Below, one piece after another: positions 1-64,000 of a stretch of DNA of 64,000 nt. The notes below the pieces were generated by a model that was given only the letters and a program-made list of their open reading frames with translations, was not told where the DNA came from and searched no databases. The stretch lies in the IMG/VR virus record IMGVR_UViG_3300042894_004439, positions 1 to 64,000 of that record. One strand, given 5' to 3'. The stretch is from a virus. Position numbers and translations under genes: made by a program. Position 1 is the stretch's first letter, and every line of letters starts with the position of its first letter.

Positions 1-2
1 AA

Positions 3-404
3 AGTCTAAAAGCACATCAACGATTGCACGAAGCAGGACACATAGATGAATTACCCTGGAACCACCCAGACTACCATCCAGACTATCAAGCTCAGTTGGC
101 ACTTGAAGCTGACAACGACTTACCAGCCGCCAACGGCAACATACGTGGGTTTGGTTCAGTGTTTCCTACTCCGGCGGTCAAAGGCGACATGTATTTAAAA
201 ACTGACCGTTTGCCAAGTGAATTGTACAAATTCAATGGTAATATCTGGATCATAATTGATAAAAATATCAGCGATAGTTATGTGTATGATGAAGCGTACA
301 TAGACCATCTGATAGAAAAAATTGATTCAGGCGAATACGACCCTGATTTACTAAGCGAGTCCGAAAAAGACGGTATCGCACTCAGATTAAACATCAAGCC
401 ATAA
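3..404 (+). CDS. Hypothetical protein, 5'-truncated by window edge
   Basis: The frame is open from the first codon of the window, so the gene probably starts upstream; a TTG at 24 is the first possible internal start. The visible 134 codons contain no family I can name. A central Gly/Pro-rich stretch followed by a YKFNGNIW motif resembles short beta-structured segments of phage virion proteins, but this is only a resemblance. The C-terminus is acidic. It ends one base before clpX, so the two are probably co-transcribed. Confidence 0.55.
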   Translation, partial: SLKAHQRLHEAGHIDELPWNHPDYHPDYQAQLALEADNDLPAANGNIRGFGSVFPTPAVKGDMYLKTDRLPSELYKFNGNIWIIIDKNISDSYVYDEAYIDHLIEKIDSGEYDPDLLSESEKDGIALRLNIKP

Positions 405-405
405 C

Positions 406-1605
406 ATGGCAGATTCCATTGTTCATTGTAGTTTTTGTGCCAAACACAAAGATCAAGTAGTCAAACTTATTGTGGGCAACAATGCAGCTATCTGTGATGC
501 CTGTGTGGATTTCTGTGAAAATTTACTCAAAGACAGAAAAAAAACTGCCACGGCCAATGCAACTAAATCCACAGTGCTGGATCCTGGAGATATTAAAAAT
601 TTTTTAGATCAACATGTGGTGGGACAAGATTCAGCAAAAATAGTTTTATCAGTGGCCATTGCCAATCACTACAAACGTATTGGTAATTTAGATACCAATG
701 TAGAAATACAAAAAGTCAATATATTAATGACTGGACCCACTGGCACTGGTAAAACATTACTGGCAAGAACTGTGGCAAAATATCTAGATGTGCCATTTGC
801 AGTGGCCGACGCCACTTGTCTCACTGAGGCAGGATATGTGGGTGATGATGTAGAAAGTCTGATAGGAAGATTGTATGCAGCAGCCAATGGTGATGTTCAA
901 CGATGTCAGCGTGGTATAGTGTTCCTGGATGAAGTTGATAAAATAGCAAGAAAAAGCGAAAGTGCCACAGTTGCCCGAGACGTGTCCGGTGAAGGTGTTC
1001 AACAGGCCTTGCTCAAATTGATTGAAGGTACCAAGTGCAAAGTGTCTGCACATGGAAATCGTAAATCCGGTGATACCATAGAAATTGACACAACTAATAT
1101 ACTGTTTATTGCTGGTGGTGCATTTGTGGGGTTAGATGCCATAGTAAAAAACCGTGTGCAAGGTACCACCATGGGATTTAGTGCAAATTTCAGCAGTGAC
1201 ATACATCTTGTCCAGGAACCAGTGATCCCCGATGACTTGGTCCGATACGGAATGATTCCTGAATTTGTGGGCCGATTTGGAAGCTGTGTTAATTTACAAG
1301 CGTTGACTAAACCGCAGTTAATTAATATTTTAACTGAAATAAAACACAATGTTATCAGTCAATACAAATGGTTGTTTGATCAAGATGGTGTTGCACTAGA
1401 ATTTGATCCAGACAGTTTGGATCTCATAGCAGAACGTACATTGCACACAAAAACAGGCGCCAGAGGGTTACACATTGAACTAGAACGTGCATTGCTACCG
1501 CATATGTTTGATCTACCAAAATATAAACGACAAAACATACTGCAAGTGGTCATCAATAAAGAGTTGATAAATACTCCTATGACACTGATACAAGAAAATT
1601 CATGA
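406..1605 (+). CDS. clpX: ClpX-like AAA+ unfoldase
   Basis: ATP-dependent unfoldase that selects proteins and threads them into ClpP. At 399 aa it is close to bacterial ClpX (about 420). Seen in order: an N-terminal C4 zinc-binding domain (C8, C11, C30, C33), Walker A GPTGTGKT (110-117), a GYVGDDVE pore-loop motif, Walker B VFLDE (172-176), the ClpX signature around [16 protein letters not shown], and a C-terminal KTGARGL sensor-2 motif. The loop that normally reads IGF and docks on ClpP reads MGF here (256-258). There is no clear Shine-Dalgarno sequence; the gene sits one base after the previous one, and bS21 overlaps its 3' end by 4 bp. A clpS follows at 2451 and a clpP lies at 16942. Confidence 0.95.
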
Positions 1606-1823
1606 AACTATACGGACGAACAGTTTTGGTCAAAGATGGCAACGTAGACAAAGCTCTGCGAAAATTCAAGAAAAAAATTCAAGATGATGGGTTGCTGAAC
1701 AATCTTCGCGAGCGAGAATTTTATGAAAAACCTACCACTGAGAGAAAACGTAAAAAATCTGCGGCGAAAAACCGCTTGCAAAAACAAATAACGGCCCAGG
1801 CACTGCCAAAGAAATTGTTCTAA
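1602..1823 (+). CDS. rpsU: Ribosomal protein bS21
   Basis: Small-subunit protein bS21, which sits near the anti-Shine-Dalgarno end of 16S rRNA and helps initiation. The 73-aa product has the diagnostic [17 protein letters not shown] block (about 37-53) and a basic C-terminus, and is as long as cellular bS21. It overlaps clpX by 4 bp (ATGA), implying translational coupling. Phage bS21 homologues are known, especially from large and aquatic phages, and are thought to enter host ribosomes. A second initiation-related protein, IF-1, is encoded at 47104. Confidence 0.95.
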
Positions 1824-1828
1824 GTCTC

Positions 1829-1857
1829 TTTACATTTAATCACTTTTAATCTATAAT
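1829..1857 (+). promoter_or_regulatory. sigma70-like promoter of hsp20
   Basis: TTTACA (1829-1834), a 17-bp spacer and a perfect TATAAT (1852-1857). The -10 overlaps an ATAATAAATA run (1853-1862), so a T4-type late promoter could also lie here. Confidence 0.65.
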
Positions 1858-1867
1858 AAATAACTGT

Positions 1868-1926
1868 GTAGATGCCGATGGTCGGGTCTATATTAAAGTC
1901 ATCTTGCTTAATAAAGGAGAAAACAA
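1868..1926 (+). promoter_or_regulatory. Structured 5' leader of hsp20, shared with phasin gene
   Basis: The untranslated leader contains a GATGCCG...CGGGTCT segment able to form a small hairpin (TAGA at 1870-1873 pairing with TCTA at 1888-1891, with an inner CC/GG), followed by GCTTAATAAAGGA just before the start codon. The phasin leader (16508-16562) has the same order of elements with compensating bases in the hairpin (AGAC/GTCT). No other copy was seen in the window. Confidence 0.5.
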
Positions 1927-2385
1927 ATGACAAAAACTCTCACACTTCGTAGTTTCGACATTCCTGCAATTCACAAATTTGGTATTGGTTTTGATAACTT
2001 ATTTGATGATCTAATGCGTGTAAATGCTCAACAAGCCAACAACAACTATCCACCCTACAACATTGTACAGATCAACGATGATGAGTATATGATCAGTATT
2101 GCGGTAGCAGGTTTTGGCCATGATAATTTGTCAGTTACAAAAGATAAAAACTTTTTGATTGTTGAAGGCACACATGCAGCTGAAACTGTGGAAAACAATG
2201 ATTCTACGGCAGTATTTTTGCACAAAGGAATCAGCGAAAGAAGTTTCCGTAGGGAATTTCAATTGGCAGATCACGTAGAAATTAACAATGCAAATCTTGA
2301 ATTGGGGATTTTAACCATTCATTTAAAACGTGAAGTACCTGAAGAAATGAAACCAAAGAGCATTGCAATTACCTATACAAACTAA
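1927..2385 (+). CDS. Small heat-shock protein, Hsp20 family
   Basis: ATP-independent holdase. The 152-aa protein has a short N-terminal arm with a FDNLFDDLMR motif like IbpA, then an alpha-crystallin domain (about 38-145) containing the AVAGFGHDNLSV strand, a GISERSFRREFQL segment and the late LELGILTIHLKRE strand, and ends with a short tail carrying SIAI, close to the I-x-I anchor. Start is set by a strong AAAGGAG. Hsp20 genes are common in T4-like phages, where they are thought to protect virion proteins. The leader shared with the phasin gene is unusual. Confidence 0.93.
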   Translation: MTKTLTLRSFDIPAIHKFGIGFDNLFDDLMRVNAQQANNNYPPYNIVQINDDEYMISIAVAGFGHDNLSVTKDKNFLIVEGTHAAETVENNDSTAVFLHKGISERSFRREFQLADHVEINNANLELGILTIHLKREVPEEMKPKSIAITYTN

Positions 2386-2390
2386 TATAA

Positions 2391-2424
2391 TAGTAAATAC
2401 ACAGTGGAGAGCAGTCTCCACTGT
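2391..2424 (+). promoter_or_regulatory. Late-promoter-like motif and perfect hairpin in clpS leader
   Basis: A TAAATAC motif (2394-2400) resembling a T4-type late promoter is directly followed by a perfect 10-bp inverted repeat: ACAGTGGAGA (2401-2410), loop GCAG, TCTCCACTGT (2415-2424). There is no U-tract, so it is not a classical terminator; it would form a stable hairpin at the 5' end of the clpS mRNA, or serve as a processing site downstream of hsp20. Confidence 0.5.
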
Positions 2425-2450
2425 ACAATTATACCAATAAAGGAATGCCG

Positions 2451-2759
2451 ATGTCACAATCAGATACTGCCAAAAAAATACAAGTTAATCACGACATCAA
2501 GGAGCCACCAATGTTCAAGGTGATATATGTCAATGACAATCAGACTTCGGTGGAATTTGTAATTGAAAGTCTAGTTAGTGTGTTTAGTTATAATACTGAT
2601 ACTGCACTGAAAATTACCGAAAACATACACACCGAAGGCAGTGCAGTGGTAGCGGTATTACCTTATGAGATTGCTGAACAAAAAGGTGTCGAAGTGACAT
2701 TGTCAGCAAGAAGCCAAAATTATCCATTACAACTGAAATTAGAACCAGAACTGGTCTAA
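2451..2759 (+). CDS. clpS: ClpS adaptor protein
   Basis: N-end-rule adaptor that normally docks on ClpA and delivers N-degron substrates. The 102-aa protein has the family pattern: a flexible N-terminus, PPMFKVIYVNDN (compare PPMYKVVLLNDD), EFVIESL, an ITENIHTEGSAVVAVLP helix-strand, EIAEQK, and a C-terminal PLQLKLEPE. Start 2451 is preferred over 2445 because AAAGGA abuts 2445 but lies 6 bp from 2451. No ClpA is visible in the window, so the partner is either the host ClpA or the phage ClpX; the latter would be unusual. Confidence 0.9.
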   Translation: MSQSDTAKKIQVNHDIKEPPMFKVIYVNDNQTSVEFVIESLVSVFSYNTDTALKITENIHTEGSAVVAVLPYEIAEQKGVEVTLSARSQNYPLQLKLEPELV

Positions 2760-2761
2760 GA

Positions 2762-3547
2762 TTACTTTATTTCTATGCGTTTAGGATAGTAAGGCCGTTG
2801 GCACCATTCAGTATCGCCGCGTCCTCTACAGTTATTAACATATCTGATGTCATTGGTAATTCTGTCTACCTGTTGATGATAGTGACCAAAACACCATGTA
2901 TGGATTTTGTGTTCAGTGTCTTCATTCAATGCCAGCTCCAAATGTGGATTGCCAGTGGTGTTAAATCTCCAACTGCCGGACAATGCAATGTCATGCTCCA
3001 CCAACCATGGTGCTGGTACTGTGTGTGACACAATCACAATAGATTTAACATCCGGATGAGTTTGTAATTTTTTAACACCTTGAATAAGATACGCTGCATC
3101 ATTAAGTGCTGCCGAAGCAACATCGTCAACGGCAGTTTTACTAATTTGATACGTGTCTTGAAACCATAATTGGGTTTGATCTGCATCAATATTAAGATCA
3201 AAATCATAATTCCACCAGCCGTTTGCACCAATGATAGCAACACCATTGACAACAACCACATGCTCGCGCATGAATACTACATTTTTAATTTTAGCAAGTC
3301 TATCAGCCAGTTCTTTATAACTTTGATTTAACGTATCAAGCTGCCAACGATGTTCGTCGTTGCCGTCGATATAAAAAACAGCTTGATAACATTCACTAAG
3401 ATGAGTTAATGTTTCAACTGTTAAATCTATTGTTTTAGCAATATCGCCAGCTACTACACAAACTGGACTTGTGGCCTGCCCGGCCCAGTCAAATTTATCC
3501 CAGGTCTCGACGTGTAAGTCAGAAATTAAATCAAATGCAAAAGTCAT
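2762..3547 (-). CDS. Calcineurin-like metallophosphoesterase
   Basis: A 261-aa phosphoesterase with the ordered metal-binding motifs of the family: DLHVE near the N-terminus, GDIA, GNDEH, SHT and FGHYH. These ligate two metal ions in enzymes acting on phosphomonoesters, diesters or nucleotides; the substrate cannot be read from sequence. It runs against its neighbours, ending 2 bp from clpS and diverging from the 3572 gene across 24 bp. A second member of the family is at 28631. Confidence 0.88.
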   Translation of the reverse strand: MTFAFDLISDLHVETWDKFDWAGQATSPVCVVAGDIAKTIDLTVETLTHLSECYQAVFYIDGNDEHRWQLDTLNQSYKELADRLAKIKNVVFMREHVVVVNGVAIIGANGWWNYDFDLNIDADQTQLWFQDTYQISKTAVDDVASAALNDAAYLIQGVKKLQTHPDVKSIVIVSHTVPAPWLVEHDIALSGSWRFNTTGNPHLELALNEDTEHKIHTWCFGHYHQQVDRITNDIRYVNNCRGRGDTEWCQRPYYPKRIEIK

Positions 3548-3571
3548 GATACATATTTAAAAGGATTTTAC

Positions 3572-3943
3572 ATGAACATAATATTTGGAACAGAGCAAGC
3601 TGAAAAATTACGTGACCGTTTTACTGTGCTTGAACTTGATACTTTTACACTTGGCAACAGTGGACCAACTGTAACGGCATATTGTGTGATAGAAACAGTG
3701 CCGCTGGATCAAATGCCCATGATTGAAGCATGGCAAAGATTACACACCGCATTGATAAAAAATTTTCAAGAACGAAATTGGACCTACTGTAATCCGTTAA
3801 TAGCACAATTAAAAGGTGCCTGGAATTTAGAAATTGATAGCTTTTATGAAATTCTTCAACAAAGAATTGACAATTTATTAGCAACAGAGCCAGATAAAAA
3901 TTGGACCCATGTCATTGAACGGCCAATTGGAGAAATATTTTAA
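3572..3943 (+). CDS. Hypothetical protein, 123 aa
   Basis: Not recognised. A soluble, mixed alpha/beta-looking protein with no membrane segment or obvious motif; two aromatic-rich stretches (NWTYCNPLIAQLKGAWNLEI) may be core strands. The start is supported by AAAGGA upstream. It is convergent with the glycosyltransferase gene downstream. Confidence 0.75.
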   Translation: MNIIFGTEQAEKLRDRFTVLELDTFTLGNSGPTVTAYCVIETVPLDQMPMIEAWQRLHTALIKNFQERNWTYCNPLIAQLKGAWNLEIDSFYEILQQRIDNLLATEPDKNWTHVIERPIGEIF

Positions 3944-3955
3944 CACTGGTATTGC

Positions 3956-5233
3956 CTAAGGTTTGGCATATTTTTTTGCTTTTTCGTATACAATTTTAAA
4001 TTGTTGATTTGTTGGCCAAATAAGATTTGTGTTGGTTTTAAAAAATTCCACAATAGATTGATGAGATGTTAGGTTATTCCAATGGTCAACCCAGTGATTA
4101 CAACTCTTGGATTGTTCAAATTTAACAAAGGCTAACGATAAGTTTGTTTCCAATTCAGAGTTAATTTGATCAAAAAAACTCTTGCTAAAAAAATGTTCGC
4201 GGTTATGATCTGCAATTTGTTGCAATTGAGCTAGTTTATGTTGTCTTTCATGATCAGTCCAATTTGCAATTTTTTTCATCAACAACACTATAGCTTGTAA
4301 TCTTTTTGCAGGGTCTTTTATAGTATCGTAACTTTCATCAATCACAGTATCAAATGTTTTAAATCCGTAGGTTCTTAGGTATTCTAAACTACCGTGCGTG
4401 GCTGCTAAAATAAAAGGTTGCCCACAGGCAATAGGGCGCAACGATTTTTCAGTCAACTGCAATCGGTCGTCATCAAATAATGTTTCTAACACAACTTCAA
4501 TATCGGTATTTGCATAATCTTCTATAGTAAAATCTGCACTACTAGTGCTAGGAGCGGTGTTGACACTGAAATGATTTTCAAGGTGATGCTCAGATTGCCA
4601 ACCTGGATTGGCAAACGTGTGATTTTTGTAATACACACCCTGTTCGTTGAATACTGCAGATGTTTGACAGTCTGAGACCAAGTTGTGCTCTACTAGTAAA
4701 TCAGCAAATTTTAGTCGATATTCTCTAGTACCGGTCCATGCACGATTGTAAATTAAAAATTTTTTTGTTGGTGTTTTTTTTATTGATATGTGCTGGGCAA
4801 ATCGAAACCAATCCAACGACAACAGTGCATGATTCCAGTAGTAAATTGGAATAAAATTGTTATTTTGATAGATGTCAAGATTTTTAGATCTTTTTTCACT
4901 GTGTAGTAAAAATACGTTGTCATAAATGCACGGCGTGTGTCTTAAATTATGTTGATTGTACTTGATGTTTAGTGATTTCAAAATAGTAGTAAATTTGTCA
5001 CTCCAATCAAACTCATAATTTTCATACAACTCAAAATTTAAAGGCTCCTGGTCATAACAGTAAATACTTGGTTGAGAAGTTCTTTCTTGCCAGTTATAAT
5101 TTTTAATTACATTCAAATCCTCGAACTTTTTTGATCCATATGGATAAAATCGATAAATTATTACAACTTCTCCGCAATTTTCTTCAGCAAGACTTTGGAC
5201 ATAGTGATACAGTCGATCTAAGGGAATACTCAT
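3956..5233 (-). CDS. Putative GT-B-type glycosyltransferase
   Basis: A 425-aa protein whose C-terminal half has the layout of retaining glycosyltransferases and exostosin-like enzymes: IEVVLETLFDD followed by LTEKSLRPIACGQPFILA, i.e. an acidic residue, an EK pair and a glycine-rich donor-binding turn. The N-terminal half is aromatic-rich, with no signal peptide or membrane helix, so it would act in the cytoplasm. Likely roles are decoration of phage DNA, virion or host surface glycans. The exact family is uncertain; Trp/Tyr-rich phage glycosyltransferases of this kind diverge strongly. Confidence 0.6.
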   Translation of the reverse strand: MSIPLDRLYHYVQSLAEENCGEVVIIYRFYPYGSKKFEDLNVIKNYNWQERTSQPSIYCYDQEPLNFELYENYEFDWSDKFTTILKSLNIKYNQHNLRHTPCIYDNVFLLHSEKRSKNLDIYQNNNFIPIYYWNHALLSLDWFRFAQHISIKKTPTKKFLIYNRAWTGTREYRLKFADLLVEHNLVSDCQTSAVFNEQGVYYKNHTFANPGWQSEHHLENHFSVNTAPSTSSADFTIEDYANTDIEVVLETLFDDDRLQLTEKSLRPIACGQPFILAATHGSLEYLRTYGFKTFDTVIDESYDTIKDPAKRLQAIVLLMKKIANWTDHERQHKLAQLQQIADHNREHFFSKSFFDQINSELETNLSLAFVKFEQSKSCNHWVDHWNNLTSHQSIVEFFKTNTNLIWPTNQQFKIVYEKAKKYAKP

Positions 5234-5272
5234 AGGATGGTATTTACAATTAAAACCATCAAGGAATAAAAT

Positions 5273-5797
5273 ATGTCAACTCAGCTAATAAAAAAATACC
5301 AATTTCACAAATTCTGGGATGATGAATTTAAACACCTACTGTACCAACATGAGGAATTTAACGATCCTGACAACTTGAAGCTTTGGACTGATGCAGGATA
5401 TCCTAATCGGTTCACCGGTGACATGTGTGATATGCGTAGTCAACAACCTTCATGGAATCAACGATTTGTAGATATGTTTTCGGGCAACGGCTGGAAGGAC
5501 ATTGGCACCAGTTATTATCGAATGAGTACTGGCACAGTATTGCCTACACACAGCGATTTGTACAAAAAATATGTCAAATTGTTCAATCTTCAAGGTCGCG
5601 AACATACCATAAGACGTGCTATAATATTTTTAGAAGATTGGCAACCTGGGCATTACGCCGAGTTGTTAGATGAACCTTTTGTGGGCTGGAGAGCAGGCGC
5701 AGCACTTGAGTGGAGCTATGATGCCGCACACATGGCCGCCAATTTGGGAATCTCTCCTCGATACACATTACAGATTACAGGGCATGTAGATGATTAA
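5273..5797 (+). CDS. 2-oxoglutarate/Fe(II) oxygenase-like protein
   Basis: The 174-aa protein shows a facial-triad pattern: H-x-D in PTHSDLYKKY (middle), a distal His in DAAHMAANLG and an Arg in PRYTLQITG that would bind 2-oxoglutarate. It has the short double-stranded beta-helix length of phage hydroxylases. The substrate is unknown. It overlaps the amidinotransferase start by 8 bp, so the two are translated together and may act on one pathway. A good AAGGA precedes the start. The oxygenase call rests on these motifs only. Confidence 0.6.
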   Translation: MSTQLIKKYQFHKFWDDEFKHLLYQHEEFNDPDNLKLWTDAGYPNRFTGDMCDMRSQQPSWNQRFVDMFSGNGWKDIGTSYYRMSTGTVLPTHSDLYKKYVKLFNLQGREHTIRRAIIFLEDWQPGHYAELLDEPFVGWRAGAALEWSYDAAHMAANLGISPRYTLQITGHVDD

Positions 5798-6713
5798 CAG
5801 TTATAATGAATGGGACCCACTGGAAGAAATAGTAGTGGGGTCAGCAACCTATGCAAATTGGCCGTCCGCTGATCCTGTGTTTGCAAAAGAAAGTTCCAAA
5901 ACTACCTGGACCAAAACACCAGTACCCAGTGGTCCAGTTCCACAATGGATCATTGATGAAACAAATGAAGATTTGGATGTATTGGCTGATACACTAACAA
6001 AATTAGGTATTGTAGTACATCGTCCAACAGAAATAAATTTTCAAGAACGCAACGGCATGTATAACTATTGTCCTAGAGACAGGTTGTTAATTGCAGGATC
6101 CACTGTGATTGATACTGCTGTGTTGTATCCCTGCAGAGACCAAGAAATTCAAGCACTAGATTTTGTAATAAAAAGTGCTAAAAAAGTATTGACCATGCCC
6201 AAAAATTCAGGTTATGTTCTAGACGCTGCAAACATATTACGATTGGGAAAAGACAAATATTTGTTCCTTGAAAGTGCCAGTGGTAATCGTCTCGCATGGC
6301 ACTGGTTGATGGCCAATTTGCCTACCACAACCAGTATGGAACTTTGTAATTTTTATTCAGGCGTGCACATTGACAGCACCATAATGCCTTTGCGAGAAGG
6401 TGTTGTGTTGTTAAATGCCAGCAGAGTTAATAAATCTAATTGCCCACGTGTGTTTGCCGACTGGGAATGTATCTATATAGATGATGTTGTGGCACAAGAT
6501 TTTTATCAGTATCCTTATGCATCAAAATGGATAGGCATGAACATGTTGGTAGTTGATCCCAACACAGTGATAGTGGATGCCGCACAACACAGCTTAATGG
6601 AATTGTTAGCTAGGAAAAATTTTACTGTGATACCCCGTACATTGCGACACAGTAGAACACTAGGTGGCGGCTTTCATTGTGCCACACTGGATCTCCGGAG
6701 ACGTCATGATTAA
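5790..6713 (+). CDS. Amidinotransferase, AGAT family
   Basis: Pentein-fold enzyme that moves the amidino group of arginine to an amine acceptor (glycine in AGAT, inosamine phosphate in aminocyclitol pathways). The 307-aa protein has an N-terminal WDPLEEIVVGSA motif, the catalytic HID (H193, D195) in GVHIDSTIMPL, and the nucleophilic cysteine C297 in GGGFHCATLDLRRR, nearly identical to the human AGAT active-site block. It is shorter than mitochondrial AGAT (about 420) but full length for bacterial relatives. The acceptor cannot be told. It lies in an overlapping run with a 2OG oxygenase and a fibre-like gene. Confidence 0.9.
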   Translation: MINSYNEWDPLEEIVVGSATYANWPSADPVFAKESSKTTWTKTPVPSGPVPQWIIDETNEDLDVLADTLTKLGIVVHRPTEINFQERNGMYNYCPRDRLLIAGSTVIDTAVLYPCRDQEIQALDFVIKSAKKVLTMPKNSGYVLDAANILRLGKDKYLFLESASGNRLAWHWLMANLPTTTSMELCNFYSGVHIDSTIMPLREGVVLLNASRVNKSNCPRVFADWECIYIDDVVAQDFYQYPYASKWIGMNMLVVDPNTVIVDAAQHSLMELLARKNFTVIPRTLRHSRTLGGGFHCATLDLRRRHD

Positions 6714-7749
6714 TCCCATCACAATTGATCCTGCGTTGATTCAGCAGTTGGTTGAACAAGAAGTTGAAAAAAATATTCTTAGTACAATTGAAAATCTTTG
6801 CCAAGATAAAGCATGGTTAGCTCGTATAGAGCACATGATCAATCAAACAGTAACACATGAAACTATTACTAGAATTGGCAGCATTGATATTAATACCATT
6901 ATACGCCAGCGGGTTGATGACAATATGAACACAGTCAAACAACAGTTGCTGACAGATTTTGCCAGTACCGGTATTGACGATCAAGCCACTGTGTGTCAAT
7001 TGACCATAATGGACGATACCACTGTGGTAGAAAATCGGCTAACCACTGCAGATCTAACAGTGGTCAATGGCGCTAGGATCAATGATCTTGCAGTGACTGG
7101 CAGTATTAATACAGATAATCCAGCCTGGACTGCATTGGCCGACAACATTAGTAATTCTGCTCTTGAAAAATTATCTGAGAAGTGGCGAACAGAATTGGTA
7201 CAACAAGTTGCCGACCAAATACGCAAACAAGGCATTGATTTTGATGCTGTAACCATTGGTGGCAATTATGTTGTCTCGGGCAATCAACTAAGCAAAACAA
7301 TTACAGAATCAAGTTTGCAATCAGTTGGATTGTTGAATCAACTGTCGGTCAAAGGCGATGCACACATAAACAATACTCTGCATGTGGTTAAAAGTAGAAT
7401 AGGTATCAACACAGATTCTCCTGAAGCTGCACTCAGCGTGTGGGATGAAGAAGTTTCTGTAATTGTGGGCAAGCACAAGGCCAAACAGGCTTATATTGGC
7501 ACAGGTAGAGATCAAACACTGAGTTTAGGAGTTAATCGTACACCATATCTTGACATTGACAACACCGGGCTGACCACTGTGAAAAAATTACAGGTAGGAG
7601 TGCACAAGTTCAGCCATGCCACACAAGTTCCAGGCTGGTTAGGAACCAAAGGAGATATAGTGTTCAATGCTAATCCAGGCCCTGACCGTGTGTTTGCCTG
7701 GGTATGCACTGGTTCTTATAATTGGCAAGTCATCAAAGGTGCAGAATGA
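6706..7749 (+). CDS. Tail-fibre/virion-like structural protein
   Basis: The 347-aa protein begins with a helical, coiled-coil-prone region (about 1-110), then a beta-rich region with the IGINTDSPEAALSV motif (about 235-250) often seen in trimeric phage fibres before a knob. The end, VFAWVCTGSYNWQVIKGAE, resembles the short terminal beta domains of fibre proteins. Start 6706 is chosen over an upstream GTG (6664) because GGAG lies 6 bp before it. It overlaps the amidinotransferase by 8 bp and the next gene by 4. Confidence 0.65.
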   Translation: MINPITIDPALIQQLVEQEVEKNILSTIENLCQDKAWLARIEHMINQTVTHETITRIGSIDINTIIRQRVDDNMNTVKQQLLTDFASTGIDDQATVCQLTIMDDTTVVENRLTTADLTVVNGARINDLAVTGSINTDNPAWTALADNISNSALEKLSEKWRTELVQQVADQIRKQGIDFDAVTIGGNYVVSGNQLSKTITESSLQSVGLLNQLSVKGDAHINNTLHVVKSRIGINTDSPEAALSVWDEEVSVIVGKHKAKQAYIGTGRDQTLSLGVNRTPYLDIDNTGLTTVKKLQVGVHKFSHATQVPGWLGTKGDIVFNANPGPDRVFAWVCTGSYNWQVIKGAE

Positions 7750-8303
7750 ACGTCAGTTGGGTATTGGCAGACGCCACAGCATTGGATCCCACACAGGATC
7801 TTGCGCAATTAAAAAATATAGGCAGCTTTTGGGGCGGCTGGCGTACATGGCGTGCCTGCGCCACAGACAATGTTGTTTGTCACAGTGCAACACAGGCTGA
7901 AAATTTATTGAAACGAAAATTTCAAACGCAATGTAATTTTTACATGCCAAATTCTGCTTACTTGACATTGAATCGTCCAGAAGGTGTGCGGTTGTATGAA
8001 GGTGAATTTGTGCATGATGTTGACCGTCAAGAAGAAATTGTTGCCATGCACTTGGCAGCTGGCGCCAATGACATTATACTACTGTTGGGATTTGATCTAC
8101 AGGATCGACCAAAAAATCCTGACAAGCTGGCAGAAAATCAAATGCAGCATTACCGAAATTTGTTTAAACAGGTAATTGTAAACAATCCTAACACACAATG
8201 GGTTTTGGTAGATCATCCAGGAGAAATTGGAAAATCGTTTGAATCATTGAACAACTTGACCAAAGACTCAATGAGCAGTGTGTTCAAAATGTTAGCTGCT
8301 TGA
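7746..8303 (+). CDS. Hypothetical protein, 185 aa
   Basis: Not assigned to a family. Starts in an ATGA overlap with the fibre-like gene. A conserved-looking N-terminal region reads SFWGGWRTWRACATDNVV; the middle has a hydrophobic strand (NDIILLLGFDLQD) followed by an NP-rich loop, as in Rossmann-like folds. No membrane segment. It closes the run that begins with the 2OG oxygenase at 5273. Confidence 0.75.
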   Translation: MNVSWVLADATALDPTQDLAQLKNIGSFWGGWRTWRACATDNVVCHSATQAENLLKRKFQTQCNFYMPNSAYLTLNRPEGVRLYEGEFVHDVDRQEEIVAMHLAAGANDIILLLGFDLQDRPKNPDKLAENQMQHYRNLFKQVIVNNPNTQWVLVDHPGEIGKSFESLNNLTKDSMSSVFKMLAA

Positions 8304-8328
8304 CTTGTAATTGGAGTTGTAGTATAAT
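8300..8328 (+). promoter_or_regulatory. sigma70-like promoter of uvsE
   Basis: TTGACT, 17 bp, TATAAT. Only 5 nt separate the -10 from the uvsE ATG, so the transcript should begin at or next to the start codon. Confidence 0.75.
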
Positions 8329-8333
8329 ACACT

Positions 8334-9353
8334 ATGACTACACTACAACGCATAGGTTTTTGTTGCAAATGGCTGAATGATCCTTCTGAATGTGGAGGCA
8401 TGAAAGTCAATGCAAAGGACCGTGAACTGAACGGCAGATCAACTACCATGAGGTGGCTTCGCGAACATGTGGATGAAGCCGAACAACGTCAGTGGGATAT
8501 CATGAATCACAATACTGCAGCCGCTGTGAAAATGATTGAGCGTGTGGCCACTCTGCCTGAAGGTCGCAGAATGGTTCGTCTGGGCAGTGAAATGCTACAG
8601 GGCTACACTGAACCCAGTTGGATTGCGTGGTGGCAACGTCAGGAAATACAAGATCATTGTGCAAAGATATTTGCACCCATTGGTGAAACTGCACGTAGAC
8701 TAGATGTCAGACTGAGTTTTCACCCTGGACAGTTTTGTGTTTTGGCCAGTGAGAATCCTGGCATCGTAAATAGAAGTATACAGGAGTTTGAATATCATGC
8801 AGATATGGTTCGCTGGATGGGATACGGCAAGACTTTCCAGGACTTTAAAATCAACGTACACATCTCGGGTAAACAAGGCCCCGATGGCATTCGCGCTGCC
8901 CTCCAACGTCTTAGCCCCGAAGCAAGAAACTGTATCACCATCGAAAATGACGAAAACGCCTGGGGAATCGACAGCAGTCTCGAACTTGCCCGAGACTGTG
9001 CCCTCGTGCTTGATATACACCACCACTGGATCCGTACAGGAGACTACATTCAATCCTCCGACGATCGAGTTAAAGGCGTAATTGATTCATGGCGCGGTGT
9101 AAGACCTGCCATGCATTATAGTGTCAGCCGAGAAGACTATCTAGTGGGTCATGATGCCACTGAGTTGCCCGACATGCAAGCACTGCTTAACCAAGGTTTC
9201 AAAAAGCAAAAACTACGAGCCCATAGTGACTTCTATTGGAATTCGGCAGTGACCGATTGGGCATTGACCTTTGCTGAAAACTTTGATATTCAATGCGAAG
9301 CCAAGGGTAAAAATCTAGCTAGCCAACAAGTTTATGAACGATATATTGCTTAA
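8334..9353 (+). CDS. uvsE: UV damage endonuclease UvsE/UVDE
   Basis: TIM-barrel endonuclease that nicks 5' of UV photoproducts and starts excision repair. The 339-aa protein is family length and carries the expected blocks: N-terminal RIGFCCKWLN, LSFHPGQFCVLAS (metal His), INVHISGKQG, IENDE (metal Glu), LVLDIHHHW (metal His/Asp) and RAHSDFYWN near the end. It would repair phage DNA after sunlight damage, as expected in surface waters. The promoter -10 lies 5 nt upstream, so the mRNA looks leaderless. Its end overlaps the next gene by 20 bp. Confidence 0.95.
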   Translation: MTTLQRIGFCCKWLNDPSECGGMKVNAKDRELNGRSTTMRWLREHVDEAEQRQWDIMNHNTAAAVKMIERVATLPEGRRMVRLGSEMLQGYTEPSWIAWWQRQEIQDHCAKIFAPIGETARRLDVRLSFHPGQFCVLASENPGIVNRSIQEFEYHADMVRWMGYGKTFQDFKINVHISGKQGPDGIRAALQRLSPEARNCITIENDENAWGIDSSLELARDCALVLDIHHHWIRTGDYIQSSDDRVKGVIDSWRGVRPAMHYSVSREDYLVGHDATELPDMQALLNQGFKKQKLRAHSDFYWNSAVTDWALTFAENFDIQCEAKGKNLASQQVYERYIA

Positions 9354-9621
9354 CACATTTGACTGGATACGAGATGATTTTAAGTCCAACAGATTTCGCT
9401 TTGTTGTTGAGCTTGTTGCTTGGGCTATCAGCATTGGTTGCAGTATCACTATGGCACTCACAGTCCCCACCCCTCCGCTACTGGCTCTTTACCCTGTGTG
9501 GATCCTTGGCTGTGCTATGTATGCTTGGGCTAGTTATACAAGGAAATCTTTTGGCATGCTGGCTAACTACATCCTGCTTGTAACTATTGACAGTGTTGGC
9601 CTGGTGCGCATGCTCATGTGA
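9334..9621 (+). CDS. Small membrane protein, paralogue of 21962-22201
   Basis: 95 aa with two or three hydrophobic segments (about 25-50, 50-70 and 76-93), linked by a short YTRKSF turn, and a conserved N-x-x-L-L-V-x-I-D-x-x-G-L-V-R end. The 21962 protein has the same layout. Function unknown; it overlaps the end of uvsE. Confidence 0.7.
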   Translation: MNDILLNTFDWIRDDFKSNRFRFVVELVAWAISIGCSITMALTVPTPPLLALYPVWILGCAMYAWASYTRKSFGMLANYILLVTIDSVGLVRMLM

Positions 9622-9663
9622 CTAAGCTCTTGACCTAAAATTTTATTGTACAAAAAATCATTC

Positions 9664-9671
9664 TATAAATA
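9664..9671 (+). promoter_or_regulatory. TATAAATA late-promoter-like octamer
   Basis: An exact match to the T4 late-promoter octamer, 28 bp upstream of the ATG at 9700 of the DnaE-like gene. It lies inside the frame if the TTG at 9646 is used instead. A chance match is possible in AT-rich DNA. Confidence 0.35.
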
Positions 9672-9699
9672 TCTGCCTAAAGCAACCAATAGGCAACAC

Positions 9700-11376
9700 A
9701 TGGACAGATATAAAGAACTTGAACAACTTATAACACAATTTAGAAGAAATTTACCTCAAGACCAACACTATGCAGACAGACTGGCAGAAGAACTAGAACT
9801 AATAAGAGATCAAAACTTTGCTCGACATTTTTTGCGAGTGAGAGAAATATTAGATCTCACAACAGATATACCACACATCACTAGAGGATCAGCAGGAAGC
9901 AGTTTAGTATGCTGGCTCATGGGAATCAGTGATTTAGATCCAGTGGCAGAGAACATCCCTATAGCACGTTTCATGAATCCCAAACGTGATGATCTTCCTG
10001 ACATCGATCTTGATTTTCCACACTGGCAACAGGCCACTGTGATGAATAGAATATTCAAACGCTGGCCTGGACAAAGTGCCAGAGTGTCAAACTATGTGAT
10101 GTATAAGGAAAAGTCAGCCAAAAGAGAAGCAGCCAAACGACTGGGTGCCAAAGGCACTCTTAAACGTGGCTTTGAATTTCATCAAGTGCTACCCCCAGAA
10201 GAGATACAGGAAGCTGAACGTGTAACAGCCAAGCTCATGGGTAAAAAACGATGTATTTCAAAACACTGCGGTGGCATATTGATCTTTGATCGCGCTGTGC
10301 CCAAAAGTCTAATCAATGGTGACAATCAGATCTTGTTAGACAAGTATGAAACTGAAGACCTTGAGCATTTTAAAATTGACATTTTGGCCAATCGTGGATT
10401 GAGTCAACTATGGGAAATTGATCAGCGTTCGTTAACTGACTATCCTGAACATGATCAAGCCACCAGCGACCTACTAGGTCGTGGTGATGTGTTGGGTGTG
10501 ACTCAGGGTGAGTCACCGGCCATGAAAAGATTGTTCCGAGCTCTTAAAGTAAAAAGCCGTAGCGACTGTACTTTAGCTACTGCACTCATACGACCAGTGG
10601 CCACACAGGGCAGACGCAAGGCGTCTGCGTTTCAAGACTGGAGTACTGATACCATACAACAAGATACAGTTGTGTTTGAGGATGATGCCATAACCATGAT
10701 AGCAGATATTTTAGAATGCGACATGTATACAGCAGACATGTGGCGCAGAGCCTTTGCCAAACGCAATGAAGAAAAGATCTATGAATTCATGCAGTTAATT
10801 GGAGATCATCCTAAAAGAGATACTGTGCTGAGTGCCTTGAGAGAACTCAGCCATTTTGGTCTTTGCCGTGCTCATGCCACTAATTTAGGTAGATTGATCT
10901 GGGCGTTGGCTTACCAAAAAGCACACAATCCTGAACAATTCTGGAGAGCCTGCTTGAAACATTGTGAAGGCAGTTATAGTCGTTGGGTGTACTATCAAGA
11001 AGCCAAACTGGCCGGTGCGGTGCATGCTCCAATGGAGGGCGGCGAATGTGATGAATTAGCTCGTACTGGTCGTTGGACTAGCAGTAGATTTATTCCAGCC
11101 TGCACAGAAATACGGCGTCCTGGTGAAGTAGAATTTTTAGGACTTGTTGCCAATTATCGAGTGTTCAAAAGCGGCGCTAAAGATTACATTACCTTTGCTA
11201 CCCTGGGCACAGGCAACGGACGCTATTTAGATGTGATACTACCACATGCTATCAGTTTTTCAGAGCAACCAATTCTATGGGGAAAAGGCCGATTAGACTA
11301 TGCAAACAATTCAGAATGTGTTAAAGTGTACAAAAGCAAACGCATGCGACTGCAAGAAATAGCACACATTGATTAA
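9700..11376 (+). CDS. Short C-family DNA polymerase (DnaE-like)
   Basis: Catalytic core of a bacterial Pol III alpha-type polymerase, but only 558 aa against about 1,160 in E. coli. Seen: the RGSAGSSLVCWLMGI palm loop (about 62-76), catalytic Asp pair in LPDIDLDF (about 99-106), the third Asp in KIDILANRGL (D227), a fingers segment with RAHATNLGRLIWALAYQKA, and a C-terminal OB-like stretch after GEVEFLGLVANY. The PHP, beta-binding and tau-binding regions are absent. The frame extends to a TTG at 9646, but the ATG at 9700 fits the family better. A related fragment is encoded at 57206. It may be a repair polymerase or part of the phage replisome. Confidence 0.88.
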   Translation: MDRYKELEQLITQFRRNLPQDQHYADRLAEELELIRDQNFARHFLRVREILDLTTDIPHITRGSAGSSLVCWLMGISDLDPVAENIPIARFMNPKRDDLPDIDLDFPHWQQATVMNRIFKRWPGQSARVSNYVMYKEKSAKREAAKRLGAKGTLKRGFEFHQVLPPEEIQEAERVTAKLMGKKRCISKHCGGILIFDRAVPKSLINGDNQILLDKYETEDLEHFKIDILANRGLSQLWEIDQRSLTDYPEHDQATSDLLGRGDVLGVTQGESPAMKRLFRALKVKSRSDCTLATALIRPVATQGRRKASAFQDWSTDTIQQDTVVFEDDAITMIADILECDMYTADMWRRAFAKRNEEKIYEFMQLIGDHPKRDTVLSALRELSHFGLCRAHATNLGRLIWALAYQKAHNPEQFWRACLKHCEGSYSRWVYYQEAKLAGAVHAPMEGGECDELARTGRWTSSRFIPACTEIRRPGEVEFLGLVANYRVFKSGAKDYITFATLGTGNGRYLDVILPHAISFSEQPILWGKGRLDYANNSECVKVYKSKRMRLQEIAHID

Positions 11377-11687
11377 TGGCCCGACTACACATATACCCAC
11401 ATAACGAACCTCAACAGGATCTACACATAGTGGCAGATCCTGCCGCACTGAGAGCACTAGCACAGGCTCTGTTAAGTGTGGCCAAAAATCCAAACATTTT
11501 TGAGCGAGTAAAGTTGCATACAAGTGATGGACATGAATACACTGCTATGATTGTGTCTGGTATTTCTGAATCTGAGTGGCAAGACATATCTCCAGCCTAT
11601 GCCAAATCAACTGTTCCGGCCATCTCAGTCCTGGAAGATTATCATAGTTTAAAAACACAGTTGACAGAGTCCCAACAAAAATCGTAA
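11376..11687 (+). CDS. Hypothetical protein, 103 aa
   Basis: No family recognised. An N-terminal beta-rich half and a helix (DPAALRALAQALLSVAK) precede a strand with TSDGHEYTAMIVSG, an arrangement seen in small alpha/beta phage and bacterial proteins. Starts one base before the polymerase stop ends. Its 3' end overlaps the Pho box of pstS. Confidence 0.75.
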   Translation: MARLHIYPHNEPQQDLHIVADPAALRALAQALLSVAKNPNIFERVKLHTSDGHEYTAMIVSGISESEWQDISPAYAKSTVPAISVLEDYHSLKTQLTESQQKS

Positions 11688-11716
11688 CAAAACTGTAATA
11701 TGATTCTGCTTAAATA
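11682..11716 (+). promoter_or_regulatory. Pho box and -10 of pstS
   Basis: Two PhoB-type half sites in direct repeat with 11-bp period: TCGTAAC (11682-11688), AAAA, CTGTAAT (11693-11699), compared with the consensus CTGTCAT-N4-CTGTCAT. Eleven bp further, TAAATA (11711-11716) can serve as the -10. No -35 hexamer is present, as expected for an activator-dependent PhoB promoter. Transcription would thus follow host phosphate starvation. Confidence 0.65.
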
Positions 11717-11741
11717 ATTTTGTCACAACAAGGAGAACTCA

Positions 11742-12743
11742 GTGAACAAACTACTAGCAATCTTATTAACCGCAGTCGCTTTATCAGCAAACGCAGACAT
11801 CACAGGCGCTGGCGCTACATTCCCATTCCCAATCTATGCCAAGTGGGCTGAAGGATACAAGAAAGCCACAGGCAACAGTTTGAACTATCAAAGCATTGGT
11901 AGTTCAGGTGGCATTAGACAAATTAACGCAAAGACAGTTGACTTTGGTGCAACAGATGCGCCAGTTAAAGGTGAAGATCTTGACAAGAACGGACAAGTGC
12001 AGTTTCCTGCTATCATAGGCGGAACAGTTCCTGTAGTAAACTTAGATGGTATCAAGCCGGGTGAACTAAAGATTACTGGACCAGTAATGGCAGATGTATT
12101 CATGGGCAACATCATTCGTTGGAATGATCCTCGATTACTAGCATTAAACCCAGGTAAGACATTGCCTAACACTGAAATCACCATTGTTCATCGTGCTGAT
12201 GGTTCAGGTACAACATTTAACTGGACAGACTACTTGAGCACTGTAAGTCCAGAGTGGTTGGCCAAAGTAGGTCGCGGTGCCGCAGTCAAGTGGCCAGCGG
12301 CAAACTCAGTAGGTGGTAAAGGCAACGAAGGTGTTGCTGCCAACGTGAACAGAATCAAAGGTTCGATTGGATATGTAGAATATGCTTATGTTAAAAAGAA
12401 CAACATGACATTCCTACAATTACAAAACCGATCAGGCCGCTATGTCAGTCCAGATGATCTAACATTTGCCGCGGCTGCAGACGGTGCTGATTGGTTCAGT
12501 GTTCCTGGTATGGGACTCAGCATTGTGGACCAACGTAATCCCAATGCTTGGCCTGTTAGTTCAGCCAGTTTCATCATCATGTACAAAGAGCCAAAGAATA
12601 AAACCAATAGTGATGAAGTGCTAAAGTTCTTTGATTGGGCATTTAAGAACGGCAAGAAAGATGCTATGGATTTAGATTATGTACCATTACCGGACAGTTT
12701 AACAAAGCAGATACGTGAACGTGTTTGGACACAAATTAAATAA
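11742..12743 (+). CDS. pstS: Periplasmic phosphate-binding protein PstS
   Basis: High-affinity phosphate-binding subunit of the Pst ABC transporter. 333 aa with a signal peptide (about 1-18, cleaved after SANA), then the mature start DITGAGATFPFPIYAKW, the ligand loops SIGSSGGIRQI and DFGATDAP, and RADGSGTTFNWTDYLS. Length and motifs match cellular PstS. Starts with GTG behind AAGGAG. Phage pstS is known from marine T4-like phages as an auxiliary gene raising phosphate uptake by phosphate-limited hosts; the Pho box upstream supports the same role. A UUCG terminator follows. Confidence 0.97.
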   Translation: MNKLLAILLTAVALSANADITGAGATFPFPIYAKWAEGYKKATGNSLNYQSIGSSGGIRQINAKTVDFGATDAPVKGEDLDKNGQVQFPAIIGGTVPVVNLDGIKPGELKITGPVMADVFMGNIIRWNDPRLLALNPGKTLPNTEITIVHRADGSGTTFNWTDYLSTVSPEWLAKVGRGAAVKWPAANSVGGKGNEGVAANVNRIKGSIGYVEYAYVKKNNMTFLQLQNRSGRYVSPDDLTFAAAADGADWFSVPGMGLSIVDQRNPNAWPVSSASFIIMYKEPKNKTNSDEVLKFFDWAFKNGKKDAMDLDYVPLPDSLTKQIRERVWTQIK

Positions 12744-12789
12744 ACCGCGTACAAAATAGAGTACGGCTGGAGTCTCGTAACCAGCACTG

Positions 12790-12810
12790 GCACCTTCGGG
12801 TGCTTTTTTA
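12790..12810 (+). terminator. UUCG-loop terminator after pstS
   Basis: Stem GCACC/GGTGC closed on a TTCG tetraloop and followed by six T residues. Confidence 0.85.
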
Positions 12811-12878
12811 TGCCCACTAAACTTGTGCTCTAGAGCAATAAATATTAACATAATAAGAATTATATAAAGTGAGCAATA

Positions 12879-13097
12879 ATGATAAAAAAAATCGCTCTAG
12901 GACTGGCTAGTCTTGTAAGTCTAGCGATTCCATCTGCACAACCTACCAATGCCAGAAACTCTGACAATGCAAACACCAACGAGTGTGTACGATGGATCTG
13001 GAGTGGGGATGTGTATGCTAGAAAAGTAACATGTGTGGAATGGCGTAAAAAAGATTGCTCTAATAGATTATACAAAGAAATTTGTAAACGGGAGTAA
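12879..13097 (+). CDS. Small exported cysteine-containing protein
   Basis: 72 aa with a signal peptide (about 1-25: KK, hydrophobic core, then Ala/Asn-rich cleavage region) and a mature part of about 45 aa with four Cys, which could form two disulfides in the periplasm. Function unknown. It opens a cluster of small membrane or exported proteins running to 14801 that may concern lysis or the host envelope. Confidence 0.65.
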   Translation: MIKKIALGLASLVSLAIPSAQPTNARNSDNANTNECVRWIWSGDVYARKVTCVEWRKKDCSNRLYKEICKRE

Positions 13098-13102
13098 AAA
13101 AA

Positions 13103-13600
13103 ATGATAGATCCAATCACAGCACTAGCAGGAATACAAAGCGCAATCAGCATGGTCAAGAAGGCAGCTAATGTTGCCAATGACCTAGGCTCACTTGCGCC
13201 CATGATTGGCAAGATGTTTGATGCCAAGAGCACTGCCACAAAAGCATTGATGGAGGCTAAAAAGTCTAAGAAAGGTTCCAACATGGGAACCGCACTTCAG
13301 ATTGAGATGGCGTTAGAGCAAGCCAGAGCTTTTGAGGAAGAACTTAAAATGCTCTTTATGCAGACTGGTAAGATTGATGTGTGGAACAAGATTAAAGCTA
13401 GGCAAGCAGAAATGGATGCAGATGATGCTCAAGAATTAAGACTTCATAATGCTCAACAACGAGCACGTAAACAAAAAGAAGCAGAGATGAATGAGTGGGC
13501 AATGATTATTGGCGCAGTTGCATTTGTTTTATTTTTGTTGTTTATCGGTGGATATGAACTACACCAGTTTTGTCAAACAGGCAATAGGTGCGGAAGATGA
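13103..13600 (+). CDS. Conserved-type membrane-anchored phage protein
   Basis: 165 aa. The N-terminal MIDPITALAGIQSAISMVKKA segment, a GKMFDAKS turn and a long charged helical region (about 70-130) are followed by one C-terminal membrane helix (about 131-152) and a short tail with two Cys. This layout is familiar from T4-like phages of aquatic bacteria, where the protein is unassigned; a spanin- or holin-like role is possible but not shown. A GGGAG precedes the start, and the next small gene overlaps by 4 bp. Confidence 0.7.
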   Translation: MIDPITALAGIQSAISMVKKAANVANDLGSLAPMIGKMFDAKSTATKALMEAKKSKKGSNMGTALQIEMALEQARAFEEELKMLFMQTGKIDVWNKIKARQAEMDADDAQELRLHNAQQRARKQKEAEMNEWAMIIGAVAFVLFLLFIGGYELHQFCQTGNRCGR

Positions 13601-13746
13601 ACGAATATCAAAAAACCTTTGACATGTGTTTAAAGATATTTGTTTATGGGTGTGTGGCGTTGTATTTCTTGGGTTTTCTTAAATTTTTGCCTGATGATTT
13701 GTCAAATAAAATTGTAAATTTATTATTAGGCAAAGTAGGACTATAA
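13597..13746 (+). CDS. 49-aa membrane peptide
   Basis: ATGA overlap with the preceding gene. One hydrophobic helix (about 11-30, KIFVYGCVALYFLGFLKFL) flanked by short polar ends. Too short to assign; the coupling and the membrane context support it as real. Confidence 0.55.
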   Translation: MNEYQKTFDMCLKIFVYGCVALYFLGFLKFLPDDLSNKIVNLLLGKVGL

Positions 13747-13760
13747 CTATAACTATTCCT

Positions 13761-13769
13761 AATAAATAC
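13761..13769 (+). promoter_or_regulatory. AATAAATAC late-promoter-like motif
   Basis: Matches the TAAATAC pattern seen before other genes; 16 bp before the start codon of the 38-aa peptide at 13786. Confidence 0.35.
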
Positions 13770-13785
13770 TCAAAGGGAGAAAACT

Positions 13786-13902
13786 ATGTTAGATATATTA
13801 CTTTGGGTAGCACTAGGTGCGTTTGTAGGCTGGAATTTTCCACAACCATCATGGGCCAAAACAATGCAGGAAAAAATACAATCACTGCTTGCTAAAAAAT
13901 AA
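13786..13902 (+). CDS. 38-aa membrane peptide
   Basis: Strong ribosome binding site (AAAGGGAG). The N-terminal MLDILLWVALGAFVGW segment is a short membrane helix, followed by an amphipathic, lysine-ended tail. Function unknown. Confidence 0.55.
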   Translation: MLDILLWVALGAFVGWNFPQPSWAKTMQEKIQSLLAKK

Positions 13903-13914
13903 GTGGAGATTTGC

Positions 13915-14079
13915 ATGGTAACAAAGAAAGTTACTGCCAGAAGAAAATCAGTAGCGCCGCCTGCACCACCATCAAAAAACTTTTCAACGGCCGCTTTAGG
14001 GGTGTGTATGGTTATTCTTACCAACTATCAAGCTGAAGTAAAACAAGCATTATCATTAATATTAAAAACGCTGACATGA
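13915..14079 (+). CDS. 54-aa hypothetical protein
   Basis: GTGGAG upstream; basic N-terminus (KKVTARRKS), a proline run, then a hydrophobic stretch (about 27-52) that could enter the membrane. Its stop codon overlaps the start of the sensor-like gene (ATGA). Confidence 0.5.
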   Translation: MVTKKVTARRKSVAPPAPPSKNFSTAALGVCMVILTNYQAEVKQALSLILKTLT

Positions 14080-14801
14080 ATATATTAGACAAATTTTTAG
14101 AATTTAAAAAACTCCCTTACATTCTAGCAGGAGTCATATTTCTTTGCAGTCTAGCGGTGCTTAGTTGTTTTAAAAGCGCCGAAACTCAGTTGGACACACT
14201 CAATCACGCTGTGTCGTTTAGTCGAGCTATGATCAGATCATCTGACGATCTGACCAATTATGCAAGATATTATGTCACAACAAAAAACGACCAATGGAAA
14301 ACTGAATTCAACAATGTGCTCAAGATACGAAACGGTGAATTGGCTGATGAAAAGGGCGTGGTCAAATCATTCAAGGATAGACTCAAAGAAGTACCGTTTT
14401 TACAGAGTGAATTAGACACACTTTTAAAAGCAGAACAGTTGAGCAACAATTTGGCAAAGCTAGAAATTGAAGCATTTGATTGGACTCAAAAGGGCAAAAT
14501 TGAATTAAATTTCGACATACAAACTCATCACCACATGGCTGCACAATTGTTGATGTTTGGAGATGACTATAAGAACCATAAAAATCAAATTATCCAAACC
14601 ACAAATGAATTTTACACGTCAGTTGTTAATAGGCTGCAATCACAATATCTGTTCTACATGACAACTGCATGGACAATGATAATCTGTATTAACATAAGTT
14701 TGATACTTTTAATAGTCGCTATCAAACATAAAGACAGCATGGTGACTAGACCCAAACGTATAGTGAAAAAGTCACCTGTAAAAAAGCCAATTAGGAAATA
14801 G
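14076..14801 (+). CDS. Chemoreceptor-like periplasmic sensor without signalling domain
   Basis: 241 aa: a first membrane helix (about 13-32), a periplasmic helical region of about 160 aa, a second membrane helix (about 196-217) and a short, very basic cytoplasmic tail (KRIVKKSPVKKPIRK). The segment SSDDLTNYARYYVTTKNDQW followed by VLKIRNGE closely matches the ligand-binding four-helix region of many methyl-accepting chemotaxis proteins. HAMP and methyl-accepting/CheW-binding regions are absent. It could form mixed dimers with host receptors or act as a receptor decoy; alternatively it is a lysis-timing membrane protein that only resembles an MCP. Confidence 0.6.
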   Translation: MNILDKFLEFKKLPYILAGVIFLCSLAVLSCFKSAETQLDTLNHAVSFSRAMIRSSDDLTNYARYYVTTKNDQWKTEFNNVLKIRNGELADEKGVVKSFKDRLKEVPFLQSELDTLLKAEQLSNNLAKLEIEAFDWTQKGKIELNFDIQTHHHMAAQLLMFGDDYKNHKNQIIQTTNEFYTSVVNRLQSQYLFYMTTAWTMIICINISLILLIVAIKHKDSMVTRPKRIVKKSPVKKPIRK

Positions 14802-14813
14802 TATAATCTGAAT

Positions 14814-14844
14814 CAAACACACAATGTGTGACATTGTGTGTTTG
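14814..14844. terminator. Bidirectional terminator hairpin
   Basis: Perfect 14-bp inverted repeat (14814-14827 and 14831-14844) with a GTG loop, between the convergent genes ending at 14801 (+) and 14849 (-). U-tracts are short on both sides. Confidence 0.6.
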
Positions 14845-14848
14845 TTGG

Positions 14849-15133
14849 TTACTTGGCCGCAACCTTTGGTGTTCTTGGCTTGGGTTCTGTTTTGGGTTTT
14901 GCAGGTGCTTTTGGCTTTACAGGTGCTTTTGGCTTTGCAGGTGCTTTTGGCTTTGCAACTACTGCCGCAGGTACTACTGCGTCTGGTACAACAACCACTG
15001 CTTCAACTGCTGGAGCTGTAACAGGAACTGCGTTGGATGCTTCAACTGCTGCAGGCAATGCTTCTACCTTGCGGGGTTCTTCTGGAATAGTTTTGGGTCT
15101 AAGCGACAAGAATTTTTTTAAGAATGTTAACAT
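14849..15133 (-). CDS. Lys/Pro/Ala-repeat protein, histone-H1-like
   Basis: 94 aa. A basic N-terminal part (FLKKFLSLRPK) leads to an Ala/Val/Pro-rich middle and a C-terminal run of AKPKAP repeats, like H1-type DNA-condensing proteins or cell-wall-spanning linkers. The minus-strand frame is chosen because AGGAG lies at the right distance upstream; the overlapping plus-strand frame has none and gives an implausible FGFAGA product. Three 18-bp repeats encode the tail. Confidence 0.6.
   Translation of the reverse strand: MLTFLKKFLSLRPKTIPEEPRKVEALPAAVEASNAVPVTAPAVEAVVVVPDAVVPAAVVAKPKAPAKPKAPVKPKAPAKPKTEPKPRTPKVAAK
14901..14957. repeat. 18-bp tandem repeat in the KPAP gene
   Basis: Three consecutive 18-bp units (14901-14918, 14919-14936, 14937-14954) differing at one base, plus the first bases of a fourth, encoding the KAPAKP periodicity on the minus strand. 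Copy number may vary by slippage. Confidence 0.85.
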
Positions 15134-15182
15134 GGGTTCTCCTATACAGTGTATTTACTCCAAAAAAAAAATTAATTTTTAT

Positions 15183-15211
15183 TTGACATTTATGTGGCAA
15201 TGCAATATAAT
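15183..15211 (+). promoter_or_regulatory. Consensus sigma70 promoter
   Basis: TTGACA, 17 bp, TATAAT: a perfect match. A CATAAATAC motif (15214-15222) follows at once. It would drive the 15235/15265 gene and the micro-genes behind it. Confidence 0.8.
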
Positions 15212-15264
15212 AACATAAATACTCAGTAGAAACCATGAGTAGCTACATATACAGGACATTACAA

Positions 15265-15441
15265 ATGAAATACCTATCAGAAAAAATGCTGTCTATCTTG
15301 GAACGTTTAAGTGAAATGTTTCCAGGTAACAGTTATCAAAGCCGCTTAGATCAATATCTAAGCACCAAAGGCATTACCGATGCTGCACAGTTGGAAACTT
15401 ACGTCCGACAATTTAATTCTCAACTAGAAACTTATCTATGA
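15265..15441 (+). CDS. Hypothetical protein, 58 aa
   Basis: Start 15265 has AGGA 8 bp upstream; an in-frame ATG at 15235 would add ten residues. A helical, charged small protein (SEKMLSILERLSEMFPG...). Function unknown. The next micro-gene overlaps by 4 bp. Confidence 0.6.
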   Translation: MKYLSEKMLSILERLSEMFPGNSYQSRLDQYLSTKGITDAAQLETYVRQFNSQLETYL

Positions 15442-15542
15442 AAAACTTTTTAAAAACCATTTACAAAGGTCTAATCACCTGGACAGAAATGATCCACGAA
15501 TATCGTCAACACTCTGCCAGCAGACACCATTATTGGAAATAA
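15438..15542 (+). CDS. 34-aa basic peptide
   Basis: ATGA overlap with the upstream gene. Product is helical and rich in His, Arg and Trp towards the end (MIHEYRQHSASRHHYW). Unknown. Confidence 0.45.
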   Translation: MKNFLKTIYKGLITWTEMIHEYRQHSASRHHYWK

Positions 15543-15544
15543 TC

Positions 15545-15622
15545 ATGGAATTAGTAGCAATTCAAATTATATTATTTGGGATAATAATTCTAATGTATTT
15601 GGTACAGGAGTTGGATCAATGA
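15545..15622 (+). CDS. 25-aa membrane peptide
   Basis: Almost wholly one membrane helix (IQIILFGIIILMYL). Its stop overlaps the next start. Weak evidence apart from coupling. Confidence 0.35.
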   Translation: MELVAIQIILFGIIILMYLVQELDQ

Positions 15623-15720
15623 ACTATTTAGACACATTGTTGATGTTGATACGCTGGGCGCAACAAGGTTGGGAAGTCCATCCTATCAACCTCAATGATG
15701 AAATCACTGGTTGGGTTTAA
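15619..15720 (+). CDS. 33-aa peptide
   Basis: ATGA overlap and AGGAG 9 bp upstream of the start. Sequence begins NYLDTLLMLIRWAQQGW and is otherwise featureless. Confidence 0.4.
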   Translation: MNYLDTLLMLIRWAQQGWEVHPINLNDEITGWV

Positions 15721-15742
15721 TCCAAAAATTGATAAGTAATTG

Positions 15743-16447
15743 ATGAATGAACTTATTGCCACCTTGGTGATGACACACATCACCATAGTGTGTGTTACTT
15801 TGTATCTACACCGCGGGCAAGCACATCGCGGCATACTTTTTCACCCTGTGCTAGAACACTTCATGCGAGCCTGGCTATGGCTCACCACAGGCATGGTTAC
15901 CAAACAGTGGGTAGCAATACATCGTAAACATCACAGATTCACAGAAGAATCTGGCGATCCACACAGCCCACATGTGTACGGAATTCTTAGAATTTTATTT
16001 CGCGGCGCTGAACTGTATCATTCGGCCAGCAAAGACTCTGAGATGGTGCAACAATATGGCGCAGGCACACCCAACGATTGGCTGGAACAAAACGTATACA
16101 CCAAGCACAGCCGCCTGGGTATCTTGCTCATGTTACTGATAGATCTATTGCTGTTTGGTTATTGGGGCGTGTTAATATGGATTATCCAAATGATATGGAT
16201 CCCATTCTGGGCGGCAGGTGTAATCAATGGGTTAGGACACTGGTGGGGGTATCGAAATGGTGAAACCAAAGATCACAGTAGAAACATTGTTCCTTGGGAC
16301 ATTGTTGTTGGTGGCGAATGCCTGCATAATAACCATCATTTGGATCCTGCTAACCCTCGACTGAGCCGTCGTTGGTTTGAATTTGATGCAGGCTGGATGT
16401 GGATACAAATTTTTAAATTTTCTAGGTTATTGACTTTAAAAAATTAG
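15743..16447 (+). CDS. Acyl-lipid/acyl-CoA fatty-acid desaturase
   Basis: Membrane di-iron desaturase of the DesA/delta-9 type. All three histidine boxes are present: HRGQAH (23-28), HRKHH (60-64) and HNNHH (195-199), with an extra GLGHWW motif between boxes two and three. At 234 aa it is compact but covers the family core, with hydrophobic spans around 2-20, 35-55 and 125-160. It would introduce double bonds into host lipids, altering membrane fluidity. ATG 15743 is preferred over the TTG at 15740. The phasin gene follows. Confidence 0.93.
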   Translation: MNELIATLVMTHITIVCVTLYLHRGQAHRGILFHPVLEHFMRAWLWLTTGMVTKQWVAIHRKHHRFTEESGDPHSPHVYGILRILFRGAELYHSASKDSEMVQQYGAGTPNDWLEQNVYTKHSRLGILLMLLIDLLLFGYWGVLIWIIQMIWIPFWAAGVINGLGHWWGYRNGETKDHSRNIVPWDIVVGGECLHNNHHLDPANPRLSRRWFEFDAGWMWIQIFKFSRLLTLKN

Positions 16448-16470
16448 TGATCGCTCACTACAAATAATTG

Positions 16471-16500
16471 TTGCACTGCACAATAATTATCATATATAAT
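16471..16500 (+). promoter_or_regulatory. sigma70-like promoter of phasin gene
   Basis: TTGCAC, 18 bp, TATAAT, followed by the leader shared with hsp20. Confidence 0.6.
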
Positions 16501-16507
16501 ATAGTAC

Positions 16508-16562
16508 AAGACGCTGCATAGGGCGGGTCTTGTTAACATTTCGCTTAATAAAGGAAAATAAA
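16508..16562 (+). promoter_or_regulatory. Structured 5' leader of phasin gene
   Basis: Contains AGACGCTG...GCGGGTCT (hairpin AGAC/GTCT with inner GC pairs) then TTAACATTTCGCTTAATAAAGGA before the ATG, the same element order as in the hsp20 leader at 1868. Confidence 0.5.
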
Positions 16563-16826
16563 ATGTTCGCATTAGATAACACAATCGACTCTATTCAAAC
16601 CAGTCAAAAAACTTTCGTTAAAACTTTTGTTCAAAATGAAACAATTGCAGATACACTCAACAAACTAGTTGATACCAACGCCGAATACTCCAAAAAGGCT
16701 GTTAAATTGGGTGCTGACACAATGGCTACTTTGGTCGAAGAGGCCACCAAATTTGCTCAAACTGCTGGTAAATTTGATTACGCTAAAATGGTTGAAGAGT
16801 TTACGCCAAAAGCAAGTAAAAAATAA
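16563..16826 (+). CDS. Phasin-like protein
   Basis: Phasins coat polyhydroxyalkanoate granules and some act as chaperones. The 87-aa protein is amphipathic and helical throughout and has the family pattern: TSQKTFVKTFVQNETIADTLNKLVD, an Ala/Lys heptad stretch with SKKAVKLGADTM, and a TKFAQTAGKFDYAKM end. It is at the short end for phasins (typically 90-190 aa). It has its own promoter, a leader shared with hsp20, and a strong terminator, so it is a single-gene unit made in quantity. The call rests on pattern; other small helical-bundle proteins could look similar. Confidence 0.65.
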   Translation: MFALDNTIDSIQTSQKTFVKTFVQNETIADTLNKLVDTNAEYSKKAVKLGADTMATLVEEATKFAQTAGKFDYAKMVEEFTPKASKK

Positions 16827-16846
16827 AACAATAATTGTTTGGCCAA

Positions 16847-16878
16847 AATCCAGTATTTCGATACTGGATTTTTTTTTG
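16847..16878 (+). terminator. Strong terminator after phasin gene
   Basis: 10-bp stem (16847-16856 and 16861-16870) with a TTCG loop, followed by a run of Ts. Confidence 0.92.
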
Positions 16879-16888
16879 CCATAAGTAA

Positions 16889-16916
16889 TTGTACAATCAT
16901 TATAGCATGCTATAAT
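16889..16916 (+). promoter_or_regulatory. sigma70-like promoter of clpP
   Basis: TTGTAC, 16 bp, TATAAT; 25 nt before the ATG. No Shine-Dalgarno is seen in the leader. Confidence 0.6.
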
Positions 16917-16941
16917 ACATGCACTAACTTATTTAATTATC

Positions 16942-17517
16942 ATGACCACACCAGACTCAGACACCAATGTAAAAGATCATTCACAGCTGTTGAACGATAC
17001 AGGTATGTATGTTTTTATGGGTCCAGTGGACGATGAAGCCATCAAACCTATCATTGAATGGATTCTTGTTGAAAATCATGTGGTCAAGAAAAAGAAAAAA
17101 GAACTGCTACTAATGATCTGCAGTGAAGGCGGCGATCTCCAAAGTGCGTTTGCACTGATAGATGTGATGAATGCCAGTAGTATTCCGGTTAAAACCATTG
17201 GACTAGGACAAATTGCCAGTGCAGGACTGTGTATATTCATTGCAGGGGCCAAGGGCCGCAGGGTTCTTACACCCAACACAAGTATTCTAAGTCATCAGTA
17301 CAGCTGGGGCAGTGACGGCAAAGCACATGAATTGTTTGCACAGGTAAAAGAATACGAACTCACATTTCAGCGCATGTTAGAGTTGTATCGTAATGCAACT
17401 GGATTAGATGACGACGCCATACGCAAATACCTGCTGCCGCCACAGGATGTTTGGCTAAGTTCCAAAGATGCATTGGAATTGCACATCTGTGACTATGTGA
17501 GTGATCTCAAGAAGTAA
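16942..17517 (+). CDS. clpP: ClpP-like serine protease
   Basis: 191 aa, family length. The catalytic triad can be placed: S93 in GQIASAGLCIFIAG (usual form GQAASMGA), H118 in ILSHQYSW, and D169 in PPQDVWLS. The start of the fold (MYVFMGPVDDEAIKPIIEWIL) and the ICSEGGDLQSAFALIDVM handle region are also present. The N-terminal axial-loop region differs from E. coli ClpP and there is no obvious propeptide. With clpX at 406 it could form a phage protease; alternatively, since ClpP-like enzymes also mature phage capsids, it may act alone on virion proteins. Confidence 0.92.
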   Translation: MTTPDSDTNVKDHSQLLNDTGMYVFMGPVDDEAIKPIIEWILVENHVVKKKKKELLLMICSEGGDLQSAFALIDVMNASSIPVKTIGLGQIASAGLCIFIAGAKGRRVLTPNTSILSHQYSWGSDGKAHELFAQVKEYELTFQRMLELYRNATGLDDDAIRKYLLPPQDVWLSSKDALELHICDYVSDLKK

Positions 17518-19077
17518 TTACTTCTGACGCTTACGCCCTAGAGTTTTTTCGTTACCAAATTTCTCTGGTTCTTGATAGGCCTTGACATTGCTACGAGGCG
17601 GAATATAATCAACCAACTCCCCAGCTTTGCCCTTGTCTGCATCACCAGCAGTGGCAGTCTGCTCTACATTGGGTTCAACCTTGGGTTGTTTGTTGATGTT
17701 AAAAACCAACTTGCCACTTGAACTAGATGTGCTGGAATAACTCTTTTGTGCCTCCAGTGTGACTTCGGTAAACAACTTGCTGGGCCATACTGTATTAAAC
17801 CCTTGGATTATGAATTCTGTTTTGGCATTTTTAGCTTCAGTGTACATCTGCACAAACGCCGAGTTATTGAGAATGTCAGCGGCAGCATCACTGAAGTCTG
17901 TGGTCATGTTGATATGATTAACAACCTTGTACGCAATACTTGCTACCATGTGATTCAATGGTACTATCTTGCTGGGATCTTCTGCAGTGCGATCGTGATA
18001 AATCTTCTTTAGATTTTTACTGATATTGATTTTGTCAATATCAAAGTCTTTGACACCTGCATATTGCTTTAAACCCATTACTTGTTGTACTTCTGCAGCA
18101 GTGATTAATTCTTGTTCTACTGCCAGGGTCAATGGGCCTGAATTATGATCACCTCGGTCAATGGTTTCTAGAATTTCAATCACATCGGCATATTGCTGTC
18201 GGAACTGTGTCATACCAGCAGCTTCTAGTTCACGCACACTGGTCAATAAGTTTATGCTAGATGCCATCGCACCCTTGGCGCCTTTTGAACTGAGTTTGAT
18301 CTGTTTGCCTTCAGGACTGATCAACAAACTATCGTATAACCCACCGCTGACATTTTGATTGAAACTCACAACAGATCCTGCAAATCCATCTTGACCCATG
18401 AAGATTTCCGCGGCCTTGGCAGCATTGCCTTTGACTGGAATACCACGGATCAGCACGATAGGTTGTAGCATTTCGCAAAAGTAATCACGGAAACCAGCAA
18501 AGTCCATCTTGCCCGCAGGCACACTCACAGGAAACCTGTCAGTGGAAGTAATAATAACTGCGGCGCGATACTCGTCTGAGCTTTCACCAAACTTGGCAGC
18601 AATCTGTGCCAGTATACTGGATGGAGTTTGACTTTTGAATTCAGTCAACACATCACTGGGTTTGTAACCGACTTTTTCTTTGCTGCCACGAGCATCCGAT
18701 TGACTAAACCCACCAGGTATATCTTTGGTTTGGAAAAATGTATTTTGTGTTCTGACCGGTTTGATTTCCTCGGCAAATTTTGCCAAGTATCTAGGACCCA
18801 CCGCGGTATTAAATGCTGCTATGCCAAATGCTCGTGTTCTTGCATTGGGACGATTAATCTGTTCAATCTCACGCCCAACTTGATCTTCTACCTGAGCAAA
18901 GGCCGCCAACATTTGTTGGACATCTGTGTATGATCCAACTTCTGGGTAAAAAGTCAGTCCCTGAAATGCAATTTGATCGTCGGCATCAGGGCCACGGTTG
19001 TAAATTTCGCCAGGTTGCCGGGCACTTAGTCCACGACTTTCTTCTAAATTGTCTAGCAAATCAAGTAGGTCACGCAT
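17518..19077 (-). CDS. Unknown 519-aa protein with nuclease-like motif
   Basis: Not recognised. Soluble, no membrane segment. The N-terminal 40 residues (MRDLLDLLDNLEESRGLSARQPGE) form a helix then a turn as in targeting or scaffold peptides. In the middle, GGLYDSLLISPEGKQIKLSSKGAKGA has the D...(E)xK-like spacing of PD-(D/E)XK nucleases, with the Lys in KLSSKG. A Ser-rich linker (SYSSTSSSSGK) leads to a low-complexity, Lys/Glu-rich tail. It is a monocistronic minus-strand gene between clpP and a radical SAM gene. Nuclease or capsid-interior protein are both possible. Confidence 0.7.
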   Translation of the reverse strand: MRDLLDLLDNLEESRGLSARQPGEIYNRGPDADDQIAFQGLTFYPEVGSYTDVQQMLAAFAQVEDQVGREIEQINRPNARTRAFGIAAFNTAVGPRYLAKFAEEIKPVRTQNTFFQTKDIPGGFSQSDARGSKEKVGYKPSDVLTEFKSQTPSSILAQIAAKFGESSDEYRAAVIITSTDRFPVSVPAGKMDFAGFRDYFCEMLQPIVLIRGIPVKGNAAKAAEIFMGQDGFAGSVVSFNQNVSGGLYDSLLISPEGKQIKLSSKGAKGAMASSINLLTSVRELEAAGMTQFRQQYADVIEILETIDRGDHNSGPLTLAVEQELITAAEVQQVMGLKQYAGVKDFDIDKINISKNLKKIYHDRTAEDPSKIVPLNHMVASIAYKVVNHINMTTDFSDAAADILNNSAFVQMYTEAKNAKTEFIIQGFNTVWPSKLFTEVTLEAQKSYSSTSSSSGKLVFNINKQPKVEPNVEQTATAGDADKGKAGELVDYIPPRSNVKAYQEPEKFGNEKTLGRKRQK

Positions 19078-19135
19078 TGTATTTTTCCAAAAATTATAGT
19101 ATACTTATACAATATTATGGCAGTAGCTGTTAGTT

Positions 19136-19143
19136 TATAAATA
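19136..19143 (+). promoter_or_regulatory. TATAAATA late-promoter-like octamer
   Basis: Exact match to the T4 late octamer, 9 bp before the radical SAM start codon, giving a very short leader if used. Confidence 0.35.
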
Positions 19144-19152
19144 AAAATTACA

Positions 19153-20454
19153 ATGTCATTTGAAAAAACTTTTTGCTCAAGCCCATGGTTGCACATGAGA
19201 ATCAACAATTCTGGCAGTTACGAGTATTGCAGATGGCAATCCAAAACATCTCAAACCAGCAGGATTGACGCTGATCACAACATAAGAAATCAATCACCAA
19301 TTGACTACTTTCAGAATACCATGGCGCCCATACGGACAAAATTACTTTCGGGTCAAGACCATGCTCCATGTTCTGAATGTCATCACATGGAACAACACAA
19401 AAAACCCAGTGGTAGACAGCGCCAGTTATTGAAAGTTGGTGTCACTGTTGACAAATTTGAAAAAACCATGATCAGCAGTCCGGTATTTCACGAATTTAAA
19501 TACAGCAATGATCACAACGGGCATACTAACAGATTGCCCAGTGACTGGCAGATTGATCTTGGTAATTTTTGCAATTCGGCGTGTGTGTATTGTAATCCAG
19601 AATTTAGCAGTAGATTGGCCACAGAATTTAAACGCATTGGATTGATAGATCAAATGCCTCCGGGCTCGTGGTGCAACGATGAAAAATTAATAAAAAAGTT
19701 CATTGACAATTTAAGCGTCTGCAATGAATTGCATTACCTGCACTTTCTTGGAGGTGAAACACTGATCACGCCTGGATTTGAAATTATTCTAAAAGGGATC
19801 ATTGCCGCAGGCCTGGCCAAGAATGTCACAATAGGATTCACTACAAATCTCACTGTATGGAACAGTGATGTTATTGATTTGTTAACACAATTCAAACAGG
19901 TCAATTTGGGAGTAAGCATTGATACCTTGACGCCAGTCAATGACTACGTGCGTTGGCCCAGTGATTTGCCCGAGGTCAATAAAATTTTAAATCAATGGAT
20001 ATCATTGTCTAAAAATCATGGTTGGTTAATGCAACTCAGAGTAACTCCAACTTGTTTGACAATACATGACTTGACAACAATTTATGATTTTGCATGGGAC
20101 AATAAATTGTCAGTGGAAAGCTGTAATTTTCTTCAAGACCCAGAATTTTTAAGAATCAATGTGTTACCAAAACAACAAAGACTACAAATTTGTCAAGGTA
20201 TAAAACAATGGATTGATGCACACACTGTAGAATCAACTGCGCAAATAATAAACACACGCGATCCTGGCATTGTGGAACAACAGTTGGTACAGGATGCAGC
20301 TAGTTATTGTAATTTGTTGGAGTTTGGCGAAGATGAACACCATCGATTGCCGCAACTTGTGCAGTATTTAAAAAAATTAGAAGCCAGCCGTAGCAATTGT
20401 GTGTTAGACTATGTGCCCCAATATGAATCAATTTTCAGATCTGCTGGGTACTGA
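19153..20454 (+). CDS. Radical SAM protein
   Basis: 433 aa. The [4Fe-4S]-binding C-x3-C-x2-C is in FCNSACVYCNP (about 141-151), followed by the HFLGGETL glycine motif and later beta/alpha units (FTTNL, LGVSIDT, QLRVTPTC). N-terminal cysteines (FCSSPW, YCRW, CSECHH) resemble the auxiliary-cluster pattern of SPASM/twitch proteins, placed here in front of the core. Such genes are frequent in T4-like phages of aquatic bacteria, with unknown substrates. It heads a run with a small protein and a glycosyltransferase, so glycan or peptide modification is plausible. Confidence 0.85.
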   Translation: MSFEKTFCSSPWLHMRINNSGSYEYCRWQSKTSQTSRIDADHNIRNQSPIDYFQNTMAPIRTKLLSGQDHAPCSECHHMEQHKKPSGRQRQLLKVGVTVDKFEKTMISSPVFHEFKYSNDHNGHTNRLPSDWQIDLGNFCNSACVYCNPEFSSRLATEFKRIGLIDQMPPGSWCNDEKLIKKFIDNLSVCNELHYLHFLGGETLITPGFEIILKGIIAAGLAKNVTIGFTTNLTVWNSDVIDLLTQFKQVNLGVSIDTLTPVNDYVRWPSDLPEVNKILNQWISLSKNHGWLMQLRVTPTCLTIHDLTTIYDFAWDNKLSVESCNFLQDPEFLRINVLPKQQRLQICQGIKQWIDAHTVESTAQIINTRDPGIVEQQLVQDAASYCNLLEFGEDEHHRLPQLVQYLKKLEASRSNCVLDYVPQYESIFRSAGY

Positions 20455-20857
20455 CATTCAACTCAATGTGCAATTACGACTGTCAGCTATTGTTGACAAC
20501 GGCGTACCCACTGCCTTGGTCAAATACAACAATAAAATTTTGTTAAATCAAACACTTGATAGTGCAGTTTGTATAAACTGGGATTGTGGTCTGCTTGATC
20601 CCATGTGCATCCAGGTAGAACTCATTGATAAAATATACAATGATCAAAAAGAAACTGCAATAATTATTGAATCCTTGACAGTTGATGGTGTTGCACTGAT
20701 TCCTAAATACAATAATTTGATTACTTATGTCAATGATCATGATATAGATACTCCTACTAATTATTTGGGATTCAATGGCATTTGGGAATTGCATATTCCT
20801 AGGCCATTTTATCAATGGCTACACACCGTGCAAGGTCAAGGACTGTTGATCGAATAA
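20423..20857 (+). CDS. Hypothetical beta-rich protein, 144 aa
   Basis: Overlaps the radical SAM gene by 32 bp (an ATG at 20411 is also in frame) and the glycosyltransferase start by one base. Beta-rich throughout, with a VCINWDCGLLDP strand, IIIESLTVDGVALIP and a C-terminal IPRPFYQWLH; this resembles small jelly-roll carbohydrate-binding modules, which would fit its neighbours, but I cannot assign it. Confidence 0.65.
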   Translation: MNQFSDLLGTDIQLNVQLRLSAIVDNGVPTALVKYNNKILLNQTLDSAVCINWDCGLLDPMCIQVELIDKIYNDQKETAIIIESLTVDGVALIPKYNNLITYVNDHDIDTPTNYLGFNGIWELHIPRPFYQWLHTVQGQGLLIE

Positions 20858-21930
20858 TGAAAATTAGACTAATTGGACTACGCAACAATCTAGGTATTGG
20901 TCGGCACTACACCTGCTTTGCAGACGCTATCAAAAGAGTCAACGGCATTGGTAATCTTGTGGAAGAAATCAACTTTCAAGATTCGGCACAATTAAATTCA
21001 GCAGTGCAACAAAGCCAACCTGGAGACATCAACATCAGCTTTGTGCCCATGAACATACATGAACATTTTTGCGGACACAACGTTCAATGGACTGTGTTTG
21101 AAAGCACTCGCATACCCAGTTTGTTGATGAAGGTATTGCCACATGCTGACAGTGTGTGGGTTCCCAGTGGTTGGGGACAACAAACATTGATTACTCACGG
21201 AATTGATCCAGCCCGTGTGGCAGTGGTTCCTGAAGGCGTGGACACAGATCAATTCCATCCGTATGCTAGACCCAGCAACTTGGGCCGTCCGTTTAGATTT
21301 TTGTTTGTGGGCAAATACGAACAAAGAAAAAGTTGCAACGAAGTTATCCAAGCATTTGCACAAGCATTTGGCAATAATCCAATGGTAGAGCTGGTGATCA
21401 AAACAAACTATTTTGTAGGATACGGGCTGACTCAACAGGATTTAGAAAAATACATACAAGATCAAGGGCTAACCAATGTGCAAGTGTTCTGGGGCGAAGC
21501 TGATAATCTAGTGGACTTTTATCGCAACTGTGACGTTTTTGTGTTGCCATCCAAAGGCGAAGGTTGGGGCCTGCCCATCATTGAAGCTGCCGCATCAGGT
21601 ATGCCCATTGTGTCAACATTTTACAGTGGGCATAGAGAATACCTGCAACACATAACAAGTGGCACAGTGCCTGTGGACTACAAATTGGGCACAATTGAGT
21701 GTCCCGAATACCACAGATTTTATCCCGAACCCAGCAACAATTGGGGACTATGGGCCATACCTGATGTTGACCATTTGGCAGAATGCCTGAGGTTTGCTAA
21801 AAATCACTGGGATTTTTTAGCACCCAATGCTCTTAAAAACAGCAGGGTTATCAGAACTGAATTTAGTTGGGCAAATAGCGTAAATTCTGCCCTAAAAACC
21901 CTTCAAAATCAAGGACTTTTATCTGGTTGA
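20857..21930 (+). CDS. GT4-family glycosyltransferase
   Basis: 357-aa GT-B enzyme. Seen: an acceptor-side N-terminal domain (GLRNNLGIGRHY), a linker, then RFLFVGKYEQRKS and the donor-site motif VLPSKGEGWGLPIIEAAASGMPIV with the E-x7-E pair typical of GT4. Transfers a sugar from a nucleotide donor; the acceptor is unknown. ATG 20857 starts in a TAATGA overlap with the previous stop; an upstream in-frame ATG at 20815 lies deep in that gene. A final cassette TTGACC promoter begins in its last codons. Confidence 0.92.
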   Translation: MKIRLIGLRNNLGIGRHYTCFADAIKRVNGIGNLVEEINFQDSAQLNSAVQQSQPGDINISFVPMNIHEHFCGHNVQWTVFESTRIPSLLMKVLPHADSVWVPSGWGQQTLITHGIDPARVAVVPEGVDTDQFHPYARPSNLGRPFRFLFVGKYEQRKSCNEVIQAFAQAFGNNPMVELVIKTNYFVGYGLTQQDLEKYIQDQGLTNVQVFWGEADNLVDFYRNCDVFVLPSKGEGWGLPIIEAAASGMPIVSTFYSGHREYLQHITSGTVPVDYKLGTIECPEYHRFYPEPSNNWGLWAIPDVDHLAECLRFAKNHWDFLAPNALKNSRVIRTEFSWANSVNSALKTLQNQGLLSG

Positions 21931-21955
21931 CCAAATACTCCCAAACTGCTATAAT
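21927..21955 (+). promoter_or_regulatory. TTGACC-17-TATAAT promoter
   Basis: TTGACC (21927-21932), 17 bp, TATAAT (21950-21955), six nt before the ATG at 21962. Confidence 0.75.
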
Positions 21956-21961
21956 CATAGT

Positions 21962-22201
21962 ATGAAATTAGATACTGATGAAATTTTGCAATGGGCCGGA
22001 GCTGTGTTTATTGTAGCAGGACACAGTTTAAATGCCGCAGGTCCTGAGGCCTATCCTTACAATATCCTTACATTTTTTATAGGAACAATACTGTTTCTGG
22101 CCTGGACTATCCGTGTTCGAAACAAGCCACAGATGTTTGTGAACCTGGTGAGTGTGGCCATTGGGTTTACAGGACTAGTAAAAGCAATTGGCCAAGTTTA
22201 A
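21962..22201 (+). CDS. Small membrane protein, paralogue of 9334-9621
   Basis: 79 aa, with membrane segments about 9-28, 33-49 and 56-75 and a VNLVSVAIGFTGLVKAI end that parallels NYILLVTIDSVGLVRML in the 9334 protein. Looks leaderless: the -10 ends six nt before the ATG. Function unknown. Confidence 0.75.
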   Translation: MKLDTDEILQWAGAVFIVAGHSLNAAGPEAYPYNILTFFIGTILFLAWTIRVRNKPQMFVNLVSVAIGFTGLVKAIGQV

Positions 22202-22216
22202 AGGAAAACATAAGCA

Positions 22217-22585
22217 ATGAAAGCATTTCTTGAAATCACTGATTGGGGCAACGAACGGGTGGTCAATCACGTTTACTTCTTAAGCGACAGCAAAGACAAG
22301 ATGTATGCTTACATCAACAAGGAAGGTCGGATTGATGAAGTTAAAACTCCGTATCGCTTTCATGTTCGCGGACGCAAGTTTAAAGAGATCGCCAACACCT
22401 GGGGATTCCGACCACGTGATGAAGTAGAAGTAGAATCAGCAGGTGAACAGTACCGGGTTCCTGGTAGCAAGGGTGCAGTTTATACTGTGACCAATGACCG
22501 CGGAAGTTGGACTTGCACCTGCCCTGCATCGAAATGGCAAAAGGGCGAGTGCAAACACATTGTGAAATTAAAGACCGAAGCGTGA
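22217..22585 (+). CDS. SWIM zinc-finger protein
   Basis: 122 aa. The C-terminal C-x-C-x9-C-x-H pattern (CTCPASKWQKGECKH, about 102-116) is the SWIM zinc-binding motif of DNA- or protein-binding proteins. The N-terminal part (YRFHVRGRKFKEI) is basic and could contact nucleic acid. AAGGA upstream. Its end overlaps the convergent LamG gene by 18 bp. Confidence 0.8.
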   Translation: MKAFLEITDWGNERVVNHVYFLSDSKDKMYAYINKEGRIDEVKTPYRFHVRGRKFKEIANTWGFRPRDEVEVESAGEQYRVPGSKGAVYTVTNDRGSWTCTCPASKWQKGECKHIVKLKTEA

Positions 22586-23275
22586 CTTGAAGTAGTTGAA
22601 GTTTTGCAGTTGTTCTTCTGCTGTTAATGTTCTGTTATACATCAACACCACAGCAATCTTACCTTGCATGTTGCGATTCTCATAGCCACTGGTACCAACA
22701 TATAATTGTGTAGGTCCAGAGAAAGCAGGGTTGGTTGTTGTGCCTCCCATGACATTCCATCCGGCCACTGCCTGATCGCTTGCTATTCCATTTACGTAGA
22801 AAGTGGTTGCACCAAAGGTTCCAGCAGCCCAATCGTCGTCATTGCCGGGATTGGGTGCTTCCCAGCCGTTGTTGTAAAATCTCATGCTCTTGTCGCCTGG
22901 GATACCAAATAGGCCTGCTAGTCCACTCACAGTGAAATCAGGTTGGAATACCATGGTAAAATCTTGATACACATTGGTTGATGCAGTGTGGATACTGCCA
23001 CCAAATGAGTTTGATCCACTACCGCCTGCATTGGTAGACCAGTTGAAATAACTGGTCTGGCCATCAGCCACATAGGATATAGCACTGTAGTCGTTGACCA
23101 CAGTTCCGTTATTGGCGGCAGTGGACAAGTCAGTTACGGCAGTGCCTGTTCCTGGGTAACTGGCAGGATCGCTAAAATCGTAATGTAATACTAATCCATC
23201 AGTGACTATTGACGAAGTCTGTGTAACGGACACGCCAGCTCCAACAGTGATTCCAGGTCCTATAGTTATGGCCAT
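22568..23275 (-). CDS. LamG/concanavalin-like tail or fibre protein
   Basis: 235 aa. A Gly-rich, collagen-like start (GPGITVGAGVSV) precedes a jelly-roll domain with DGLVLHYDFSD, a FTMVFQP strand, and GKIAVVLMYNRTLTAEE near the end, typical of LamG-type lectin domains in phage fibres. It directly follows the 1,296-aa fibre gene, 3 bp apart on the same strand, so it is probably a receptor-binding or accessory fibre subunit. Confidence 0.75.
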   Translation of the reverse strand: MAITIGPGITVGAGVSVTQTSSIVTDGLVLHYDFSDPASYPGTGTAVTDLSTAANNGTVVNDYSAISYVADGQTSYFNWSTNAGGSGSNSFGGSIHTASTNVYQDFTMVFQPDFTVSGLAGLFGIPGDKSMRFYNNGWEAPNPGNDDDWAAGTFGATTFYVNGIASDQAVAGWNVMGGTTTNPAFSGPTQLYVGTSGYENRNMQGKIAVVLMYNRTLTAEEQLQNFNYFKSRFGL

Positions 23276-23278
23276 TGT

Positions 23279-26200
23279 TTAACTTATCTTGGTGTAACCG
23301 TAATTTACAGTTACAGCGTTGCCGCTGGTGTTGTTGATACCAAAAGAGAACACATTGGTGTTGGCCACCGCAGGTTGAGCATTGGCGATAGCACCGGCTG
23401 TGCCTATAATCTGAGCAGGGATGCTGGTAAACATCAATATGTTGCCACCGCCTTCATAGTTCCAGGCAAACTGTTGACCTATCACTGGCACGTTGGTGTT
23501 GGACACACTGACCGTGGCATTGTAGACTATGATACCGTTGGGTATGTTACCAAGGACCCATAGTTGATACGTGTTGTTGATCGGCACAGTGAAATTCTGT
23601 GTGCTGTTGCCTACGGGCACAGTCCAAGTGCTTTCGAATGTTGTGGCAACATTAGATAAGGTATTACCATTACCAAAGAAATTAGCGGCTGTAACATTGC
23701 CTGTGGCACTGATATTACCAGCTGAAATATTACCGGCACCAGTGATGTTGCCGCCACTCATGGTGATGGCACCGCCTGAGCCTGTGGTAATTAAATTACC
23801 GCCGGTTATGTTGCCAGAACCTCCTACTGTACCAGTGCCAAATGCTACATTGCCATTGAAATTTGCACCATTGACATTTCCGCCAGTTATAGTACCTGAT
23901 CCAACAGTTAAGTTTCCACTGACAATGTTGCCAACAGCACTGATGTTGCCAGGAGCACTCAAATTGCCAGTAGTATCAAATTGCCAAGTTCCACTAACAG
24001 TGGTAATAAAACCACCATTGCCACTAACGCCCATATAAGAGCTTTCATCAGCAGTTATCAAGTTTACATAACCACCACCAGCAAATAGATCCAAATTGGC
24101 GCCTAGGGGTCTAATTCGACTGCCACCGGGCAATGTTAATGTGCCAGCGGTATTAAATATCCACTGTGCTGAGTTACCAGCCGCATCATTGCTGTTGATT
24201 ACGATGTTGCCGGTATTGGCCAACTGTATATACTTGTTGTCATCGCCGATGAACTGATTGAAGTATTGATTGTTGCCGGTGTCAAAATGTATGTGTGTGG
24301 GTTCGTCAATGATATTGCCCCGCACTCGCAGGTATAAATCATTTGTTAGGGACACAGGATCCGGTGCAAGATACAGTCCACTCTGTGTGTTGCTGGTGCC
24401 GGTGCCGATCACTGCCTCACCATTGAATGTGACGCCGCCGGTTACTCGATTACCGTTGGCATAGTTTATTGCGATAATATTACCCGGCAAGGTCAAGTTA
24501 CCATTGGCACCAAAGGTCCACTGTGCTGTGTTGCCTGTATCGTCGTTGCTGTTGACCACGACATTACCGGTATTGGCCAACTTGACATACAAGTTGTCGT
24601 CGCCTAAGAATAACTCTGTGTTGTATAAGTTGCCTGTGGTCAAGTGCAAGTGATTGGCATCATTGACTGTGGGATAAATCAACAACTCTTGATCAGCATT
24701 GGTTCCACCTGTTGGTTTTAAAGCAATGGCACTACCACTAAGTCCGCCGTCCGGAATGTTGGTTTCATAAACAACACCACCCATTGGCAAGTTGAGGTTA
24801 CCAGCCCCGTCAAAAGTCCAGGTACCACCGGCTTGAATCACAACATCACCTGCCAATGCGCTTGCATCAGCGGCACCCGAAGTTAGATAGATAGTGCCAC
24901 CATTAACGCCATTACCAGTGCTGTCGCCAGCTTCGATGATTACATTACCACCTGCAGCACCTCTATCAATATTGCCCATGTTGCCGCCAGCATCGCCGGC
25001 ACGGAGTGTGAGTATACCACCGTCTTGGGCAGGATAGTTGTCAACGCCAGTGGAAGCCGCACCGCCCTGGCCGCCCTGTATGGTAATAGTTCCGCCTGAT
25101 CCACCAAAATCAACGTTGGATGCTCCACCGCGGCCGCCTTCAATCACAACATCGCCGCCACTGCTGTCGCTGTCTTCGGCCGAATCACCAGCAAAAATAT
25201 TGATGTCACCACCTTCGGAAGTAGATCCTGCACTGCGATCACGAGCCTGTAACAAGATGTCATCGGCTGAGTAGAGTTGTATGTCTGCACCGTTGCCTGT
25301 GGCACGGTTGTCGATGTCTATGGTAGCTGTACCAACAATATTGCCGGGAATAGTTACATTACCTGTTGTGTCAAAAGTCCAGGTACCTGCACCTGCTACC
25401 GCCACTGTGACATTGCCGTTGGCCGTGGCTATGGCCACGTTGCTGTTGCCGTTTGAAATGCTTGACGTGGACACATTGATACCGGTCAGTTGGCTGCCGT
25501 TGCCAAAGAAATAGTTGCCAGTGATGTTGCCTGTAGCACTGACCAATCCAGTAGTAGTAATGTTGCCGCCTGCAATGTTACCACTGGAGGGTTCAACTGT
25601 GGCATAGTTTACATATTTTATGTTGCCATCATAAGTCATTATACTCATGGCACCATTGGAGGTGATATCTTGTGTGACCACAGGAGCTGGTAAACTGGTC
25701 AATTCACTGCCGTTACCTTTGATGTAAGCACCTGTGACGTTGCCAGTGGCACTGACGTTGGCCGGTGCTGTCAAGTTGCCATTTGAGTCAAAGGTCCATT
25801 GATAAGTGCCACCCAGACTGCGCACCGTGACTTGGCCATCACCGGTTATGCTTACGTCTGAGGCACTGGTCTGCACTATGCTGGCATTGGACCAGGTCAA
25901 ACTTCCACCGGTAATGCTTATATTACCAGCAGTGATGTTGCCTGTAGTTGATATGCTGGTGTTACTATCGTTTTGTAATACAGCATTGCCGTTGACTGTA
26001 AGCACATTGCCTGGGCTTAGACTGACAGGCACATTGTTCATAAAAATGGTAGCGTTCGACACATACAAATCGTTCCACTGATTTGTGGCATTGCCCAAAC
26101 TGTAAATAGCATTGCCACTTGGAATGATATTGCCGGCCCATCCTGATTCACCGTAGGCCACAGCATTGCTATTGCCATACGTTGCTGGGAATCCATTTGC

Positions 26201-27169
26201 TTGACTGACATTGCCAAAGAAATATCCACCTGTGATATTGCCAGTGGTGCTCACTGTGTTGGCACCAAACCCAGCCAACAATGTGACCACGTTGGCATTG
26301 CCGTAAGTTGCGGCGAGCCCAGTCAATTGACTGCCGTTGCCAAAGAAATATGGTGCAGTGATGTTGCCAACTGCACTCAACCCAATGTTTGTGGTCCACA
26401 CATTGCCGGTAGAATTATATAACAATGTAGCAATGTTATCATTGGCACCTACAGTAATGCCAGAACCATTGGCCGCATTGGCTGTGCTGGCTGCATTGGC
26501 CAATTGAATGGTCAATGTTTCGGTAACAATGTTGCCAACTTGTATAATGTTGCCTTGGACTGTTAAATTTCCAGCCACAGTCAGGTCACCATTTACCGAA
26601 GTGCCGGCACTGATGTTTAGATACTGAGAATACACTGTGGCCCAACGACGTGTTGCACTACCTAAATTTCTAATGTTTGCTGTGTCTGGAAGCACAGATG
26701 AATTGACTACTACTGTGCCAACTCCATTGGGCACCAAGTTGATATTGCCATTGGTATTGGTGGTTAGAACAGTGTTGTTGGCAATTTGGATATTGCTGTT
26801 CACTGGACCTGCAGCAAATATTTGGTCAAAGTTTACATTAACTGCCGTAAAAGCCGTGATCAATGATTCACCTGGAGGTACAGTGTTGATGATCTGTTGA
26901 CCACCCGAACTAAAAACCGCAGTCATGTTGCCCGAAGCGTTGGAAACTGCGTATGTTGCACCACCTGGCAAACTGGATAGGGTTATTGTGCTTGTGGGAT
27001 ATCCTGGTATCACTGTGCCAATGTAATAGGTGGCATTGGCCGTGATGCCACCAAACGTGTTGCCCGAAAACACAATGGGCAGACCCGAAAACATATTGTC
27101 CACGGAATTGACGGTTATGATATTTCCAACAGGATTGGCAGCAGTGGCGTAAATGGTATATTGTGTCAT
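23279..27169 (-). CDS. Giant repetitive tail-fibre protein
   Basis: 1,296 aa, the largest gene here. The start TQYTIYATAANPVGNIITV and a NTVPPGESLITAFTAVNVNFDQIF segment resemble virion-attachment regions. The body is dozens of degenerate Asn/Gly/Thr repeats of the type GNITGGNLxTTGxISATGN, probably a beta-solenoid shaft, interrupted by a Gly/Asp-rich block (about 650-760) and GTWTFD(T/G)xGN(L/V) units. The C-terminal 90 residues (WTVPVGNSTQNFTVPI...) are non-repetitive and beta-rich, like a knob. Recognises the host surface, presumably. A CATAAATAAC motif lies 22 bp upstream. Confidence 0.88.
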   Translation of the reverse strand: MTQYTIYATAANPVGNIITVNSVDNMFSGLPIVFSGNTFGGITANATYYIGTVIPGYPTSTITLSSLPGGATYAVSNASGNMTAVFSSGGQQIINTVPPGESLITAFTAVNVNFDQIFAAGPVNSNIQIANNTVLTTNTNGNINLVPNGVGTVVVNSSVLPDTANIRNLGSATRRWATVYSQYLNISAGTSVNGDLTVAGNLTVQGNIIQVGNIVTETLTIQLANAASTANAANGSGITVGANDNIATLLYNSTGNVWTTNIGLSAVGNITAPYFFGNGSQLTGLAATYGNANVVTLLAGFGANTVSTTGNITGGYFFGNVSQANGFPATYGNSNAVAYGESGWAGNIIPSGNAIYSLGNATNQWNDLYVSNATIFMNNVPVSLSPGNVLTVNGNAVLQNDSNTSISTTGNITAGNISITGGSLTWSNASIVQTSASDVSITGDGQVTVRSLGGTYQWTFDSNGNLTAPANVSATGNVTGAYIKGNGSELTSLPAPVVTQDITSNGAMSIMTYDGNIKYVNYATVEPSSGNIAGGNITTTGLVSATGNITGNYFFGNGSQLTGINVSTSSISNGNSNVAIATANGNVTVAVAGAGTWTFDTTGNVTIPGNIVGTATIDIDNRATGNGADIQLYSADDILLQARDRSAGSTSEGGDINIFAGDSAEDSDSSGGDVVIEGGRGGASNVDFGGSGGTITIQGGQGGAASTGVDNYPAQDGGILTLRAGDAGGNMGNIDRGAAGGNVIIEAGDSTGNGVNGGTIYLTSGAADASALAGDVVIQAGGTWTFDGAGNLNLPMGGVVYETNIPDGGLSGSAIALKPTGGTNADQELLIYPTVNDANHLHLTTGNLYNTELFLGDDNLYVKLANTGNVVVNSNDDTGNTAQWTFGANGNLTLPGNIIAINYANGNRVTGGVTFNGEAVIGTGTSNTQSGLYLAPDPVSLTNDLYLRVRGNIIDEPTHIHFDTGNNQYFNQFIGDDNKYIQLANTGNIVINSNDAAGNSAQWIFNTAGTLTLPGGSRIRPLGANLDLFAGGGYVNLITADESSYMGVSGNGGFITTVSGTWQFDTTGNLSAPGNISAVGNIVSGNLTVGSGTITGGNVNGANFNGNVAFGTGTVGGSGNITGGNLITTGSGGAITMSGGNITGAGNISAGNISATGNVTAANFFGNGNTLSNVATTFESTWTVPVGNSTQNFTVPINNTYQLWVLGNIPNGIIVYNATVSVSNTNVPVIGQQFAWNYEGGGNILMFTSIPAQIIGTAGAIANAQPAVANTNVFSFGINNTSGNAVTVNYGYTKIS
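23660..26640. repeat. Degenerate repeats coding for fibre shaft
   Basis: Reading the plus strand, near-identical 15-25-base words (such as TTGCCAAAGAAATA, or GTGATGTTGCC) recur many times at irregular spacing, reflecting the GN-rich protein repeats. Long false open frames on the plus strand here are by-products of this composition. Confidence 0.75.
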
Positions 27170-27190
27170 TGAAGTAAATCAACCTTTATT

Positions 27191-27200
27191 GTTATTTATG
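27191..27200 (-). promoter_or_regulatory. CATAAATAAC late-promoter-like motif of fibre gene
   Basis: On the minus strand, 22 bp before the fibre start codon, where a T4-type late promoter would be expected. Confidence 0.5.
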
Positions 27201-27222
27201 GTTAAACTTGGTTCTAAAACTG

Positions 27223-27251
27223 TTGCGTAGATTCTGCAATCGTGTTATACT
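27223..27251 (+). promoter_or_regulatory. sigma70-like promoter
   Basis: TTGCGT, 17 bp, TATACT, upstream of the winged-helix gene. Confidence 0.5.
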
Positions 27252-27306
27252 AGCATCATACTGTTAGTTAACAGTTATTTTAAATTTAAAAAGGAAAACT
27301 TAAATT

Positions 27307-27579
27307 ATGATCACTCGTTTTAGTCCAAAAACAAAAACCTACAAACTGTTCACAGCATTGCACAGTGGCGAAACTGTTACTCCTGCCCAGGCTGAGAAAC
27401 GTTTTGGTATCAAGAACATTTCTGCCGAAGCCAGCAGAATCCGTTCCGCTGGATTTGCAGTGTATTGCAACACCCGTAAAGCTGGCAACGGTGTAATGGT
27501 ATCAGAATACGCCATTGGCAAACCTTCACGCAAGGTTGTGGCTGCTGGTTACCGAGCATTGGCCATGGGCCTGGTGTAA
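27307..27579 (+). CDS. Small helix-turn-helix protein
   Basis: 90 aa. TPAQAEKRFGIKNISAEASRIRSAGF (about 24-49) has the pattern of a winged-helix or HTH motif: helix, turn with GI, recognition helix; a short wing with YCNTRKAGNGV follows. The C-terminal SRKVVAAGYRAL is basic. A likely DNA-binding regulator, common as a small protein in aquatic phages. Own promoter, AAAAAGGA ribosome site and terminator. Confidence 0.75.
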   Translation: MITRFSPKTKTYKLFTALHSGETVTPAQAEKRFGIKNISAEASRIRSAGFAVYCNTRKAGNGVMVSEYAIGKPSRKVVAAGYRALAMGLV

Positions 27580-27604
27580 TTCTTAGTTTAGGCTAGGAAG
27601 TTGT

Positions 27605-27632
27605 AAAAACCCTGCATTATGTAGGGTTTTTT
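27605..27632 (+). terminator. Terminator
   Basis: AAAAACCCT / AGGGTTTTTT stem around a 9-nt loop; T-tract included. Confidence 0.85.
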
Positions 27633-27633
27633 A

Positions 27634-27662
27634 TTGACCTAAAAATCACAACAGTGTAAAAT
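27634..27662 (+). promoter_or_regulatory. TTGACC-17-TAAAAT promoter
   Basis: Immediately behind the terminator; drives the cupin-like gene at 27688 and probably the run to 32074. Confidence 0.6.
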
Positions 27663-27687
27663 ATAGTTTTAGCCAAGTTTAATAACC

Positions 27688-28149
27688 ATGTCAAATTTCT
27701 TACTGCGTTGGTTGGAACGTCATGACCGTAAACGTATCATAATGGATCGAGTCAATGACGCACCTTATTTAGAACGTTATTATGTTTTTTTAAAAGATCG
27801 TGCACGTTTTCCATTCAATGTGTTTTTACATCGATTCTTAAAAAGCGACCCAGATGATGTGCATGATCATCCGTGGCCGTATTTTACTCTCATTCTAAAA
27901 GGTGGCTACACCGAATGGATCCCGCATTTTAACATGCACGGTCAAAAAGTCATGGAAGTTGCAGTATGGCGCGGTCCTGGGCATTTTAGATTTAGCCGTG
28001 CAACCAGTTATCATCGTATTGAAATAGATCCAACAGTTGACACATGGACACTGTTTGTTCCTGGCCCAAAACAACGAGACTGGGGCTTTTTGACTCGCAC
28101 CGGATGGATAGAAAGCGAGCAGTATCTTGCTCAACGGGCTCAACAATGA
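27688..28149 (+). CDS. Cupin-like protein
   Basis: 153 aa. HDHPWPYFTLILKGGYTEWIP (about 57-77) and a later YHRIEI match the two metal-binding motifs of small cupins; WTLFVPGPKQRDWGF follows. The substrate is unknown; the family recurs in phages and proteobacteria, often called hypothetical. It overlaps the next small gene by 4 bp. Confidence 0.7.
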   Translation: MSNFLLRWLERHDRKRIIMDRVNDAPYLERYYVFLKDRARFPFNVFLHRFLKSDPDDVHDHPWPYFTLILKGGYTEWIPHFNMHGQKVMEVAVWRGPGHFRFSRATSYHRIEIDPTVDTWTLFVPGPKQRDWGFLTRTGWIESEQYLAQRAQQ

Positions 28150-28304
28150 TTTACTTAAATATTGCCATAGTGATGCTGACCGGGTACTGGTTAGTGACCT
28201 TTGATTACACAGAACGCCGGATCACTTATATTTTTGATGGTATAATTTTTAGTTGGAATTTGGCAGAAATTTTGTTGTACGTAAATAAACTATTGGGGGA
28301 ATAA
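28146..28304 (+). CDS. 52-aa membrane peptide
   Basis: Starts in an ATGA overlap. One hydrophobic N-terminal helix (about 2-20), then a second amphipathic segment. Unknown function. Confidence 0.6.
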   Translation: MIYLNIAIVMLTGYWLVTFDYTERRITYIFDGIIFSWNLAEILLYVNKLLGE

Positions 28305-28305
28305 G

Positions 28306-28665
28306 ATGGACATCAACATTGGTGATATTGTGATCGGTATGGTATTCGGTATTGTGTTATCCATAATGACATTTAACTGGATAATGAACAGAATTGGTGC
28401 ACAAATTGCTGCCGAACTAGAGCAGGCACTGCCTGACAACATAGGTGTCACTGTTGAGGTTGACCAAAATGTAATTTACTGCTATAATAGCGAAACAAAT
28501 CAATTTCTCTGTCAAGGGCAAACACTGAAAGAAATACAGGAAGCATTCCAATCAAGATTTCCCAACATCAGTGCTTATATTGTTGGCGGAGATCCTGCAG
28601 TTGTGGCACAGTGGAAAAAAGAAATAAAAAATGAAATTAGCAATCACATCAGATCTACATCTTGA
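28306..28665 (+). CDS. Membrane-anchored hypothetical protein, 119 aa
   Basis: An N-terminal membrane helix (about 8-26) and a soluble alpha/beta part of about 90 aa with a VTVEVDQNVIYCYNSETNQFLCQG beta region. The type recurs in aquatic T4-like phages; role unknown. The phosphoesterase gene starts inside its last 35 bp. Confidence 0.7.
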   Translation: MDINIGDIVIGMVFGIVLSIMTFNWIMNRIGAQIAAELEQALPDNIGVTVEVDQNVIYCYNSETNQFLCQGQTLKEIQEAFQSRFPNISAYIVGGDPAVVAQWKKEIKNEISNHIRSTS

Positions 28666-29428
28666 ATTCAGCGACATTGTTCTTGAGAACAATGAGTCAG
28701 CTGATGTGTTGATTCTTGGCGGTGATATCTATGTGGCAGACTCACTGACATCTGCAGTGACAGACTTTTTTCAGCGTGTGAGTTTTCGATTCCCTGAAAC
28801 TATCTACGTCATGGGAAACCACGAACACTATCATGGAGACTATGCCAAAAGTGCTGAGCGTATTCAAAACATGTTGGATTCGTTGAACATCCGCAATGTA
28901 CATTTATTGGATCGTAGCACATTAAAACTTGGTGATATCACATTCATTGGTGGCACACTATGGACTGATTTTAACCAGCGTGACCCATTGACCTTGCACG
29001 CCGCAGGCTCAATGATGAGTGATTTTCGCGGTGTTCGAAACACCAATGATCATGTAAGTTGGAAGTTTTTGCCTGTGCATGCTTTACAAGAGCACACAGA
29101 CATGATCAACTATATAAAACTAGTGCTAGATAATCGTCGGGCCAACAACATACATGATCCAAATGTTGTGGTAGTAGGTCATCATGCTCCGAGTTTTCAA
29201 AGTATCGCAGAGCAGTACCAGGGTGACAAAGTGATGAATGGATGTTTTGCAAGTGATCTAAGCAAGCTGATTCTGAACTATCCAGAGATTGTGCTTTGGA
29301 CTCACGGGCACATGCATGATGAGTTTGACTATGAAATTGGCACCACACGAGTGGTCTGCAACCCAAGAGGCTATCATGGATATGAAACCCGAGCCAACAA
29401 TTTTGTCATCAAATATGTTGATGTCTAA
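28631..29428 (+). CDS. Calcineurin-like metallophosphoesterase
   Basis: 265 aa with all five motifs: SDLHLEF at the N-terminus, GGDIY, GNHEHYHG, VVGHHAPS and HGHMHDEFDY. More canonical than the 2762 protein. Probably hydrolyses a phosphoester of a nucleotide or small molecule. It overlaps the previous gene by 35 bp. Confidence 0.92.
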   Translation: MKLAITSDLHLEFSDIVLENNESADVLILGGDIYVADSLTSAVTDFFQRVSFRFPETIYVMGNHEHYHGDYAKSAERIQNMLDSLNIRNVHLLDRSTLKLGDITFIGGTLWTDFNQRDPLTLHAAGSMMSDFRGVRNTNDHVSWKFLPVHALQEHTDMINYIKLVLDNRRANNIHDPNVVVVGHHAPSFQSIAEQYQGDKVMNGCFASDLSKLILNYPEIVLWTHGHMHDEFDYEIGTTRVVCNPRGYHGYETRANNFVIKYVDV

Positions 29429-29439
29429 TTGTACTCACA

Positions 29440-29742
29440 GTGAAATTGATAAATGGATTGAATTTGCCGAGCATGAGATTTAGTTTTCAAGAGTGTCCAA
29501 GTTGGTTTACTAACTATGTAGTAGATGAATTTTTAGATGAGTTTCATTCTGGTGCTCATGCTACAAATGCAGTAAGTGATTCATTGAATGATTCTACACA
29601 GAGAGACAAGTTATTGGATTATGCAGTAGAATTTTTTACTGCCAAAGGGATTTGTGTTAAAAAGCAAGATCGTCAAATTTGGTTTGACATAGATGAAAAT
29701 GATCCAAAATATTTTTGGCTTATATTAAAATGGAGTGAATGA
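29440..29742 (+). CDS. Hypothetical protein, 100 aa
   Basis: GTG start at 29440; an in-frame ATG at 29473 is an alternative. Acidic, helical protein with an IWFDIDENDPKYFWLILKW end. Overlaps the next gene by 4 bp. Not recognised. Confidence 0.65.
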   Translation: MKLINGLNLPSMRFSFQECPSWFTNYVVDEFLDEFHSGAHATNAVSDSLNDSTQRDKLLDYAVEFFTAKGICVKKQDRQIWFDIDENDPKYFWLILKWSE

Positions 29743-30002
29743 TGAGCAAACGAATTTATGAACTTGCTGAGCAAGCCGGAGCCTATTGCGAATCACTCAG
29801 AGGTGGCGATTATAAACCGCCAGTACTGGATGGCATGAACTTGGAAAAGTTTGCTGAGTTATTGATTCAGGAGTGTGCTGACTTTGCGTACCAGCAATCG
29901 ATCTACTGTAAAGGTGTTCCATGGAATCAAGTTATTAAACAACATTTTAACATGGAAATAACAGACGCTGATCGAGCACCGTATTTTAGGACAACCACAT
30001 GA
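29739..30002 (+). CDS. Small conserved-type phage protein, 87 aa
   Basis: Begins with RIYELAEQAGAY and contains LEKFAELLIQECADFA, a pattern seen in many short phage proteins of unknown role. Overlaps both neighbours by 4 bp. Confidence 0.7.
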   Translation: MMSKRIYELAEQAGAYCESLRGGDYKPPVLDGMNLEKFAELLIQECADFAYQQSIYCKGVPWNQVIKQHFNMEITDADRAPYFRTTT

Positions 30003-30676
30003 AAATTTACAAAAGCAACTACCGATATCATTGGGTCAGTCCATATACCATTCTAAAAGCAGTTTGCTTTTGGGAAAAGGACGATGATGTTTTTTACAAT
30101 CACGAAGATACGCCCGGCCACAAATACGACAAATGGGTGGCCCGTTTAGAACCCATTTGCAAGGCCTGGATGAAGTTTTTAGACTTTGTTCATCCCAAGA
30201 TCAACTATGTAAAAATTGACAGATACGATACCTGGAGCATGGATCATACCCTGGCTGACATAATCTTGCCCATGCTCAAACAGTTGAAGACAACCAAGCA
30301 TGGCTCTCCCAGTGTGGATGACCAGGATGTGCCTGAAGGACTAGGATTGAGAAGCACAGAAGCCGGACCCAAGGAAAACGAGTGGGACACCGACGATAAC
30401 TGGTTCAAGCGTTGGGATTGGGTGTTGGATGAAATGATCTTTGCGTTTGAACACAAGGTCGACGATTCCTGGCAAGATGCTTTTCGCTCAGGCGAATTTG
30501 ATCACAAAACAGTTGCCTGCGAATGGGACAAAAATGGCAAAGCCACCATGTACCACTGGGAAGATGGTCCAAATCACACATACAAATGTGACTACGAAGG
30601 CATGAAAAAAGTAGAGGAACGTATGCAAAACGGATTTGCATTGTTTGGCAAGTATTATCAAAATCTCTGGGACTGA
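29999..30676 (+). CDS. Conserved-type phage protein, 225 aa
   Basis: Trp- and Asp-rich soluble protein (DDNWFKRWDWVLDEMIFAFEHK) with no membrane segment. Proteins of this look occur in many tailed phages; no function known to me. The 3' end overlaps the next start by one base. Confidence 0.75.
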   Translation: MKIYKSNYRYHWVSPYTILKAVCFWEKDDDVFYNHEDTPGHKYDKWVARLEPICKAWMKFLDFVHPKINYVKIDRYDTWSMDHTLADIILPMLKQLKTTKHGSPSVDDQDVPEGLGLRSTEAGPKENEWDTDDNWFKRWDWVLDEMIFAFEHKVDDSWQDAFRSGEFDHKTVACEWDKNGKATMYHWEDGPNHTYKCDYEGMKKVEERMQNGFALFGKYYQNLWD

Positions 30677-31146
30677 TGGAAGAAAATAACTCAGCCAAAG
30701 GCCGTGCCAGTTTTGATATAACTACAGGCAACACTTTGGTTAATTTTATTAACCGAAACGTCACACCATATCCTACCGAAGCTGGTGGTCCTAAATTTGA
30801 TCTGATTCCTATAGAGAAACAGAAAGACATAATGATCAATCATGCTAGGATGTATGCCCAGCAAGAGTATGATAGAATTATGGAATTGGTTACAGTATTA
30901 CAGAAACAAGCAGAAGACATCAAACGCAGACTTGATGTCACTGACATGGTTTATGCAGCAGAATATCAATTTCAAATTGTTATGGGCCAGTATTATTGGT
31001 TAGCGTTTGACACAAGAAAGCAAAAAATGATTTTATCACTTCACGGTCCAACTGAATGGAGCACAGGTAAACCAGAAAACTATGACTACATAACACAAGT
31101 CAAGTACATGGGCGACCATACCTGGATGGAAATTCAACATGACTGA
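30676..31146 (+). CDS. DUF2452-like protein
   Basis: 156 aa. The block YPTEAGGPKFDLIPIEKQKDIMINHARMYAQQEYDRIMELV followed by a coiled helix (QKQAEDIKRRLDVTDMVYAAEY) matches DUF2452, a domain of unknown function found in Bacteroidetes and phages. Coupled by one-base and 8-bp overlaps to its neighbours. Confidence 0.75.
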   Translation: MEENNSAKGRASFDITTGNTLVNFINRNVTPYPTEAGGPKFDLIPIEKQKDIMINHARMYAQQEYDRIMELVTVLQKQAEDIKRRLDVTDMVYAAEYQFQIVMGQYYWLAFDTRKQKMILSLHGPTEWSTGKPENYDYITQVKYMGDHTWMEIQHD

Positions 31147-31408
31147 ACCGCAAAGTTCTGCAGTTTTTGCATCACATGTGAAACAATTACTAGCAGACAC
31201 AGATCACAAAAAAGATCTTTGTGTTTACAAAAAAATTCCATTGATCGAATACACGGCATGGAAACAACAGTTTTCTTGGGATGCACTGTACGGTCTACGT
31301 TATGCTCAAAGTTTTTGCAATCATTTTAACATAACAGACAACATACTGTACCACGACACAAACATTGATCGAGCAGATAAGTATATAAAGGAACAGTATC
31401 TTGAATAA
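31139..31408 (+). CDS. Hypothetical protein, 89 aa
   Basis: Overlaps the upstream gene by 8 bp and the downstream gene by 8 bp. Soluble, helical, unremarkable; not recognised. Confidence 0.7.
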   Translation: MTEPQSSAVFASHVKQLLADTDHKKDLCVYKKIPLIEYTAWKQQFSWDALYGLRYAQSFCNHFNITDNILYHDTNIDRADKYIKEQYLE

Positions 31409-31835
31409 ACGTCTTTATTTTGCGTATGGTGCCAATATGAATCGTGCGGTCATGCGCCGCCGATGCCCTACCGCTCAGCCGATCAAAGCCATGATGTTAC
31501 AAAACTGGCAATTGGAATTCTACAGCCATGCCACCATAATTCCGGTCAACGGTGCACAATGTGCCGGTGTACTGTGGTCGTTGACACCGCAGGACGAAGA
31601 TGAACTGGATCATTTTGAAGGATTTCCGCATTATTATTCAAAACGTGATTGGCGTCAAAATGGTAGTGATTTTTTCTTTTATGAAATGAACGGTCCACTG
31701 GGCGGTTATCCTGGCGAACGTTACGTAAATGATATTGGCTTATCTTATACTCAGTGGCGCTTGCCCGAAAAATTATTTGATGCGGCCATTGATCGAGTGT
31801 ACACCAGATATGATCAAGAATATCCTGCCACCTAA
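31401..31835 (+). CDS. Gamma-glutamylcyclotransferase-like protein
   Basis: 144 aa with the GGCT/AIG2 fold marks: N-terminal YFAYGANMN substrate loop, a GVLWSLT strand and the acidic LDHFEGFPHYY segment carrying the catalytic Glu. Enzymes of this fold cyclise gamma-glutamyl amines to 5-oxoproline. Role in the phage is unclear; it may alter glutathione-type pools or reverse a protein or amine modification. Confidence 0.85.
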   Translation: MNKRLYFAYGANMNRAVMRRRCPTAQPIKAMMLQNWQLEFYSHATIIPVNGAQCAGVLWSLTPQDEDELDHFEGFPHYYSKRDWRQNGSDFFFYEMNGPLGGYPGERYVNDIGLSYTQWRLPEKLFDAAIDRVYTRYDQEYPAT

Positions 31836-31837
31836 TC

Positions 31838-32074
31838 ATGCTATTAGATCCTCCGGTTAGTTATCTCCGAGAAGCAGTGAGTTTTAGTCATGCCTGCGAA
31901 ATCACCAAACCATTTGGAGAAATTGAATATATTTTAGCTTGGTGCAAATTAGGAATGGACGATGAATGGCGTTGGCAATTGATAGAAACCAGTTCTGACC
32001 GCACTCCGGGAAAATATATCTTTTATTTTGATTCAGAACGGGATTACCTGGCATTTGTAATGCGGTGGCACTGA
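31838..32074 (+). CDS. Small conserved-type phage protein, 78 aa
   Basis: LAWCKLGMDDEWRWQLIETSS and GKYIFYFDSERDYLAFVMRW form a compact beta-rich protein that I associate with many T4-like phage genomes. Function unknown. Confidence 0.75.
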   Translation: MLLDPPVSYLREAVSFSHACEITKPFGEIEYILAWCKLGMDDEWRWQLIETSSDRTPGKYIFYFDSERDYLAFVMRWH

Positions 32075-32075
32075 G

Positions 32076-32104
32076 TTGACACCAATTCAAATGTGTGCTA
32101 TAAT
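32076..32104 (+). promoter_or_regulatory. TTGACA-17-TATAAT promoter
   Basis: Perfect consensus; 29 nt from the ATG at 32134. Confidence 0.8.
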
Positions 32105-32133
32105 TTAACTGTTATAAACTCTTTGGATAAACC

Positions 32134-32379
32134 ATGATGAGCCTTTTGAACTTGACACTACGCCCTACTGTAATATTTGATGTAACAAATGTTGAACATA
32201 GAAAAACTGTTGAACAATTTTTTCGTACTGGCACCTGGCGGCGTACTGATGTAATTTTTTTGTTGGAAACTCCCTACTATGATTTACCGGCAATGGTTAC
32301 TGCTAAACTTACAGATTATTATCTTCAATGTGAATTTGCCCCGTCAAAAGACAAGAAAAAACAAATTCAGGTGTTATGA
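32134..32379 (+). CDS. Hypothetical protein, 81 aa
   Basis: Soluble alpha/beta protein (TVEQFFRTGTWRRTDVIFLLETPYYDLP). Follows a consensus promoter and overlaps the next gene by 4 bp. Not recognised. Confidence 0.75.
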   Translation: MMSLLNLTLRPTVIFDVTNVEHRKTVEQFFRTGTWRRTDVIFLLETPYYDLPAMVTAKLTDYYLQCEFAPSKDKKKQIQVL

Positions 32380-32708
32380 CCCATACTTTTATAGCCATGT
32401 GGGACTGCAATGGTCTTGAATACCTCGATGACGTCACTGCAGATGAACAACGAGTCATGTGGGAACGACTACAAGGCAAGTCCAGCCCAAGACATGCACT
32501 TGCTAACCCATTCCATCTCAGACTCAGGGCACAGGCAAACCCTCAGCGCAACTACGAGATTTACTTGTTTTCTGTTGATGATGGAATAACCAAACAGGAT
32601 CTAGTGGAAGCATTTGATACAAATCCCCAATACATAGTGGATCATATACGCAAAAATGGCGAATGTTTTTACAGTGACCGCAACACCAACAAAAGAGTGA
32701 TTGCCTAG
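32376..32708 (+). CDS. Hypothetical protein, 110 aa
   Basis: Starts TFIAMWDCNGLEYLDDVT; this opening is shared by small proteins of many phages with no known role. Ends with a basic tail. The next promoter begins 2 bp after its stop. Confidence 0.75.
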   Translation: MTHTFIAMWDCNGLEYLDDVTADEQRVMWERLQGKSSPRHALANPFHLRLRAQANPQRNYEIYLFSVDDGITKQDLVEAFDTNPQYIVDHIRKNGECFYSDRNTNKRVIA

Positions 32709-32709
32709 G

Positions 32710-32738
32710 TTGACAACTGCTTTGTTTTTTAGTACAAT
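32710..32738 (+). promoter_or_regulatory. TTGACA-17-TACAAT promoter
   Basis: Followed by a 70-nt leader and AAAGGA before the ParB-like gene. Confidence 0.7.
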
Positions 32739-32808
32739 TACAACTGTTTGATAGAGTGGCTTCGTGCTGTTTTAAAAAACAATTTTATTAATTTTAAAGG
32801 AAATTCAA

Positions 32809-33999
32809 ATGACAACAACTGTCAATGCTATCACTTTGCCTCGTACTGTGAACAGAGGTGCCAATCCGTTTGCACCCATTGTGCTACAACAAAATCGTCG
32901 ACTTACTCCTAACCAGGCTCGGGCCATTTATGTGCCGCTGACTCAAAGAGCCGCAAAGGCCAATGCCAATACCAAGGTTCAAAAAGCCGTTGCAGATTTA
33001 AAAGCTCGTCTTGCTGGACAAACATATACACAGGAGCATTTTGGTGAACTCCTGCTGGTACCAGCCAGTGAAATTGACATCAATGTTGAGATCCAACGTG
33101 ATGAGGAAGCCGACCATCAAGCAGACATTCTTGAACGTTTTGATCCACGCATTATCATGCCTGTGATGTGCACCAAATTGGCCAATGGTAGATACAGTGC
33201 CTGGGAAGGCCAGCAAAGTTCTTGTATCATATTCCACTTGATGCAGGCTGGATTGGTCAGCCCAGACCATTTGATCCAGATCAAATCTTTTGATGAAGAC
33301 ATGGCAGTTCCTGGCAGTGATCTCAAAGGCGAAGCAGTAGGCAACTATGGATTCCGACAGATCAATGGTGGCATGCGCAAACCCATTGATGCATTTCACC
33401 TGCATCGCAGTCGTGTAAACGGTGTTAGACTGTACAATTCAGAATTTACTGAAGATGTGCAAAGTGAAGAAATCCAGCAGATACTTGAAAACAACAGTAT
33501 GTTTCCGGCCAAGGCCAGTGCAGCTCAAAGCAATCAGGCCACACCGGGCATGGTCACATACCTGCATGGTTGTAACTTGATTGCTGGACACGGCACAGAA
33601 CAAAAAGTGTTTGATTTGGCCAAGCAAGATTTGGACTGGGCACTAGCCTGGCACAATCGCTATTACCCAAACGAAAAAGGTGTAGATGGCGGTTTTATTT
33701 TGGCATTTGGTCGACTGCATCATGCGGCTCGTGTCAACAAACCTGCAGTCAAACTGGATGCAGCAATGGAAAATGATCTGTTCAACATGTTCAAAACACT
33801 GTATGGTTCACCCAAGGCCTTTCATAAAGATTGTAAACAACGTCTGGAGTCATTTCAGTATGCCAACAATCTAAACAAATCCTGGAGTGACAGTTGTCTC
33901 ACTCCAATTTTGGTGCTGGACTATCTTGATGCCAAAAAGTATGCTGGCAAATTGAACATGCCTGTGGTACCTGGTATGAATCTGTATGCAGGAATCTAA
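32809..33999 (+). CDS. ParB/sulfiredoxin-like nuclease-domain protein
   Basis: 396 aa. The stretch IDINVEIQRDEEADHQADILERFDPRIIMPVMCTKLANGRYSAWEGQQSS (about 85-140) has the layout of the ParB N-terminal domain: invariant R in QRD, a helix, FDP, and an xGxYxxxEGQ loop in place of DGxHR. The rest is helical with a YLHGCNLIAGHGTEQKVF segment. No HTH is evident, so a plasmid-type partition role is unlikely; ParB-fold proteins in phages include nucleases and regulators. It precedes GIY-YIG-like and methyltransferase genes in an overlapping run. Confidence 0.7.
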   Translation: MTTTVNAITLPRTVNRGANPFAPIVLQQNRRLTPNQARAIYVPLTQRAAKANANTKVQKAVADLKARLAGQTYTQEHFGELLLVPASEIDINVEIQRDEEADHQADILERFDPRIIMPVMCTKLANGRYSAWEGQQSSCIIFHLMQAGLVSPDHLIQIKSFDEDMAVPGSDLKGEAVGNYGFRQINGGMRKPIDAFHLHRSRVNGVRLYNSEFTEDVQSEEIQQILENNSMFPAKASAAQSNQATPGMVTYLHGCNLIAGHGTEQKVFDLAKQDLDWALAWHNRYYPNEKGVDGGFILAFGRLHHAARVNKPAVKLDAAMENDLFNMFKTLYGSPKAFHKDCKQRLESFQYANNLNKSWSDSCLTPILVLDYLDAKKYAGKLNMPVVPGMNLYAGI

Positions 34000-34348
34000 A
34001 CCTTATTACTTTTATCTGTGGCGCCATCGTTTTGTTGATGATGCTACAGATAACATCCTAACCAGGACTTGTTTTGGCATCACTGGCAACCCAACAGGCC
34101 GTACACAAGGCTACGAAGGTCATGTTGGGCACACAGTAAAATTCACAGGTTTATGGACAGGTCCAGAACGGCTTGTACGTGAACTAGAAAACAGAATCAA
34201 ATCTGATTTTTATCAACACATTGTAACAGGCACTAATGGATTTAGATACGAGTGGATCAACGAAAACATTGACCATCAAGCGGTACACGGATGGGTAGAA
34301 TGGGAAATAGAAAATACATTCATTGGAATAGAACGTGTCACTGATTGA
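33986..34348 (+). CDS. GIY-YIG-like nuclease domain protein
   Basis: 120 aa. YYFYLWRH (position of GIY) and FGITGNPTGRTQGY (position of YIG plus the Arg-containing helix) are followed by a helix with LVRELENRIKSDF and YEWI, consistent with the compact GIY-YIG fold, though the motif is degenerate. It overlaps the ParB-like gene by 14 bp and the methyltransferase by 14. Confidence 0.55.
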   Translation: MQESKPYYFYLWRHRFVDDATDNILTRTCFGITGNPTGRTQGYEGHVGHTVKFTGLWTGPERLVRELENRIKSDFYQHIVTGTNGFRYEWINENIDHQAVHGWVEWEIENTFIGIERVTD

Positions 34349-35489
34349 AACCTATTACAATAACATCTGTGCAGAGTGGGGAGTGATCCCCACTTCTGAC
34401 GAATACACTGGTTACGAATCTGTAGATAGTCAACTCCGAGTGTTGAGCAAACAGGCATGGACTGCTGCAGACGATGCCGGCAAAGAAGCCATACAAGAAG
34501 CGGCATTTCAAATATATAGATCAGTTGGCATTGTTCCTATAACTTATTACAGTTTAGAAGGATGTCGTCAACAGATTCATGCAGTGGCTGCGGCAAAAAA
34601 ATCGGTTAAAAATAGCACTTTGGCCATTGGCGGTTCAGCAGGATCAGCATTTGGCCGTTTTTGGTTTCCCAACATGCAGGATGCCAAATGGAACAACAAT
34701 GACACTGTGAGTATTCGGTCACGGTTCAATCATGACAACAAACTCAGACGTGCCATTAAGATCTGTTACAAGTTCCGTGACAATGGAGATCAAGCAGTTC
34801 ATCCTCGGAGTCTTAGAACCGCACTGGAATTGGTCAACGGCGGTACCATACAGAATTTCAAGCCAATGAATGCTCAGGCCATATGGGAATACATTTGTCC
34901 GGTGTTTCGCGGGCAAGTGTTGGATTTTAGCTCAGGCTACGGTGGCCGCATGCTGGGAGCATTGACCAGTAATCTACGCTATCATTATTCGGGTATAGAT
35001 CCCAACACTCGCACCTATCAAGGTCTCGTGGCACTGGGCGAATTGATCACTGATTGTGGAATGGGTGCCGGATATGAAATGCACAACTGCGGCAGTGAAG
35101 AACTGGAGTCAGCACCTGACGCATACGATGCAGCATTTTCAAGTCCGCCTTATTTCAATCTGGAAACCTACTGCGATGAACCCACTCAGTGCATGAATCG
35201 CTATCGTAACCTTGATGCTTGGTTTGAATCTTATGTTGTGCCCACATTGCAAATGATACATCGCAGCTTGTGTTCAGATGGCATATATGCAGTAAACATA
35301 GCAGATTATAAAAATGGCAAAGAGCAGTTTGAAATTGTGGATCGATGGAAAGAAATAAGCAAGCAGGTCGGTTTTGAATACCAAGAAACTGTGAACATGT
35401 TATTGACCACACGACCCGGAGTAGGAAATAACAGAGCTGAGCAGGCTACAAAATCTGAAGGCATTTATATTTTTACCAAAAAACAATAG
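34335..35489 (+). CDS. DNA adenine/cytosine-N4 methyltransferase-like protein
   Basis: 384 aa. S-adenosylmethionine-binding motif I is VLDFSSGYGGRMLGA (about 195-210) and the catalytic motif IV is FSSPPYFNLETY (SPPY, about 262-273), pointing to amino-methyltransferases of the N6A/N4C class. The N-terminal 190 aa are extra and may read the DNA target. With nuclease-like neighbours this could protect phage DNA or belong to a modification-dependent system. Confidence 0.85.
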   Translation: MSLIETYYNNICAEWGVIPTSDEYTGYESVDSQLRVLSKQAWTAADDAGKEAIQEAAFQIYRSVGIVPITYYSLEGCRQQIHAVAAAKKSVKNSTLAIGGSAGSAFGRFWFPNMQDAKWNNNDTVSIRSRFNHDNKLRRAIKICYKFRDNGDQAVHPRSLRTALELVNGGTIQNFKPMNAQAIWEYICPVFRGQVLDFSSGYGGRMLGALTSNLRYHYSGIDPNTRTYQGLVALGELITDCGMGAGYEMHNCGSEELESAPDAYDAAFSSPPYFNLETYCDEPTQCMNRYRNLDAWFESYVVPTLQMIHRSLCSDGIYAVNIADYKNGKEQFEIVDRWKEISKQVGFEYQETVNMLLTTRPGVGNNRAEQATKSEGIYIFTKKQ

Positions 35490-35570
35490 TTTGTCAACTA
35501 AATGTGTTGCCCAGGCGTTGTATATATGTAGGGATAGAAATTTCTACATTAACCAAAAAGGAAACTTATC

Positions 35571-35792
35571 ATGAAATTAGTCGCAACTTTGATCGCTTCA
35601 GCATTTGCTGTCTCTGCTTTTGCCGCAGAACCTGCCAAGAAAGAAGAAAAGAAAGCTGATGCCAAGCCTGCTGCCACAGCACCTGCTAAACCAGCTGCCG
35701 CACCTGCACCAGCAACGCCTGCCAAAAGTGAGCCTGCTAAGAAGGACGCACCTAAAGCAGACGCCAAGGCAGCTGCACCGGCATCCAAATAA
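35571..35792 (+). CDS. Exported Lys/Ala/Pro-rich protein
   Basis: 73 aa: a signal peptide (about 1-19, MKLVATLIASAFAVSAFAAE) and a low-complexity mature part of Lys, Ala and Pro, positively charged and probably unstructured in the periplasm. AAAAAGGA before the start. Unknown role; may bind DNA or envelope polymers. In the +1 frame directly after the stop, coding continues to 35973. Confidence 0.7.
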   Translation: MKLVATLIASAFAVSAFAAEPAKKEEKKADAKPAATAPAKPAAAPAPATPAKSEPAKKDAPKADAKAAAPASK

Positions 35793-35973
35793 TCTAGATG
35801 ACAATGATGACTTCATAATAGACGATGAAGTCACATTTGGACGTAATCGCAGGAGTTTAGAGTTTGGAAAAGTAGTACACGATGATGAAGAACTTTCTGA
35901 TTATGTCCAAGATAGATTAGCATTGGCAAGATCCTTGGCAATGCAAGCATACAAAAAAGCCCACGCTACGTAA
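35791..35973 (+). pseudogene. Orphan open frame after the KAP-protein stop (gene remnant or +1 frameshift product)
   Basis: Sixty codons in the frame +1 to the KAP protein, with no own start codon near its beginning. The opening DDNDDFIIDDE resembles HDNEEVIIDDE in the protein encoded at 42657, and a helical end (DYVQDRLALARSLAMQAYKK) follows, so it looks like true coding sequence. Either it is a remnant, or it is reached by slippage at AAA-TAA. It runs into a terminator. Confidence 0.4.
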
Positions 35974-35990
35974 AAGTGCCTGGGCTTTTT
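35953..35990 (+). terminator. Terminator overlapping the 35973 stop
   Basis: AAAAAAGCCCA (35953-35963) pairs with TGGGCTTTTT (35981-35990) around a 17-nt loop, ending in Ts. Confidence 0.75.
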
Positions 35991-35992
35991 AT

Positions 35993-36910
35993 TTGAATAT
36001 ATACACTATGTTAGAATATGAACTGTCACAAACAGGCATTGGGTCAACACTGTCAATATTGTCAATGCTGTTGCATTCTGGAGAACCCATTACTCTGCAT
36101 ACGCCAGCATCAAACACAACTCTTAGAGAAATAAAAAAAATCTTTCAAATTGAACAATTGACCATTGTTGACAAACAGGCATTGGAAGATGATCTAATAT
36201 TAAAATGCACAGACAAAGGTAAATTTTTTAGTCCGTATCTTCATAATGATAATTTGGCTTTGTTTGGTAAACAATATCCTATCTCTGACCAGCGCAAACC
36301 ATGCATTGGATTGGCCACCTGGGACCTGCAGTATGAATTTGCAAACAATGCATTTCCTTACAATCGATTATATTCAAAAGAATTCTGGAGTGAAATTTTT
36401 CAGTTGGCGCAATCAGCGGGATATGATGTCATAACATTTAACAGATTAGATACCAGCATTGAACAAAAAGTCTGGCAGCTAAATGAACTATGTGATTGTG
36501 TGATTGGCTACGAAGGCGGCATGTGTCATCTTGCTCACACATTGTCAATCCCTACTGTAATAATGCCCTGGCATCATTATGAGGATGGACGTTCTCCTGA
36601 CTCTGATATGTTTTATGTACCACAAAAATTACACCTAGATCCCAAAACTTATTTTGTCAAAGACGAGCAAGAAATACTGTCTTGGACTCCAACATATTTT
36701 GCTGAACTAATAACACAGTTGCACGACAGTCAGGGAAATAGTGTATTTTTTAATAGTGACCTTATTATAAGCCCGCCCAATCTTAAAAGTGTTGCAATAA
36801 AAACTGTTGATGGACAAGAGTTAAACATAGTGTTGTCACAGTTTGAATTAGATTTCATTAAAAAATACATAAAAAATATTGCAATTGCCGGAATCAAATA
36901 TTCCATATAA
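35993..36910 (+). CDS. GT9-like glycosyltransferase
   Basis: 305 aa. CDCVIGYEGGMCHLAHTLSIPTVIMPW (about 165-191) is the donor-site block of heptosyltransferase-like GT9 enzymes (usual form IGPDGGLAHLAxxLGxPTV). The N-terminal half is weakly conserved. TTG/ATG choice: the frame opens at a TTG (35993); ATG 36008 gives MLEYELSQ and may be the true start. Followed after 11 bp by an SGNH hydrolase, suggesting joint glycan work. Confidence 0.65.
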   Translation: MNIYTMLEYELSQTGIGSTLSILSMLLHSGEPITLHTPASNTTLREIKKIFQIEQLTIVDKQALEDDLILKCTDKGKFFSPYLHNDNLALFGKQYPISDQRKPCIGLATWDLQYEFANNAFPYNRLYSKEFWSEIFQLAQSAGYDVITFNRLDTSIEQKVWQLNELCDCVIGYEGGMCHLAHTLSIPTVIMPWHHYEDGRSPDSDMFYVPQKLHLDPKTYFVKDEQEILSWTPTYFAELITQLHDSQGNSVFFNSDLIISPPNLKSVAIKTVDGQELNIVLSQFELDFIKKYIKNIAIAGIKYSI

Positions 36911-36921
36911 AGTAGGATAAT

Positions 36922-37683
36922 ATGTCACGAATAATAGCGTTTGGAGATAGTTTTGTTGTGGGCGACCAAGATGATTTTGGCCCTGCTGATATAAACTACA
37001 ATCCAAAATTTCCACCAACACACAACATGCCGCCGATTGAAAGAGAAGAATATCTTAAAAACAATGTTAGTTTTGCGGCCATTATTGCAAAAAAATTAAA
37101 TTGCGAATTTCTTAACAAGGCAGGAAGAGGACATAGCAATTTTTACCAGTTGGATAGATTAATGAGAATTATCTACAATGGATTATTAACAGAAAAAGAC
37201 ACAATATTGTTTGGGATTACCACCACCTATAGAGATAGAAGAAGTCTGTCAGTCAATAATAAAGGTATAAATGACAATGGATTAGTAGAAAATCAGAATT
37301 TACGTTTTGTTGAGATATTTGATTTATTTTATATTATATCTGCATTGGATCAAATATCTAAGAAATACAAAGTAAATATAATCAAATTTAATTTATTTGA
37401 TAATCCATTGTATAGTTTTGAAGATCATTTAAATAGTTTTGATAAGATTCTTGAAACTGACAATTTCTTGGGTCATCAGTTTAATAATAATACTCTAGTA
37501 GATATACTCAATGATACTTGGGGGCAAAATTATAATAAAAGGCCACCTTATCACACTGAATTAACAGTATCGGATGCATACAAAAAATATTATACATGGA
37601 ATAATCATCCTTCAATATTGGGACATCAGAAAATTGCAGATTGGTTTTTACAAAATATCAACTGGTCCGATTTAATAAAGTAG
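36922..37683 (+). CDS. SGNH/GDSL hydrolase-like protein
   Basis: 253 aa. Block I is IIAFGDSFVVG (catalytic Ser in GDSF), a Gly is in NKAGRGHSN, and the Asp/His block is NNHPSILGHQKIADW near the end. No signal peptide, so it acts in the cytoplasm or is carried on the virion. SGNH enzymes remove acyl groups from sugars or lipids. One of four in the window (also 47324, 49056, 61708). Confidence 0.8.
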   Translation: MSRIIAFGDSFVVGDQDDFGPADINYNPKFPPTHNMPPIEREEYLKNNVSFAAIIAKKLNCEFLNKAGRGHSNFYQLDRLMRIIYNGLLTEKDTILFGITTTYRDRRSLSVNNKGINDNGLVENQNLRFVEIFDLFYIISALDQISKKYKVNIIKFNLFDNPLYSFEDHLNSFDKILETDNFLGHQFNNNTLVDILNDTWGQNYNKRPPYHTELTVSDAYKKYYTWNNHPSILGHQKIADWFLQNINWSDLIK

Positions 37684-37701
37684 TGCTAAAAAACAACACC
37701 T

Positions 37702-37729
37702 AAAACCCTGTATTTTATAGGGTTTTTTT
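37702..37729 (+). terminator. Terminator after SGNH gene
   Basis: AAAACCCT(G)TA / TATAGGGTTTT stem with a 3-nt loop, then Ts. Nearly the same stem as the terminator at 27605. Confidence 0.85.
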
Positions 37730-37755
37730 GTGGCTAAAATACAACAAAATTTTGG

Positions 37756-37784
37756 TTGACCCAAAATGCCCGATTTGCTATAAT
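37756..37784 (+). promoter_or_regulatory. TTGACC-17-TATAAT promoter
   Basis: Six nt before the ATG at 37791: leaderless arrangement. Confidence 0.75.
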
Positions 37785-37790
37785 ACTAAC

Positions 37791-38105
37791 ATGAAGACAA
37801 GAAAACGCCGTCAAGACACCAAGCATGCAGTTTACATGTTAGTAAACACTAACACCAATGAGTCATATATTGGCATCACTGTATGCGGCTCGCAAGTAAA
37901 AAAAGCATTGAAAGTTCGCTTCCAAAAGCATGTGCGTCGCGCACTGACTGAAAACAAAACGTGGGCTTTATGCAACAGCATCCGCGAACACGGAGCAGAA
38001 GCTTTTGCAGTACTTTTAGTTGACATTGTGCGTGGACGCAAACCAGCTCATGCAGTAGAACGCGAGCTAATCAATGGCGAAAATCCAGCTCTGAACAGTC
38101 ACTAA
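37791..38105 (+). CDS. GIY-YIG endonuclease-like protein
   Basis: 104 aa. AVYMLVNTNTNESYIGIT (about 13-30) carries the GIY-like YML and YIG motifs, then the Arg/His helix VRFQKHVRRAL and ELINGENP with the catalytic Glu. Resembles stand-alone homing-type or repair nucleases. ATG 37791 lies where transcription should begin; no Shine-Dalgarno is present. A frame extension upstream overlaps the promoter and is rejected. Confidence 0.8.
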   Translation: MKTRKRRQDTKHAVYMLVNTNTNESYIGITVCGSQVKKALKVRFQKHVRRALTENKTWALCNSIREHGAEAFAVLLVDIVRGRKPAHAVERELINGENPALNSH

Positions 38106-38109
38106 ACGG

Positions 38110-38168
38110 TTGACCCAAAACACAAGATCGGTTATAATAACAGCATGTTAAGCAAAAAGGAGTTCAAA
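38110..38168 (+). promoter_or_regulatory. Promoter-leader cassette 1
   Basis: TTGACC (38110-38115), 17 bp, TATAAT (38133-38138), then a 30-nt leader with AAAAAGGAG ending at the ATG 38169. The leader has ATGTTAAGC where the other copies have ATAGTAAG(N), so the ATG at 38145 is an accident of the leader, not the start. Confidence 0.85.
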
Positions 38169-38486
38169 ATGGTAGATGAAAAGTACAAATCTCAGTTTTA
38201 TTTAGACTGGACCAATGATGAAACTGGTCCAGTTGCTCGCTGGCATTCCAACGATAAAATTCCTTTTGCAGACATGTTGCAAAATTTTGTAGATGCAGGT
38301 TGGATGGATGCTCAGATACAATCCAACAGTTTGGCTCAACGCATAATTGAAGACCGTGCCGCTATTGAAGCTTATCGTGCCAACTATCGTGGTCCTAGCA
38401 CAGAAGAAATGTTAGAAGCCCGCGCCGAATTTGGCCCTGGTGCCCGAGTGGTAAATGTGTTGACCGGCGCATCATATACAGTTTAA
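38169..38486 (+). CDS. Hypothetical protein, 105 aa
   Basis: Start fixed by the cassette leader. Soluble, helical, acidic (DETGPVARWHSNDKIPFADM). Heads a run of five or six small genes to about 40042 with AAGGAG sites or overlaps between them. No family recognised. Confidence 0.75.
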   Translation: MVDEKYKSQFYLDWTNDETGPVARWHSNDKIPFADMLQNFVDAGWMDAQIQSNSLAQRIIEDRAAIEAYRANYRGPSTEEMLEARAEFGPGARVVNVLTGASYTV

Positions 38487-38496
38487 GGAGAGACAG

Positions 38497-38865
38497 ATGT
38501 TTACAGTATGGGAAGACATGACACAATTAGAGCAGGCCCAAGCTACCTTTTGGGACATGTATAAAGATGCTTACGGCTTCCGTCCCCGTCACATTGACAC
38601 CTCTACCTGGACTCTTGAGCAGTTCGATGCAGAGTTCGAAGGTCTCGGTGTAGCAATCGATGCGGCCGACCAAGAACGCAAAACAGCCGAAGCTCGGGCT
38701 GTAGAAACATTTGAGCGCCGTGTTGCTGAATTGATCAGCATGGGTGCCAAAGACTTGGCCATGGCCATGCGTTGGATCCACGAAGCAGAAGAGACCAACG
38801 GTGACGACAGTTACCTTGCTTGGACACTGGGCTTGCCCTATATGTACTTCCGCAAAGCGGGTTAA
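38497..38865 (+). CDS. Conserved-type phage protein, 122 aa
   Basis: Helical protein: FWDMYKDAYGFRPRHID near the start and AVETFERRVAELISMGAKDLAMAMRWIHEAEE in the second half. The YKDxxGxRPR pattern recurs in small proteins of phages and proteobacteria with no known function. AAGGAG upstream. Confidence 0.78.
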   Translation: MFTVWEDMTQLEQAQATFWDMYKDAYGFRPRHIDTSTWTLEQFDAEFEGLGVAIDAADQERKTAEARAVETFERRVAELISMGAKDLAMAMRWIHEAEETNGDDSYLAWTLGLPYMYFRKAG

Positions 38866-38875
38866 GGAGAATTCA

Positions 38876-39109
38876 ATGAAGACAGGTTACAAAGCAGAAT
38901 ACAATGGTTGTACATACGAAGTCGAGCACGGTGATGCGTTTGATCGTGGTTCAGCAGACAGCTACTACGGTCGCCCACGTAGACCGCACAAAGGCGGAGT
39001 GGGTGGTGATTCGGGTTCTTTAAACATAAACCTTACACCGCAAGAGATTGCAGACTACATGGCCGGTTACGACTGGAACGAAGCCGACGGCAACAAAAAG
39101 GATTGGTAA
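38876..39109 (+). CDS. Hypothetical protein, 77 aa
   Basis: AAGGAG 7 bp before ATG 38876. Gly/Asp/Tyr-rich start then LTPQEIADYMAGYDWNEAD. Ends one base into the next gene. Not recognised. Confidence 0.7.
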   Translation: MKTGYKAEYNGCTYEVEHGDAFDRGSADSYYGRPRRPHKGGVGGDSGSLNINLTPQEIADYMAGYDWNEADGNKKDW

Positions 39110-39354
39110 TGAATGATTTAGAATTGCATGGGCTGAACGCTCGCCAACAGGTGCTGGCAGACATCATGTGGAGTCTTGAAGAATACGACCAAGTTCAGGC
39201 CTTTATCAACACCTTGCCCAAGCGAGAAAAGATTGAGTGTGAAGGCATCATTGAAATGATGAAAATGGCCGTAGTTGAACAATGCCGCACTGGCGTTGAA
39301 AACACCAAAGAAGCTGATAAAATTATTAAACAAATACGTTCTAAAAAGGATTGA
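39109..39354 (+). CDS. Hypothetical protein, 81 aa
   Basis: TAATG overlap with the upstream stop. Helical; LPKREKIECEGIIEMMKMAVVEQC suggests an amphipathic helix pair. Not recognised. Confidence 0.7.
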   Translation: MNDLELHGLNARQQVLADIMWSLEEYDQVQAFINTLPKREKIECEGIIEMMKMAVVEQCRTGVENTKEADKIIKQIRSKKD

Positions 39355-39355
39355 T

Positions 39356-39529
39356 ATGGGACAGATGAAATCATTGTTTGTGGAGTTTTTAGAGAAATAC
39401 GAATCATGCACTCCGGAAGAAATTCAGGAAGAGCTAGACCTGTACAATAGTCTGCAGAGTCGAGGTGTGACTGACGAAATTCGTATTTCATTCTTGGAAC
39501 AATTATTGACTAATAAAGAGGTGGCATAA
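39356..39529 (+). CDS. Hypothetical protein, 57 aa
   Basis: AAAAAGGA before ATG 39356; overlaps the next start by one base. Acidic helical peptide with CTPEEIQEELDLYNSL. Confidence 0.65.
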   Translation: MGQMKSLFVEFLEKYESCTPEEIQEELDLYNSLQSRGVTDEIRISFLEQLLTNKEVA

Positions 39530-39801
39530 TGGATATCAAAGAAATCAACAATGCAATCATGTTCAATGGATTAACCAATGAGCAGTTGGAATCTGTTATG
39601 ATGGCAGTGAAATTTGCTCGAACCCAACTGGTAATCAACAACAAACGGTCGTTGTGTATTGGGGATCGTGTTAAGTTTACCAGCAATCGCAATGGCCGTA
39701 CTTATCTTGGCACAGTTGAAAAAATTGCCATCAAGTATATCACAGTTCACACCGGCGGCTCTTTGTTTAGAGTTCCAGCAAACATGTTAGAGGCGGCATG
39801 A
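39529..39801 (+). CDS. Small KOW/SH3-like protein, 90 aa
   Basis: An N-terminal helix (LTNEQLESVMMAVKFARTQL) is followed by a small beta barrel: LCIGDRVKFTSNRNGRTYLGTVEKIAIKYITVHTGG, the pattern of KOW/SH3-like folds that bind RNA or protein. Common small phage protein; role unknown. Confidence 0.7.
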   Translation: MDIKEINNAIMFNGLTNEQLESVMMAVKFARTQLVINNKRSLCIGDRVKFTSNRNGRTYLGTVEKIAIKYITVHTGGSLFRVPANMLEAA

Positions 39802-39814
39802 TAGCCGAGTTAAA

Positions 39815-40042
39815 TTGTTTTTTGTAGTGTATCGGGTGAAATCGGGTCACTGCATAAGTGTGTATGATCGCGAAAGTTCAGCCAAGGCTCAGGTCACACG
39901 AAATAATCGTGTCCTGATGATGGATATATTACGGGGTGAAAACCGACCAATTAATTGGTGGCCAGGCCGTCGAGAAGAATGGGCCTATTGCAATTATGCA
40001 GACTATGCAGCCCATTTTTACAAGGCCTACAAAGCCAAATAA
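39815..40042 (+). CDS. Hypothetical protein, 75 aa
   Basis: TTG start; beta then helix (FFVVYRVKSGHCISVYDRESSAKAQVTRNN) and a Trp-rich end. Not recognised; start uncertain. Confidence 0.6.
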   Translation: MFFVVYRVKSGHCISVYDRESSAKAQVTRNNRVLMMDILRGENRPINWWPGRREEWAYCNYADYAAHFYKAYKAK

Positions 40043-40069
40043 GTGTTGCAAAAAAACAACACAAAAAGG

Positions 40070-40128
40070 TTGACCAAAAACACCCGTTTTGCTATAATAG
40101 AAGTATAGTAAGAAACAAGGAGTTAAAG
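40070..40128 (+). promoter_or_regulatory. Promoter-leader cassette 2
   Basis: TTGACC, 17 bp, TATAAT (40093-40098), exactly 30 nt of leader with ATAGTAAG and AAGGAG. Confidence 0.85.
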
Positions 40129-40392
40129 ATGACTTTAAGATACGAAACAGTTGGTGAAATGATCACTCAGCACCAGCAAGAAAAATTTGAAAGCGATGTA
40201 ACTTACATTGTTCGTCCGTTGCTAAATGACAACGAACATGCTGGTTTTTTTGGAGAAACTGGCACCTTGTTTGCTGCTTGTTCTGAGTTGACTGCCCAGA
40301 CCATTTTTGACCGATTGATCCTGGAATTTGGTGTGGGAAAAGTGCAACTCAACGGCCCAATTCAAGGCGAATACGCCTATGATTTTGTGTGA
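40129..40392 (+). CDS. Hypothetical protein, 87 aa
   Basis: Start set by the cassette. Alpha/beta protein with VTYIVRPLLNDNEHAGFFGETGTLFAACSE. Single-gene unit between two cassettes. Not recognised. Confidence 0.72.
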   Translation: MTLRYETVGEMITQHQQEKFESDVTYIVRPLLNDNEHAGFFGETGTLFAACSELTAQTIFDRLILEFGVGKVQLNGPIQGEYAYDFV

Positions 40393-40398
40393 AAACGG

Positions 40399-40457
40399 TT
40401 GACCAAAAATACCCAATTTGTTATAATAACAGCATAGTAAGTAAAAAGGAGATAGTT
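40399..40457 (+). promoter_or_regulatory. Promoter-leader cassette 3
   Basis: TTGACC, 17 bp, TATAAT (40422-40427), 30-nt leader with ATAGTAAG and AAAAAGGAG. Confidence 0.85.
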
Positions 40458-40811
40458 ATGCAAGCAGTCGCAACAGTGATCACAGAGCAGTTGGTACAAG
40501 ACGCTACCAACGAAGCAGGCATCCAAGCCCGTACTGCCGCCAAGGCATTCCACGCCAAGCATGGCGATCGTGATGCTTGTGGCTTTGCCTGGGTTAACGT
40601 CTACGGCGTTCGCTCAAACAGCAAGCTGGGCAAGTGGTTGGCAGCCGCAGGCTTCCGCAAAGACTACACGGGTGCCTTGTGCCTGTGGAACCCCAGTGGT
40701 TTCCCTACACAAAGCATCAGCATCTTGGAAGCCGGCGCCGAAGCCTACGCCGAAGTACTGAAGAACAAGCTGGGTCTGGATCGTGTTTACGCAGGTTCAC
40801 GGTTAGATTGA
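40458..40811 (+). CDS. Conserved-type phage protein, 117 aa
   Basis: Helix-rich: AAKAFHAKHGDRDACGFAWVNVYGVRSNSKLGKWLAAAGF, a pattern that recurs in small proteins of phages and proteobacteria. Its base composition is visibly more GC-rich than its neighbours, perhaps a recent acquisition. Function unknown. Confidence 0.75.
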   Translation: MQAVATVITEQLVQDATNEAGIQARTAAKAFHAKHGDRDACGFAWVNVYGVRSNSKLGKWLAAAGFRKDYTGALCLWNPSGFPTQSISILEAGAEAYAEVLKNKLGLDRVYAGSRLD

Positions 40812-40870
40812 TTGACCAATAAATTCCGATCTGTTATAATACTTGTATAGTAATTAAAAAGGAGTTCAAG
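40812..40870 (+). promoter_or_regulatory. Promoter-leader cassette 4
   Basis: TTGACC, 17 bp, TATAAT (40835-40840), 30-nt leader with ATAGTAAT and AAAAAGGAG. Confidence 0.85.
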
Positions 40871-41149
40871 ATGAGTTATGTAATTGTTGCCAAAGGTACT
40901 GGTCTTATTGTCACAGACGGTCCCAACCGAACTCGTGCCTACAAAACTTTTGGTGCCGCCAAAGCCACCCGCACTCGTCTGTGTAACAAGGCAGGTTGGA
41001 ACGAAAGCCAACTGAACATTGTAGATCGCGGCACTTACACTGCACCCCGGATCACTGTTCGCAATTTAATGACAGGCAAGCCGGTAGAGATTGATGCAGA
41101 CACTCCGTGGTCATGCAACCCGGCTTCGGAAACTTATTGGAGCATGTGA
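40871..41149 (+). CDS. Hypothetical protein, 92 aa
   Basis: Basic alpha/beta protein: RAYKTFGAAKATRTRLCNKAG then RITVRNLMTGKPVEI. Overlaps the 27-aa peptide by one base. Not recognised. Confidence 0.72.
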   Translation: MSYVIVAKGTGLIVTDGPNRTRAYKTFGAAKATRTRLCNKAGWNESQLNIVDRGTYTAPRITVRNLMTGKPVEIDADTPWSCNPASETYWSM

Positions 41150-41232
41150 TGACAGATTTAGAAATTATTGTAACAACAGCAGTGGTCGTTGTGATCTTTG
41201 CTGTGAAGGTTTGGATTCTCACAAAGATTTAA
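41149..41232 (+). CDS. 27-aa membrane peptide
   Basis: TGATG overlap with the upstream stop; nearly all one membrane helix (IIVTTAVVVVIFAVKVWIL). Small phage membrane peptides of this kind are often real. Confidence 0.45.
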   Translation: MTDLEIIVTTAVVVVIFAVKVWILTKI

Positions 41233-41253
41233 GGCAACAAAAGGAGCAAAAAG

Positions 41254-41961
41254 ATGCAATATTATATGCCAGGCAAATACCCAAAATCAACTCGTTCAGC
41301 CGCACCCGGTACCAAGTATCCAGTGGCCCTGGTTTGGGCAGCGGCCATTGCAGCACATCGTATCAATGATAACCGTTATATCAAGGCCACTGAATGGGAT
41401 CACCAAGCAGATCCACCTGTGTTGAAATTTAAAACCAGTCGCGAAGTGTTTGCAGAATTGCTGACTGACCCAACTCAGTTGACTGCCGAAGATTACCAAG
41501 CTGGTCAAGAGTGTTTGGATTGGGTGCGTGGTGACTTCACTGTCAAAGCCCTAAAAGGTCAATTGAGCGAATTTGATCTAAGTGTGCAAAAGGTCGTTGC
41601 AGTAGAGGAAAGTTTTGATTCCAATTTGGATCGACTGGCCTTGGCCATTGTTCCATGCTTGCCAGCAAGCCAAGCTCGTGGCCAGGCTCGTGCAGAAACA
41701 GATTCGAGACTGCGTCAAACTGCCAATGAACACATTGGCCGTGTGGGTGAAAAAGTCAGTTTAGAAGTAGAAGTTTTGAGAGCTTCTTACAGCGCCAACT
41801 ACAATGTTTGGTTTGTAGCTGCGGTTGATAGTCAAAATCGTAGTGTGTTTTTTAGCTACCGCGCTCCTATTGAAACAGGACCCGGTACAAAGATCCGTGG
41901 CACTGTCAAAGCTCACCGTGACAATAACACCACCCAACTCAACCGTGTGAGCATTATCTAA
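41254..41961 (+). CDS. Hypothetical protein with OB-like C-terminus, 235 aa
   Basis: AAAGGAG before the start. The first 150 aa are helical and polar; the last 80 (IGRVGEKVSLEVEVLRASYSANYNVWFVAAVD...IRGTVKAHRDNNTTQLNRV) alternate beta strands as in OB folds, so nucleic-acid binding is plausible. Not assigned to a family. Confidence 0.72.
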   Translation: MQYYMPGKYPKSTRSAAPGTKYPVALVWAAAIAAHRINDNRYIKATEWDHQADPPVLKFKTSREVFAELLTDPTQLTAEDYQAGQECLDWVRGDFTVKALKGQLSEFDLSVQKVVAVEESFDSNLDRLALAIVPCLPASQARGQARAETDSRLRQTANEHIGRVGEKVSLEVEVLRASYSANYNVWFVAAVDSQNRSVFFSYRAPIETGPGTKIRGTVKAHRDNNTTQLNRVSII

Positions 41962-41970
41962 GGAAATATC

Positions 41971-42099
41971 ATGAGCAAACTCATAATTGGATTCATTTTA
42001 GGCTTGGTGGTCAGTGCCGTTGGATTTTCGGGCATTGCTCGAATGTTTGACAAGGGCGTTCAGACCATCCAAACTCAAAGCAAAGAATTGGCCCAGTGA
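41971..42099 (+). CDS. 42-aa membrane peptide
   Basis: AAGGAAA upstream; one membrane helix (IIGFILGLVVSAVGFSGIA) then a polar Gln-rich tail. Unknown. Confidence 0.5.
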   Translation: MSKLIIGFILGLVVSAVGFSGIARMFDKGVQTIQTQSKELAQ

Positions 42100-42135
42100 T
42101 TCGGGCAAACCCAATCAAAATTATTGCAAAAAGAC

Positions 42136-42164
42136 TTGACCATAAACTGTTCTTTTGCTATAAT
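42136..42164 (+). promoter_or_regulatory. TTGACC-17-TATAAT promoter
   Basis: Followed by a 71-nt leader holding a small hairpin (ATGTTG/CAACAT, 42170-42190) before the 42236 gene. Confidence 0.75.
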
Positions 42165-42235
42165 ATTGATATGTTGTGTGACAAGCAACATGTATTTTAA
42201 CTTAAACTTTATAGGCAACTTTGAAAGGCAACACC

Positions 42236-42583
42236 ATGTCAACAACTGAAAAACTCTTCTCCGTCGCAGGCACTGCAACTAATCCTGATGGCACTACCAA
42301 AGCTCGCTTTGCGAATGATTTGGTATCTCGTCATAAGATTTTGAACAAGTCTGGTTGCACAGATATCAATCTGATTGAACTTCCACATGCAATGACCAAA
42401 TTGCAGGCTTTGCAGTTCTTGCAAGACACACAGGGCTACACTGGCGATGCCAGCTATGCAGTAGCCAACAAATTGGCAGAAAAAACCAAACTTGCCAAGA
42501 AAGGCGAATTGACTGTCAGTGCTTCAAGTGTGAAGTCTGGCAAAACACCTGCCAAGGCTGTTAACTCAGCAGTAGAAGCCTAA
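42236..42583 (+). CDS. Hypothetical protein, 115 aa
   Basis: ATG 42236 lies behind AAAGGC; ATG 42221 is within the leader. Alpha/beta protein starting TTEKLFSVAGTATNPDGTTKARFANDL, with a Lys/Ser-rich tail. Common type in phages; role unknown. Own promoter and terminator. Confidence 0.75.
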   Translation: MSTTEKLFSVAGTATNPDGTTKARFANDLVSRHKILNKSGCTDINLIELPHAMTKLQALQFLQDTQGYTGDASYAVANKLAEKTKLAKKGELTVSASSVKSGKTPAKAVNSAVEA

Positions 42584-42602
42584 TAGGAATCTACTCCAAC
42601 AC

Positions 42603-42626
42603 AATGGCACTTCGGTGCCATTTTTT
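42603..42626 (+). terminator. UUCG-loop terminator
   Basis: AATGGCAC / GTGCCATT with a TTCG loop, then six Ts. Confidence 0.9.
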
Positions 42627-42656
42627 ACGATTTTTAAATCTGTCATAATTAATTGT

Positions 42657-42902
42657 ATGCTCGATGAAAACACCCAAGAAGAAATAATCCGTATAGCTAC
42701 CATGCATCTCATGTTGGTATTGTATCGAGAAGGTATAACTAAAATCCATATGGGCGGTCTCATGCGTGTTTTGGGTGTGCCCAATGACACTGCAGCTGAA
42801 CACGACAATGAAGAAGTCATAATAGACGATGAATTTGCTAAATATGTTGAGCAATTGACTGCGCTTGCTTGTAGTCAGCCTGCCAATCAATCCTTGCACT
42901 AA
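42657..42902 (+). CDS. Hypothetical protein, 81 aa
   Basis: A CATAAT (42644-42649) lies 7 nt before the ATG, so it may be leaderless; the -35 is poor. Helical N-terminus, then an acidic HDNEEVIIDDEF segment that resembles the orphan frame at 35791. Not recognised. Confidence 0.65.
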   Translation: MLDENTQEEIIRIATMHLMLVLYREGITKIHMGGLMRVLGVPNDTAAEHDNEEVIIDDEFAKYVEQLTALACSQPANQSLH

Positions 42903-43145
42903 ATGTCCCAACCCAAAGATAAACATGGTGAAGCCATGTTTATAATATTACTCAGAACGTCTCAGGCTAGAAATTTATTCACTGCCTGGATCAACGACAA
43001 TAAAAATGCTCGTGCCAGAATCGATGATGGACGTATGTATTTGTTTGATCATAATTCATTGAACTTGTTTATGGTGACCTGGCGCCACAATTGGGACGAT
43101 GTAACTATATGGGATACTTGGAATCGTCGACACATACATGGGTGA
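42903..43145 (+). CDS. Hypothetical protein, 80 aa
   Basis: Immediately follows the previous stop. FIILLRTSQARNLFTAWINDNKN then LFMVTWRHNWDDVTIWD; compact alpha/beta protein. Not recognised. Confidence 0.68.
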   Translation: MSQPKDKHGEAMFIILLRTSQARNLFTAWINDNKNARARIDDGRMYLFDHNSLNLFMVTWRHNWDDVTIWDTWNRRHIHG

Positions 43146-43148
43146 TTT

Positions 43149-43868
43149 ATGTCGCAATTTATAAAATTACAAGTTTCGTTCCCTCCTGGAGCAGGAGGCA
43201 ATTGGCTTGCAAGTGTGTTAAGTTATTGTGTTTACCCTGATTATAGTTGGGCAGCTCAAAAAATAAATTTTCATAACATATATAAAATTGAGTTAGGTCA
43301 CCATCCAATGATTACAGATAATACATTGTCCATTGGAAATAACTCTTACAAATATAATTTTTGGAAATTATATCTGCATAAACAAATATTACGCAACTCC
43401 AAGTACACACGTATTGGAGGGAAAAAATTTATAGTAAATCCTCACAAACAAACTATTAACAACAAAGATAATTTTTTCTGGTTAATTGATCAATGTAGAT
43501 GTATACAAAACTATCAATGTCCTGGAAAATTTCAAATTGATTGGCAAGATTTATTTGTTGATCCTAATCGTGCCTGGACTGCTATCTGTAATTTCCTTGA
43601 ATACAATCACAAAAAAAATCATATTGATTTTCCTCAATTTAAAATTGCATTAGATAGCTATACAAAAACTTGCCAGGTTGTAAATTACAAAACAAATGTT
43701 AATCATAGGTTGTTTTTAATATGGAGTTTGGCATTTTTACAAAATAATAATTACACTGCACCATTTGATGTATTTGAAAAATTCGGGTCGGAAGAAATGA
43801 CGACCTGGGTTCATAAATTCCGCCCGATGATTTTAGAGTACACACAGCAAAATACGTTTTCAATTTGA
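43149..43868 (+). CDS. Sulfotransferase-like protein
   Basis: 239 aa. The N-terminal VSFPPGAGGNWLASVLSY has the P-loop-like 5'-phosphosulfate-binding layout of sulfotransferases, and the rest is an alpha/beta protein with basic patches (KYTRIGGKKF) and an IDWQDLFVDP motif. It shares the PG-GGN-LA start with the 45734 protein. If correct, it transfers sulfate from PAPS to a glycan or small molecule. AT-rich, unlike the genes before it. Family call is tentative. Confidence 0.45.
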   Translation: MSQFIKLQVSFPPGAGGNWLASVLSYCVYPDYSWAAQKINFHNIYKIELGHHPMITDNTLSIGNNSYKYNFWKLYLHKQILRNSKYTRIGGKKFIVNPHKQTINNKDNFFWLIDQCRCIQNYQCPGKFQIDWQDLFVDPNRAWTAICNFLEYNHKKNHIDFPQFKIALDSYTKTCQVVNYKTNVNHRLFLIWSLAFLQNNNYTAPFDVFEKFGSEEMTTWVHKFRPMILEYTQQNTFSI

Positions 43869-43879
43869 TTAAACAAAAT

Positions 43880-43907
43880 TTGACAAGTGTGCAAAATGTT
43901 GTATAAT
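43880..43907 (+). promoter_or_regulatory. TTGACA-16-TATAAT promoter
   Basis: 25 nt before ATG 43933, with AAAGGA in between. Confidence 0.75.
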
Positions 43908-43932
43908 TACTATACATTTAAAGGAAACACAA

Positions 43933-44124
43933 ATGACACAACATGAACAAATCGTAGCCGCTTATGAAACTTACCTTGCCGAAAATGCCAAGTTTACAGA
44001 AAAAGGTGTCAAAGCCGCAGCGGCCCGTGCTAGAAAAGCCCTGCAGGAAATGAGCAAAGGTATCAAAGAGCGTCGTAAAGAAATTACCGCTGAAAAAGAA
44101 ACATTAGCAACTGCCAAACCCTAA
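43933..44124 (+). CDS. Small basic helical protein, H1/HU-like
   Basis: 63 aa, Lys/Arg/Ala-rich: EKGVKAAAARARKALQEMSKGIKERRKEI. The pattern is that of small histone-H1-like or Hc1-type phage and bacterial proteins that bind nucleic acid. Own promoter suggests high expression. Confidence 0.6.
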   Translation: MTQHEQIVAAYETYLAENAKFTEKGVKAAAARARKALQEMSKGIKERRKEITAEKETLATAKP

Positions 44125-44138
44125 TCCGGGTACCGCTT

Positions 44139-44148
44139 TGTAAATACT
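44139..44148 (+). promoter_or_regulatory. TGTAAATACT late-promoter-like motif
   Basis: 26 bp before the ATG of the virion-type gene at 44174. Confidence 0.4.
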
Positions 44149-44173
44149 GCTGGTTGAATATAAAAGTAATTGC

Positions 44174-44665
44174 ATGGATTTAGCAAAATCTAACAACACC
44201 ACTCACTACAGTGAAGATACCATTTCTATAGATTCAATAGACGCACCTGCTACCATTGGTGCTATTGACTCTATAACTGTATCATCACTTGGTAACACAA
44301 CTGGTACCTACTCCATTGACAATCCTTACTTAATCAATGGTGGTAGCACTATTAGTGCGGTCACAGGGGCCAACGGCTACAGTTATGCCAACTGGAACAC
44401 ACAGGCTGGCACCATTGTTCCCAGCGGAACAATCAGTCTCCAAGGTGAAAATGCTGACATCCGGGTCAACGGTGTAAGCCTGATGGATACATTAAACACC
44501 ATTGCAGAACGCTTGAATATTTTACACCCAAACCCAGAACTAGAAACAGAATGGGATCAACTTCGAGAACTTGGCGAGCAGTACCGAGAACTAGAAAAAC
44601 AACTTAAAGAAAAATCAGAGATGTGGGAAAAGCTAACTGCAATGCCACCACCGATTGTTGATTAA
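44174..44665 (+). CDS. Virion-associated-type protein, 163 aa
   Basis: A Ser/Gly/Thr-rich, beta-prone first 90 residues, then ADIRVNGVSLMDTLNTIAERLNILHPNPELETEWDQLRELGEQYRELEKQL, a long coiled-coil-like end. This end module is common to phage structural proteins. Role unknown but probably part of the particle. Confidence 0.65.
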   Translation: MDLAKSNNTTHYSEDTISIDSIDAPATIGAIDSITVSSLGNTTGTYSIDNPYLINGGSTISAVTGANGYSYANWNTQAGTIVPSGTISLQGENADIRVNGVSLMDTLNTIAERLNILHPNPELETEWDQLRELGEQYRELEKQLKEKSEMWEKLTAMPPPIVD

Positions 44666-44743
44666 GTGTGTAGTTAACGACAAAAATGTACCAGAATTTC
44701 CGGTATAACAGTCCATTAACAAAGTCAGAACTAAGTATTTGCG

Positions 44744-44807
44744 GGGGCAGAAAACCCAATCTGCTAATTTATATATTGGCAATAGGTCACAATCATACAT
44801 CTGCCCC
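44744..44807 (+). promoter_or_regulatory. Two-stem RNA structure in the endolysin leader
   Basis: GGGGCAGA (44744-44751) pairs perfectly with TCTGCCCC (44800-44807), enclosing a second hairpin CCAAT (44756-44760) / ATTGG (44775-44779). It lies in the 173-bp gap before the endolysin. Size is near a tRNA, but no T-arm or D-arm consensus is present, so it is read as a leader structure or small RNA. Confidence 0.45.
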
Positions 44808-44838
44808 TTCTTATCAATCCAGTTAAAAGGAGAACAAG

Positions 44839-45417
44839 TTGAATAATTCAACCAACAGCATCTGCACCATCTTAGAAACATGGGGTAGTGTATTAGTAAA
44901 ATTTGTAAGTCTCTTGATGGTTATTATGATAGTGGTAAATTTTACAACTTATCATCTTGACAATCTAAAAGCAAACAACGCATTACATAAACCAGAACAT
45001 GTGAGCGCAAAAGAGCGCACCCAACAATTAGAATGCCTGACTCGTAATATCTATTGGGAAGCAGCTGGTGAGCCGTTTGAAGGTAAAGTAGCAGTGGCAC
45101 AGGTTACTATGAATCGAGTGGACAGTGGAAAATTTGCCAGCAATGTGTGCGGAGTAGTTTATCAAAAGAACATTGTATACGAAAAGGTAATTTGTCAGTT
45201 CAGCTGGTACTGTGAAGGCACACACAAAACTAAATCTGTGCATGGAGCCATGTGGAAAGAAAGCGAAGAAGTAGCCAAAAAAGTACTGCTTGAAGGTTTT
45301 CGATTGCCTAGTTTACAAAAGGCCATGTATTTTCATGCAGTGCATATAAAACCACAATGGGGTAAACCTGTTGTTGCTCAAATTGGAAATCACATCTTTT
45401 ACGGAGAAAAAATATGA
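44839..45417 (+). CDS. SleB-type cell-wall hydrolase (endolysin)
   Basis: 192 aa. An N-terminal membrane segment (about 18-39) is followed by the hydrolase domain: LTRNIYWEAAGEPFEGKVAVAQVTMNRV with the catalytic Glu, then CQFSWYCEG and AMYFHAV, the marks of the SleB/CwlJ family of peptidoglycan hydrolases. The uncleaved N-terminal helix suggests a signal-anchor (SAR-like) endolysin. TTG start with a perfect AAGGAG. The holin candidate overlaps its end by 4 bp. Confidence 0.9.
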   Translation: MNNSTNSICTILETWGSVLVKFVSLLMVIMIVVNFTTYHLDNLKANNALHKPEHVSAKERTQQLECLTRNIYWEAAGEPFEGKVAVAQVTMNRVDSGKFASNVCGVVYQKNIVYEKVICQFSWYCEGTHKTKSVHGAMWKESEEVAKKVLLEGFRLPSLQKAMYFHAVHIKPQWGKPVVAQIGNHIFYGEKI

Positions 45418-45737
45418 AATTTGGATTAACTTTTATTGAATCTGCAGTTCAAGGATTTAGACAATTTATTGACGAACATTTACCTAAAATTTCAGCTGAA
45501 ACGCTGGGATGGTTGGCCACTGTTATTATTCATTGTGCAACCATCCCTACTTTGTTGAGCCTATTAACCGGACTCAGTGACCGCACACCCAATTTGGACA
45601 TTGTGCTATTCATGTGGGCAGGACTTATCCTAATGTTTGGCCGAGCAGTCATACTCAAAGACGCACTTAACATCATTACCATTGGTATGGGATTTATGGC
45701 ACAGGCTGTTTTAATGGCTCTAATACTATTCAAATGA
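45414..45737 (+). CDS. Holin-like membrane protein
   Basis: 107 aa with an amphipathic N-terminus and three hydrophobic spans (about 30-50, 60-78, 84-105). Size, topology and the position directly behind the endolysin with ATGA overlap make it the best holin candidate; the sequence itself does not match a holin family known to me. Confidence 0.6.
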   Translation: MKFGLTFIESAVQGFRQFIDEHLPKISAETLGWLATVIIHCATIPTLLSLLTGLSDRTPNLDIVLFMWAGLILMFGRAVILKDALNIITIGMGFMAQAVLMALILFK

Positions 45738-46306
45738 TTGAAAATTTATTTGTTATATTTGCACCAGGACTTGGCGGCAATCATCTAGCAAATTTAATTG
45801 GATTATCTAGTAGATTTACACGCAATACTGATCTTAGTAAATATCGGCCGGGCATAAAAACTGCACATCTGGCTGATATATCAAATCTACAAGAAAAATC
45901 TTTGTTGGATAATTTGCCACAGTTACAGATCCAAAGCAACGTGTTATGTGGACATTTAGCAGAATATCTTTGGATACAACAAAAACAAATTGATAAATTT
46001 TTTATAAATCGTAAATTTTTAATAATAACATTTCCAAAAAAAAATACTGCAGCTTATGATAGGCTGCTAAAATTTTGTCCAAATTTTAAGAACTATTGGT
46101 TCCATGAACAAACCAGTTTATACTCTGTTCAATATATGGAAAAATTATTTGGTGAAAAAGATTTTTTTACACTGAATGCTGAAGATATATTTACAGAACA
46201 AGTTGATCAAATAATCAAATTTATAGAATCAGAACTTGTTACGCAAATTGATGCAAAACTTGCCCAAAAGTTGCACACTATATGGTATAAATCAGTAACA
46301 GGTTGA
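45734..46306 (+). CDS. Sulfotransferase-like protein
   Basis: 190 aa. Starts with FVIFAPGLGGNHLANLIGLSS, paralleling the 43149 protein, a P-loop-like turn of the sulfotransferase type; later KFLIITFPKKNTAAYDR could be the second phosphate-binding strand-helix. Overlaps the holin gene by 4 bp. Tentative. Confidence 0.42.
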   Translation: MIENLFVIFAPGLGGNHLANLIGLSSRFTRNTDLSKYRPGIKTAHLADISNLQEKSLLDNLPQLQIQSNVLCGHLAEYLWIQQKQIDKFFINRKFLIITFPKKNTAAYDRLLKFCPNFKNYWFHEQTSLYSVQYMEKLFGEKDFFTLNAEDIFTEQVDQIIKFIESELVTQIDAKLAQKLHTIWYKSVTG

Positions 46307-46331
46307 CCAATAACTAATAACTTGTTATAAT
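46303..46331 (+). promoter_or_regulatory. TTGACC-17-TATAAT promoter
   Basis: Starts in the last codon of the previous gene; drives the three-gene unit ending in infA. Confidence 0.78.
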
Positions 46332-46362
46332 TGACTATTCACACATGATTACAGGATAAATT

Positions 46363-46755
46363 ATGAGCATGCATTTACACCATCCTTCGTTGAGTCTAAA
46401 TGGTAAACGCAAGGGCAAGATAAAATTTCGTAATGCCGATGAAGCACGTAAGGCCCGTGAGCTAGATGCGTCATGGAAAGAATTGCTTAAAAAACAAGGC
46501 ATCGAAGCTGAAGAAAAAAAGCGTAGTCGTGCCATGAAAGCAGAGACCTTGACTTATAGCCTTCCTACTCCTATAGGTCGTACAGATACAAAACATATTC
46601 CTAGTTTAAATTCAGGCGCCGGTGTTGCCACAGTAGCACCAGCAAAAGTTTACACAGGCACCAAAGTCAAAGGTATTGCTACAATGCATAAATCAAATGC
46701 AGTACCGGTTTTCAGTGACGAACAAGCCATAGATATTTCAAGGATGAGACGATGA
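46363..46755 (+). CDS. Conserved-type basic phage protein, 130 aa
   Basis: MSMHLHHPSLSLNGKRKGKIKFRNADEARKAREL is a start that recurs in many tailed phages. Basic and probably unstructured in the second half. Role unknown. Overlaps the next gene by 4 bp. Confidence 0.75.
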   Translation: MSMHLHHPSLSLNGKRKGKIKFRNADEARKARELDASWKELLKKQGIEAEEKKRSRAMKAETLTYSLPTPIGRTDTKHIPSLNSGAGVATVAPAKVYTGTKVKGIATMHKSNAVPVFSDEQAIDISRMRR

Positions 46756-47111
46756 AATTTGACCTACAAGCATTTAATAAAAGCGAAACTTGGCGTTTAC
46801 TCCAGGGCAACGCTGGCAATTGGTACCAAGAAGCCAGTGAGCCGGACCGGCAAAAATTGCAAAATTGGATGTATGGTATGCTCAATGAATCCACAGTTCA
46901 AATTGAGTTTACCAAAGCTGATGGAAGTATGCGCTCAATGACCTGCACTTTAAACGAGACCTTGGGTGCTAAACATGTAAATAAAGAGCCTGTAAACCAA
47001 TCCAAAACCGTAGACAAAAAAGAAACCTGTGCAGTTTGGGATTGCAACGCCAATGGGTGGCGTAGTTTCAGATGGGATAGATTACAAAAGATAGCGGTCA
47101 CAATTGAGTAA
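46752..47111 (+). CDS. DUF2693-like protein, 119 aa
   Basis: VQIEFTKADGSMRSMTCTLNETLG and CAVWDCNANGWRSFRWDRLQKIAV form a small SH3-like barrel typical of DUF2693-type phage proteins (usual core TKKDGTxR...WRSFR). Unknown function. infA starts within its last codons. Confidence 0.7.
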   Translation: MKFDLQAFNKSETWRLLQGNAGNWYQEASEPDRQKLQNWMYGMLNESTVQIEFTKADGSMRSMTCTLNETLGAKHVNKEPVNQSKTVDKKETCAVWDCNANGWRSFRWDRLQKIAVTIE

Positions 47112-47322
47112 AGACGATTTTATAAAGATGGATGGTGTGGTAATAGAAGTGTTACGAAACACTACATACCGAGTAAAACTAACAGGTATTGAAAATACTG
47201 TACTAGCCTCATTGAATGGGCGTATGCGCCAAAACAACATCAAAGTATTGGCTGGTGATATAGTAGAGATGGAGTTTAGTCCTTACGATGTAACTCGTGG
47301 ACGCATAGTAAGACGTAGATAA
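47104..47322 (+). CDS. infA: Translation initiation factor IF-1
   Basis: 72-aa S1-type OB-fold protein, exactly the size of bacterial IF-1, which occupies the ribosomal A site during initiation. It keeps the family line: DDFIKMDGVVIEVLRNTTYRVKL (compare [20 protein letters not shown]), NGRMRQNNIKVLAGDIVEMEFSPYDVTRGRIVRR. Start is a TTG overlapping the upstream stop by 8 bp, so its translation is coupled and probably modest. Together with bS21 it points to phage influence over 30S initiation. Confidence 0.93.
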   Translation: MSKDDFIKMDGVVIEVLRNTTYRVKLTGIENTVLASLNGRMRQNNIKVLAGDIVEMEFSPYDVTRGRIVRRR

Positions 47323-47323
47323 T

Positions 47324-47935
47324 TTAAAATTTAAATTTATTTAATAGATAATCGGCTGCTATCCGATGCGAAGATTGTTTTGGATGCGACCCGTTGAATT
47401 CATAATTATTCTTTTTACACCAGGTTAAAAATCCATGATTATCAAACAACACCACACGATTCCAATCAATTAGAATTTTCAATGAACTGATATAATTATC
47501 CGGTTCTGCTAACAAATTACTGGCAATGATATCGTCGTAGTCAAATGTAAACATGTAAGGTATACCACGAGCAACAAGGAATGTCTGTGCTAATATAATT
47601 TCCTTCAAGGATGAAGATATTCCGGTATACTCCCATTGGCCAGGACCTTGATACCAGTGTTCTTCAAATCCGCAACCGGGTTTGTATGTTGCCCTGCTGG
47701 TACCCACCCATCCTTGTTCAGTTCTGAACTCGTGTCGTATAGTTGTTGTCCAATCCACCAGCACAAAATCATCAGATTCGTAGCTTTGGTATAACACCAT
47801 TCTGGCAATTTTGTGATTGGAATTGACAGGTTTGATTCGTGACACATAATCACGAGACAGATGTGTTGCTATCAACTCTGGAAATGAGTTTTTTTCCATT
47901 ATAATACTGGATCCAAATGCAACAAGTCTAGACAT
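47324..47935 (-). CDS. SGNH hydrolase-like protein
   Basis: 203 aa. Block I is LVAFGSSIIM (GSS instead of GDS), and the end has FNGSHPKQSSHRIAADYLL with the Asp/Ser-His region. It lies 1 bp behind the ANL gene on the same strand, with AAAGGT 7 bp before ATG 47935. The pair suggests that an adenylated or thioesterified acyl group is made and then transferred or hydrolysed. Confidence 0.65.
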   Translation of the reverse strand: MSRLVAFGSSIIMEKNSFPELIATHLSRDYVSRIKPVNSNHKIARMVLYQSYESDDFVLVDWTTTIRHEFRTEQGWVGTSRATYKPGCGFEEHWYQGPGQWEYTGISSSLKEIILAQTFLVARGIPYMFTFDYDDIIASNLLAEPDNYISSLKILIDWNRVVLFDNHGFLTWCKKNNYEFNGSHPKQSSHRIAADYLLNKFKF

Positions 47936-47936
47936 A

Positions 47937-49016
47937 CTAATACCTTTCATTTAACCAGATTCGAGAAATTTTTCCAGACGGACTCACTGGTATCAAGTCA
48001 ATCTGTTCTAGCACTCGTGGCCAACAATGTTGTCCTAGGCCAATTAAAAAATCTTTAATGGTCTGTGAATCACAGGTGCCAGTGTACAAACACTTGACAC
48101 AATCTGTGCCAAAAATCACACAGTCTGTGAGATTGTCAATGTTGGATTTCAGTTGATATTCCAAGCTCACTGGATTAACTTTGATGCCGCGAACATTGAT
48201 TTGATCTTTGCTGCGCCCTAATATACGATAATATCCAGCCTCATCACGATCGGCCAAATCGCCAGTGTCGTACCATCCAGGAGCAAACACAGTAGAACCT
48301 TGAATGTAGAGATGTCCGTCCACAATATCAGCTTCTATTCCGTCGGGCAAACCCACAGTGCCCGGTCGTTGTTCTCCATGCAAAGGATTGGTAAAACATT
48401 GACTCAAGGACTCAGTCATACCAAATGCTTCTATCACAGGCACCTGATATTTTTCTGACAGATGCTGATACAATTCCGTGGGCAAAGCCGCACTGGCAGA
48501 TCTTATAAATCTCAAATGATCAAAATCCATTTGAGAAATAACTCGTAAAAAATCAGGAATAGCACTGATAAAAGTTGGATCATAGTCAGGCATGGACTTG
48601 ATATTTTTTACAGGCATATAGTGTATTTCGCACCGGGCCTGTTGTATAGCCCAATACATTCCTTGTCCGTGTGCATGCCACAGAGGCATTATGCTGACAT
48701 ACCGATCATTTGCAGTGATATCATAGGCAGAACAGATTCGCTGAGCCAATGTATTCACTTGATCTTGAGTAAAACTACAAAACTTGCTGTCTCCGGTGGT
48801 ACCACTGGTATACCAAAGCAAGCGTTCGTTGCAGTAGTCCGCACCGTCTCTGTAGCTTTCACCTTGGTTGGTGATTAATAAACTATAGTCAGCATTGTCT
48901 AATAAATATTTTTGTCTTGATGCAGCCGCATCAGGATTGATGATCATGATACTGTAATCATCTAATTGATTGATATAATCCTGAGGGTTGTTTGCACAAA
49001 TAACTGCTCGTTTCAT
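47937..49016 (-). CDS. ANL-superfamily adenylate-forming enzyme
   Basis: 359 aa; activates a carboxylic acid as acyl-AMP. Core motifs are all present: LLWYTSGTTGDSKF (A3 P-loop), MPLWHAHGQGMY, EAFGMTES (A5), GWYDTGDLADR (A7), GRSKDQINVRGIKVNP (A8) and PSGKISR (A10, catalytic Lys). It is shorter than acyl-CoA synthetases (about 500) because most of the N-terminal domain is missing. No carrier-protein domain is fused. Acceptor could be CoA, a carrier protein or an amine. Adenylating enzymes of this class are rare in phages. Confidence 0.93.
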   Translation of the reverse strand: MKRAVICANNPQDYINQLDDYSIMIINPDAAASRQKYLLDNADYSLLITNQGESYRDGADYCNERLLWYTSGTTGDSKFCSFTQDQVNTLAQRICSAYDITANDRYVSIMPLWHAHGQGMYWAIQQARCEIHYMPVKNIKSMPDYDPTFISAIPDFLRVISQMDFDHLRFIRSASAALPTELYQHLSEKYQVPVIEAFGMTESLSQCFTNPLHGEQRPGTVGLPDGIEADIVDGHLYIQGSTVFAPGWYDTGDLADRDEAGYYRILGRSKDQINVRGIKVNPVSLEYQLKSNIDNLTDCVIFGTDCVKCLYTGTCDSQTIKDFLIGLGQHCWPRVLEQIDLIPVSPSGKISRIWLNERY

Positions 49017-49055
49017 GTCAATACTTATTGGCTCAAAATAAACAAGTAAAAGAAA

Positions 49056-49766
49056 ATGACAACTAAAAAAATTATAGGATTTGGCGATAGTTTTGTCTAT
49101 GGCTCAGAACAAGAAAACAACGACGACGGATCTTTGGGATGGCCGGGTCGCGTTGCCAACAATTTAAATTGTGAATATCATACTAGGGCAAACTCCGGAT
49201 GTGGGAACGATTACATTGCACAGCAAATTTATTCTTGGTTTGCACAAAATCCAGTTGAAGACACCTTGGCAGTTATAAACTGGACTTGGATCAGTCGTTG
49301 GGATTATTATGTTTTTGACCATAAAACTTGGATTACCTTTGGCCCTACTTGTGTGCCAGCACGTCTTAAAGACTTGGTAGACCGCACTCAGGCTAAAGAA
49401 ATGGTCGAGTTTTATCATTCACGAATCAATGCTGGCATACTATGGAATAAATTACGAAATTTACAAATAATATATGCGGCACAATCATATATGAAACAAA
49501 AAAATATCAATTGCATACAAACCTACATGGATTATGACATGTTTGATATTTCTTGTGAACACAAGGATTTGACTCCCGATTACATCAACGAACTGCAAAA
49601 ACTAGTATATCCAGAACTAGAATTATTTGAAGGGCAAAATTTTGTAGACTGGTCCAGAAAAAATGGATTTTTTGTGTCCAAGGGAGGAATGCATCCATTG
49701 GAAGATGCACACATTGCCGCGGCAGCTCTGTGGCAAAACCGATATGCAAATGCACTAGGCGCATAA
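49056..49766 (+). CDS. SGNH hydrolase-like protein
   Basis: 236 aa. IIGFGDSFVYGSEQ (catalytic Ser), NSGCGNDYIAQQI (block III Asn) and the end KGGMHPLEDAHIAAAAL (block V His). Divergent from the ANL/SGNH pair across 39 bp. Similar to the 36922 protein in its start and size. Cytoplasmic or virion-carried; substrate unknown. Confidence 0.8.
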   Translation: MTTKKIIGFGDSFVYGSEQENNDDGSLGWPGRVANNLNCEYHTRANSGCGNDYIAQQIYSWFAQNPVEDTLAVINWTWISRWDYYVFDHKTWITFGPTCVPARLKDLVDRTQAKEMVEFYHSRINAGILWNKLRNLQIIYAAQSYMKQKNINCIQTYMDYDMFDISCEHKDLTPDYINELQKLVYPELELFEGQNFVDWSRKNGFFVSKGGMHPLEDAHIAAAALWQNRYANALGA

Positions 49767-49770
49767 ATAC
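49762..49770 (+). promoter_or_regulatory. CATAAATAC late-promoter-like motif
   Basis: Four bp before the sodB ATG; if it is a promoter the transcript would start at or near the start codon. Confidence 0.3.
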
Positions 49771-49774
49771 CCAT

Positions 49775-50329
49775 ATGCACTACGAAATACGACAAGATTT
49801 AAATCTAGTAGAGGCCAGTACACGGCCTGCCAAGCTGGAAACTACACCGCTGCCTTACGGTGAGAAAGACCTGGAGCCAGTATTGAGTAAAGAAAGTTTA
49901 GAATACCATTACGGGCATTTGGCCAAAGGCTATGCAAAGCGTTACAACGCAGGCGAAGGCAACGCAGATTTTAATCGTGCTGGTAGCTTTTTACACAACA
50001 AATTCTTTCCGCAATTGCGCCCGCCCAAAGGCGCCAACCGGCCACGGGGTGCGGTGCTGGCCTTAATTGAAGAGAATTTTAAAACCTATGAAGATTTTAA
50101 AATTGCAGTTAAAGAAACAGCAATGAAAATTCAAGGTTCTGGATGGGTGTATTTGAGCACCAATGGCACAATTAAAACTATACCCAACCATGCTGTTCGC
50201 ACAGACATTTGTGTGCTGATTGATTGGTGGGAGCATGTTTGGGCCACTGATTATCAGTGGGACAAAGAAAAATACCTGGATAATATTTGGAAGATTATCG
50301 ACTGGGATGTTTGTAACGAAAGACTATGA
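49775..50329 (+). CDS. sodB: Fe/Mn superoxide dismutase
   Basis: Converts superoxide to peroxide and oxygen. 184 aa, family length with a slightly long N-terminus. The four metal ligands are visible: His in [11 protein letters not shown], His in [12 protein letters not shown], and Asp/His in [14 protein letters not shown] (usual form DVWEHAYYxDY); GSGWVYLS is also typical. ATG 49775 is chosen; the longer GTG frame has no support. It overlaps erpA by 4 bp, so both are made together. Confidence 0.95.
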
Positions 50330-50652
50330 TGACACTGACTGAATCAGCTACAACTAGGATACAAGACCTTATTGCAGAAGAAGGTAATCCTGCACTTAAA
50401 CTGCGTGTATTTGTACAAGGTGGCGGATGCTCCGGTATGCAATACGGCTTTACTTTTGACGAAGTTGCCAACGAAGATGATTGGGATCTTGAATTCAACG
50501 GTGTCAAAGTACTGGTGGATTCAATGAGCGGCCAATATTTAACTGGTGCAACTGTAGATTTCAAAGAAGATCTACACGGCAGTAGTTTTGTTATTCAAAA
50601 TCCCAACGCAGAAACCACCTGTGGCTGCGGCAGCAGTTTTAGTCCAACCTAA
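50326..50652 (+). CDS. erpA: A-type iron-sulfur carrier, ErpA/IscA family
   Basis: 108 aa with the three cluster-binding cysteines: [11 protein letters not shown] (C36 region) and TTCGCGSSF near the end. Delivers [Fe-S] clusters to apo-enzymes. [13 protein letters not shown] and [16 protein letters not shown] match ErpA/IscA. Coupled to sodB; the radical SAM enzymes of the phage need such clusters, and oxidative stress destroys them, so the pairing makes sense. Confidence 0.93.
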
Positions 50653-50680
50653 TTCCTCAAAGTTCGCAGGCTAGCAAATC

Positions 50681-50690
50681 TGCTAAATAC
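50681..50690 (+). promoter_or_regulatory. TGCTAAATAC late-promoter-like motif of fibre gene
   Basis: 19 bp before the ATG of the tail-fibre gene at 50710. Confidence 0.45.
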
Positions 50691-50709
50691 TAGCAGAGGA
50701 CGACTATCC

Positions 50710-52866
50710 ATGACTCAACAGATTATCTACGTAGGTACTGCACCCAATGATGGTGCTGGTGATCCTATACGAACCGCGTTTATAAAAACCAATGACAATT
50801 TCAGTGAGTTGTATGCTCGTGTGCAGGTTGATCCACCAACCACTTTAATAGGCAAAGTGGGCGACGAAATTGGCTACTATTCTCCTACAGCTGATTATTT
50901 GTACTATTGTTTTGCCAATTACGATGGCTCAACTGTGATTTGGGCCCAGATTACAGCTATTGGAAATATATCTGCTACCAAGATAGAAAATGGTACCAGT
51001 GTTATAGAAATCATTGATCCCAATGGCAACGCTAATGTCAGCATAAACGGCACTGGCAATGTGGCAGTTTTTGCCAACACTGGCGTTTATGTGTCTCAAC
51101 TCAGTGCCATTGGTAATATTTCAACTGCTAACTATGTTCTTGGAAATGGTGCATTTTTAAGCGGATTGCCAGCAACTTATAGCAATGCCAATGTTGCAGA
51201 CTTTTTACCTGTGTACAGTGGCAACATTGCTGCGGCATATGTTTCGTCGTCGGGCAATGTTGTAGGCGGTAATCTTTTAACTCTGGGCAATGTATCAGCC
51301 CAGGGCACAATCAACGCTCTAGGCAATATTGTCACCAGTGGATATTTTGTTGGCACGTTTGTGGGCAATGTCACAGGCAATTTTGTGGTTCCAGGGGCCA
51401 ACACCCAGGTTATTTTCAACACCAGTGGCAATGCTGATGCAGTAGCAGGAATGACCTACAACAAAGATGCCAACACATTTGCTGTGCTGGGAATTGTATC
51501 TGCTCAGGCCAATGTTATAGGTGGCAATTTACTAACTGCTGGATTGATCTCAGCTTCGGCCACAATCACTGGCGGCAATTTGGCCACTGGCGGCACTGTG
51601 AGTGCCAGTGGCAATGTTATAGGTGCAAATCTAGTGACTGCAGGAATTGTCACTGCCACAAACACCATCACTGGCGGCAATTTGGCCACTGGCGGCACTA
51701 TAAGTGCTAGCAGCAACATAACCGGCGGCAATTTACTTGCCAGCGGATTGATTTCGGCTGCCGCAAATATCAATTCAAATGCCACAATAAATGTAACTAA
51801 TAATATCAACGCTGGCGGAAACATAACCGCAACCAATTACACAGGAACACTGGTCAGTGTGGCAGGCAATGTCACTGGCGGCAACATACGCACCGCTGGA
51901 TTGATCAGTTCAACTGGCAACATAACTGGCAATTACATTCTTGGCAATGGTGCCTGTTTGACCGGCGTTATAACCAGTGTGGCAAATATCAATAATGGCA
52001 CAAGCAATATCAGTATTCCGTCCACCGACGGTAATATTATTGTCAGTGTCAACAACAACAGTGAAATAGTAACATTTACCAACACCGGTATATTGGCCAA
52101 TGGTATAGTATCAGTTGTTGGTAATGTGACAGGTGGTAATCTTTTAACTGTGGGATTGATTAGTTCAACTGGCAATATGACCGGTGGTAACATAAGTGCT
52201 ACTAACCATACAGGAACCACTATAAGCGTCACCGGCAACATAACTGGTGGTAATATAGCCACTGCTGGATTGATCAGTACCAGTGGTAATGTCACCAGCA
52301 GTAATATCAATGCTAATGTATACGGAGTAACTGTCAGCGCCAGTGGTAATGTAACTGCTGGCAACCTATCAGTGGCCACTGGCACTATCACAGTTGGCAA
52401 TATTGTCAATGCAAACGGTAACGCAGTTGGTAATATTGGTAGTGCTGCAAATTATTTTAACACAGTATTTGCATTGGCCACATCAGCTCAGTACGCTGAC
52501 TTGGCAGAATGTTACCTAGGTGATGCATACTATATGCCAGGAACAGTGGTGAGTTTTGGCGGTGTCGCCGAAATTACGTTTTGTGATACAGATCAAGATC
52601 CAGCAGTGGCCGGAGTTGTATCTACTAGGCCAGCGTACCAGATGAATACCGGGTTAACAGGTGACCATGTGACCACAGTGGCACTAATGGGGCGAGTTCC
52701 TTGCCAAATACAAGGCCCGGTTGTTAAAGGTGCATTAATGGTGTCAGCTGGTAATGGTCGTGCTCGGGCACAGATAAATCCACCAGCAGGAACCATAATT
52801 GGCAAGGCACTGGAATCCTTTGATGGTGATGTTGGAACAATTGAAATTGTAGTTGGAAGAGTTTGA
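50710..52866 (+). CDS. Tail-fibre protein with repeats and C-terminal processing-type domain
   Basis: 718 aa. The N-terminus TQQIIYVGTAPNDGAGDPIRTAFIKTNDNFSELYARV is a known phage attachment module. The middle (about 90-590) is made of GN(V/I)TGGNLxTxGxISATGN repeats like those of the 1,296-aa fibre. The end begins at SAQYADLAECYLGDAYYMPGTVVSFGG and continues with PAVAGVVSTRPAYQMN, a C-terminal domain found on many fibres and related to autoproteolytic chaperone domains. Overlaps the next gene by 4 bp. Confidence 0.88.
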   Translation: MTQQIIYVGTAPNDGAGDPIRTAFIKTNDNFSELYARVQVDPPTTLIGKVGDEIGYYSPTADYLYYCFANYDGSTVIWAQITAIGNISATKIENGTSVIEIIDPNGNANVSINGTGNVAVFANTGVYVSQLSAIGNISTANYVLGNGAFLSGLPATYSNANVADFLPVYSGNIAAAYVSSSGNVVGGNLLTLGNVSAQGTINALGNIVTSGYFVGTFVGNVTGNFVVPGANTQVIFNTSGNADAVAGMTYNKDANTFAVLGIVSAQANVIGGNLLTAGLISASATITGGNLATGGTVSASGNVIGANLVTAGIVTATNTITGGNLATGGTISASSNITGGNLLASGLISAAANINSNATINVTNNINAGGNITATNYTGTLVSVAGNVTGGNIRTAGLISSTGNITGNYILGNGACLTGVITSVANINNGTSNISIPSTDGNIIVSVNNNSEIVTFTNTGILANGIVSVVGNVTGGNLLTVGLISSTGNMTGGNISATNHTGTTISVTGNITGGNIATAGLISTSGNVTSSNINANVYGVTVSASGNVTAGNLSVATGTITVGNIVNANGNAVGNIGSAANYFNTVFALATSAQYADLAECYLGDAYYMPGTVVSFGGVAEITFCDTDQDPAVAGVVSTRPAYQMNTGLTGDHVTTVALMGRVPCQIQGPVVKGALMVSAGNGRARAQINPPAGTIIGKALESFDGDVGTIEIVVGRV
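51565..51700 (+). repeat. Duplicated coding repeat in fibre gene
   Basis: A word of about 30 bases (ATCACTGGCGGCAATTTGGC and the following CACTGGCGGCACT) occurs twice, near 51566 and 51668, showing recent duplication of a repeat unit. Confidence 0.75.
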
Positions 52867-55445
52867 ACACCATGTCACAACCAGTTTGGGTAACACAACC
52901 AGGCAGTTTAGGAACAATTCCAGAAGGAGTATTTTACTCTATTCCATTGGTTGCTGTTGCACCTGCTGACACAGTCTACTATCAAGTGATTGCTGGTGCC
53001 TTGCCCACTGGAATGTTTGTGAATGAATCGGGTATACTGGGTGGCAATCCATCTGCGCAGGCCACTGCACAGGGTGTTCCTGCACCAGTGCCCATTGATA
53101 TCACCAGCAAATTTGCCGTCAGAGCCTACACCGAAAAAGTTATTGCAGGACGCACTGTGATTGATCGACTAGCAGATCGAACATTTACTATCACAGTCAC
53201 AGGCCAAAATACACCAGTGTTTGTGACTCCGCCCGGAACCATTGCAACCTATTACGATGGCACACAAGTTAGTGATCTACAGGTGCAAGTGTTTACTCCA
53301 GATATCTATGCTGAGGAAGTGGTAACACTGATCAGTGGATCTCTCCCTCCTGGGTTAACCATATCAACATCTGGAATCATTTCCGGATATGTTGGTGAAA
53401 ACACCACTGTTACTCCTACTCCAACGGAGACCAATTATCCGTTTACTCTCAGAGTCACCAATGGCGTAGCCGGTGATGTGCGAGCGTTTAATATTCTTGT
53501 TTATGCTCGCTCTGCAATGACAGCAGACAACACAGTAATCACTGCAGACAATACCTTTATAACTGCAGATGTTAGCCCACAAATTCCGCCAATTATACTA
53601 ACACCCACTGGATCCATTGGCACAACAAGAAGCAACAATTTCTACACATTTCAATTCACAGGTGTTGATTTCAATGATCAAGCATTTCAATTCATAGCTA
53701 ATACTACTCCAACAGGGTTGACTCTGGATCCTAATTCAGGATGGTTGTACGGATATATTCCACCATTGGGCTTGGCATCCATAACATACCCGTTTTCAGT
53801 CAGAGTTTACGAAACTGCCAACCCAGATGTTATCAGTAATCCTTATAATTACAGTTTAACTGTGACTGGGCCGTTAAGCGGCGAAGTCACTTGGTTAACA
53901 CCTAGTAATTTAGGCACAATAGACAATGGTACAACCAGTACACTTTATGTGGCAGCAATCAGTGCATCTGGATTGAGTCTGCAGTATCAACTGGTGTCGG
54001 GCAGCGCCAGCAGATTACCACAAGGTCTTGAATTGTTAACATCAGGCGACATAGCCGGACGTGTGAGTTTTGATACATTTGCTCTGGATGGTGGTACCAC
54101 TACATTTGATGTTACAACTAATCCATTGTACAATACTGTTATAAATCCTGCAACCAGTACCACCGAAACAACATTTGATCTTAGCTGTACATTTACAGTC
54201 AATGCCTTCAGTGTCAATGGTGTAGTGAATGCCACGCAGACATTTACCATAACAGTGATACGCCAATTCAATGAACCTTTTGACAATCTGTACATACAGG
54301 CCATGCCTCCGCAGAATGACCGAACATTTGTAAACACATTCTTACAAAATTCCACTATATTCCCACCAAGTTCTATTTACAGATACAATGATCCCAACTT
54401 TGGTGTTGCACGTAATATTTTTTATTATCATGCCTATGGGCTAACTGCAGCCACGCTAGATGACTATGTGTCCAGTTTGAATTTGAATCACTATTGGAAA
54501 AATTTAGTTCTAGGCAGCATACAAACTGCACAGGCTTTGGATGACAATGGAAACATTTTATACGAAATAGTTTATAGTAAGATCATTGACGATCTTGTGA
54601 ACAATCAAGGCCAAAGTGTGGGCAAAGAAGTTACACTGGCATACCCTGTACAGGGTGCAGACAGCACAGAAATTACCACAGTGTATCCCAACAGCTTGGT
54701 CAACATGCGAACCCAGGTTATTGATGTTGTTGGACAAGTCAGTAATGTACTACCTCGTTGGATGGTCAGCAAACAAACAAACGGCCAGGTACTGGGTTTT
54801 ATTCCTGCCTGGGTAATTGCCTACTGTAAACCCGGACAAAGCGGACAGATTGCCTACAATATTAAAACTGCCATTGGTGATGCACTTAATGTGGTTGATT
54901 ACCAAGTTGATAGATACGAGTTAGATAATTTATTAACTAAAAATTGGAATAGAGAAGAACAACAATGGATTCCAACACCACCAAGTTGGGTAAGTTTTGA
55001 TGTACAATGCCACTATCAATTGCCAGTGCCAAATGATTCCAGTTTGATATTTACAGGCGGAATAAATTATGCCGTCGGAGACCGCATACGTATCCTGGGT
55101 AGCCAGATTGGCGGAGTCAATGGTGTGTATAACCCTGATCTAGATGAATATGGCAACAATGTAATAATCACCGTGGAACAAGTGGACGAATTCGGTACCA
55201 TACAACAAGCCCGTGCCCAGGGTCTAGCACCGTTGAATTCCGCAGGAGAACTTTTTTACAATATTGTAGGCACAAACATCACAGGTACAGGTACAGGTGC
55301 AACTTGGGATATAGAAACAGTGCCAGGCGTGGCCACCACGTTTGACGGCAATAGCATGCAGTTTACTGCACCAGTAGATATGTATTCAAACACTCAAGCC
55401 TACGATAAATACCTTGTATTCCCCAAACGGAACATTTTAGAATAA
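52863..55445 (+). CDS. Large virion protein with Ig-like repeats
   Basis: 860 aa. Four or more Ig/cadherin-like units each end in a signature such as ALPTGMFVNESGILGG, SLPPGLTISTSGIISG, TPTGLTLDPNSGWLYG or LPQGLELLTSGDIAG, the pattern of putative-Ig (He_PIG) domains. The second half (about 470-860) is non-repetitive, with helical and beta segments. Probably a tail or baseplate appendage that contacts carbohydrates. ATG at 52863 overlaps the fibre gene; an in-frame ATG at 52872 is possible. Confidence 0.82.
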   Translation: MNTMSQPVWVTQPGSLGTIPEGVFYSIPLVAVAPADTVYYQVIAGALPTGMFVNESGILGGNPSAQATAQGVPAPVPIDITSKFAVRAYTEKVIAGRTVIDRLADRTFTITVTGQNTPVFVTPPGTIATYYDGTQVSDLQVQVFTPDIYAEEVVTLISGSLPPGLTISTSGIISGYVGENTTVTPTPTETNYPFTLRVTNGVAGDVRAFNILVYARSAMTADNTVITADNTFITADVSPQIPPIILTPTGSIGTTRSNNFYTFQFTGVDFNDQAFQFIANTTPTGLTLDPNSGWLYGYIPPLGLASITYPFSVRVYETANPDVISNPYNYSLTVTGPLSGEVTWLTPSNLGTIDNGTTSTLYVAAISASGLSLQYQLVSGSASRLPQGLELLTSGDIAGRVSFDTFALDGGTTTFDVTTNPLYNTVINPATSTTETTFDLSCTFTVNAFSVNGVVNATQTFTITVIRQFNEPFDNLYIQAMPPQNDRTFVNTFLQNSTIFPPSSIYRYNDPNFGVARNIFYYHAYGLTAATLDDYVSSLNLNHYWKNLVLGSIQTAQALDDNGNILYEIVYSKIIDDLVNNQGQSVGKEVTLAYPVQGADSTEITTVYPNSLVNMRTQVIDVVGQVSNVLPRWMVSKQTNGQVLGFIPAWVIAYCKPGQSGQIAYNIKTAIGDALNVVDYQVDRYELDNLLTKNWNREEQQWIPTPPSWVSFDVQCHYQLPVPNDSSLIFTGGINYAVGDRIRILGSQIGGVNGVYNPDLDEYGNNVIITVEQVDEFGTIQQARAQGLAPLNSAGELFYNIVGTNITGTGTGATWDIETVPGVATTFDGNSMQFTAPVDMYSNTQAYDKYLVFPKRNILE

Positions 55446-55457
55446 ACAGGACACATT

Positions 55458-56351
55458 ATGACCAGTGCAATTAACCCAAACAACATCGACGGCGCTTATC
55501 CAGTGGCCGGACAGGACAACAACAGTCAAGGTTTTCGTGACAACTTCACCAACACTTCGACTAATTTTCAATATGCAGCCAATGAAATAACTGCGTTACA
55601 AAATAATTCTGTGCTAACAACAGACCTTGCAACCAGTACTCAACCTGTGTTTAATAACTTGTTGGCTAGCACAATAAGCAATGGCTTTTTGCAAAATATG
55701 TACACACCATTGGTTGCATTGGGTACCCTCAGCGGCGCAGTGACCATGAACTATGCACTTGGGTCGTTTCAAACGCTGACCACCAGTGGTGCAATAACAT
55801 TGGGATTCAGCAATTTTCCAGCTGCTGCTAAAGTTGCAACCATGGCACTGCAAATTACTATTGTCAGTACCGCACATACACTACAATTACCTGCTGCGGT
55901 CACAGTTAATAATGCCGGTATACAAGGCATCAATACGTCCACCAACATCATAACGTTTGCTGCAGTAGGAACATATGTTTTCCAATTTACCACTAGCAAT
56001 GGTGGTTCAACTGTGTCTGTTGCCCAGGCCAATGAACAGATCACACCTTTTAACAATAGCTCAGAAGATCTGGCTCCAAGCACAGGTGCAAGCCTGGCCA
56101 CTACTGCAAGTTATTTTACCACTGCAGGCACTGAAGCAGCAACATTGGCAGCAGGCGTTGCAGGACAAATCAAAACTTTTAGTGCAGTGGATATCACTGC
56201 TGGCAACATGGTCATTACTGTGACCAATGCAGGGTGGAAATCGTCTGGAACTGGTACAATCACATTCAGCACAAGAGGATCTGGGTGTACCTTGCAGTAT
56301 GTCAACTCCAAATGGTTCTGTATTGGCAATAACGGTGCAGCGTTTGCTTAA
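55458..56351 (+). CDS. Virion structural protein
   Basis: 297 aa. The start MTSAINPNNIDGAYPVAGQDNNSQGFRDNFTN is a recurrent N-terminal module of structural proteins in aquatic myoviruses, with a coiled stretch (YAANEITALQNN) after it. The rest is Thr/Ala/Gly-rich beta sequence ending in a small hydrophobic knob (YVNSKWFCIGNNGAAFA). Last gene of the tail block. Confidence 0.78.
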   Translation: MTSAINPNNIDGAYPVAGQDNNSQGFRDNFTNTSTNFQYAANEITALQNNSVLTTDLATSTQPVFNNLLASTISNGFLQNMYTPLVALGTLSGAVTMNYALGSFQTLTTSGAITLGFSNFPAAAKVATMALQITIVSTAHTLQLPAAVTVNNAGIQGINTSTNIITFAAVGTYVFQFTTSNGGSTVSVAQANEQITPFNNSSEDLAPSTGASLATTASYFTTAGTEAATLAAGVAGQIKTFSAVDITAGNMVITVTNAGWKSSGTGTITFSTRGSGCTLQYVNSKWFCIGNNGAAFA

Positions 56352-56360
56352 CCAAACCCG

Positions 56361-56389
56361 TTGACTAACAGTCAACACTGTTGTACAAT
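56361..56389 (+). promoter_or_regulatory. TTGACT-17-TACAAT promoter
   Basis: Six nt before the ATG at 56396: leaderless arrangement. Confidence 0.7.
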
Positions 56390-56395
56390 TAGTAG

Positions 56396-56617
56396 ATGGA
56401 ACATCCGTTAATCTCTAATTTAAATGATCTAACAGAAGAACAACTGTTAGAAAAAATTACCGAACTACAGAAAAAATTAAGCATTGCTTATCGCACAGGC
56501 AATGCTGATCTTTGCAATCAAATACGCATGGCCATTGAAAGTTTTCAAACCAAATATCAAGATAAAATACGGCGAGATGACAACAACAACTTTGACGAAA
56601 TAATCAACATTTCATGA
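56396..56617 (+). CDS. Small coiled-coil protein, 73 aa
   Basis: LTEEQLLEKITELQKKLSIAYRTGNADLCNQIRMAIESFQTKYQDKI forms an antiparallel helix pair with an acidic tail. Unknown. Likely leaderless; overlaps the next gene by 4 bp. Confidence 0.75.
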   Translation: MEHPLISNLNDLTEEQLLEKITELQKKLSIAYRTGNADLCNQIRMAIESFQTKYQDKIRRDDNNNFDEIINIS

Positions 56618-57219
56618 ACGCAAGAATTTCAACAGATCTCCATTTCATTGCCGGAGTGTATTACGACGGAGTCCTGCAGATGAATTCCTACATACTAAAA
56701 CTCTGGATGATGACTTGCACTGCTGACGCCGAAAGTCATAACATAGCATTTGAGCGAATAAAATATTTTGTGTACAATCAACTTGACAGTTCAATTTTGA
56801 TCAACAGTGAGCACCAAGAACAGTGTGAAAAATTTGTTGCAGCAGGACTAAAAGTAACCACAATGCCCACAGAACCAGTTGATCAATTGGTGGGGATTAT
56901 GTTATACTACAAGCTCAACTCCATAATGGAAGGTCGAATAACTGTGGCAGAAACTGAAATAAGCAGTACTCTAGGCGATGCTATGGTTTATCTACATAAT
57001 GAAATAGAAAATCTAGAAATAGACAATCAGCCAGATTGGTGGAAATCTGCAGACCTTGATCACTGTGACACTGATCTACTAGACACTGACAAAATAGTAT
57101 CAATGCCACATTTGCAATCATGGAAAAAATTAGATCTAGATTGGCCTGCCACTGTGGATCAAAACACAGTTGGAAACACTGTGGTATTTGCAGATTTTAG
57201 CAAGAATGATACAGAATAA
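56614..57219 (+). CDS. Conserved-type phage protein, 201 aa
   Basis: Alpha/beta protein: NARISTDLHFIAGVYYDGVLQMNSYILKLWMMTCTADAESHNIAFERIKYFVYNQLD at the start, acidic end. The pattern is familiar from T4-like phages of aquatic bacteria, without function. The DnaE-fragment gene starts within its last 14 bp. Confidence 0.72.
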   Translation: MNARISTDLHFIAGVYYDGVLQMNSYILKLWMMTCTADAESHNIAFERIKYFVYNQLDSSILINSEHQEQCEKFVAAGLKVTTMPTEPVDQLVGIMLYYKLNSIMEGRITVAETEISSTLGDAMVYLHNEIENLEIDNQPDWWKSADLDHCDTDLLDTDKIVSMPHLQSWKKLDLDWPATVDQNTVGNTVVFADFSKNDTE

Positions 57220-57730
57220 ATTTGGTGAAATGATATTTGATGAAACAGACATATGTGATCTGTTGATGCAAGGACGTGATTTTAAAAGTCTCAAAGGTAT
57301 GTTGGTTGATAGTTCAGTGGATATTGAAAAAATAGTAAGTTTTGTTGAAAATTTTCCAGACACTTTAGTTCATTATAAATTTGATAGTGAAAACAGTACA
57401 GCAGTTCCGGACTGGGATAGGGTTCAACAACAGACTTGGTTCATGCCTGATGAATATCGTCAGTTAGATATTGCTCAATTTGTGTTAGATCTGTGCACCG
57501 GCGAGTCAGAGCTACAACGATGTGGAGAAGAATTGTTGTTGTATCAAGAACGCAGTTTATTTCCTTTGTTACAGTATCTAAAATATCTAGTGGATGTTAT
57601 GACTCAAAATCAAGTGATCTGGGGAGTTGGCAGAGGATCCAGCGTGGCCAGTTTTGTATTGTACAAATTAAAGGTTCATCGCATTGACAGTTTGTACTAT
57701 AATTTAGATGTATGCGAATTTTTGCGTTAA
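57206..57730 (+). CDS. DnaE palm-domain fragment protein
   Basis: 174 aa. The last 60 residues, LLYQERSLFPLLQYLKYLVDVMTQNQVIWGVGRGSSVASFVLYKLKVHRIDSLYYNLDVCEFL, align with the Pol III alpha segment just before the catalytic aspartates (VGPGRGSAAGSLVAYxLGITDIDPLxxxLLFERFLNP). It stops exactly where PDxDxD should follow, so it cannot be a polymerase on its own. The first 110 residues would correspond to the region between PHP and palm. It may complement or regulate the short polymerase at 9700. ATG 57206 is preferred to an upstream GTG. Confidence 0.7.
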   Translation: MIQNKFGEMIFDETDICDLLMQGRDFKSLKGMLVDSSVDIEKIVSFVENFPDTLVHYKFDSENSTAVPDWDRVQQQTWFMPDEYRQLDIAQFVLDLCTGESELQRCGEELLLYQERSLFPLLQYLKYLVDVMTQNQVIWGVGRGSSVASFVLYKLKVHRIDSLYYNLDVCEFLR

Positions 57731-57757
57731 ATATGCAATCGTTTAAAGGAAATAATT

Positions 57758-58231
57758 ATGACCAATAGAACTTATAAAACAGCCCAAGGAAAAACAGTTG
57801 ATTTGGGTCAACTTATATTAAAAAATGAAACTGTTAGGGCAGTGGGCAACATGAATGTCAATGCACGTGGCGATCTATTAGACAGTTCAAATCGAGTTAT
57901 TGATTCTAAAAATCAACAAATACAACGCCAACATCAACAACAAATTGTCAACAATGTGTCTGACCGAACTGTGCATACCAGTAATGTACATGCTAGACGA
58001 GCCAGAAAAGCCGCGCAACAAGATACGCCCACAGTTGATACTGACCTTGAAGATGCACCAGTGGACATTGTGCCCGAGATAACACCTGAGCCCGTGGATA
58101 CAACTCCAGTTGATACTGCACCCGGCGGTGGACTGGCAGCAGCCATTGCTCGATCAAGAACAGTGGTACAAGAAAAAGAAAAAACACCAAGAGAAATCAA
58201 ACAATTCAAACCCGGAGTAAACAGAATTTAA
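57758..58231 (+). CDS. Conserved-type T4-like phage protein, 157 aa
   Basis: Begins TYKTAQGKTVDLGQLILKNETVRAVGNMNVNARGDLLDSSNRVID, a block familiar from T4-like phages of aquatic hosts; then a basic region (HARRARKAAQQ), an acidic Pro-rich linker and GGGLAAAIARSRTV. Role unknown. AAAGGA upstream. Directly precedes the GroES-like gene. Confidence 0.75.
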   Translation: MTNRTYKTAQGKTVDLGQLILKNETVRAVGNMNVNARGDLLDSSNRVIDSKNQQIQRQHQQQIVNNVSDRTVHTSNVHARRARKAAQQDTPTVDTDLEDAPVDIVPEITPEPVDTTPVDTAPGGGLAAAIARSRTVVQEKEKTPREIKQFKPGVNRI

Positions 58232-58233
58232 CC

Positions 58234-58620
58234 ATGACAAAACTAGCATTTGCGCCGCACCGATTTAACAAATCACAAATACATCCATTGAACAACAGTG
58301 TCATAGTGTCTGACATGTTGTTTGATCAACGCATCACAAGTGGAGGAATTATCCTACCCAATGATAACGGCACAGGATCTGGTATTCGTCCACGCTGGGG
58401 TCAGGTGTATGCCATTGGTCCAGATCAACTGGATGTCAAAATAGGACAATGGATCTGTGTAGCGCACGGTCGCTGGACTCGAGGTATTGATATTGAGGAT
58501 GAAGATGGAAAGAAAACTCTGCGCAGAATTGACCCTGACGATATCTTAATGGTGTCTGACACTTTTGTGGAAGACGATACCATGAGTGATGCAGTCAACG
58601 TGACCAAGAAAGAACGCTAA
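58234..58620 (+). CDS. GroES/gp31-like co-chaperonin
   Basis: 128 aa. HPLNNSVIVSDMLFDQRITSGGIILPNDN has the GroES beta-barrel start and the mobile loop (TSGGIIL; GroES TAGGIVL) that docks on GroEL; RWGQVYAIGPDQLDVKIGQWICVAHG and IDPDDILMVSD follow the GroES order. Its extra length matches T4 gp31-like proteins that enlarge the chamber for capsid protein. It would work with host GroEL. Confidence 0.85.
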   Translation: MTKLAFAPHRFNKSQIHPLNNSVIVSDMLFDQRITSGGIILPNDNGTGSGIRPRWGQVYAIGPDQLDVKIGQWICVAHGRWTRGIDIEDEDGKKTLRRIDPDDILMVSDTFVEDDTMSDAVNVTKKER

Positions 58621-58623
58621 CTC

Positions 58624-59706
58624 ATGTATGCCAATGGCATAGAAAAAGTCGAAATAGAACTGACCACACGATGTAATGCATCATGTCCGCAATGTTCAAG
58701 AAATTATTTCGGAGGAAAAGTTTGGCCAACGCTACCAATTGTTGATTTAAAATTAAGTGTTTTAAAAGAAAAACTTAGTAAATCATTTTTATCAACTTTA
58801 AAACAAATTGATTTAATAGGAACCTATGGTGATCCTTGCATACACAAAGATTTAATAGCCATTGTAACATGGATACATGAATCCACAGATGCCAAAATAG
58901 TTATCAGTACCAATGGTAGTTTGCGCAGCACTGATTGGTGGCACAAGCTTGGCAGTACACTGCGATCGCAAGATCGTGTGCTGTTTGGAATTGACGGACT
59001 AGAAGACACTAATCATTTGTATAGAAAAGGTACTAACTTTAAAAAAATTATTGCCAATATGACTGCATTTAATAATGCAGGTGGAAAAAGCATTTGGAGC
59101 TATGTTGTATTTCAACACAACGAGCATCAAATTGACAAGGCAAAAAAACTAAGTGAGGAATTGAATTGTTATGGTTTTGCAGTAAAACCCACCAACAGAT
59201 TTGTAAACAAACAACACAACTTAATTGAAAATTTTCCAGTTGTAAATAAAAATGGAAAAACAATTTATTGGTTGCAACCTCCTACAAATACTGCATATAT
59301 TAATCCAGGTTACAAAAAGTATAAAGGACTCAACGAAGGTCCTGGTGATTACAATAACTATTTAAAAAATACTCAAATTGATTGTTTTGGAGTAAAAATT
59401 AAATATGTTGTAATTTCTGCCGAAGGATATGTTTTTCCGTGTGGATGGTTGCAGGACAGACTGTATGGATATGAAGCAGAATCGCACCCTGACAGGCAAC
59501 GGTTACTTGATCTAATAGAAAAATCGGGCGGGTTTGACAGTATTAATATACGTTACAAATCTGTAACTGAAATTCTTGCTGGTGATTTTTTTAAAAGTAT
59601 TAAAGATTCATGGACCAATGAATATCGTCTTGATAGATGTGCCAATCAATGCGGTGCACACAATTTATTTGGTGCATCTTATAATAATATTAAAGAACTG
59701 TTATGA
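58624..59706 (+). CDS. Radical SAM enzyme with SPASM-like C-terminus
   Basis: 360 aa. The cluster motif is TTRCNASCPQCSRNYF (C-x3-C-x2-C, about 17-24), then DLIGTYGDPCIHKDL, STNGSL and FGIDGLEDTN. C-terminal cysteines (IDCFGVK, FPCGW, DRCANQCGAH) match an auxiliary-cluster SPASM domain, usual in peptide- or sugar-modifying enzymes. Overlaps the SDR gene by 4 bp, suggesting a two-step modification. Confidence 0.9.
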   Translation: MYANGIEKVEIELTTRCNASCPQCSRNYFGGKVWPTLPIVDLKLSVLKEKLSKSFLSTLKQIDLIGTYGDPCIHKDLIAIVTWIHESTDAKIVISTNGSLRSTDWWHKLGSTLRSQDRVLFGIDGLEDTNHLYRKGTNFKKIIANMTAFNNAGGKSIWSYVVFQHNEHQIDKAKKLSEELNCYGFAVKPTNRFVNKQHNLIENFPVVNKNGKTIYWLQPPTNTAYINPGYKKYKGLNEGPGDYNNYLKNTQIDCFGVKIKYVVISAEGYVFPCGWLQDRLYGYEAESHPDRQRLLDLIEKSGGFDSINIRYKSVTEILAGDFFKSIKDSWTNEYRLDRCANQCGAHNLFGASYNNIKELL

Positions 59707-60245
59707 CTACAGTAGCACTGGTAGGCGGTGGCGATTTGGCCGACGTTTTTTGTGAAAAAAATAAAAACAACTACAAGATTAAAATTTATACACATAGCAA
59801 TTTTGACATAACTGATCAAGATAATTGCAACGCACTGGTTGATCAGCTGTTAGATTTCCATGCAATTGTTATCACAGCAGGATACATGGGCAATGATATA
59901 TGGAAAATGTGGCTAACCAACACAGTAGGACCGTCGTATATAATTAATAAATTGATTGAAAAAAATTATAGTGGACATGTTATAGTGATATCGAGCAATG
60001 CGGGAAACTGGACCAGTTGGCCAGATATTGATCTTACTAGATTATCCTATAATAATACAAAAAATGCAATAAGCAATTTTGTACACGGAGTAAAACAAAA
60101 AAACTATAAAGGAAAATATTCCGTGATTGAGCCATCAAAATTTAAATCGTCAATGAGTAATTTTCAAGGTCATGATATCAACACAATCGTCAATGTGTTG
60201 GAATTCATGCTAGCCAATGATACAATTTGGAATGTAAAAATTTAA
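59703..60245 (+). CDS. Short-chain dehydrogenase/reductase-like protein
   Basis: 180 aa. TVALVGGGDLADVFCEK is a divergent nucleotide-binding turn; VIVISSNAGNWTSW holds the catalytic Ser strand and LSYNNTKNAISNF the Y-x3-K pair, as in SDR enzymes; VIEPSKFKSSMS matches the later PG-like loop. Shorter than typical SDRs (about 250). Probably NAD(P)-dependent. Coupled to the radical SAM gene. Confidence 0.8.
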   Translation: MTTVALVGGGDLADVFCEKNKNNYKIKIYTHSNFDITDQDNCNALVDQLLDFHAIVITAGYMGNDIWKMWLTNTVGPSYIINKLIEKNYSGHVIVISSNAGNWTSWPDIDLTRLSYNNTKNAISNFVHGVKQKNYKGKYSVIEPSKFKSSMSNFQGHDINTIVNVLEFMLANDTIWNVKI

Positions 60246-60246
60246 T

Positions 60247-60468
60247 ATGGGATTTCAGAAACCTGATTTGTTTAAAGCACAGTATGCTATTCAAAAAACT
60301 TTGGGCGAAATACATAGCCCCTACAACGATGGATGGACAGCCTCCGGTTGCAAACAAGAACTTTATATGTTAAAATGTTGGTTAGAAGATGAATATAATC
60401 AACTTCCAAAATTTTCAGGAGAAGAAAAATGGGAACAGGAACGTATAGTAGAGTTATTAAGGAAATAG
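60247..60468 (+). CDS. Hypothetical protein, 73 aa
   Basis: AKYAIQKTLGEIHSPYND-type start (positions about 11-28) and a charged helical end (GEEKWEQERIVELLRK). Located between the SDR and the clamp-loader gene, 1 bp from each. Not recognised. Confidence 0.7.
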   Translation: MGFQKPDLFKAQYAIQKTLGEIHSPYNDGWTASGCKQELYMLKCWLEDEYNQLPKFSGEEKWEQERIVELLRK

Positions 60469-60469
60469 T

Positions 60470-61387
60470 ATGAAAGCGTTATGGACAGAGTTGTATAGGC
60501 CCAACACACTAGATGGCTATGTATTTAAAGATACCGCACAACGAGAACAAATAGAAAGTTGGGTACGAGAAGGATCAATTCCGCATTTGTTATTTTCTGG
60601 TGCGCCTGGCGTAGGAAAAACCACACTGGCTAAAATTTTAATTAATCTACTAGACATTGACACATATGACGTCCTGGAAATCAATGCCAGTCGAGAAAAT
60701 TCAGTGGACACAATTCGTGACAAGATCACAGGATTTGTACAGACCATGCCATTTGGCCAATTCAAAGTGGTACTGTTAGACGAAGCAGATTATATCACAC
60801 CCAATGGGCAAGCAGCTCTACGCGGAGTCATGGAAACATATCATGCGTCGGCTCGATTCATACTTACTTGCAATTACCCTAATCGGGTTATTCCTGCTCT
60901 GCACAGTCGGTGTCAAGGATTTCACATTGACAGAATTGATCTCACTGAATTTACTGCTCGTATTGCCACTGTTCTTGTGGAGGAACATGTGGAGTTTGAG
61001 TTAGATACCCTAGACACTTATGTGAGATCAACTTATCCAGATTTGCGTAAATGCTTAAACACCTGTCAGATGAATTCTACCACAGGTACATTGATAGCGC
61101 CACAAAATACTGGCGTCGGATCACAAGACTGGAAATTGTCAGCAGTAGATTTGTTTAAAACAGGTCGCATACTTGAAGCTCGAAAGCTCATGTGTGCTAA
61201 TGCTCGAGCAGAAGAAATGGAAGAAATGTTTCGTTGGTTGTATGACAATTTAGATCTTTGGGGGAAAGACCAAGAAACACAGGATCAAGCAATTATCATT
61301 ATTCGTCAAGGATACGTTAATGTTCCATTGGTGGCGGATCAAGAGATAAATTTGAGCGCAACATTATGTGAGTTGTCAAGACTATGA
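60470..61387 (+). CDS. Clamp-loader ATPase (T4 gp44-like)
   Basis: AAA+ subunit that opens and loads the sliding clamp. 305 aa, close to T4 gp44 (319). LWTELYRPNTLDGYVF (RFC box II), GAPGVGKTTLAKIL Walker A (about 46-59), VLLDEADY Walker B, the SRC arginine-finger motif in LHSRCQGF, and a helical C-terminal collar domain. The RFC-like SRC motif separates it from bacterial DnaX. It shows that the phage replicates with a T4-type holoenzyme. Confidence 0.95.
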   Translation: MKALWTELYRPNTLDGYVFKDTAQREQIESWVREGSIPHLLFSGAPGVGKTTLAKILINLLDIDTYDVLEINASRENSVDTIRDKITGFVQTMPFGQFKVVLLDEADYITPNGQAALRGVMETYHASARFILTCNYPNRVIPALHSRCQGFHIDRIDLTEFTARIATVLVEEHVEFELDTLDTYVRSTYPDLRKCLNTCQMNSTTGTLIAPQNTGVGSQDWKLSAVDLFKTGRILEARKLMCANARAEEMEEMFRWLYDNLDLWGKDQETQDQAIIIIRQGYVNVPLVADQEINLSATLCELSRL

Positions 61388-61695
61388 GATATATGATTTT
61401 AACTTATTTCAAACAGGCATCTGGTAAAATTGATGAGGTCATGTCGTTGTCTAAACGAATAAAGCCCACAGATTTACAAACGGCAAGTATCATACTTGAC
61501 TTTCGTGATCAAGTTGTGCTAAAATGTATGATAGACGGCAAATCAATGCCCCGTGATTGGGACACAATTGTTTCTTATTATTACGAGCACTACAAATCAA
61601 TCATGGAACGATTATTTAAGGAAAATGGACATGAACTTAAAATGGAAGAAAAGCCAGTTGAACAAACAACTGGCAATGCAGTTCCAACAGAATAA
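61384..61695 (+). CDS. Conserved-type protein after clamp loader, 103 aa
   Basis: MRYMILTYFKQASGKIDEVMSLSKRIKPTDLQTASIILDFRDQVVLKC is a block I associate with the gene behind the clamp loader in aquatic T4-like phages. It overlaps the clamp-loader gene by 4 bp. In T4 this place is held by gp62, but I see no clear similarity to gp62 or RegA. Acidic, disordered tail. Confidence 0.72.
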   Translation: MRYMILTYFKQASGKIDEVMSLSKRIKPTDLQTASIILDFRDQVVLKCMIDGKSMPRDWDTIVSYYYEHYKSIMERLFKENGHELKMEEKPVEQTTGNAVPTE

Positions 61696-61707
61696 GTCGA
61701 TAAGTCG

Positions 61708-62559
61708 ATGAGTTATTTTAATTTATTAGTCAAAATACACAAGAATCTTTCATCTCCAGCAAGATCGTGGTATCATGAATCATTGCACAATAAAGACACT
61801 TTGTTAATCACAGCTGGGGACAGTTGGACCTGGGGAGATAGTCTTTTTGACATTGACGCCGAAGCTGGTAAGCAAGATCATCCTGACAGAGTTAATAAAA
61901 TATATGGTGCATTGCTAGCGAAAAAACTAGATGCTGATTTTATCAATCTTGCCAAGTGTGCCGGTGCCAATATAGAGTTTTGTGATTGGGTAAAAAGTCT
62001 TTTACCAATGGTTGAAACAAAATATAAAAAGATTATTGTGGCAATTACTCTCACCGAGAACTGCCGAGAAGCACATTGGGATAGAGTTTGGGTTCCTGAA
62101 GAGCAGCCCAGTCTTGAAGAATATTTGTGTGAATACGAAAAAAATATGTTTGAGAATCTTGCTCAGACATTCAAGCAACACAGTTCAATTCAATTTGTAG
62201 TTTCTAGAAACTTTACCTACAGTTTTGACAGTAACATTTCGGTACTCAAGGATTATCTCACTGAAAAAATCTGGGTCGATTGTTTAGCCGAGTATCAGAG
62301 CAATCAAGATTATCCCACTGATGTTAGGTTTCTTTCTAGTATTGCACTGGTGCCATTGCACAAGCTACTCAAAGATATTGACCTATATAAAAAATATAAA
62401 TTTCAATTTATGAGTTTATATGCCAGCAGTGAGTTGGCAATCTCATGGTTAGAGAAAAGTAAGTTGAATTACCAAAAAGCCACAAAACACCCAACCGAAC
62501 TTGGGCATGAGATTTGGGCAGATTATCTATACAATACAATCACTGCCCGTTTGCATTGA
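61708..62559 (+). CDS. SGNH hydrolase-like protein
   Basis: 283 aa. Block I LLITAGDSWTWGDSLF (catalytic Ser), INLAKCAGANIEF (Gly/Asn), and a C-terminal KHPTELGHEIWADYL with the catalytic His. No signal peptide. The longest of the four SGNH proteins. The following HAD gene has its own promoter, which begins at the end of this gene. Confidence 0.8.
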   Translation: MSYFNLLVKIHKNLSSPARSWYHESLHNKDTLLITAGDSWTWGDSLFDIDAEAGKQDHPDRVNKIYGALLAKKLDADFINLAKCAGANIEFCDWVKSLLPMVETKYKKIIVAITLTENCREAHWDRVWVPEEQPSLEEYLCEYEKNMFENLAQTFKQHSSIQFVVSRNFTYSFDSNISVLKDYLTEKIWVDCLAEYQSNQDYPTDVRFLSSIALVPLHKLLKDIDLYKKYKFQFMSLYASSELAISWLEKSKLNYQKATKHPTELGHEIWADYLYNTITARLH

Positions 62560-62584
62560 CTTAATATTATACTTCTGTTATTAT
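62556..62584 (+). promoter_or_regulatory. TTGACT-17-TATTAT promoter
   Basis: Upstream of the HAD gene, with GGAGTG before its start codon. Confidence 0.6.
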
Positions 62585-62605
62585 AAACTACAAAGATGGA
62601 GTGAT

Positions 62606-63217
62606 ATGTATAAAGATTTTAAAAATTCTGACCAATTGATCTTAGTCGACTGCGACGGTGTACTGCTTAATTGGGAGTATGCTTTTGCAATCTGGATGGA
62701 ATCACATGGATTTGAGTCAGTTCCGGGTGGTGAATTAAACTACAACATTGGCGAACGTTATAATATCTCTCATGAACAGGGTCGAAAACTGATCAAGATG
62801 TTTAATGAAAGCGCCGCAATTGGTTTTCTTCCACCATTGCGCGATGCCATGTACTATGTTAAAAGATTACACGAAGAACATGGTTATGTTTTTCATTGCA
62901 TTACCAGTCTTAGCACAGATCCCAACGCACAGAAATTACGCAAGATGAATCTTGACAAATTGTTTGGCGATACAGTATTTGAAAAGATTGTGTGTTTACC
63001 CACAGGTGCTGACAAACACGAAGCACTCGAGCCTTATAGAGACTCTGGTTGCTGGTGGGTCGAGGACAAGCCCGAAAATGCCGAAGTTGGCCATGCAGTA
63101 GGATTAAAATCATTGATCATTGAGCACGGGCATAACATGCACTATCATAATGAACACATCACGATAGTAAAAAACTGGCGTGATGTGTATCAAATTATCA
63201 CTGATCAATCAGTGTAA
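62606..63217 (+). CDS. HAD-superfamily phosphatase, nucleotidase-like
   Basis: 203 aa. ILVDCDGVLLNW (D-x-D-G nucleophile motif, about 12-23), a cap region with ISHEQGRKLIKMF, a CITSL motif II, and WWVEDKPENAEVG motif IV. This order and size fit 5'(3')-deoxyribonucleotidases, which trim dNMPs, though the substrate is not proven. Convergent with phoH, overlapping it by 13 bp. Confidence 0.82.
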   Translation: MYKDFKNSDQLILVDCDGVLLNWEYAFAIWMESHGFESVPGGELNYNIGERYNISHEQGRKLIKMFNESAAIGFLPPLRDAMYYVKRLHEEHGYVFHCITSLSTDPNAQKLRKMNLDKLFGDTVFEKIVCLPTGADKHEALEPYRDSGCWWVEDKPENAEVGHAVGLKSLIIEHGHNMHYHNEHITIVKNWRDVYQIITDQSV

Positions 63218-63939
63218 AGTTTTAATACGGATCCTATGATCTCGTGTCGCTGAATATCGCGAGCTGACAACTCGCACACAGCAATACCATTTACACCCCC
63301 TTCCTCCAGTCTTTGACAAAGGTCCATAAGGCCATTGTCGCCATTACTACGGTCGGCTTGTTCTATGTCTCCAGTGATCACAATTTTACTGTGTACACCT
63401 ATACGGGTCATCAGCATCTTGGTCTGGGCGGGTGTTGCGTTTTGCATTTCATCTGCAATGATCCATGAGTTCTTGAAAGTTCTACCTCTCATAAACGCCA
63501 ATGGGGCTATTTCTATCACTTGATCTTCTATCATGCCTGCAATTTCCGGCGGGCGATAATACTCTCGTAACACATCCAATAACGGACGAGTCCACGGTTC
63601 CATTTTGGCAACCAAGTTGCCGGGTAAGAATCCATGTTGTTCACCTTCTACACCCACTGCTGGGCGTGTTAGTACTATACGTTCACAATCTCCTTCTTTT
63701 AGTGCTTTTACAGCGGCCTGCATGGCAAGGTAAGTTTTACCAGTACCAGCGGGTCCTACTGTGACTACGATGTGTTGCGCTTCATCTTGAAGAGCCAGCA
63801 CCAAGCGTTCCTGGTTCCTAGTTCTAGGAACCAATTCTACTCTGCGAGTGGATATTTTTGGAAGTGCTTGATTAAAACTTATAGTGTTTTCTACTGGATT
63901 CATATGACGATGTGCTTTTGCGGCTCTTTGTCTGCTCAA
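63205..63939 (-). CDS. phoH: PhoH-like ATPase
   Basis: 244 aa P-loop protein: HIVVTVGPAGTGKTYLAMQAA (Walker A, about 57-77), LTRPAVGVEGEQHGFLPG, and SWIIADEMQNATPAQ (Walker B), followed by TRIGVHSKIVITGDIEQAD. Conserved in many marine and fresh-water phages, linked to phosphate starvation or RNA metabolism; function not settled. TTG start with GGAG 8 bp upstream; ATG at 63903 is an alternative. A CTAAATAC motif lies upstream (63986-63993). Confidence 0.95.
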   Translation of the reverse strand: MSRQRAAKAHRHMNPVENTISFNQALPKISTRRVELVPRTRNQERLVLALQDEAQHIVVTVGPAGTGKTYLAMQAAVKALKEGDCERIVLTRPAVGVEGEQHGFLPGNLVAKMEPWTRPLLDVLREYYRPPEIAGMIEDQVIEIAPLAFMRGRTFKNSWIIADEMQNATPAQTKMLMTRIGVHSKIVITGDIEQADRSNGDNGLMDLCQRLEEGGVNGIAVCELSARDIQRHEIIGSVLKLYTD

Positions 63940-63985
63940 GTGCTATTCTCCATATGGTTAAATGCCAACAATTACTGCTGGCAAA

Positions 63986-63993
63986 GTATTTAG
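63986..63993 (-). promoter_or_regulatory. CTAAATAC late-promoter-like motif before phoH
   Basis: On the minus strand, 46 bp before the phoH start. Confidence 0.3.
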
Positions 63994-64000
63994 GCATAGG

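Follow-up and report, generated by a model that had tools for sequence, protein, structure and literature searches.

A phage-restricted family of miniature ANL enzymes with a facultative SGNH-like operon partner

A phage record in IMG/VR encodes a miniature acid-activating enzyme of the ANL superfamily, followed in the same short operon by an SGNH-like gene. The catalytic motifs of this ANL are intact and conserved, its family is restricted to phages and has no close cellular relatives, and its genetic linkage to certain neighbours is recurrent. What is new, within the known ANL superfamily, is this miniature phage-only family and the SGNH-like gene that some of its members have as an operon partner. 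The literature searched, the coverage of which was incomplete, described neither the family nor any pairing of ANL and SGNH genes in phages.

In the reading favoured here, to which we give a probability of roughly 0.4, the ANL is a minimal acid:CoA ligase that activates a small polar acid; a carbohydrate receives the acyl group, which is also what the SGNH-like protein works on. The ANL would use ATP to convert a small polar carboxylic acid to acyl-AMP and then, with CoA from the host and no carrier protein, to acyl-CoA, from which the acyl group would pass to a carbohydrate, on one of its hydroxyls or amines. The SGNH-like protein of the operon would employ a Ser-His dyad to act on that group, either as an esterase or as an O-acyltransferase. 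Elsewhere among the phages that position is taken by a hexapeptide acyltransferase and by a mini-DegT aminotransferase, the latter a putative maker of the amino sugar, and in some a solute-binding protein encoded beside the ANL may help to bring the acid in. Counted against this scheme are the facultative nature of the linkage to any single partner and the multiple SGNH-like copies in this phage.

At 83,174 bp the phage record is a fragment, perhaps of a larger genome; the window, meaning the whole stretch analysed, comprises the first 64,000 nucleotides of the record. Its clamp loader gene, 60470-61384(+), is 54.6% identical to the counterpart in PA5oct-like Pseudomonas jumbo phages. The ANL and SGNH-like genes stand alone as a pair on the minus strand, surrounded by plus-strand genes in a block that runs from about 27.3 to 63.2 kb, and GC content over the pair is slightly above that of the upstream DNA and not distinctive. 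The SGNH-like gene has two possible starts, 47950, which overlaps the ANL, and 47935. Since relatives use the methionine equivalent to 47935, a gap of 1 bp separates it from the ANL stop, and the open reading frames and spacing of the earlier note are exact. In several relatives the two genes overlap by 4 nt. The features discussed below are as follows.

47937-49016, minus strand: miniature ANL gene (acyl-CoA synthetase-type), 359 aa; Pfam AMP-binding, E 5.6e-26
48783-48809, minus strand: A3/P-loop motif TSGTTGDSK, aa 70-78; invariant in the 52-member alignment
48411-48425, minus strand: A5 motif FGMTE, aa 198-202; invariant in the same alignment
48171-48218, minus strand: A8 hinge region GRSKDQINVRGIKVNP, aa 267-282; R268, D271, G277, K279 and P282 invariant
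47961-47975, minus strand: A10 motif GKISR with the predicted catalytic lysine K349; invariant in the same alignment
47324-47935, minus strand: SGNH-like gene, 203 aa; block I Ser and block V His, from alignments of relatives
49056-49766, plus strand: divergent SGNH-like gene, 236 aa; GDS motif and block V HP
49071-49099, minus strand: promoter-like TAGACA-17-TATAAT upstream of the ANL; a consensus match only

The miniature ANL, its family and its predicted substrate

By every motif tested (A3, A5, A7/A8, A10), the window protein belongs to the ANL superfamily. An alignment of this protein with 51 relatives (n = 52), which are 50-71% identical to it over the full length, shows that the completeness of the catalytic motifs claimed from the single sequence extends to the whole set, with the TGD positions T251 and D253 likewise invariant. 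A strand resembling MKRAV[LI]CV opens nearly all of the aligned relatives. The N-terminal half is short throughout. The P-loop begins at residue 69-71 in 53 phage members as compared to 170-178 in the nearest cellular ANLs, so that the N-terminal domain is about 100 aa shorter ahead of this loop, and the span from the P-loop to the end of A10 measures 282-285 residues as compared to 327, a further difference of about 43 aa. The shortened domain that had been remarked in one protein is therefore a family trait and no local defect. An AlphaFold2 model (pLDDT 89) analysed with Foldseek has the large N-terminal and small C-terminal domains of the superfamily fold. Our reading is that the phage protein is probably a minimal acid:CoA ligase peculiar to phages, with its catalysis intact. 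If active, it would be among the smallest complete ANL enzymes and would show how large a part of the N-terminal domain such an enzyme can do without.

The family is widespread among viral sequences. A scan of 2.9 million viral contigs returned 82 relatives and a profile scan 116, meaning that at least 116 IMG/VR stretches encode the family. Degradation of the gene in relatives, which the earlier note had named as a refuting outcome, is not seen: in addition to the invariant motifs, the median dN/dS over 53 close pairs is 0.10. Among 84,980 cellular genomes the best relatives are 28% identical, and the two cellular open reading frames examined, at 510 and 518 aa, are of normal ANL length. A close cellular homologue, as expected of an auxiliary metabolic gene shared with the host, is thus missing from these genomes, and the ANL does not resemble a recently captured host gene. 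Matches in INPHARED (36 by tblastn, all at or below 32% identity) were set aside, most being bacterial-looking sequence in phage-labelled contigs. BFVD holds one family member, A0A6J7WHT9 from an uncultured Caudovirales phage, which at 359 aa, 62% identity and a TM score of 0.88 belongs to the same family as the window protein. It carries the automatic label 'Acs' with no described function or family, and the ANL family is therefore known only by that label.

The nearest characterized enzymes are acid:CoA ligases. With the ANL model, Foldseek retrieved 625 PDB chains at E<=0.001, led by the AtAAE3 oxalyl-CoA synthetase (E 7.7e-27). The sequence matched 93 PDB chains, again with oxalyl-CoA synthetase at the top, and the family profile also found this enzyme as its best PDB match (E 7e-40). 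The oxalyl-CoA synthetases AtAAE3 and ScPcs60 (PDB 5ie3, 8aff) have their catalytic motifs in common with the phage ANL, which is only about 24% identical to them and about 145 aa shorter. The next structural group is the malonyl-CoA synthetase MatB (PDB 4fuq, 4fut), an enzyme for a small dicarboxylate; identity is about 20%, and the phage protein lacks about 100 aa ahead of the P-loop. Another colinear protein is the short, 414-aa acyl-CoA synthetase of NCBIfam NF006167 (PRK08308), with profile positions 35-405 aligning to ANL residues 4-353. Membership in that family was rejected at 53 bits against a cut-off of 513, and the best 25 NCBIfam matches place the ANL in no curated equivalog.

Residues H214, S289 and H319 of AtAAE3, which we take to be the oxalate ligands lining its pocket, align with invariant H114, S175 and S205 of the phage family. 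With two of these three positions kept, the third His replaced by Ser, and an overall identity of about 24%, the ANL was not identified as an oxalyl-CoA synthetase. The segment behind FGMTE is polar, reading SHCFTNP in most relatives and SQCFTNP in the window protein. Together, the pocket correspondences and this segment suggest a small polar acid, which we consider somewhat more likely than not, and the acid is probably not oxalate. As for the acyl acceptor, the statement in the earlier note that no carrier-protein gene is seen extends beyond the window: a PP-binding domain (PF00550) is absent from the record, itself a fragment, and of the 30 ANL-bearing records, among them many fragments, a single one has it. 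A non-ribosomal peptide synthetase-type or ACP-dependent adenylation was rejected on this count. The missing carrier in 29 of the 30 records favours CoA or direct transfer, and on the nearest relatives by sequence and fold CoA is the likely acceptor.

Recurrent neighbours and the fate of the acyl group

Gene neighbourhoods were compared at 55 non-redundant ANL loci, which are not fully independent, with expectations taken from the other genes of the same loci. Two kinds of gene recur within three genes of the ANL: a mini-DegT aminotransferase (23 loci; expected 9.0) and a hexapeptide acyltransferase (17 loci; expected 9.8). Directly adjoining the ANL are a DUF2061 small membrane protein in 14 loci (2.2 expected; for example L007:512-733), a TctC-type solute-binding protein in 11 (1.9 expected) and an NMO-family protein in 7 (1.3 expected). 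The ANL-bearing loci with DegT resemble the tetronate/perosamine genes of Vibrio cholerae O1, which combine an acid-activating enzyme, a DegT aminotransferase for amino-sugar synthesis and a hexapeptide transferase. The Vibrio cholerae pathway differs in using a carrier protein.

The mini-DegT was also tried as an obligate partner and rejected, with only 4 of 77 mini-DegT loci containing the ANL. It is a much wider phage family and hence a facultative partner. This mini-DegT/StrS protein, of about 195-220 aa, occurs in more than 600 viral contigs (L014, L037, L054 and others); it covers positions 20-96 and 163-238 of a 360-position profile, conserves the PLP lysine and Asp, and is modelled at pLDDT 90. 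It is often found near amidinotransferase-like and small dioxygenase-like genes, a set resembling parts of a guanidino-cyclitol pathway. Genes of the kinds that adjoin it in other phages are present in the window as well, where a dioxygenase-like gene, 5273-5797(+), overlaps an amidinotransferase-like gene, 5790-6713(+), the latter with no Pfam match. No DegT gene was found in the record itself.

The earlier note had proposed that an acyl or aminoacyl group is added to a glycan, nucleotide or signal molecule. The glycan part is plausible in light of the recurrent mini-DegT and hexapeptide neighbours and of what the record encodes, namely a GT4 glycosyltransferase and, close to its TctC gene (68927-69664; L231:4804-5781), a sulfotransferase (L231:5778-6407) and an APS kinase-like protein (L231:7677-8480), a pair for which PAPS-dependent sulfation is possible. 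A carbohydrate as the final acceptor is given a chance just short of even. Given the recurrent partners, one can test whether the activation of a particular small acid serves large phages in acylating surfaces or metabolites. A still broader proposal is a phage pathway driven by an acyl-CoA synthetase family of the smallest class, specific to viruses and with an acid of its own: a carboxylate would be imported, activated and then attached, on the surface of the virion or the host, to a polysaccharide or an amino sugar, by miniaturised enzymes (mini-ANL, mini-DegT) and SGNH-type acyl handlers. This we regard as rather unlikely in its entirety.

The TctC and CoA-chemistry genes leave room for catabolism, and the main alternative is that the ANL is a catabolic auxiliary metabolic gene. 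The phage would then raise the uptake of an environmental carboxylate, through the solute-binding protein, and its activation with CoA, for the host to burn in the course of infection, and the SGNH-like protein would be an accessory esterase that releases the acid. Apart from the excess of adjacent TctC genes, TctC is present in 14 of 28 ANL-bearing records, this one included, and in three loci (L034, L036, L176) the ANL is beside or near an SDR protein, a BKACE protein (E 4e-90) and a PP-loop-like protein named by sequence motif only, with DctP or TctC in two of the three. A PstS-like phosphate-binding protein is also encoded in the window. Such a role is at odds with the DegT, hexapeptide and SGNH neighbours, at least in any simple form; the BKACE and SDR neighbours are confined to those three loci, and next to the ANL the binding protein stands alone, no transporter being seen there. 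Catabolism is accordingly judged unlikely, albeit ahead of every other alternative. The BKACE/SDR grouping is in itself an instance of CoA chemistry in a phage. The DctP-type proteins next to or near the ANL (L176:4592-5563, L036:6953-7927) have no visible signal peptide, and the PstS-like protein, 11742-12743(+) (PBP_like_2, 1.5e-34), has one by eye.

A second alternative dispenses with CoA: an amine would attack the acyl-AMP, leading to direct aminoacylation or amide formation on a nucleotide, a DNA base or a small molecule. It fits the missing carrier protein and the position of the ANL near a T4-like DNA polymerase gene in many relatives, some of these loci also containing a PTPS (QueD-type) protein. 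However, the ANL is also found away from the polymerase, a TGT-family base-exchange enzyme is absent from 32 records, and CoA ligases are the nearest relatives by both sequence and fold. CoA-independent chemistry is therefore improbable.

The SGNH-like partner

The name 'SGNH hydrolase' applied earlier to the two window genes rests on their motifs. The 47324 protein has no Pfam or PDB match, the 49056 protein scores below the cut-off of Pfam Lipase_GDSL_2 (E 0.04; 14.8 bits against 32.9), and PDB profile searches with the two SGNH-like families gave chance matches only. The two proteins are related to each other (hhalign probability 98.3, E 1e-14), and Pfam DUF6071 matches 12 of 25 SGNH-likes. 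Like SGNH/GDSL hydrolases and DUF6071 proteins, the SGNH-likes feature a block I GDS/GSS Ser and a block V HP His, both of which are found in the two window proteins; they differ in scoring below cut-off with GDSL models, and the two window proteins do not conserve the DxxH Asp. In the set of 25 SGNH-likes the Ser and the His covary, with both present in 19 and neither in 6, supporting a Ser-His dyad in most of them, including both window proteins. The other six have Cys in place of Ser and no His, which suggests that activity was lost or its use changed. In three loci (L037, L040, L043), an SGNH-like protein without either residue directly adjoins the ANL; SGNH catalysis is thus not essential wherever the pair exists. 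The 47324 protein has no signal peptide visible by eye.

Across the 55 loci an SGNH-like gene is adjacent to the ANL in 19 (2.8 expected), and in 14 it is directly downstream on the same strand (0.7 expected). Mapped on the ANL tree, this adjacency requires 12 changes, at least seven of them forced by well-supported branches, so the association was gained or lost repeatedly. An independent scan found the 47324-type gene on 12 contigs, directly behind this ANL in all 12. The pair is found, among others, in loci like that of the window, beside a T4-like DNA polymerase gene, inside a recombination-nuclease operon (L012, L035) and in a glycosyltransferase island (L037, L040, L043, L045), and in L025 and L032 an SGNH gene is also divergent from the ANL. 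As to the conservation of the pair, on which its significance had been made to depend, the pairing recurs in part of the loci and the remainder have no adjacent SGNH gene. The ANL-SGNH link is real but facultative.

It could be, then, that the SGNH neighbour is incidental, SGNH-likes being abundant cargo and the ANL working alone. This would agree with the majority of the 55 loci having no adjacent SGNH gene, with the six SGNH-likes lacking Ser and His, and with how often such genes occur in the 83-kb record, which has six or more (36922, 47324, 49056 and 61708, with another two to three in 64001-83174). The excess of adjacencies, above all of those downstream on the same strand, the 12 of 12 contigs and the seven or more changes on the tree argue against it, and an incidental neighbour is about as doubtful as the CoA-independent chemistry above. 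That the SGNH-like protein acts on the acyl group of the ANL, as the favoured ligase reading has it, we put at somewhat under even odds. The divergent second SGNH gene, in which the earlier note saw a further member of a pathway, is present and related to 47324, but, being one of at least six such genes, it does little to support a dedicated pathway. Apart from the pair there are at least four further copies, 36922-37683(+) and 61708-62559(+) in the window and, in the remainder of the record (64001-83174), L231:750-1460, L231:2630-3358 and L231:8532-9434. The first of the latter has GDG for GDS, as would be expected of a multi-copy family in which some members have decayed.

Finally, it is very improbable that the two genes serve, as had been suggested, to produce an inhibitor directed at the host or at rival phages: an isolated two-gene minus-strand unit in a plus-strand block is an arrangement common to many phage accessory genes, but nothing else was found in its favour, PADLOC giving no match and no toxin or export gene lying nearby.

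Several other genes of the window merit mention. Just past the divergent SGNH gene is an Fe/Mn superoxide dismutase-like gene, 49775-50329(+), which overlaps an IscA/ErpA-type Fe-S biosynthesis gene, 50326-50652(+). Elsewhere, the window encodes a UvdE-type UV endonuclease, 8334-9353(+) (PF03851, 4.8e-31), and a membrane fatty-acid desaturase, 15743-16447(+) (PF00487, 2.2e-14), a second such desaturase being found near the ANL in L062.
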